A stretch of 21,359 bases of DNA, taken from IMG/VR virus record IMGVR_UViG_3300030090_002736, positions 1-21,359 of that record; one strand, given 5' to 3'. Made by a program: the position numbers and the translations under genes. The first letter of the stretch is position 1; each line of letters begins with the position of its first letter. The DNA comes from a virus. Below the pieces are notes generated by a model, which saw only the letters and a program-made list of their open reading frames with translations, did not search any database and had not been told where the DNA came from. This document shows positions 1 to 21,359 of the stretch, piece by piece.

Positions 1-228
1 TTCTTTCAACCTTTTTGTATAAGTACGTTGAGAATTAGCAATTTTTTGTAGTTGTTTGGCTTGTTTATTTTGAGCTATAGCCATTAACTCTATATTACTA
101 GCTAGAGCCATAACAGCTTGGCCATTATTCTTCATTGACGAAGTATTTTGGTCTATAGCTCTACTTTGATTTTCTATAGCTCTAGTTATCTTTTTTATAT
201 CTTGAGATAAGTCTACTTTTCTAGCCAT
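1..228 (-). CDS. Probable tape measure protein, N-terminal 76 residues (partial)
   Basis: The frame starts at an ATG at 228 and stays open to the window edge, so only the first 76 residues are visible. They are rich in Gln, Asn, Lys and Ala and look helical (start MARKVDLSQDIKKITRAI), with Ile/Leu/Ala spaced as in a coiled coil. The start lies one base after the stop of the tail-chaperone extension. In siphophages the gene directly after the frameshifted chaperone pair is normally the tape measure protein, which sets tail length and carries the DNA-ejection machinery. The assignment rests on gene order and helical character; no diagnostic motif is visible in this fragment. A different coiled-coil tail protein is possible. 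Confidence 0.6.
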   Translation of the reverse strand, partial: MARKVDLSQDIKKITRAIENQSRAIDQNTSSMKNNGQAVMALASNIELMAIAQNKQAKQLQKIANSQRTYTKRLKE

Positions 229-229
229 C

Positions 230-676
230 TTATTTTGCCTTTTTCTTGGTTGCTCTTCTTTCTATAATGTTAATTGCTTGTTTTATAATTGTTGTTATTG
301 TTATCCATTTTACAGGAGTATCTTCATATACTCCTTTGAATGGAGGTACTCCAAACTCTTTACAATAAAAATATTTATTAACTTCTTTGTCGTACCTGTT
401 ACTTCTAAAGTTATTGATACAAGTAAAAAAGGGCAATTGAGTGCTCACTGAACCAGCGATACTATACTCCTTGCCCTTAGAATTAGCTATGGTATCATCT
501 TTAACTAACCAAATAACATCCCAAACATCTTCGATATTATTAAAGGTTTTCTTCTGAAACCTACCATACCTATCTTTAACTGGTACTTGTGCTACATAAG
601 GAAACTCGCAATATGGACACCCTCTACACTCTGAGTCTATTAACAGAGATAATGCTAGTGCGAGGGAATCTCTTCC
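230..676 (-). CDS. Tail assembly chaperone G-T: -1 frameshift extension (T part)
   Basis: Immediately after the slippery GGGGGAA at 673-679, the -1 frame is open for 148 codons and stops at 230-232. It has no convincing start of its own: the only in-frame start near the end is a GTG at 448, deep inside the domain. A ribosome slipping -1 near the end of the 655-999 gene would make a fusion of about 256 residues, 108 from G and 148 from this frame. The extension opens with a hydrophobic helix (LALALSLLIDSE) and then a CxxCxxC cluster (CRGCPYC), and ends in a Lys/Arg tail (RRATKKKAK). This is the G/G-T arrangement known from lambda and many siphophages, where the fusion guides tail tube assembly on the tape measure. 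Annotating only 230-448 would lose half of the extension. Confidence 0.8.
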   Translation of the reverse strand, partial: GRDSLALALSLLIDSECRGCPYCEFPYVAQVPVKDRYGRFQKKTFNNIEDVWDVIWLVKDDTIANSKGKEYSIAGSVSTQLPFFTCINNFRSNRYDKEVNKYFYCKEFGVPPFKGVYEDTPVKWITITTIIKQAINIIERRATKKKAK

Positions 677-999
677 CCCATGTTCTGATGACTTTGAATT
701 GCCACAATAAGCTCATTCTTTTCTGTTTCACTTAATTGTTTTAAAACTGAATCATCAACTAGACCTGAGGCATTTAATTTAAAACTATTAAATTCCCCTC
801 CAGCTATTCCTCTTCTTAGCCAAGCTGTTCTTGATTTTGCCAATCCAGTGAAATAATTTCCACCAGCACCATCTTGATGTATAACTGTCGAATCACTACA
901 ATGGTCGACCTCATCTATTGTCATATCTTTTAACTTAACTTTTCTACCTGTAGATAGTTCAATAGTATCTTTAGGTAGCTCAACGATTTTTTTACTCAT
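655..999 (-). CDS. Tail assembly chaperone (G-like)
   Basis: A 114-residue soluble protein without Cys clusters or membrane segments; AGGAG precedes the ATG. It begins MSKKIVELPKDTIELSTG and contains a TIDEVDHCSD segment, like tail chaperones that start with a short beta region followed by a helical body. Two things support the role: position between the tail tube gene (1023-2072) and the probable tape measure gene, and the -1 open frame overlapping its last 20 or so codons. The slippery site GGGGGAA lies at codons 107-109, seven codons before the stop. The frame-0 product is the abundant G form; the fusion with the downstream frame is the minor G-T form. The sequence itself is divergent, so the call is mainly from architecture. 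Confidence 0.75.
   Translation of the reverse strand: MSKKIVELPKDTIELSTGRKVKLKDMTIDEVDHCSDSTVIHQDGAGGNYFTGLAKSRTAWLRRGIAGGEFNSFKLNASGLVDDSVLKQLSETEKNELIVAIQSHQNMGEEIPSH
673..679 (-). promoter_or_regulatory. Candidate programmed -1 ribosomal frameshift site
   Basis: In the mRNA sense the end of the chaperone gene reads ATG GGG GAA GAG, giving the heptamer G GGG GAA. The P-site GGG can re-pair perfectly one base back. The A-site GAA would move to GGA, an imperfect match, so this is not a textbook X XXY YYZ site; slippage may be P-site driven, and the purine-rich GGGGGAAGAG could add Shine-Dalgarno-like stimulation. The -1 frame opens only about 35 nt upstream, and no better slippery heptamer is visible in the short overlap. 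Confidence 0.65.
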
Positions 1000-1022
1000 A
1001 ATAATCTCCTAATTATTAATTA

Positions 1023-2072
1023 TTATTGATTCCAAACATACTTAAATACGTTTGTTCCACTTGTATGGTTTCTAGCTTTTACTGTTGTACTTAATCCTAA
1101 GAAGTCTCCTTCATCCCATCCAATCTCTTCTATACTAACTTTTTCTATATTAATAACAAAGTTGTTAGAGTTGTCAGTAATTAATACACCATTTGTAGAA
1201 GCGTTTGTTGCACTAGCTCCAGTAGCTCTAGATGAAGCCCATAAAGTATCAAGGTTTGTATCATATTTTACTACACTAGCAAATGTGATAGCCATTTCTG
1301 GAACTGATCTTACATAGGTTTGAGGATCGCCTGCATCTAGACTTGTAGCTGCAGAGTCAGAACCACCTAGGAATGAAACAGGATTATCAATATTAAGACT
1401 CCAGCTCTTAAAGAAACATTCCTTGTCAAATAGTTGATAAGCACTATTATAGCTTGTGCCATAACAATAGTTTGTGCTATATGCTCCTATAGATGCTGCA
1501 GTTGAAAATGAACTAGATGGAGTTCTAGTTGAAGCTGTCAAGTCAAACTTTATTCTTCCTCCATCCTCATTTGCATCCCATGTTAAGCTAAAAGATGTTA
1601 TCACACATCCTGCTAAAATTATACAATCATTAAATCCACTTTCTCCTACGCCATTAAATGCAAAAGACAATGTCTTGTCAGCACCAGCAGTAGCATTATG
1701 AATAAATGTTTTATTTACTGAGCCTGTAGCTGCACTTTCTTTTGCAATAGTGATATGGTCAGGGTCACCTGCATATGCAACACCTGTAGCATTAGGCATT
1801 AAAAGTGCTTGTAGTTCATTTGTCATAAATCCACTTACTGATACTTCGTGAATAGAGCCAGGCTCATAAACAAATAAATCTCCTTCTGTAGTAAACCTAC
1901 CTGATTGAGCACCACCTCTTCCTTCTTCTTTATAATCTCCAATACTTGGAAAACTTACTGAGTCTGATTCAATTGCAGTAAAACTACTTGCAGCTGTACC
2001 TATTGTACTATTATCAATAGCTACGCCAACTTGTAGCTCCTTACCTGAAAAAAAACTTGTATTAGCAGCCAT
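1023..2072 (-). CDS. Major tail tube protein
   Basis: A 349-residue protein, rich in Ser, Thr, Ala and Gly and predicted to be mostly beta. It starts MAANTSFFSGKELQVGVA, a typical opening for tail tube proteins that list an internal tube strand early. It has an ESDSVSFPSIGDY stretch near residue 35 and a C-terminal region KVSIEEIGWDEGDFL then TTVKARN, resembling the tube-domain sandwich. It lies directly upstream, in transcription order, of the chaperone pair, the usual slot for the tail tube gene. It would polymerise into the hexameric rings of the tail around the tape measure. At 349 residues it is longer than minimal tube proteins, so an additional Ig-like or surface domain is likely. Confidence 0.65.
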   Translation of the reverse strand: MAANTSFFSGKELQVGVAIDNSTIGTAASSFTAIESDSVSFPSIGDYKEEGRGGAQSGRFTTEGDLFVYEPGSIHEVSVSGFMTNELQALLMPNATGVAYAGDPDHITIAKESAATGSVNKTFIHNATAGADKTLSFAFNGVGESGFNDCIILAGCVITSFSLTWDANEDGGRIKFDLTASTRTPSSSFSTAASIGAYSTNYCYGTSYNSAYQLFDKECFFKSWSLNIDNPVSFLGGSDSAATSLDAGDPQTYVRSVPEMAITFASVVKYDTNLDTLWASSRATGASATNASTNGVLITDNSNNFVINIEKVSIEEIGWDEGDFLGLSTTVKARNHTSGTNVFKYVWNQ

Positions 2073-2293
2073 TATTTACCTCCCTTGGGTTTTTCTTTAG
2101 CTTTTGGGGTTGCCACCTTAGCAACACCTGTCTCTTCTAGGAAAGTAAGACAATCACTAGGAATTTCCTGGGCACCAGGGAAATCTTCATAAGAGCCATT
2201 ATTAGCCAATTCAGCTTTTATAGCTCTACCTATTCCTCCATTAACTGGAAAATTATCTAGGGATTTGCCCTCTTTCAGCTTGTACTTAGCCAT
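2072..2293 (-). CDS. Small hypothetical protein in the tail operon
   Basis: Encodes 73 residues, with AGGAGG about nine bases upstream of the ATG. Its stop shares one base with the start of the tail tube gene. The protein begins MAKYKLKEGKSLDNFPVNGGIG, has a mixed central part with two acidic residues and Pro, and ends in a low-complexity Lys/Pro tail (ATPKAKEKPKGGK). There is no membrane segment and only one Cys. The Lys/Pro tail resembles the flexible ends of small virion-associated proteins, but I do not recognise a family. Position between a tail-terminator candidate and the tube protein suggests a structural or assembly role. Confidence 0.6.
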   Translation of the reverse strand: MAKYKLKEGKSLDNFPVNGGIGRAIKAELANNGSYEDFPGAQEIPSDCLTFLEETGVAKVATPKAKEKPKGGK

Positions 2294-2342
2294 ATAGGAA
2301 ATCCTCCTGTAGTTGTTTTTTATTAAAAATTTGTAATCTAAT

Positions 2343-2801
2343 TTATGACATCTTTGTATAAAAACAAAGGTATTCTATCTTAGCACATAACAGACCATCT
2401 ACTTCTGCTTCATCGTCTGTTTTTTCATTAAATGTTATATTGTTAACCCTACCACCATAAAACGCTTGGTCATTAGATCGATTAACAGGGTCAGACTTAT
2501 TAAATAATATTTGCTCTAGCCTAGCTGTGTCATTATACAGCTTATCCATAACTTTTTTAGTTTCATAATTAGAAACATTTAAATACAGGCTTATTTCGAT
2601 AATATATTGGTTTTCATAGCCACCAGCACCTAGTACATTAGAATCTTGCCTAATACACTCTAATCTGATCGATTGATTGCCTTTTTTTTCATATTCATTG
2701 CTTATATAAACTGGATAGCTATTTTCAAACTCATTTCTAAGCAATAATCTTATAGGGTTTAATACTTTTAATGTTATTATATTAGTATAAGATATAGGCA
2801 T
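2343..2801 (-). CDS. Tail terminator / tail completion-like protein
   Basis: Encodes 152 residues. The ATG overlaps the stop of the adaptor gene upstream (TAATG-type junction), indicating coupled translation. The pattern, an N-terminal helix (LNPIRLLLRNEF), alternating beta segments (QSIRLECIRQDSN, QYIIEISLYLNV) then a helix (KKVMDKLYNDTARLEQIL) and a last strand pair (GLLCAKIEYLCFY), fits the small alpha/beta fold of tail terminator (lambda gpU-like) and minor tail proteins. These sit in a ring on the tail and are encoded just before the tube gene, as here. The sequence is too divergent to assign a named family, so this is a context and fold-pattern call. Confidence 0.5.
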   Translation of the reverse strand: MPISYTNIITLKVLNPIRLLLRNEFENSYPVYISNEYEKKGNQSIRLECIRQDSNVLGAGGYENQYIIEISLYLNVSNYETKKVMDKLYNDTARLEQILFNKSDPVNRSNDQAFYGGRVNNITFNEKTDDEAEVDGLLCAKIEYLCFYTKMS

Positions 2802-4030
2802 TATAGTTTTCTATATTGCCTTCCAAATGTACTAGACACATCTCTTCTAGTAATTCTTGTATTCCCTGCACTACCTGGAGAGCCATCAAATGCTTCAAGG
2901 ACACCCCAAGCTTCTAACTCCCATTCATCATTAGCAGTTGCTTCACTAGCTGAATCCTTACCTTGGAATCTAATTTGAAGACCATCTCCTATGCTTTGAT
3001 ATTGACCATTAATGATTTCGTCTTTAAGAACTTCTGATATTTTTAAATTACTAGTATCTTTCTTGAATACTGAAAATTTTGCTGTTCCTAGCACTCCTCC
3101 TGTAGTTACTATTATTTTCATTAGGTCATAACTACCAGTATACCTACCTCTAGTATCTACAATGTGTATACCATTTGCATTTTGTGGAGATAGCACTTCT
3201 CTTACTATGCCATTTGAAGCATCACTTGATACTTGATTGCTTAATTTAGATTTACCTGAATTTACTTGCTCAATATTAAAGTTAGCCTCTTCCATAAATC
3301 TTAATGCTAGTTCACTACCTGGCTCTCTGGCATTGACTAAAAAGTATGCAGCTATTAATGCTGTTGTTCTGATAACCATATAGTCGAAGTTACCTTCTTT
3401 GTCTCTCCATTGGTCTCTTGGCAAACTAGCATCAACTCTTGAATCAAAATATCTAGATGCATTTTTTATAATTCTTGTTGTAAGTGTACTCCAATCTGGC
3501 CCTGCTTCTACGTTTAAGTTAGCTGGATCAACTGCATGATTTAATAATATAAAATCGTTAGTACTATCATAATACCATGAATTAGGGTCTGCATCATTTC
3601 CAGGAGTAAATAATAAATAAATATCTGCTTCATCTAAGTGCGTGGCTGGTTCAGTTCCAAGCTCACCCCTTGATATAGTTAAGTTATTAGTAGATTTAGC
3701 TGTAACTTTCATAATCTCATTATCAACTTTTATATATATATTATCAGCTATTTTTGCTCCATTAGTAACAGTCATTGTTGTTGTAGTAGAATTAAAAGAG
3801 CCATCAACATCAGTTGCAGCTAACGTTACAGTATGTTTTGTAGCTACCATATTCATACCATCGATAAATAGATTTTCAACATTACCTACATTAAATGCTT
3901 GATAGTGTGTAGCACTATCTACTTGTGTAGACTCCCATCCATATATAGGAGTCTTAGTATCATATTCATCTACGTTAGGGTAGACATCTTTTATATCTGT
4001 TGCTGTGCAATATACTGCTGATATAGCCAT
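2801..4030 (-). CDS. Head-tail adaptor-like protein with inserted beta domain
   Basis: Encodes 409 residues. The N-terminus (MAISAVYCTATDIKDVYPNVDEY) and the region at about residues 183-260 (TTRIIKNASRYFDSRVD, then LPRDQWRD, then TTALIAAYFLVNAREPGSELA) match the pattern of small gp36/DUF1320-type head-tail connector proteins: helices with a start-of-protein YxTxxDI motif and a helix bearing IAAYFL. Between them, at about 66-140, lies a beta module with the signature TTTTMTV, then ISRGELGTEPATH, which is also present in the neighbouring 632-residue protein. The C-terminal half (260-409) is another beta-rich region. The normal family is about 130-150 residues, so this looks like an adaptor enlarged by insertions. 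It would link the portal to the tail. Confidence 0.5.
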   Translation of the reverse strand: MAISAVYCTATDIKDVYPNVDEYDTKTPIYGWESTQVDSATHYQAFNVGNVENLFIDGMNMVATKHTVTLAATDVDGSFNSTTTTMTVTNGAKIADNIYIKVDNEIMKVTAKSTNNLTISRGELGTEPATHLDEADIYLLFTPGNDADPNSWYYDSTNDFILLNHAVDPANLNVEAGPDWSTLTTRIIKNASRYFDSRVDASLPRDQWRDKEGNFDYMVIRTTALIAAYFLVNAREPGSELALRFMEEANFNIEQVNSGKSKLSNQVSSDASNGIVREVLSPQNANGIHIVDTRGRYTGSYDLMKIIVTTGGVLGTAKFSVFKKDTSNLKISEVLKDEIINGQYQSIGDGLQIRFQGKDSASEATANDEWELEAWGVLEAFDGSPGSAGNTRITRRDVSSTFGRQYRKL

Positions 4031-4043
4031 TACTATTCTCCTT

Positions 4044-5942
4044 TTAAGCTAACAATGTAACTCTTACTAATGCATTTGCGATAGGACTAACTGATCTTGC
4101 CTCTACTTTTTTAATACCATTACAAGAGTTTGATGTATCTGTATCTAATTGTCCACAATGTGCAGACTCACTTATATAATATGATTGAACTTGACTCCAA
4201 GCAGGAAGACCTTTCAAGTCCACTGCGCCTGATTCATAGTTTATAGTACCACTCCCACCTTTTTGCCTTCTAAGAGTACCATCCCCTCTATCTATTAGCA
4301 TGTTACTAACATCATTATATACTTCACCTGTTTTTGGATGTAATTTTTCAGTGTCTGGGAAATCATTACTAGTAGCAGGTAATGGCGAACCTGGTATTCT
4401 TCCAGAACCCATAAATTGATTACCACTACTATAGTCTTGCAAGTCTACTTGAGATGCTCCAGTTCTATTAGTGTGGTCAGTTCCTCTATTAGTAAGATTA
4501 CCATTCCAACTACCACCACCAATTAAGCTCCTAAATACAATGTCTCCATTTTCTAATGTAACAGATACATTCCTATATAAATTACCATCTTTTACTTTGT
4601 CATTTATGGCTGTTTGTATTTTAGATAAGATACCATTTGAGCCACCAAAGTTTAAATTGTTTGCATCTGTTGTAAATGCTATATGCTCTCTTTGGCCATC
4701 TAAGTTTAAAGTAAACTCATATTGTGTAGATGCTGTTAATCCACTCTTATCTCTAGATGTTAAATTTTTCATTCCAAGTCTTTGCTCTACAGGCACAGGG
4801 AAGTCACAATATTGTCCTCCTGGGACTAAACCTTGTATATGATCAGTAGACCTAAAATTAGCACCAAAAAGTCCATTGCTTTTATATCTTCCATGACCAT
4901 CTGTTCCACACCAAAATCCAGCAGCAAATGCATAGTTGCCACCATGAGCAAAAGCAGTCCCACCAGACCATCTATGAAATGTTATTGTAGTAGCAGTGAC
5001 TTCAGTTATTAAAGATAGTCTTGCATTATATGCAACGCCATTTGGAGAAAAAGACAACCACATGCCTGGTTGAAACCCTGCATCTAAGAAATTACCAGCA
5101 GCAGTTGTTAGAGTTGCCATAGCTCCTCCAGTATCAGTTGCTGTACTAGCCACTACTGTATAATCATTTCTTGCTAAAAACGCAGGTTCACAATGTTCAT
5201 TGATTCCCCAGAAGTAAAGCTTTTTAGTCTTAACACCTGAATGGTCATGTGCACAAGGAGTTGTTCCATATAATCCTCTTTCTATAGTAGCTTGAGTAGA
5301 ATTTACAATATTTATAATTCTTACTACTTCAAATGTATGTGCTCCTGAACTATCATTTATATCTCCATCTGTAAATGGACTAAAAACTATTATATCACCT
5401 GGCATTAAACCATCAGTATCATTCACAGTCATAGTTGTGCTAGTATATGCAGCAGTCAAAGATGCACCATTTAGATAAATACCACTATCAACTATATGTG
5501 TTGGGTCAAAAGATGTAGTATTAGCACTTACACCACTCATAGAAGATGTGGCAGCTCCATATCCAACTATTCTAGGATTCTCAATAAATGTATGTCCACC
5601 TGCAGGTACATAAGTTGTTAAATATAATGCAGCATCATATGAGTCTCCACTACCAGCAGTCCACGATCCAGTGTGATAGATAAGTTCAATTGCACCCTCT
5701 GACATATTCTCTATCATCAACGCATTGAAATCTCTATAAGTATTAGCTGCTAAGGCTTTATAACCACCAGTGATTTCTGTATTTATATTAAATAATTCGT
5801 AGAATCCATCTGCATTATTAAGCTCTACTTCTTTTGTGATGACTTCTTTATAGTCTCCACCTGAAATGGCAGTCCTAGTGCCACCATTATAAGACAGTTC
5901 TGTTTTCCCTGTCCATTTTCCATAATAAGGTCTATTTGCCAT
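4044..5942 (-). CDS. Large virion structural protein with tandem RG-GT-H beta domains
   Basis: Encodes 632 residues; AAAGGAG precedes the ATG. It is rich in Gly, Thr, Ser and Asn, with no signal peptide or membrane segment. At about 162-243 there is a beta module: STTMTV, PGDIIVFS, VVRIINIVNST, then ERGLYGTTPCAH. A second, similar block follows at about 265-345: MATLTT, QPGMWLSFS, LITEVTATTITF, then GGTAFAHGG. These share the layout of the insert in the adaptor protein downstream. The C-terminal part holds fibre-like turns such as GSGRIPGSPLP and KTGEVYNDVSNMLIDRGDGTLRR. It is probably an outer virion protein (baseplate, fibre or decoration). The exact role is unknown. Confidence 0.5.
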   Translation of the reverse strand: MANRPYYGKWTGKTELSYNGGTRTAISGGDYKEVITKEVELNNADGFYELFNINTEITGGYKALAANTYRDFNALMIENMSEGAIELIYHTGSWTAGSGDSYDAALYLTTYVPAGGHTFIENPRIVGYGAATSSMSGVSANTTSFDPTHIVDSGIYLNGASLTAAYTSTTMTVNDTDGLMPGDIIVFSPFTDGDINDSSGAHTFEVVRIINIVNSTQATIERGLYGTTPCAHDHSGVKTKKLYFWGINEHCEPAFLARNDYTVVASTATDTGGAMATLTTAAGNFLDAGFQPGMWLSFSPNGVAYNARLSLITEVTATTITFHRWSGGTAFAHGGNYAFAAGFWCGTDGHGRYKSNGLFGANFRSTDHIQGLVPGGQYCDFPVPVEQRLGMKNLTSRDKSGLTASTQYEFTLNLDGQREHIAFTTDANNLNFGGSNGILSKIQTAINDKVKDGNLYRNVSVTLENGDIVFRSLIGGGSWNGNLTNRGTDHTNRTGASQVDLQDYSSGNQFMGSGRIPGSPLPATSNDFPDTEKLHPKTGEVYNDVSNMLIDRGDGTLRRQKGGSGTINYESGAVDLKGLPAWSQVQSYYISESAHCGQLDTDTSNSCNGIKKVEARSVSPIANALVRVTLLA

Positions 5943-5959
5943 TTTATCTCCTTTAAAAT

Positions 5960-6829
5960 TTAAACAATATGATAGTTAACATACATCTTAACCATCAAGT
6001 CTACATTGCCAACTGTTGTCAATCTAACACAAGGAACTAGCACCCTAATTGGTGCTGTCTCAACAACATTAGCATCATCTATAGTTAGTATTTGAGTTTT
6101 TTCTGTAAATAAACAATTTAAAGTTCCTGAGTGACTAGCCATGAGTGAACCATTGTTGAATCCACCTGACATTCCACCAAAATTATCTATAGAGTTATAT
6201 TGCATTAATTTACATTCAAAAACTGGAAGAGTGTTATCTCCACTGCCATGTATAAATCTTCCTATATAATGTATTACTACACTATCTAATTTTATTTTAT
6301 GAAATAGTCTACATGCATTTACATTATTATAGTGACCTCTATAAACAGTATTCTCACTTGTAGCATTTCCATTGTAAGTATTTGGCTGGTCTCCATCTCC
6401 AAAAAAGTTACCAAAACTACTTGAGGTTGCATATCCACCTGATGCATCTGTGACATATGGATAGAACCCCCCATGACACATACTATACCAATCATTAGCA
6501 TCTATATTGTCATGTGCTGCTTGCCAACCAAATATTTCTTGTTGATGTAATACATTTACTGCATTAGCACCAGCAGTAACTTTTTTATCAGTAGTATCAA
6601 CAGTTAGACATGAATCTCCACTTGAATTTTTAACTTCAAATGCAGTTGAGCTATTAGTTGATGGCTTTACTTGAGCTTTAGTTAATGAAAGTCTCAAAGG
6701 ACTTCTAGCGTTATTACCATCTGTAATATATTGCAGACCAGCATTTATACCAGAGTTTAATGGATCAGCTTCAACAGTTACTAGGTCACCATATGAATTT
6801 CCAATTTTTTGATCTGCTAATTTAGCCAT
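5960..6829 (-). CDS. Putative tail fibre or appendage protein
   Basis: Encodes 289 residues; GGAGATATA precedes the ATG. Residues 60-95 contain AFEVKNSSGDSCLTVDTTDKK, the 'value of parameter' beta repeat pattern common in phage fibre shafts. The middle is rich in Gly, Asn, Ser and Tyr, and the C-terminal part (HKIKLDSVVIHYIGRFIHGSG to the end) is a beta-sandwich-like head with CRLFHK, CKLMQY, CLF and CVRL cysteines. It lies in a row of three fibre-type genes (4044, 5960 and 6889), which probably build the host-recognition apparatus. I cannot name a receptor or family. Coding density and the spacing (about 17 nt to its neighbour) are normal for an operon. Confidence 0.5.
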   Translation of the reverse strand: MAKLADQKIGNSYGDLVTVEADPLNSGINAGLQYITDGNNARSPLRLSLTKAQVKPSTNSSTAFEVKNSSGDSCLTVDTTDKKVTAGANAVNVLHQQEIFGWQAAHDNIDANDWYSMCHGGFYPYVTDASGGYATSSSFGNFFGDGDQPNTYNGNATSENTVYRGHYNNVNACRLFHKIKLDSVVIHYIGRFIHGSGDNTLPVFECKLMQYNSIDNFGGMSGGFNNGSLMASHSGTLNCLFTEKTQILTIDDANVVETAPIRVLVPCVRLTTVGNVDLMVKMYVNYHIV

Positions 6830-6888
6830 TATATCTCCATTTTTTATAGATTAATTTAATATAATTATTTAGTTTTTCATAATACTTA

Positions 6889-8352
6889 TTATGACGTTAT
6901 ATCCCACTTAAATACTACTGTAGCATTTGTATCTTGTGGAGCACTTACTGGGTCTATTGCTATTGCATATATTCTTCCTTTAGTAAGAACATTTGTACCA
7001 GATGTAGGAGTGTCATTGTAATTAAACTCTACTGTAGTATCATCTGCTACATCGACAGCTACATCCCATCTACCATGAATAGTTCCTGGAGCCTCTGTTC
7101 CATTTGTAGATTCCCAAAGTAAATTTCTAAATGTTCCATCTTGTGCAATCTCACTTCTCCACATAATTTTTTCTAATGTACCATTAAATGGAGCTACAAA
7201 AGCATGATATTCATTTCTACTAGTTAAAGTTGTTTGTTCTATTATATATCCATTTATTGGAAGATATGATGTTCCAGCTGATGAGCTGTTATATCCAACA
7301 TATTGAATATCATACATATATTTGCCTATTCCAGTAATATCTGTACCTGCATCATCTGTAAAAGCAAGTTCATTAGGAGTGTTATTTTTAATCCATATTT
7401 GACCATATGCTGCAGTATCTGATACAGCTGCTGCTGATTCTTTTACCTTTAAAGGCAATGCTGTTTGTACTTCATCATCCTTGATATAGATTAAATCAGT
7501 ATCGTTTTTTGCAATAACTATGTCATCGCCATCTCCATAGATTTTATCTAAGTCATCTACATTAAAAAGGATACCATCTTGGTCTTGAAATCTTACACCA
7601 CCACTTTGTACTTTAAATAACTCTGTAGTATCATCTTTAAATGTAATGTTCCCACCATCAGCATTAAGTTCGATATTTGAACCAGAGTCTATTTCTAATG
7701 AACCACTTGTAATTATTTTATCTAGACTACTTATAGTTAAGTCTCCACTAGAATATGTTACATCTGATAAATCGTTTAATGCAGAAGCTCCTGCAGAATA
7801 ATTAGTAGCATGTATTGTACCTGCACTTGCTGCAGTCCAATCTATATGCTCATTAGCTACAAAATTATTTAAACTATCATGGTCTATTTCTGCAGGCACA
7901 GCTACAGCAGTGATAGTTGTACCACTATTCGTAACTCCTACTCCACTTGACCCTAATATAGAAAAGTCAGCAGAGCCTTCAGTGTCTGAGGCTGCAGAGC
8001 CTCCTCCAGAATCAGTAGTAATAGTTACGCCAGTTATATCTCCTGTAGTTAGATTATCATCTACATATTTTTTATTAACTGCGTCTTGTGGATTGGTTGG
8101 AGTAGGTACTGATACTGATTCTAATTTTGTTTCACCAGTTACAACTAAATCAGAATCTACTAAAAATAAATCTTCAGATATAGATAGTGGTACTCCTACT
8201 AGCTCTTTATTTGATGGTTCACCTGAACTACTCTTGATTTTTTGCAAACTCTTAGATGGTTTATCTTCTAATAATAACTTATAGTTTTTTTTATTGTCAT
8301 TAGAAGAAAGCTTTTTCATATATGAAAATTTAGCTCTATCTCTATTTTTCAT
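6889..8352 (-). CDS. Tail fibre protein
   Basis: Encodes 487 residues. The motif PTNPQDAVNKKYVDDNL at about residues 84-100 is a signature of phage tail fibre shafts. It is followed by repeated Ser/Gly/Asp-rich blocks (GSLEIDSGSNIELNADGG, TTELFKVQSGG), in the style of fibre triple-beta repeats. The C-terminal third (YDIQYVGYNSSSAGTSYLP, then YHAFVAPFNGTLEKIMWRSE) reads as a compact receptor-binding head. The first 40 residues are Lys/Ser-rich and hydrophilic, possibly the virion attachment end. The start overlaps the preceding small gene by 11 bases, with GAGGG just upstream, so they are translationally linked. Confidence 0.75.
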   Translation of the reverse strand: MKNRDRAKFSYMKKLSSNDNKKNYKLLLEDKPSKSLQKIKSSSGEPSNKELVGVPLSISEDLFLVDSDLVVTGETKLESVSVPTPTNPQDAVNKKYVDDNLTTGDITGVTITTDSGGGSAASDTEGSADFSILGSSGVGVTNSGTTITAVAVPAEIDHDSLNNFVANEHIDWTAASAGTIHATNYSAGASALNDLSDVTYSSGDLTISSLDKIITSGSLEIDSGSNIELNADGGNITFKDDTTELFKVQSGGVRFQDQDGILFNVDDLDKIYGDGDDIVIAKNDTDLIYIKDDEVQTALPLKVKESAAAVSDTAAYGQIWIKNNTPNELAFTDDAGTDITGIGKYMYDIQYVGYNSSSAGTSYLPINGYIIEQTTLTSRNEYHAFVAPFNGTLEKIMWRSEIAQDGTFRNLLWESTNGTEAPGTIHGRWDVAVDVADDTTVEFNYNDTPTSGTNVLTKGRIYAIAIDPVSAPQDTNATVVFKWDITS

Positions 8353-8554
8353 ACCACTTACCCTCTTTTTTTCTTAGGTTGAAAGAACTCTCTTCTAATA
8401 CCTGTATTCTTGACTCAAGGTCTTTGCATTTCTCGTCTAATTCATTTGGCTCAAAAACATAATCTTGTATAGGCTTTAAATCTTTAGATATTGCCTTTAG
8501 AACTGCTTTGAGAACTAAAGGCAATACTTTTGTAACTACTTTACTTATTATCAC
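8342..8554 (-). CDS. Small helical protein with coiled-coil segment
   Basis: Encodes 70 residues from a GTG at 8554. It overlaps the end of the previous gene by 14 nt and the start of the fibre gene by 11 nt. The first 25 residues are hydrophobic and basic (KVVTKVLPLVLKAVLKAISK), an amphipathic helix that might associate with a membrane. Residues 35-58 (NELDEKCKDLESRIQVLEES) have leucine/isoleucine heptads typical of a short coiled coil. The end (RKKEGKWYEK) is charged. It sits between membrane proteins and the fibre genes. A virion or lysis accessory role is possible, but no family is recognised. Confidence 0.5.
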   Translation of the reverse strand: MIISKVVTKVLPLVLKAVLKAISKDLKPIQDYVFEPNELDEKCKDLESRIQVLEESSFNLRKKEGKWYEK

Positions 8555-8837
8555 TTCTTAGACCTTTGATGAAACCTCTTACAGCTGCACCAATAGTATT
8601 GTCTACTAAATCAATAAACCAAGGTTCGATAGTAGAGTTCCATACTTTCTTAGTCATACTCCACTTACCTAGACCTAAAGTCATTACTTTACCTAGGTTC
8701 TCACAACCTGATTCTACTAGGCCACATATGTGCTCATTAGGTATTTTCTTTAACACCCATAAAACAATAGCTGTCGATCCTCCACCTACAAGCATTGTTG
8801 AATTTTCACCTAGCATTCCTAAAACTGATTCTAACAT
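8541..8837 (-). CDS. Small membrane-associated protein
   Basis: Encodes 98 residues with AAAGGAG well placed before the ATG. The N-terminal half contains one likely membrane segment (TMLVGGGSTAIVLWVLKKI), followed by Cys residues (HICGLVESGCENLG) and a helical tail (WFIDLVDNTIGAAVRGFIKGL). It is encoded next to another single-span protein (8852-9130) and close to the lysin, so it may be part of the lysis module, for example a holin partner. Nothing in the sequence fixes a function. The last 14 nt overlap the next small gene. Confidence 0.5.
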   Translation of the reverse strand: MLESVLGMLGENSTMLVGGGSTAIVLWVLKKIPNEHICGLVESGCENLGKVMTLGLGKWSMTKKVWNSTIEPWFIDLVDNTIGAAVRGFIKGLRSDNK

Positions 8838-8851
8838 AATAATCTCCTTTA

Positions 8852-9130
8852 TTAATTTTTCTTTAATTTTGTTATAATATTAACTAACGCTTGATAGCTA
8901 CCTGTTAATCTAGCTAACTCTTTGTGTAGCTCAGGAAAACTATCTGTTTGCATAGACTTCTGCTGATCTATTAATTTAATCATTATACCTTCTAGTCTAT
9001 TCTGGGACTCCTCTAGTTCTTGCATTAGAGTTTCTTGTATCCACTTGTTCTGCTTCTGTACATATAGGCCTAAAGCTATAACCATGAATACAGGTAAACC
9101 AAAAGTTTCTAAGATTAGCATGAAATCCAT
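8852..9130 (-). CDS. Holin-like single-span protein with coiled coil (BhlA/UviB type)
   Basis: Encodes 92 residues. The first 25 form a membrane helix (ILETFGLPVFMVIALGLYV), followed by a long charged helix with heptads (QKQNKWIQETLMQELEES, then RLEGIMIKLIDQQK) and a basic end. One N-terminal span plus an amphipathic cytoplasmic helix is the layout of BhlA/UviB-type holins. The ATG shares one base with the stop of the metallophosphoesterase gene (TAATG), so translation is coupled. It is near the lysin (10053-10532), which supports a lysis role. It could instead be a virion-anchored or inner-membrane spanin-like protein. Confidence 0.5.
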   Translation of the reverse strand: MDFMLILETFGLPVFMVIALGLYVQKQNKWIQETLMQELEESQNRLEGIMIKLIDQQKSMQTDSFPELHKELARLTGSYQALVNIITKLKKN

Positions 9131-9903
9131 TACTTAGTCCCATCTACAATCTCTCCCCACAGAGAGGTCTTGCCATTTATTATTTGAATAACGTGTACTG
9201 TAAAGTAACCATTTTCAAAGAAATCTACAATAGCAAATGCATGTGACCAGTTATGTTTCATATTGCCTAGCCAAGAGTTCTCCTCGTCAGACATATCTTT
9301 TAGACATCCTATGCTCCAGGCACTTTTTTGTCCATCCATATGTGTTACACTTGCTTGTTGTAAATCGTGATGATGTCCATACATTATATTTACACCTAAT
9401 TTCATTAGATGATTCCTAGCATGATGCATACTAGCATAATGATGTCCATGATAGAAATGTAGCTTACCCATTTTTAGGTACTTGCCCATTTCGTGATATT
9501 TATATCCTCTACCTTTTAAATCTATTGCATTCTTGAAAGATAATTTTAAATATGGATGCTCATCATTGAACCTATCAAGCCAAGCATCGTGATTACCTTG
9601 ACAAAAATGTCTTTCTTTACAATTAACTTTATCAAGAGCTTCATCTATAATGTCCATTCCTTTATTAACATCTTTTATATCTTGTTCTATAGATGGCATT
9701 TGATATTCAAGTGGAGGTCTTTTTTTCTTCTTCCACTTCCACATAGAAGCACTCTCCCACTCTCCTACGTCTCCTAAATCTATATAAGTATCTGGTTTAA
9801 CTATTTCAATTGACTTACATAACACTCTTATAGCATCATGATCAGCTAATGGGAAGTGTTTATCTGGTGTTACGACTACTCTTTTTACTGGTGTTTTTGC
9901 CAT
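9130..9903 (-). CDS. Calcineurin-like metallophosphoesterase
   Basis: Encodes 257 residues with the ordered motifs of the metallophosphoesterase superfamily: D14-x-H16 (PDKH), LGD at 43-45, QGNHDAW at 102-108 with the GNHD signature, a YHGHHYAS block at 151-158, and the closing GHHH at 176-179. These residues bind the two metal ions, so the enzyme should be active on a phosphoester. The substrate cannot be read from the sequence; phage members include nucleotide and DNA-end phosphatases. Its location inside the lysis and fibre cassette, rather than with replication genes, is unusual. The 5' end overlaps a small membrane gene by 44 nt. Confidence 0.85.
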   Translation of the reverse strand: MAKTPVKRVVVTPDKHFPLADHDAIRVLCKSIEIVKPDTYIDLGDVGEWESASMWKWKKKKRPPLEYQMPSIEQDIKDVNKGMDIIDEALDKVNCKERHFCQGNHDAWLDRFNDEHPYLKLSFKNAIDLKGRGYKYHEMGKYLKMGKLHFYHGHHYASMHHARNHLMKLGVNIMYGHHHDLQQASVTHMDGQKSAWSIGCLKDMSDEENSWLGNMKHNWSHAFAIVDFFENGYFTVHVIQIINGKTSLWGEIVDGTK

Positions 9904-10087
9904 ACGATCTTGCCCTTTTATATTGGATGTATGCTAATGAAATTGCAGTTATTGTACTTGCAACTAATATAATGAAGCTTAATATTGGACTTAGCACATC
10001 TGCTAAGTGTATTGTATATCCAGATATAGTTCCTAATAGGCTTGAACCTGGATTATTGTGAAGGTAAAGTCTCAAAGTATCCATCAT
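9860..10087 (-). CDS. Putative holin, small membrane protein
   Basis: Encodes 75 residues with a hydrophobic segment at about 32-55 (PILSFIILVASTITAISLAY) followed by a strongly basic tail (KRARSYGKNTSKKSSRNTR). A single span plus a cationic C-terminus is the usual look of a class III or small class II holin. It overlaps the end of the lysin gene by 35 nt and the start of the phosphoesterase gene by 44 nt; AAAGG lies just before the ATG. Overlap with both flanking genes in different frames makes it easy to miss or to dismiss, but the membrane segment and lysin neighbour support it. Next to the lysin, it is the best holin candidate here. Confidence 0.6.
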   Translation of the reverse strand: MMDTLRLYLHNNPGSSLLGTISGYTIHLADVLSPILSFIILVASTITAISLAYIQYKRARSYGKNTSKKSSRNTR

Positions 10088-10532
10088 TTGCCTTTATAAA
10101 ATGCTCTATTGTGCCTTTGCCTAGTTCTGTGTTATATACTCTTTTCCAATATGCAGCTTGAGCCTCTACATCATCCCATGATGGTATTGGTTTTCTATCT
10201 CTTAAATATTTTATTCTACAGAAAGCAGCACCTACAGCAATATTAGAAAGTAAGCTATACTCTATATTATTTGGAGTATAACCTAATGATAATAGTGCAT
10301 TATACCTTGATTCTCTATATTTTAAATAATTGTCTACACAGTCTTTTGCAGTAGCTGGTTCTACTTGCCAATATGACAATGCTGGGCCTCCACCATTTTG
10401 TTGTAATACTCTATAGCCTGACTCAGCTTGTCCTGTTCTTAATACCATAACTAGGGCATCATCACTATAACACCCTAGTCTATATAATGTTTCTTCAACA
10501 ATAGTTTTTATATCAACTTTAAATTGACTCAT
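10053..10532 (-). CDS. Lytic transglycosylase-like peptidoglycan hydrolase (endolysin)
   Basis: Encodes 159 residues. The key motif is TGQAESGYR at 33-41, where E37 is the likely catalytic Glu, followed by an ALSYWQVEPATAKD block (51-64) and a helical C-terminus (NIAVGAAFCRIKYLRD). The order Glu, then a (G)xxQ/W-type substrate loop, then helices is that of the lysozyme-like goose/SLT fold. It would cleave the glycan strands of the host wall at lysis. No signal peptide is visible, so export would depend on a holin, consistent with the overlapping membrane gene. The ATG follows the stop of the 57-residue gene directly (TAGATG), without a strong ribosome binding site, suggesting coupling. Confidence 0.7.
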   Translation of the reverse strand: MSQFKVDIKTIVEETLYRLGCYSDDALVMVLRTGQAESGYRVLQQNGGGPALSYWQVEPATAKDCVDNYLKYRESRYNALLSLGYTPNNIEYSLLSNIAVGAAFCRIKYLRDRKPIPSWDDVEAQAAYWKRVYNTELGKGTIEHFIKANDGYFETLPSQ

Positions 10533-10706
10533 CTATTTTGACTTTTTAGCCTTTGAAGATTTCTTATTAGGGTTATCTAAAACTTCTAATTTATATTCTC
10601 CAGATTTCTCAAATAACTCTAATTCTACAGCACTACAAAAATCTTCTATCCCTGATTCAAATCCTGATGGTGCTTTGCCTGTAAATTTAATCTTAATATC
10701 TCTCAT
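10533..10706 (-). CDS. Small basic hypothetical protein
   Basis: Encodes 57 residues (MRDIKIKFTGKAPSGFESG...). I place the start at the ATG at 10706 rather than at the TTG 12 nt upstream, because GGAG at 10713-10716 lies six bases before this ATG and would be inside the longer version. The protein has a beta-like N-terminus, an acidic middle (DFCSAVELELFEKSGEY) and a Lys/Ser-rich tail (KKSSKAKKSK). It follows the major capsid gene after a strong hairpin, and adjoins the lysin gene. A capsid-associated or decoration role is conceivable but not supported by any motif. Confidence 0.6.
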   Translation of the reverse strand: MRDIKIKFTGKAPSGFESGIEDFCSAVELELFEKSGEYKLEVLDNPNKKSSKAKKSK

Positions 10707-10724
10707 TTTTTTCTCCAATTATTT

Positions 10725-10748
10725 AAGGGGGAAGTTTCCTCCCCCCTT
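10725..10748 (-). terminator. G/C-rich hairpin after the capsid gene (no U-tract)
   Basis: The 24-nt element pairs fully in the mRNA sense: AAGGGGGGAG and CTTCCCCCTT enclose a GAAA tetraloop (one G-U pair). It is by far the most GC-rich point of this AT-rich stretch, sitting 32 nt after the capsid stop codon and 18 nt before the next start. No U-run follows on either strand, so it is not a classic Rho-independent terminator. Likely roles are protecting the 3' end of a capsid mRNA, acting as an RNase III or exonuclease barrier, or partial attenuation between the very abundant capsid and the lysis genes. Confidence 0.6.
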
Positions 10749-10780
10749 ATGATTAACAATAAATAAGAAACAAGTCCTTA

Positions 10781-11749
10781 TTATGTCCAGTTGTTTGCTG
10801 CTGTTGCTCCCTGCTCATATAAAGCAAAGACTCTAGCTTGATTTACACTAGCATCGTGTAGTAATCCACATCCATAGATAACATCAGTTACCATTTTGTG
10901 TGCGATGTAGTCCATATCATATTCTGCATTAGATGTAGGATACTTACTATAAGCAACCATTAAACCATCTTTGTGAATTAAAAATCCACCAGGATAGTTA
11001 TCATCATCTGTATTTGCTCCTAATTCATCAACTGCAGCTGAATTGATTTTATTACGATGGATTCTTGGACTTGCAATAACAGGAATACCCATAATTGTAC
11101 CAACTGTTCCTGTTGGGAAGTTAGCAACTCCACCTATCTTCTCTGCATGTACAAAATCATCAAGATTAAATAAAGATGCATATAATCTAGTTGATAGAAC
11201 AAGTACGCAATCTTCAGGGTTCATGCCTACTTTGTATAGATGTCTAACTATTGCAACGATTCTGCTTCTAGTTAAAACTCTATCTTCACTTGCTCCATTT
11301 CCATTATCTAGATTAATTGCTCTAGTTGTAGATGATAGTTTTGCAGCTAGTGCATCTTCGATGTGTAAAGCTAGTTTGTAGCCAATTGAATCTGCATATC
11401 CTGCCATTAGGTCTGAGCTAGATTGAACTTTAGCCATATCTTCAATCATAGCTGCAGTATAGTAATGCTGGTTTACATCCATTGTGATTTCAACTTCAGT
11501 ATTATTTGCATAACTAACTGCATCATATTGTGTTTTTTCAGCTGCATCTGCTACATCAGCGAATGTAGGTATATGAATTTTATCTCCACTACCTGCAACC
11601 AATGATGAATAGTCATTTGCAAGTGCACCTAGCACTAAGTTTTTCTTAAATGTCGATCGTATAGCATCACTCCAGAGTTCAGGTATAAATACACTATTTT
11701 CTGTACCACTGGAATAAGAATCTTGAACGACTGAGCTATAAAGTCCCAT
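10781..11749 (-). CDS. Major capsid protein
   Basis: Encodes 322 residues, with AGGAG before the ATG. It begins MGLYSSVVQDSYSSGTEN, then the typical capsid opening FIPELWSDAIRSTFKKNLV and GDKIHIPTFADV, which are the features of N4 gp56-like/HK97-fold capsid proteins whose N-terminus lists 'P-x-W-S/N ... L' before the first domain. The C-terminal region has the usual DxDYIAHKMVTDVIYGCGLL stretch near residues 270-300. It lies directly after the scaffold gene, as expected for an HK97-fold shell without a fused delta domain. It would form the icosahedral shell. The low Met and high Ala content are ordinary. Confidence 0.8.
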   Translation of the reverse strand: MGLYSSVVQDSYSSGTENSVFIPELWSDAIRSTFKKNLVLGALANDYSSLVAGSGDKIHIPTFADVADAAEKTQYDAVSYANNTEVEITMDVNQHYYTAAMIEDMAKVQSSSDLMAGYADSIGYKLALHIEDALAAKLSSTTRAINLDNGNGASEDRVLTRSRIVAIVRHLYKVGMNPEDCVLVLSTRLYASLFNLDDFVHAEKIGGVANFPTGTVGTIMGIPVIASPRIHRNKINSAAVDELGANTDDDNYPGGFLIHKDGLMVAYSKYPTSNAEYDMDYIAHKMVTDVIYGCGLLHDASVNQARVFALYEQGATAANNWT

Positions 11750-11770
11750 AAATTTCTCCTATTCTTTTAA

Positions 11771-12343
11771 TTATGTTGTTTTCTTTTTATGATTACTAGT
11801 ATACTGATCTAATATACCCTGCCAATTTCTTTGTATATCTTGCTTTTCTAGTTTTCCATCAAATGGATTATTTGGAATCTCTTTCATATTCCTACTTGCT
11901 CCAGATACAGGAGCAGGACTAGATGCTACATTTTTAGCTAGTTTATTAGTAATATACTCTAATGTCTTTAGGCTTTCATTGGCCAAAGACTCTCTATCCT
12001 CTTCTGGCAGCTTTGATAACAACGATTCTCTACGAGAAGACTCATAATTTTCCCATTTTTCTTTATATGGGCTAACGTCATCTAGTTGGCTTTGTAAATT
12101 TTCAGAAAGTTCTTTGAATTTTTCTTGTTCCTTTAGTCGCCTAACTTTATCAGTTTCTTGATTCTTCTTAAACTCTGATATTGTTGCTTCTGATTCCTGC
12201 GCTCTTTTACGAAGTTTCTTAGCATTGTTAACTTCTTCTAAGTAAAGAGATTTATAATCTACGCTATCATCTGATTGGGTAGGTTGAGCTGACTGCTCGT
12301 TGCTTTGGGGTGTAGCCTCCTGGCTTTTTGTTTCTTCTGACAT
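11771..12343 (-). CDS. Scaffolding protein
   Basis: Encodes 190 residues. The N-terminal 30 are Ser/Gln/Glu-rich and disordered (SQEATPQSNEQSAQPTQSD), followed by a long helical, charged coiled-coil centre (residues 35-100: KKLRKRAQESEATISEFKKN, KVRRLKEQEKFKEL) and a Lys-rich C-terminus (YTSNHKKKTT) that may bind the capsid shell. The length and composition are typical of phage capsid scaffolds, which are placed immediately before the capsid gene as here. AAGGAG precedes the ATG. A capsid maturation protease is not visible in this window, so removal of the scaffold may be by exit or by a protease elsewhere. Confidence 0.75.
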   Translation of the reverse strand: MSEETKSQEATPQSNEQSAQPTQSDDSVDYKSLYLEEVNNAKKLRKRAQESEATISEFKKNQETDKVRRLKEQEKFKELSENLQSQLDDVSPYKEKWENYESSRRESLLSKLPEEDRESLANESLKTLEYITNKLAKNVASSPAPVSGASRNMKEIPNNPFDGKLEKQDIQRNWQGILDQYTSNHKKKTT

Positions 12344-12356
12344 CTGTCATACTCCT

Positions 12357-12387
12357 TGTTGTATTTTATACTAGATAAGATACAACA
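12357..12387. repeat. Inverted repeat between scaffold gene and 80-aa gene
   Basis: TGTTGTAT and ATACAACA are perfect 8-base arms; inside them TTAT and ATAA extend the pairing with one mismatch that is a G-T wobble in the plus-sense RNA. The element lies in a 66-base gap that carries only the ribosome binding site of the scaffold gene. It may be an operator or an RNA hairpin that separates the 80-residue gene from the scaffold and capsid genes. A TATAAA in the minus sense lies within the repeat, but no good -35 is seen with it. Confidence 0.4.
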
Positions 12388-12409
12388 TGCAGATGTATAT
12401 ATGCAAATA

Positions 12410-12652
12410 TTAAGTGATACCTAAGAAAAATGGGACTTTGCCTAAATACTTACCCATTTCTGCTAAAGTCTCAACTGGGAATGGTATGTCGTCTCCATAA
12501 CGATTCTCAACATCTAGTTCATCTGGAAGATCGTCAATTGTAACACTATCAATTAGCTCATCTAGCTTTTCGTCTAATTTTGATATTTCTACTGTAAACA
12601 TAGTTAGAAGTTTTACTATGTCATTTTTTGTGAGGTCATCTTTCTTGCTCAT
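12410..12652 (-). CDS. Acidic small hypothetical protein
   Basis: Encodes 80 residues with AAGGAG upstream. It is very acidic in the middle (SVTIDDLPDELDVEN) with a helical N-terminus (TKNDIVKLLTMFTVEISKLDEKLDEL) and a hydrophobic C-terminus (GKYLGKVPFFLGIT). No Cys, no membrane span that I would call with confidence. It lies in the head gene cluster between the gpG-like morphogenesis gene and the scaffold gene. The coil-like first half and acidic patch suggest a protein-protein role in head assembly. I do not recognise a family. Confidence 0.6.
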   Translation of the reverse strand: MSKKDDLTKNDIVKLLTMFTVEISKLDEKLDELIDSVTIDDLPDELDVENRYGDDIPFPVETLAEMGKYLGKVPFFLGIT

Positions 12653-12663
12653 AAGATATCTCC

Positions 12664-13209
12664 TTATCTTGTTTTGTATACTTTAGCTCTTAACTCATCT
12701 AGCATACTACTGAAATAGAAATTGAAATTAGTTAACTTCATTCTATTCTCCATATTAAGAAATTTTCTTGGTATTTCCAAATGTCTTCTCGCTTTTATAG
12801 TTTGCAATCCACCTTTTTTATAACCTGTCTGCCCTCTATTTAATAGTTCAGAATATTCGTTATTAGTAATTACCTTTACTACTCCAAGCTTCATTTTGTT
12901 ACGTTTACCCATAGGGACTTTCATCTCTTGACCATCTACCTCGTAAACTACTTCAATGTCATTTCTAATTTTACCTGTATTATATAAAATTGGATGTTTC
13001 TCAGGGAAGCCACTCCATCTTCTCCATTTATTTGTACTTGGTTTTAGTTGTGCCCATTTTCCTTGTGGCCTATCAGAGTGAGCCTCTTTGTCAAAGCTAT
13101 TTAAGATATCTGCCTTTATTTCCTTAACTACATTCTGTAACCATTTATTAGTCCATTTATTGATAATCTTATCAGCATGTTTTTTAGTTTTACCTTTTCT
13201 GTATATCAA
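12664..13209 (-). CDS. Phage virion morphogenesis protein (Mu gpG-like)
   Basis: Encodes 181 residues from a TTG at 13209; a stop lies two codons upstream and no ATG occurs until well inside the protein, so TTG is the likely start. The central region GKWAQLKPSTNKWRRW, then PILYNTGKIRNDIEVVY, is the pattern of the phage virion morphogenesis family (W-x-x-L ... T-x-x-K ... I-L-x-x-T-G-x-L). Members of this family complete the tail or head-tail joint. The protein is basic (many Lys/Arg), consistent with contact with DNA-filled connector parts. A weak ribosome binding site (GGA) and a rare start could keep its level low. Confidence 0.6.
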   Translation of the reverse strand: MIYRKGKTKKHADKIINKWTNKWLQNVVKEIKADILNSFDKEAHSDRPQGKWAQLKPSTNKWRRWSGFPEKHPILYNTGKIRNDIEVVYEVDGQEMKVPMGKRNKMKLGVVKVITNNEYSELLNRGQTGYKKGGLQTIKARRHLEIPRKFLNMENRMKLTNFNFYFSSMLDELRAKVYKTR

Positions 13210-13243
13210 TTTTTAATCCAACCTGGACATGAAATTACTTTGC

Positions 13244-13390
13244 TCACTTTTTTCTTTTTCTTATTTTTTTAATCTTGCCATTTGCTGTTCTTGCAAATCT
13301 ATGAGTCTTGGTTTCTCTTGATGGTATTAATGTACCAGAATATCTTTTGCCACCATAACTCCAACTAACTTTTTTACCTTTTTTACGCAT
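13244..13390 (-). CDS. Tiny very basic protein, 48 aa
   Basis: A 48-residue frame starting at an ATG at 13390, preceded by a perfect AGGAGGT six bases upstream. It starts MRKKGKKVSWSYGGKRYSG and ends with a Lys/Arg run (KKIRKRKK). I count 19 Lys/Arg and a single acidic residue. The Trp/Tyr/Gly-containing N-terminal half (WSYGGKRYSGTL) may fold as a small beta unit, with a basic tail that could bind nucleic acid. It lies between the 85-residue basic gene and the morphogenesis gene and fills what would otherwise be a 190-base gap. The strong ribosome binding site makes it convincing. Function unknown; a DNA-binding virion or packaging-accessory role is a guess. Confidence 0.75.
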   Translation of the reverse strand: MRKKGKKVSWSYGGKRYSGTLIPSRETKTHRFARTANGKIKKIRKRKK

Positions 13391-13399
13391 AGTACCTCC

Positions 13400-13657
13400 T
13401 TACCATTTTTTACAAGACCAATATCTTGCTTTAGTTTTTGGGCCAGGACTAGAACATTTATGCCTAGCTCTAAATGATTTTCTTCTAGCTGGGCTAGACT
13501 TTTTTATCCTCATATTAGGGTCGCCAAAGGTTACCCTTTTTACTCTACTACCAGCCTTTACAAATACTTGGAATTTCTTTCTACCATATCCAGGCTGTCC
13601 TTTTCTAATTCTAGAAGGCTTATTAAGTCTTACTGACTTACCCTTGAACTTCGCCAT
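13400..13657 (-). CDS. Conserved small basic protein (FGD...ARRKSFRARHKC...ARYWSCKKW)
   Basis: Encodes 85 residues, overlapping the end of the portal gene by 20 nt; GAGGAGG lies 6-8 bases upstream of the ATG. The order KKFQVFVK, VKRVTFGDPNM, ARRKSFRARHKC and KTKARYWSCKKW is one I recognise from small proteins and domains found in many phages and some large viruses, often next to portal or head genes; two Cys and the conserved Arg/Trp residues may bind metal or nucleic acid. I cannot name the family number with certainty. The protein is extremely basic and probably sits inside the head or at the portal. Confidence 0.7.
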   Translation of the reverse strand: MAKFKGKSVRLNKPSRIRKGQPGYGRKKFQVFVKAGSRVKRVTFGDPNMRIKKSSPARRKSFRARHKCSSPGPKTKARYWSCKKW

Positions 13658-14963
13658 CCATAACCTCCTCTTCTTTATCAGGCATAGAATCTCTATTTTG
13701 CTTCAATATTCTTTTTGCCTCTTCTAGAGATATGTCGCCTTTTTCTCTCATAAGTATTTCTTCATCTGTTATGTACCCTTTTGATAGCATCCACTCATCT
13801 TTTTGTATTTGCTCTCCAACTGATCTTGGGTATTCTGGCTCTTTAAAGTCAATAATTAAGCTATCTCCTAAATCTATGCCAAAATTAGATGCTAATACTT
13901 TCTCTACATAAAAGAAATCATGCTCATAATTTCTCCATCTATCAATATCATCGTGATAATCTTCCATTCTATCAAAATCTTTTATTTTTAACGCTAATCC
14001 AGAAGATGGTCGATCTTGATTGCTATCAAAATTGACATACATATGCCTAGATTGTGCTAACATCTCTATTTGAAATTTTACAAACTCAATTACTTTGCTT
14101 AGGTCACCTTGGGGGGACTCTATGCCAAATTTACCATCCTGAGGAAGATTAATTATGGTATCTGAACCCATCCTTGCAAGAGGGTCGTCATCATAGACTC
14201 CACTGGCCCAAGGCTGTCCAAACATCTGGAATCTTAATCCTAGACAAGCCTCTGTGAATATAATATTTAAATGCTCGTTCACATCAACTATGTCTGATGC
14301 TCCTTCTGCAAAAAAATCATCTATTTGCTCAATATCTCTAGTAAAGACAAATGGCAATACACCTAAATTGTGCTCAACCTCTTCTTTTATCTTTCCATTA
14401 CCATCATAAGTTATTTTTACCTCATTATCCCAATAGCAATAATCATAATCTCCAATAGTTTGATAATTAGGAGAATCTGATGATTTTAACATAGGGTAAA
14501 CAATAGATATTGGTTCATAAGGATTAGTTTCATCAAAAAATACGTCAAAGTAATAAATAGGTCGATGTTCAAGGCACAAACCATCAGGTTTCTCTTCAAC
14601 ATATACATAAGTAGCAATAGTTCCAATTAAATTCGTCATTTTCTCGACATGCTTTAACCTAGTATCCTTATATCTAGTTAAACTTGAGTATTCTTTTGTT
14701 TTTGATTTATTATTTAGCTTTCTTTCAGGAGGAGCTGTATATATTCTAGACATTTTATCTATAAATTTTCTAGTTATATTCATATGATACCTTGGTATCT
14801 CTTGGAATGAACCAGTATTAAAATAATCTATAATATATCCTTCTGCATTAGTTCCAGTATAATAATCTATCAATTTCTCTACATATCTTCTTCTATGCCT
14901 AGATTTATCACTAATGAAATCACTTATAGATTGTCTTATTAATTGTTCTGCGTTGAAATTCAT
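13638..14963 (-). CDS. Portal protein
   Basis: Encodes 441 residues. N-terminal features are HRRRYVEKLIDYYTG and the NITRKFIDKMSRIYTAPPER segment, a typical portal clip-proximal pattern (helix then Y/TxPP). The centre has LNIIFTEACLGLRFQMFGQPW, then a VIEFVKFQIEMLAQSRHMY helix and RPSSGLALKIKDFDRMED, the long helix that lines the portal channel (S-G-x-A-L-x motif), and a C-terminal acidic tail. Twelve copies would form the DNA entry ring on which the terminase docks. It begins at an ATG that shares bases with the terminase stop (TAATG), with GGGAG upstream. Length is close to the SPP1 gp6-like group, somewhat shorter. Confidence 0.85.
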   Translation of the reverse strand: MNFNAEQLIRQSISDFISDKSRHRRRYVEKLIDYYTGTNAEGYIIDYFNTGSFQEIPRYHMNITRKFIDKMSRIYTAPPERKLNNKSKTKEYSSLTRYKDTRLKHVEKMTNLIGTIATYVYVEEKPDGLCLEHRPIYYFDVFFDETNPYEPISIVYPMLKSSDSPNYQTIGDYDYCYWDNEVKITYDGNGKIKEEVEHNLGVLPFVFTRDIEQIDDFFAEGASDIVDVNEHLNIIFTEACLGLRFQMFGQPWASGVYDDDPLARMGSDTIINLPQDGKFGIESPQGDLSKVIEFVKFQIEMLAQSRHMYVNFDSNQDRPSSGLALKIKDFDRMEDYHDDIDRWRNYEHDFFYVEKVLASNFGIDLGDSLIIDFKEPEYPRSVGEQIQKDEWMLSKGYITDEEILMREKGDISLEEAKRILKQNRDSMPDKEEEVMDGEVQG

Positions 14964-16261
14964 TATCTACTCCCTAATCTAATTTTTGCTTGAGGTATTG
15001 GAAATCTATTAATAAAGAAATACCTAACCATATCCATACCATGGTCGTGATATCCATCTTTAATTGGCAATTCTTTCAATAAAGTTCCTTCTGTATGTTC
15101 TGGATATCTGTAGTTTTCAAAATCTTCTGTTATCCCTAAACATTTTTCGTCTACATGGATAAATCTATCTCCATTCGCATTCTTTATAAATCTTCTAATG
15201 TGAGAGATACCAGACTCAATCTTTGTACTAACTTTGTCTCTTCGAGACCTAATTACTATGCCTAATCTACGAAATATTTCTGTATCTCCCAAGCCTGATT
15301 GTCCAGAAACTTGTTTTCCTGCTGGGTCACCAAAGTATTGAGCAACATTATATGGCTTAGATTTTACCATTTTTGCTAATTCATCTGTTTTAATATTAGT
15401 TTTATGAATTATCTCATCTATGACGTTGATGTGGTCTTCCCCATTGACCTTATACGTTTGAAACCATCCAACAGCAGGCATCCTGTACCCAAAGTCAATA
15501 GAGCAATATGTAGGAAGATTTGGATTATAAGGATACTTGCCCACATCAAGATTCCTATCAAATTCATAAACCCTGCCTGCAAAACTTGTGAATAAAGCTC
15601 CATATTCTTGGTCGTAAATCTCCTGAGCCATATTTCTCTTAGCCTCAACCAAGTCTGGATCGCTTTCTCCAGGAGGGTAGGCATATTCGTTTTCCCACGA
15701 TGGGCTGTTAAACGAGTTCCAATCTTCATCTTCTTGTCCTCTCAGGTATAATTCATAAACCCAGTTGTATCCTTCAGGAGTTGTTATAAAAATAGCTCTA
15801 CCTTTACGATCAGATAGGGTAGGCCTCAAATACATCTCCCAAGTTTTCTTCTTTTGTTTAGCTGCTTCGTCTAAAACAAGTAAATCTAGACCTTCTCCAA
15901 CCAAACTAGGTGGATTATCTGCAGATTTGCCCTCAAATATGCTTCCCCACTCAAATTCTATGTACATATCACGATATGATGCTCTTCTTGTAGGCATTTG
16001 CTTTTCTGTAATGCAAGTATGCCAAACTTCTCTAAAAACTTTCTCTGCAGTCTGATAAGTAGGTGCAACTACCCATGCTCTCTTATTTGGCTGAGTAATT
16101 ACACACTCAATCTCCTTAGCTGCTGAAACTGACTTACCCCAACGTCTACCACACACTGCTACAGTGAATCTAGCATCTTTTTTAGGGTAATGTAGCTTAT
16201 GTTGACCTGCATGAGGCACATAATCTGTAAATTTAAACCATTTTTTTTTAAAATTTTCCAT
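14963..16261 (-). CDS. terL: Terminase large subunit
   Basis: Encodes 432 residues with the full ATPase-nuclease set: Walker A GRRWGKS at 38-44, Walker B LLVLDEA at 127-133, the TTPEG coupling motif at 160-164, nuclease acidic residues in SIDFG (D256), FGDPAG (D311) and the closing HDHGMDMVRYF (D405/D409). It packages DNA through the portal and cuts the concatemer. The start at 16261 gives a normal distance to Walker A. There is no Shine-Dalgarno at all: the bases before the ATG are a pure A/T tract. This is odd among its neighbours, almost all of which carry AGGAG-type sites. Confidence 0.92.
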   Translation of the reverse strand: MENFKKKWFKFTDYVPHAGQHKLHYPKKDARFTVAVCGRRWGKSVSAAKEIECVITQPNKRAWVVAPTYQTAEKVFREVWHTCITEKQMPTRRASYRDMYIEFEWGSIFEGKSADNPPSLVGEGLDLLVLDEAAKQKKKTWEMYLRPTLSDRKGRAIFITTPEGYNWVYELYLRGQEDEDWNSFNSPSWENEYAYPPGESDPDLVEAKRNMAQEIYDQEYGALFTSFAGRVYEFDRNLDVGKYPYNPNLPTYCSIDFGYRMPAVGWFQTYKVNGEDHINVIDEIIHKTNIKTDELAKMVKSKPYNVAQYFGDPAGKQVSGQSGLGDTEIFRRLGIVIRSRRDKVSTKIESGISHIRRFIKNANGDRFIHVDEKCLGITEDFENYRYPEHTEGTLLKELPIKDGYHDHGMDMVRYFFINRFPIPQAKIRLGSR

Positions 16262-16304
16262 ATATATTATATATTATATATATATATATATATTATATAT
16301 ATAT
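16262..16304. repeat. Pure A/T alternating tract upstream of terL
   Basis: About 43 bases of nothing but T and A, largely TATATA with occasional TTA steps, lie directly against the terL start codon. Such a tract melts easily and forms cruciform or slipped structures. It occupies the terL 5' leader in place of a ribosome binding site. It could be an unwinding element, a packaging or terminase-binding site placed next to terS-terL, or simply an S1-dependent translation leader. It can also vary in length by polymerase slippage. Confidence 0.8.
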
Positions 16305-16340
16305 AACTCTAATATCCTTGTAAAAGGATATTAGTAAGTT
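16305..16340. repeat. Perfect 11-bp hairpin between the 38-aa gene and terL
   Basis: CTAATATCCTT and AAGGATATTAG pair perfectly around a 4-base loop, and outer AACT/AGTT arms extend it with a 2-base bulge. It follows the stop of the 38-residue gene by nine bases in the transcription direction. There is no U-run on either side, so it is not a standard terminator. As it sits directly before the A/T tract and terL, it may be a processing or protein-binding hairpin, or part of a packaging recognition site. Confidence 0.6.
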
Positions 16341-16348
16341 ATAATATA

Positions 16349-16465
16349 TTAATATTTACCTTTATTTTGCTTTTTTTTCATTTTTTTTGCTCTTTTGTAC
16401 TTTTTAATGGCCTGTGCTCTCTTTTTTCTAGCCATTTTTCTTGCTTTTGCTTTTCTATTAGGCAT
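16349..16465 (-). CDS. Tiny, extremely basic protein, 38 aa
   Basis: A 38-residue frame beginning at an ATG at 16465, which overlaps the terS stop by eight bases (ATGCCTAA); AAGGAG is four bases upstream of the ATG. It is composed almost only of Lys, Arg, Ala, Met, Gln and Gly (it starts MPNRKAKARKMARKKRAQAI): I count 20 Lys/Arg and no Asp or Glu. The repeated KARK/ARKKRAQ pattern recalls protamine-like or ribosomal L34-like tails. It is translated together with terS and lies before terL. Nucleic-acid binding is very likely; a role in terminase function or DNA condensation is inference. Confidence 0.7.
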   Translation of the reverse strand: MPNRKAKARKMARKKRAQAIKKYKRAKKMKKKQNKGKY

Positions 16466-17132
16466 TTTGCTCCTTTTCTAGTCTTTCAAGCTCTTCCAAC
16501 CACTTTTTTCTAGCTCCTTTACTAGTTCGACCACTAGGTAACAGCTCTAAGCCAACTTTTTTAGCTCTTTTTCGTAATTGATAGGCTTCTTGTTGATAAA
16601 TTCTCTCTTTTTCTTTCTCAATAGCGTATTTTGTAACTTCTTTAACCCTTTTTTCCTCTAATTTAGCTCTTTTAACAGGATTATCATTCTTTGGGTCTCT
16701 AGTTGGTAGCTCAACATCGTCAAGATCGTCTTGAACAGCAATTTCATCCAAAAAACCCTTATCTTCATCGTCAATTTCAACAAAATCTGCATCCTCTGCT
16801 CTTAGAAACTTCTCAAAAGGCGATTCTACTTGAACCTTAATCTTATTTTCTAATTTTCCATAATGTTCTAACACTAAACGACCAGCTTGTACATTTCCCA
16901 TCTTTGCTTCTTCCAACATTGCCTTGATTACAGCAGGTAACTCCAAACCACTAATTTCCATGTATCTTTTGTAAATCTGATCAATGAATTCAGGGTTAGA
17001 AAGCCAATTCCTAACAGTCTTAATGTCTACTTGACACTTACTTGCAATCTCTTTTTGGCTAATGCTAGGGTTAGTTGAGTATAATTCTACAGCTAGTAGT
17101 TGATTAGGCTTGTATTTAGTAAGTTTATTCAT
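16458..17132 (-). CDS. terS: Terminase small subunit
   Basis: Encodes 224 residues. Residues 24-46 (ISQKEIASKCQVDIKTVRNWLSN) are a helix-turn-helix of the kind used to recognise the packaging site, followed by PEFIDQIYKRYMEISGLEL and the PAVIKAMLEEAKMGNVQAGRLVLEHYGKL helix pair seen in small-terminase oligomerisation regions. The second half is acidic then basic, with a Lys-rich helical end. It is the first gene of the leftward module, just before the 38-aa gene and terL. The ATG at 17132 is not preceded by a Shine-Dalgarno; the -10 of a good promoter lies five bases away, so the mRNA is probably leaderless. Confidence 0.8.
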   Translation of the reverse strand: MNKLTKYKPNQLLAVELYSTNPSISQKEIASKCQVDIKTVRNWLSNPEFIDQIYKRYMEISGLELPAVIKAMLEEAKMGNVQAGRLVLEHYGKLENKIKVQVESPFEKFLRAEDADFVEIDDEDKGFLDEIAVQDDLDDVELPTRDPKNDNPVKRAKLEEKRVKEVTKYAIEKEKERIYQQEAYQLRKRAKKVGLELLPSGRTSKGARKKWLEELERLEKEQNA

Positions 17133-17137
17133 AAATT

Positions 17138-17165
17138 AATATAGAAATTTTCAAGTTATTTTCAA
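17138..17165 (-). promoter_or_regulatory. Sigma-70-type promoter of the leftward module (leaderless terS)
   Basis: In the minus sense there is TTGAAA (17160-17165), a 16-base spacer, then TATATT (17138-17143), each one base from consensus. Only five bases lie between the -10 and the terS ATG, so transcription should begin at or within a base or two of the A of the start codon. This explains the missing ribosome binding site. The -35 overlaps a direct repeat, which could place the promoter under repressor control. Confidence 0.55.
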
Positions 17166-17203
17166 ATATAAAAAATATATCTGTCAAGTTATTTCAAATT
17201 ATT
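17151..17203. repeat. Two near-identical direct repeats over the terS promoter
   Basis: TCAAGTTATTTTCAAATATA (17151-17170) and TCAAGTTATTTCAAATTATT (17184-17203) share the core TCAAGTTATTT-CAAAT and are 33 bases apart start to start, about three helical turns, so a protein could bind both on one face. The first overlaps the terS -35 box. They look like operators for a phage repressor or activator that switches between the divergent modules. A third partial copy (TGTCAATGA) lies at about 17208. Confidence 0.5.
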
Positions 17204-17281
17204 ACTGTGTCAATGAATCTGCTAACAACAGTTTCTAGGTTTCCCCCATCAAAAAAAATATGGATTTATAGAAGAGAATTC

Positions 17282-17310
17282 TTGTTTAAAAGATATTTTT
17301 ATTGTAGATT
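17282..17310 (+). promoter_or_regulatory. Possible rightward early promoter
   Basis: TTGTTT (17282-17287), a 17-base spacer and TAGATT (17305-17310) make a plausible but weak sigma-70 promoter reading toward the plus-strand genes. It is about 95 bases before the ATG of the 53-residue gene, which leaves room for a 5' leader containing the two TTCTAGAA palindromes. It is the best match in this region, but both hexamers deviate from consensus. Confidence 0.35.
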
Positions 17311-17350
17311 ATAGGGATTGCAAAAGGAACACAGGAAGCAATCAAGGAAA

Positions 17351-17372
17351 TTCTAGAAATAAAGTTCTAGAA
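17351..17372. repeat. Tandem TTCTAGAA palindromes
   Basis: The 8-base palindrome TTCTAGAA occurs at 17351-17358 and again at 17365-17372, 14 bases apart start to start. They lie in the leader before the first plus-strand gene, between its promoter candidate and ribosome binding site. They may be binding half-sites of a dimeric regulator; as RNA they could also form a hairpin with each other. Confidence 0.4.
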
Positions 17373-17404
17373 AAAACATAAAACCTAATGAAAAAGGGGA
17401 AAAA

Positions 17405-17566
17405 ATGAAAACTTGGAAAAATAGTAAAACTAGAGAATTCATAACAATTTTAAAATGCTCATTTATGATTATTCTAGCATTACAAATATTTATTCTAGCC
17501 ACATATTCTACAATCTTAGTTACATCTAGCATTATTATTGATTTAGGGCAATTCTTTAAGTTCTAA
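17405..17566 (+). CDS. Small membrane protein, 53 aa
   Basis: A frame from ATG at 17405 to TAA at 17564-17566. GGGGA precedes the ATG by five bases. The first 18 residues are polar and basic (MKTWKNSKTREFITILK), followed by about 27 hydrophobic residues (FMIILALQIFILATYSTIL and on) and the short end GQFFKF. One or two closely spaced membrane segments with a basic N-terminus fit a small inner-membrane protein with its N-terminus inside. It is the first gene of the rightward block. No family is recognised; early phage membrane peptides often act in superinfection exclusion or host takeover, but this is only a possibility. Confidence 0.55.
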   Translation: MKTWKNSKTREFITILKCSFMIILALQIFILATYSTILVTSSIIIDLGQFFKF

Positions 17567-17573
17567 TTCATAA

Positions 17574-17616
17574 GCCTATTTTGGAATTTACTAGAGTTCG
17601 ATTCTCTAGGTAGGCT
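17574..17616 (+). ncRNA. Mini tRNA-like structure 1 (acceptor stem plus T-arm only)
   Basis: GCCTATT (17574-17580) pairs with GGTAGGC (17609-17615) as a 7-bp acceptor-like stem (two G-U pairs). Directly adjoining is a T-arm: TAGAG, loop TTCGATT, CTCTA (17592-17608). The stem and T-arm abut without a gap, as in tRNA, and only 11 bases replace the D-arm and anticodon arm. The loop is a perfect canonical T-loop. It starts seven bases after the stop of the 53-residue gene. There is no encoded CCA. This is the minimal substrate shape of RNase P and RNase Z. It is not an intact tRNA gene. Confidence 0.55.
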
Positions 17617-17715
17617 CTTTAAGTAGTACATAGTAAACGTTTTTTGACATAGTAGGAAAGTAAATAAACAACAAACAACCTAGAAATTAATCTAGGGAAA
17701 TAGGAGATAAGTAAA

Positions 17716-18141
17716 ATGAGTAAAGATGTAATTAATCCAATAGTTGAACACTTCAAGAATAACACAAACGCAAAAGGTGAAGTGATTAAGCAAGACGTAA
17801 ATGCCTTGCAAGGTTACAAGGTTCTATTAAGTAAAGAAGACTTTACAAAGCTAATAGATACAATGCGTGAAGAGAACTTATTGAAAGGTTCAAGGGGTGG
17901 CTCTAGTGATTCTCAAGAATGTAAAGAAATTCGTAGGAGATACGAAGCATTTTTACAACAACTTAAAAAAGATAATTTAGTTGTAAGAGATGAAGAATAC
18001 TACACTCTAACTAAAAAGGAAAGATTAGTTGCTTTAGATTCTAATAACGATAGAATCCAACCTTCTTTAAATATGTCTAACGTAGATAACAAAATACGAA
18101 AGGCCAAAGAGAAAGAAGCTCAAGCAATTAAACAAGGTTAA
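17716..18141 (+). CDS. Hypothetical helical protein, 141 aa
   Basis: Encodes 141 residues; AGGAG lies 9-10 bases before the ATG. It is charged and helical: an N-terminal part (INPIVEHFKNNTNAKGEV), a TKLIDTMREENLLKG segment that could be part of a small winged-helix-like unit, a Ser/Gly linker (GSRGGSSDSQE), then KEIRRRYEAFLQQLKKDNLVV and a Lys/Glu-rich end. It begins the main early series, after the tRNA-like element and before a strong terminator, so it forms its own transcription unit. A regulator or DNA-binding protein is possible. I recognise no family. Confidence 0.65.
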   Translation: MSKDVINPIVEHFKNNTNAKGEVIKQDVNALQGYKVLLSKEDFTKLIDTMREENLLKGSRGGSSDSQECKEIRRRYEAFLQQLKKDNLVVRDEEYYTLTKKERLVALDSNNDRIQPSLNMSNVDNKIRKAKEKEAQAIKQG

Positions 18142-18156
18142 AAACCTCCTCTAAAT

Positions 18157-18200
18157 AAAAAGGCTCTAGTCTAGAAATAGGCTAGGGCTTTTTTGTTTTA
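18157..18200 (+). terminator. Rho-independent terminator after the 141-aa gene
   Basis: AAAAAGGCTCTAGTCTA pairs with TAGGCTAGGGCTTTTT around a GAAA tetraloop (17 bp, three G-U pairs), and the 3' arm runs on into T6 then GTTTTA. It lies 16 bases after the stop at 18141. The stem, the loop and the U-run fit a strong intrinsic terminator, so genes from 18349 onward probably need a separate promoter or antitermination. Confidence 0.8.
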
Positions 18201-18217
18201 TAGCCAATTTTACATCC

Positions 18218-18257
18218 TCAGGAAAAAGCTTTTTTTCAATTAGTATCAGGAATAAGC
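18218..18257 (+). repeat. Direct repeats TCAGGAAWAAGC in an intergenic leader
   Basis: TCAGGAAAAAGC (18218-18229) and TCAGGAATAAGC (18246-18257) differ by one base and are 28 bases apart start to start. They sit in the 148-base gap between the terminator and the 84-residue gene. TATATATA follows at 18281 but no good -35 is seen at the right spacing. They could be activator or operator sites for the downstream operon. The rest of this gap holds no gene; a ribosome binding site (AAAGGAG) ends it. Confidence 0.45.
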
Positions 18258-18348
18258 ACTATCTCTAGATCGAATCCTACTATATATATGTACCTATAAA
18301 AATTTTTTTGTATTATATTTAATTACTTACAAAATAAAAGGAGAAGTT

Positions 18349-18603
18349 ATGCAACAGAATATAGAACCTAAAGATAAAGTAGTTGTGATTCTAAATTTCT
18401 ATAGCCAGTCTGTAGATTTCTTAGATTACCCAGAAGATGTAGAAGCTAAGGTTGCCAATGAATATGATGGCGACCTAGAAGATTATCTAGATACACAGCA
18501 CAACTATCCAACTAGCAACATATGCTATATGATTACATCCTGGGATGCATTACATAGCAGCTTTAAATTCTCTAATGATAGAGTTTACATAATGGAGAAG
18601 TAA
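18349..18603 (+). CDS. Hypothetical acidic protein, 84 aa
   Basis: Encodes 84 residues with AAAGGAG seven bases upstream of the ATG. It begins MQQNIEPKDKVVVILNFYSQSV, a beta-strand-rich start, then an acidic stretch (LDYPEDVEAKVANEYDGDLEDYL) and a compact end (NICYMITSWDALHSSFKFSND) with Trp and Cys. It is the first gene of a rightward run in which starts and stops are close or overlapping. It looks like a soluble early protein, perhaps an inhibitor or adaptor. No family is recognised. Confidence 0.65.
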   Translation: MQQNIEPKDKVVVILNFYSQSVDFLDYPEDVEAKVANEYDGDLEDYLDTQHNYPTSNICYMITSWDALHSSFKFSNDRVYIMEK

Positions 18604-18604
18604 A

Positions 18605-18820
18605 ATGTCTATTAGCAAATCAGATAAGATAGAACAGTTTATAGATAGCTGTTCATATGACGACCTAGAAGAAGTTGCATACAAGAACTGCAGCACCTGT
18701 TTTGGCAAGGGCTATTATAAAGACGACCCTAGTCCTCCAGGTCTGTATATGAGACAAGGAGACTACACTCATATATGCGATTGTCTAGATGAAGATTTAA
18801 TCCTTGACAAATTCAAATAA
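18605..18820 (+). CDS. Small zinc-ribbon protein with DnaJ-type CxxCxGxG
   Basis: Encodes 71 residues. It has C29-STC32-FGKGY, a CxxCxGxG half-site as in DnaJ-type zinc fingers, and then HICDC with C58 and C60, giving four Cys that can hold one zinc ion. The first 27 residues form a helix with acidic patches (KIEQFIDSCSYDDLEEVAY). The ATG comes two bases after the upstream stop, so it is co-translated. Small zinc-ribbon proteins are common in phage early regions; the partner is unknown. Confidence 0.65.
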   Translation: MSISKSDKIEQFIDSCSYDDLEEVAYKNCSTCFGKGYYKDDPSPPGLYMRQGDYTHICDCLDEDLILDKFK

Positions 18821-18831
18821 GGAGAAACACG

Positions 18832-19044
18832 ATGAGCGATTGGAGCTCTAGGAAAAATGGCGAGAAGTGGAATATCACAGAAGAAAATGATAATCTATAC
18901 GAGCCATTCAATAACAAGAAAGAACAAGCAGACGATTTAACTAAACTACTAGAACTATTACCAACAAAGTATAGATATCCAGTAGTTATGTTTATATCTA
19001 AGCTTATGGCAAGTTACGAGGATGGTTATACAGATGACCATTAG
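18832..19044 (+). CDS. Hypothetical acidic protein, 70 aa
   Basis: Encodes 70 residues; AAGGAG is about seven bases before the ATG. The N-terminal half is polar and disordered (MSDWSSRKNGEKWNITEEND) and the C-terminal half is helical (KKEQADDLTKLLELLPTKYR, then VVMFISKLMASYED). It lies between two zinc-ribbon genes, so all three may act together. No motif is recognisable. Confidence 0.6.
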   Translation: MSDWSSRKNGEKWNITEENDNLYEPFNNKKEQADDLTKLLELLPTKYRYPVVMFISKLMASYEDGYTDDH

Positions 19045-19291
19045 AATAAAGCCATCAATAGATGAAATACTAAATGATAAGAAAGAATATGAATACGAAT
19101 ATGCAGAATGCCCAGAATGTGGTAGCACAGGTTTAAACGTCTATCTATTAGCAGATTACAATAGCACAATAGATGAGTTTAACAAGATAGGCATTGCTGC
19201 TTGGTATTATTCAGATGCACTTACAGATTACTATTGTGATAGTTGTGATTGGGAAGGTGGCTATCCTAAGTTCAGGAAGACTAGACCCTAG
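19034..19291 (+). CDS. Zinc-ribbon protein with two CxxC motifs
   Basis: Encodes 85 residues from the ATG at 19034 (MTIRIKPSIDEIL); an ATG at 19022 would add four residues. Both are possible: GAGG abuts the first and lies 12 bases before the second. The CPECG at 26-30 and CDSCDWEG at 68-75 form a classical zinc ribbon, in a pattern like Lar/restriction alleviation-type proteins (CPxCGSTxL...YxxxCxxCxWxG). Lar-type proteins alter host restriction, so this is an interesting lead, but without a search I would call it only a zinc-ribbon protein. The ATG overlaps the end of the previous gene. Confidence 0.6.
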   Translation: MTIRIKPSIDEILNDKKEYEYEYAECPECGSTGLNVYLLADYNSTIDEFNKIGIAAWYYSDALTDYYCDSCDWEGGYPKFRKTRP

Positions 19292-19710
19292 TGCAAACAT
19301 TCTTACCATATAGTAGCTACAAAAAATCTCTTATCTGCTTAGATGATAAACGTCTAGGTAAGCAAAGAGTAGAAGCAATGCAAATGGTGAATGCTATCAA
19401 TAGAGGTTATGGTGCTTGGTATAATCATCCCTGTACGCAGATGTGGAGTGATTATGTAGAGCATCTTAAACTGTATCATAACATAGCTATAGACATTTGG
19501 ATAGCTAGAGGTATGAGTAACAATATGCCTCAATACAAACTAACTAGCAAGAAGTTAGTTAAACCACATTGGCTAGGTAATGAGAAGTTTCATAGTAGCC
19601 ATAGGAGTAATTTGCTAAAGAAGGATTACAACTTCTATAGTAAATACAATTGGAAAGAGCCAGACAATCTACCTTACTATTGGAATGGCTTTTCACTATT
19701 AGAGCAATAG
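19291..19710 (+). CDS. Pyrimidine-dimer DNA glycosylase-like protein (Pyr_excise/MSMEG_6728 type)
   Basis: Encodes 139 residues from a GTG that shares one base with the stop upstream (TAGTG). I recognise the family signature: MQTFLPY at the N-terminus, CLDDKRLGKQRVEAMQ (16-31), NHPCTQMW (45-52), then PHWLGNEKFHSSHRSNLLKKD (92-112) and EPDNLPYYW (123-131). These are hallmarks of the MSMEG_6728-type proteins related to T4 endonuclease V, which excise UV photoproducts. It is thus a candidate UV-repair enzyme. The family is only loosely characterised outside T4, so the substrate is an inference. A tRNA-like element starts six bases after its stop. Confidence 0.8.
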   Translation: MQTFLPYSSYKKSLICLDDKRLGKQRVEAMQMVNAINRGYGAWYNHPCTQMWSDYVEHLKLYHNIAIDIWIARGMSNNMPQYKLTSKKLVKPHWLGNEKFHSSHRSNLLKKDYNFYSKYNWKEPDNLPYYWNGFSLLEQ

Positions 19711-19716
19711 CTCTAA

Positions 19717-19766
19717 GCTTGTGTATCATTAGGGATATTTAGTAGGTTCGACTCCTATCACAAGCA
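19717..19766 (+). ncRNA. Mini tRNA-like structure 2 (acceptor stem plus T-arm)
   Basis: GCTTGTG (19717-19723) pairs perfectly with CACAAGC (19759-19765) as a 7-bp acceptor-like stem, and the T-arm GTAGG, loop TTCGACT, CCTAT (19742-19758) directly adjoins the 3' strand (one G-U). The 18 bases that replace the D-arm and anticodon arm can form a 4-bp mini-hairpin TATC/GATA. The next base is A at the discriminator position. It starts six bases after the stop of the glycosylase gene. It has the same architecture as the element at 17574 but a different sequence. No CCA is encoded. Confidence 0.6.
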
Positions 19767-19768
19767 CA

Positions 19769-19812
19769 ACTAGCAAGTCCTGATCTATGAACATTTCTTG
19801 CTAGTGCTTTTT
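19769..19812 (+). terminator. Terminator-like inverted repeat after tRNA-like element 2
   Basis: ACTAGCAAG (19769-19777) and CTTGCTAGT (19797-19805) are a perfect 9-bp inverted repeat with a 19-base loop, followed by GCTTTTT. It begins three bases after the tRNA-like element. A long loop and only five U make it a moderate terminator. TTTTTGACA follows, with a -35-like TTGACA, although no good -10 is seen at the right spacing. Confidence 0.5.
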
Positions 19813-19848
19813 GACAATGATATTCATAGAAACAAAAAGGAGAAATAT

Positions 19849-20013
19849 ATGACAGACTTAGAATGGATGCTAACAATTTCACTAGGGCCAATACTAGCAC
19901 TAGGGTTTATGCAATTTATTGCAAGTGGTAAGACACTAGACGAGGCTTGGCAGAAATACATAGACAGCCAAATTAAAAAAGAGAGTCATAAAAGAAAGAG
20001 AGGTAACAAATGA
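19849..20013 (+). CDS. Small membrane protein, 54 aa
   Basis: The start is the ATG at 19849, six bases after AAGGAG (19837-19842), rather than an earlier in-frame start inside the terminator region. It encodes 54 residues (MTDLEWMLTISLGPILALGF...): an N-terminal hydrophobic segment at about 7-22, then a helical amphipathic part (TLDEAWQKYIDSQIKKESH) and a basic tail (KRKRGNK). A single membrane span with a cationic end. Function unknown; it may interact with the host membrane early in infection. The following gene overlaps by four bases (ATGA). Confidence 0.65.
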   Translation: MTDLEWMLTISLGPILALGFMQFIASGKTLDEAWQKYIDSQIKKESHKRKRGNK

Positions 20014-20225
20014 ATCCTAAGAGTTTCAATGTAAAAGTACATAGCGAATCTGCTAGTATAGCTAAGATTAGTTTAGCAGCAAGTTGTGGTAATTCAGATT
20101 ACGACATACATATAGGGTATCTAGATACTCTAGAAGGTAAAGTCAATCTAATCAGAAAAGTACCAATGACTTATTTTAGTAGGATTGCTCCTGCTTGTGA
20201 ATCTTATCTGGAAGGATGGGGGTAA
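20010..20225 (+). CDS. Hypothetical protein, 71 aa
   Basis: Encodes 71 residues, overlapping the end of the preceding gene by ATGA; AGAGAGG lies just upstream. It reads as a beta-rich single domain: FNVKVHSESASIAKISLAAS, then DYDIHIGYLDT and GKVNLIRKVPMTYF, with an end CESYLEGWG. There is no membrane segment. I do not recognise a family. As part of a tightly overlapping operon it is probably made with its neighbours. Confidence 0.6.
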   Translation: MNPKSFNVKVHSESASIAKISLAASCGNSDYDIHIGYLDTLEGKVNLIRKVPMTYFSRIAPACESYLEGWG

Positions 20226-20518
20226 TGAGCAAGAAAATACCTATTAACATACATAGAACTAAACTAGAATCTTTAATTAGAAATAGCAAAGGTAAGTTTT
20301 TTTCTTGCTTGTTTCTAAAAAAAGATGGAACTATTAGAGCTATGAACTGCAGGCTTGGAGTTAAGAAAGGAATCAAAGGTACAGGCAAACCTATAGACAA
20401 CCAATCCAATTCATACGTTACAGTTTATGATATGGTAAACAAAGGCTATAGGGTAATCAACCTAGACACATTGGCTGTTATAGAAATGGAAGGGAAGATG
20501 TATCATGTACAGGACTAA
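20225..20518 (+). CDS. DUF2693-like SH3-fold protein, 97 aa
   Basis: The start is the ATG at 20225 (MSKKIPINIHRT), which shares a base with the previous stop (TAATG). An in-frame ATG nine bases earlier is less likely. Residues 20-95 have the pattern SKGKFFSCLFLKKDGTIRAM, NCRLGVKKG, YVTVYDMVNKGYRVINLDT, then AVIEMEG. I recognise this as the phage family with an SH3-like beta barrel (DUF2693): a 'KKDGTxRxMNC' strand pair, 'VYD' strand and a last strand after 'RxINLDT'. Members are common in phages; their role is unknown. Confidence 0.65.
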   Translation: MSKKIPINIHRTKLESLIRNSKGKFFSCLFLKKDGTIRAMNCRLGVKKGIKGTGKPIDNQSNSYVTVYDMVNKGYRVINLDTLAVIEMEGKMYHVQD

Positions 20519-21104
20519 TATGTGGTCTCAAGGTTCTGGAAAGCTAAGTGGTATTGCTAGTTTAAATAGTGATACAACTAGTAACCCATTCTGTAAAGCT
20601 ATGAGCAAACAAGAAGATACAATCTGTTCAAGTTGTTATTCAATGTCAATGCTCAAAACTTTTAGGAAGAACTGCGTGCCTAAATTCAAACAAGTAGGTG
20701 ATTACTTGTCTAAAAAAGTTCACCCAATGGAGTACTTACCTAGATGTAATGCTCCTGTAGGTAGGTTTCATAGTCATGGCGAATTGATTAACTACAAGCA
20801 TTGTGCTAATCTATTCAATATAGCTTACAACCAACCTAAAGTTACCTTTGCTCTATGGACTAAAAGAAAAGGTTTAGTTTCTAGAGCAATAAGGGAACTA
20901 GGAAAACCTAGTAACTTAATATTGATTTATTCAAATAAGAAGCTAGATAATGTAATGCAATCTGTCCCTAAACATTTTGACAAGGTGTTTAACAATGTAA
21001 CTAGGGATGGAGAAAACGTCAATTGTCATTCTAGCTGTATAGATTGTATGATGTGCTATACAGTAGGTGATAAGACTCAACAGATCGTGGAGGTAGTAAA
21101 ATGA
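20505..21104 (+). CDS. GP88-like family protein with Cys clusters
   Basis: Encodes 199 residues; a second in-frame ATG at 20520 (AGGA upstream) may be the true start. The opening GSGKLSGIASLNSDTTSNPFC and ICSSCYSMSML are the signature of the phage GP88 family: G-x-G-K-x-x-G ... NPFC ... CSxCYS. Cysteines at 30, 41, 44, 57, 81, 100, 174, 178, 181 and 184, with the final NCHSSCIDCMMCY cluster, suggest a metal or iron-sulfur site. The central region (PKVTFALWTKRKGLVSRAIR, SNLILIYSN) looks like a Rossmann-like or TIM-type alpha/beta core. The biochemical activity is not known; a radical or redox enzyme is conceivable. Confidence 0.7.
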   Translation: MYRTNMWSQGSGKLSGIASLNSDTTSNPFCKAMSKQEDTICSSCYSMSMLKTFRKNCVPKFKQVGDYLSKKVHPMEYLPRCNAPVGRFHSHGELINYKHCANLFNIAYNQPKVTFALWTKRKGLVSRAIRELGKPSNLILIYSNKKLDNVMQSVPKHFDKVFNNVTRDGENVNCHSSCIDCMMCYTVGDKTQQIVEVVK

Positions 21105-21319
21105 AAATAGTAGGAAAGAAAATAGATAAAATAGTTCCTCTAAGCATAGAAGATTGTTCATCTGAATGCTGGGACTACGAAAACGAAGCAACTGCAGTTA
21201 TAGTATTAGAAAATGGCATTAGATTATATGCATCTAGGGATTATGAAGGTAATGGTCCAGGAGCATTGTTTGGCAGAAAAGGTGATAAAGTATTCACCTT
21301 GGAGGCTAATCAAAAATGA
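21101..21319 (+). CDS. Hypothetical protein with ASRDYEGNGPGALFG motif, 72 aa
   Basis: Encodes 72 residues; it overlaps the GP88-like gene by ATGA. The motif VIVLENGIRLYASRD, then EGNGPGALFG, is one I recognise from small proteins in many phages, but no function is attached. The N-terminal part (KIDKIVPLSIEDCSSECWDYE) has the acidic helix usual for this group. GGAGG near its end serves the next gene. It is probably co-expressed with the GP88-like protein. Confidence 0.65.
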   Translation: MKIVGKKIDKIVPLSIEDCSSECWDYENEATAVIVLENGIRLYASRDYEGNGPGALFGRKGDKVFTLEANQK

Positions 21320-21359
21320 ACTGTGACATATGCTCTAATACAATAACACCTGATCTATA
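21316..21359 (+). CDS. Start of a gene with an N-terminal CxxC (partial)
   Basis: An ATG at 21316 overlaps the preceding stop (ATGA) and has GGAGG about 11 bases upstream. Only the first 14 residues are in the window (MNCDICSNTITPDL), with CDIC as a possible first half of a zinc site. The remainder lies beyond the right edge. Confidence 0.5.
   Translation, partial: MNCDICSNTITPDL

Follow-up and report, generated by a model that had tools for sequence, protein, structure and literature searches.

Does the tail assembly chaperone gene G of this virus stand alone, followed by an apparent 200-bp gap (449-654) and a small ORF (230-448), or does a -1 frameshift join it to a second frame, T, that runs through the gap? 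The analyzed stretch, hereafter the window, covers positions 1 to 21,359 of a virus record that is 22,321 bases long. Its minus-strand genes follow the order terminase, portal, capsid, tail, with the tail genes close to position 1 (Table 1). A G/GT pair should show a pair of overlapping frames flanked by the genes for major tail protein and tape measure protein, a slippery sequence conserved in the overlap and in the right register, a second frame without its own start that is conserved as protein, and a G protein resembling known chaperones. At the protein level, G and the fusion would be expected in unequal amounts and outside the virion. With very high confidence, we read the locus as a lambda-type pair of this kind, in which a minority -1 shift on GGGGGAA, helped by a stem-loop, would produce a G-T fusion. 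Judged by sequence, the tail chaperone of this uncultured phage family appears to carry a true signal for programmed -1 frameshifting.

Table 1 Features of the tail chaperone locus in the window
Feature	Position	Strand	Details
Probable tape measure protein gene, start	1..228	-	Cut by record end
T frame, -1 relative to G	230..712	-	Open 712-233, stop TAA 232-230
C87 of T, fourth putative zinc ligand	419..421	-	Invariant in 92/92 loci
C-x2-C-x2-C of T (C18, C21, C24)	608..628	-	Three of four putative zinc ligands
Stem-loop	620..666	-	Starts 6 nt past heptamer
Stem 3' arm	630-620	-	AGTGTAGAGGG, A625 bulged
Stem 5' arm	666-657	-	CCCTCGCACT
G, tail assembly chaperone, zero-frame product	655..999	-	114 aa; ORF, ribosome site, predicted fold
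Slippery heptamer G GGG GAA	673..679	-	Zero-frame codons ATG GGG GAA
Probable major tail protein gene	1023..2072	-	349 aa; position and conserved size

The ORFs bear out an earlier note on this DNA, which had G overlapped by a -1 frame ending at 230. G starts with the ATG at 999, preceded by AGGAG in a good ribosome site (TAATTAGGAGATTATTATG). The T frame is open as the note described, but only back to 712 and not to about 714, with a stop at 715-713. Since the first conventional T start in the window (ATG, GTG or TTG) is the GTG at 448, the supposed gap at 449-654 is T-frame coding sequence, again as proposed. The predicted G-T fusion of 256 aa comprises G residues 1-108 or 109 followed by ~147 T residues.

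The genes flanking the two overlapping frames were assigned as major tail protein and tape measure by position and length. Upstream of G, most relatives encode a protein of 330-350 aa; the window's product at this position had no family match in Pfam/PHROG-type searches. On the other side, relatives with enough flank carry ORFs of 630-1000 aa at the tape measure position, and the truncated gene in the window gave a weak PHROG tape measure match (E 0.03). Neither G nor T of the window matched a Pfam or PHROG family above noise, and the likeness of G to chaperones, not detected by sequence searches, emerged by fold only. The G model (mean pLDDT 86.6) matched Mu FS-gp41 (probability 1.00, E 2.8e-3, 16% identity over the aligned part), and its further fold matches include annotated chaperones of Gemini, Teatealatte and HCTV-1. 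Two things identify the pair as lambda-type: the G fold, and a gene order in which G/T follows the major tail protein gene and precedes that for tape measure.

To collect related loci, we used G, T and a T alignment as scan queries; the scan with the alignment was limited to the best 80 of 272 relatives. In total, 92 loci were examined. Some contigs are present under two locus ids, and the 92 loci contain 73 distinct T proteins; we used 31 representatives below 80% identity, and 63 distinct sequences for stem-loop comparisons. In each of the 92 loci, T occupies the -1 frame relative to G and overlaps it by 40-94 nt, and it is conserved as protein across them. Stops in the -1 frame across 449-654, named in the earlier note as a result that would speak against the fusion, were looked for in the relatives and none was found. 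The genomes of T-carrying phages are AT-rich (34% GC) and uncultured. Searching bacterial and archaeal genomes with T turned up neither a prophage nor a host, and tblastn of three T proteins against cultured phage records gave no match.

T could instead be a separate gene, translated by reinitiation after the G stop from a nonstandard or internal start of its own. T and G do overlap, about half of the relatives have a T-frame start codon shortly before the CxxC motif, and the three best matches in BFVD, 89-116 aa long, look as though annotated from internal starts. We nevertheless judge this very unlikely: 41 of the 92 loci (the window and 40 others) have no ATG, GTG or TTG in the T frame ahead of CxxC, and a separate gene would leave both the invariant heptamer and the conserved stem-loop described below unexplained.

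In the -1 frame, the heptamer at 679-673 reads GGG GGA. The earlier note had nominated it as the slip site, with conservation in relatives as a check, and this choice held up. G GGG GAR occupies one place and register within the overlap in 92/92 loci (GGGGGAA in 87, GGGGGAG in 5), a conservation far beyond chance. By itself, GGGGGAA is not rare in the window (3 occurrences versus ~1 expected); across all loci, 92 of the 124 coding-strand GGGGGA hexamers sit at the slip site. The G stop TAG directly follows the heptamer in 17 loci, 12 with GGGGGAA and all 5 with GGGGGAG. An upstream Shine-Dalgarno-like stimulator is no conserved part of the signal, since GGAG was found within 24 nt in just 8 of the 31 representatives.

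The sequence departs from the X XXY YYZ tandem pattern, bases 4-6 being GGA and not YYY, and the note had suspected a nonclassic mechanism on account of poor A-site re-pairing. This caveat carries little weight, because GGGGGAA is a documented and commonly annotated tail-chaperone slip site (PMC10885494, PMC5506516). The 'fivetwo' motif of PRFect is GGGGGAA in all of the roughly one thousand SEA-PHAGES cases, with re-pairing on GGA noted as possible through G:U pairing (PMC10885494), and corynephage phi16 combines the same heptamer with a predicted pseudoknot (PMC5506516). After a -1 slip on GGGGGAA, the Gly tRNA in the P site regains full pairing, and GGA can be matched by the Glu anticodon with one G.U; the slip may be tandem or confined to the P site.

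Besides the heptamer, which the note had seen, the predicted signal includes a downstream RNA stem-loop that it overlooked; judged by sequence comparison, this RNA element is an unusually well conserved hairpin. Starting ~6 nt past the heptamer, relatives share a C-rich arm (GCCUCC or CCCUC); ~30 nt beyond that arm lies its G-rich pairing partner (GGAGGC, GAGGG or AGAGGG), which encodes C-[G/E/R]-G-C of T. Every one of the 63 distinct sequences keeps a 5-bp stem core, placed in either of two registers. Randomizing codons while keeping the T protein weakened the folds (mean z -3.75 over the 31 representatives), and excess folding relative to synonymous codons was confined to the region just after the slip site (-3.80 versus -0.19 to -0.93 elsewhere). 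For a Leu in the 5' arm, 30 of 31 representatives use CTC, a codon that accounts for 3 of the 191 Leu codons in the rest of T. One stem pair is compensatory (pair counts GC 15, CG 10), and for the mixed alignment both covariation score and paired percentage were higher than in 500 shuffles and in every slid version. In the subgroup to which the window belongs, neither covariation nor pair counts rose above shuffles, so the case for the stem-loop rests on the synonymous-codon test and the between-group comparison.

The window's own hairpin is less pronounced (-16.4 kcal/mol) and only moderately better than controls, with z -1.56 versus dinucleotide shuffles and z -1.06 versus synonymous codons. 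RNAalifold on all 63 sequences together returned only a weak 4-bp pairing of the slip-site G run with the C-rich arm, because the two stem registers were mixed. When groups were folded separately, the larger subgroup recovered the stem and the smaller, mixed one did not. The C-rich arm (666-657) is able to pair with either the 3' arm or the slip-site G run (679-675), and RNAalifold preferred the latter in mixed alignments. This alternative pairing could be incidental or a timing switch.

The hairpin also bears on transcriptional slippage, in which the polymerase would add a G on the G5 run and give the same fusion from an altered mRNA. The product would be identical; the conserved downstream stem and the GAR codon suit ribosomal slippage better, and a five-G run is short for polymerase slippage, making this explanation scarcely credible. 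A sequencing indel within a single long gene accounts for the frame change itself and nothing further, and its probability is negligible given the same -1 relation in 92 loci on many contigs. As general explanations, sequencing error and a separately started T are both untenable because of the heptamer and frame conservation across the 92 loci and the 41 startless ones.

We therefore favor a -1 ribosomal shift that joins G to T, the core proposal of the earlier note, since it fits the heptamer, the conserved T protein, the missing starts and the stem-loop together. We infer that this shift occurs, and at an efficiency that keeps it the minority event: most ribosomes would translate G and terminate at 655, whereas a minority, helped by the stem-loop six nt downstream, would shift -1 at G GGG GAA and make the fusion. 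By analogy with lambda, whose G and GT roles are reviewed in PMC5009743, the G part of both products may bind the tape measure protein and the T part may recruit major tail protein subunits, so that the G:GT ratio would matter for assembly.

The AlphaFold model of T reached a mean pLDDT of 91.4, as expected of a real domain. A PDB fold search gave nothing significant, and a profile search of PDB sequences yielded noise only. Three BFVD fold matches with E below 0.001 are unnamed viral entries; these public T homologues (A0A516LCZ5, A0A516MHX0 and A0A516MDN7) look shortened, as if the frameshift had been missed in annotation. Six T relatives weakly matched the tail assembly chaperone family phrog_9001 (best E 3e-4).

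A CxxCxxC cluster had been singled out previously as a possible zinc site. Relatives do have the cluster, with either C or H at its third position, and C87, which falls within what had been read as an ORF of its own (230-448), is also invariant. C18 and C21 are unchanged in 92/92 loci. Counted by script, position 24 is C in 53 loci, H in 38 and F in one; we read the F as the pattern landing on CRGCPCCKF of locus L017, with longer spacing, as the aligned residue of L017 at 24 is C. C106 is C in 78 loci and S or A in 14 and is thus not a required ligand. Four invariant C/H residues, the putative ligands that a zinc domain should have, are found in all 92 loci, making C18, C21, [C/H]24 and C87 the probable zinc site. 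On this pattern, T is probably a small zinc-binding domain.

The 3' arm of the stem shares nucleotides with the codons from C18 to C21. Whether the locus defines a new chaperone family, with T a zinc fold unlike solved structures and a hairpin built from zinc-ligand codons, is in our estimate evenly balanced; if true, one short RNA stretch would be selected for both structure and metal binding.

The frameshifts of dsDNA-phage tail chaperones were reportedly described as a family by Xu, Hendrix and Duda in 2004. Like lambda gpG/gpGT and that family, the present locus pairs a short chaperone with a predicted -1 frameshift fusion, and as in lambda the major tail protein and tape measure genes flank the pair. 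It differs in its GGGGGAR heptamer, in a T without sequence similarity to curated families beyond the weak phrog_9001 matches of some relatives, and in the strongly conserved downstream stem-loop. PMC3091744, citing Xu 2004, describes downstream structures as rare at tail-chaperone shift sites. The PRFect 'fivetwo' chaperones (PMC10885494) and phi16 (PMC5506516) share the identical heptamer GGGGGAA, and phi16 also has its predicted downstream structure. Those phages are cultured, whereas the present ones are uncultured and their T has no tblastn match in cultured records; the SEA-PHAGES training set averages 64% GC versus 34% here. Mu FS-gp41, a probable tail assembly protein that is frameshifted, resembles G in predicted fold, although Mu has a contractile tail and sequence identity is as low as noted above.

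Most likely, then, this is the known G/GT kind, with a -1 slip and hairpin, in an undescribed family of uncultured viruses. The reading recovers a gene half, T, that standard annotation would miss in an uncultured phage group, and it places a fixed GGGGGAR slip site in an AT-rich phage family. The 92 loci offer a natural set for asking how the G:GT ratio at a nonclassic slip site is set by the hairpin that follows it.

Elsewhere on the minus strand of the window, 2343-2801 weakly matched Pfam Phage_tail_terminator_8 (E 0.0034), in agreement with the tail-gene order. The major capsid protein at 10784-11749 is distantly similar (~25%) to those of cyanophages such as Mastigocladus CHP58 and Anabaena A-4L. 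A very basic, Lys/Arg-rich ORF of 85 aa (13400-13657) adjoins the portal gene.
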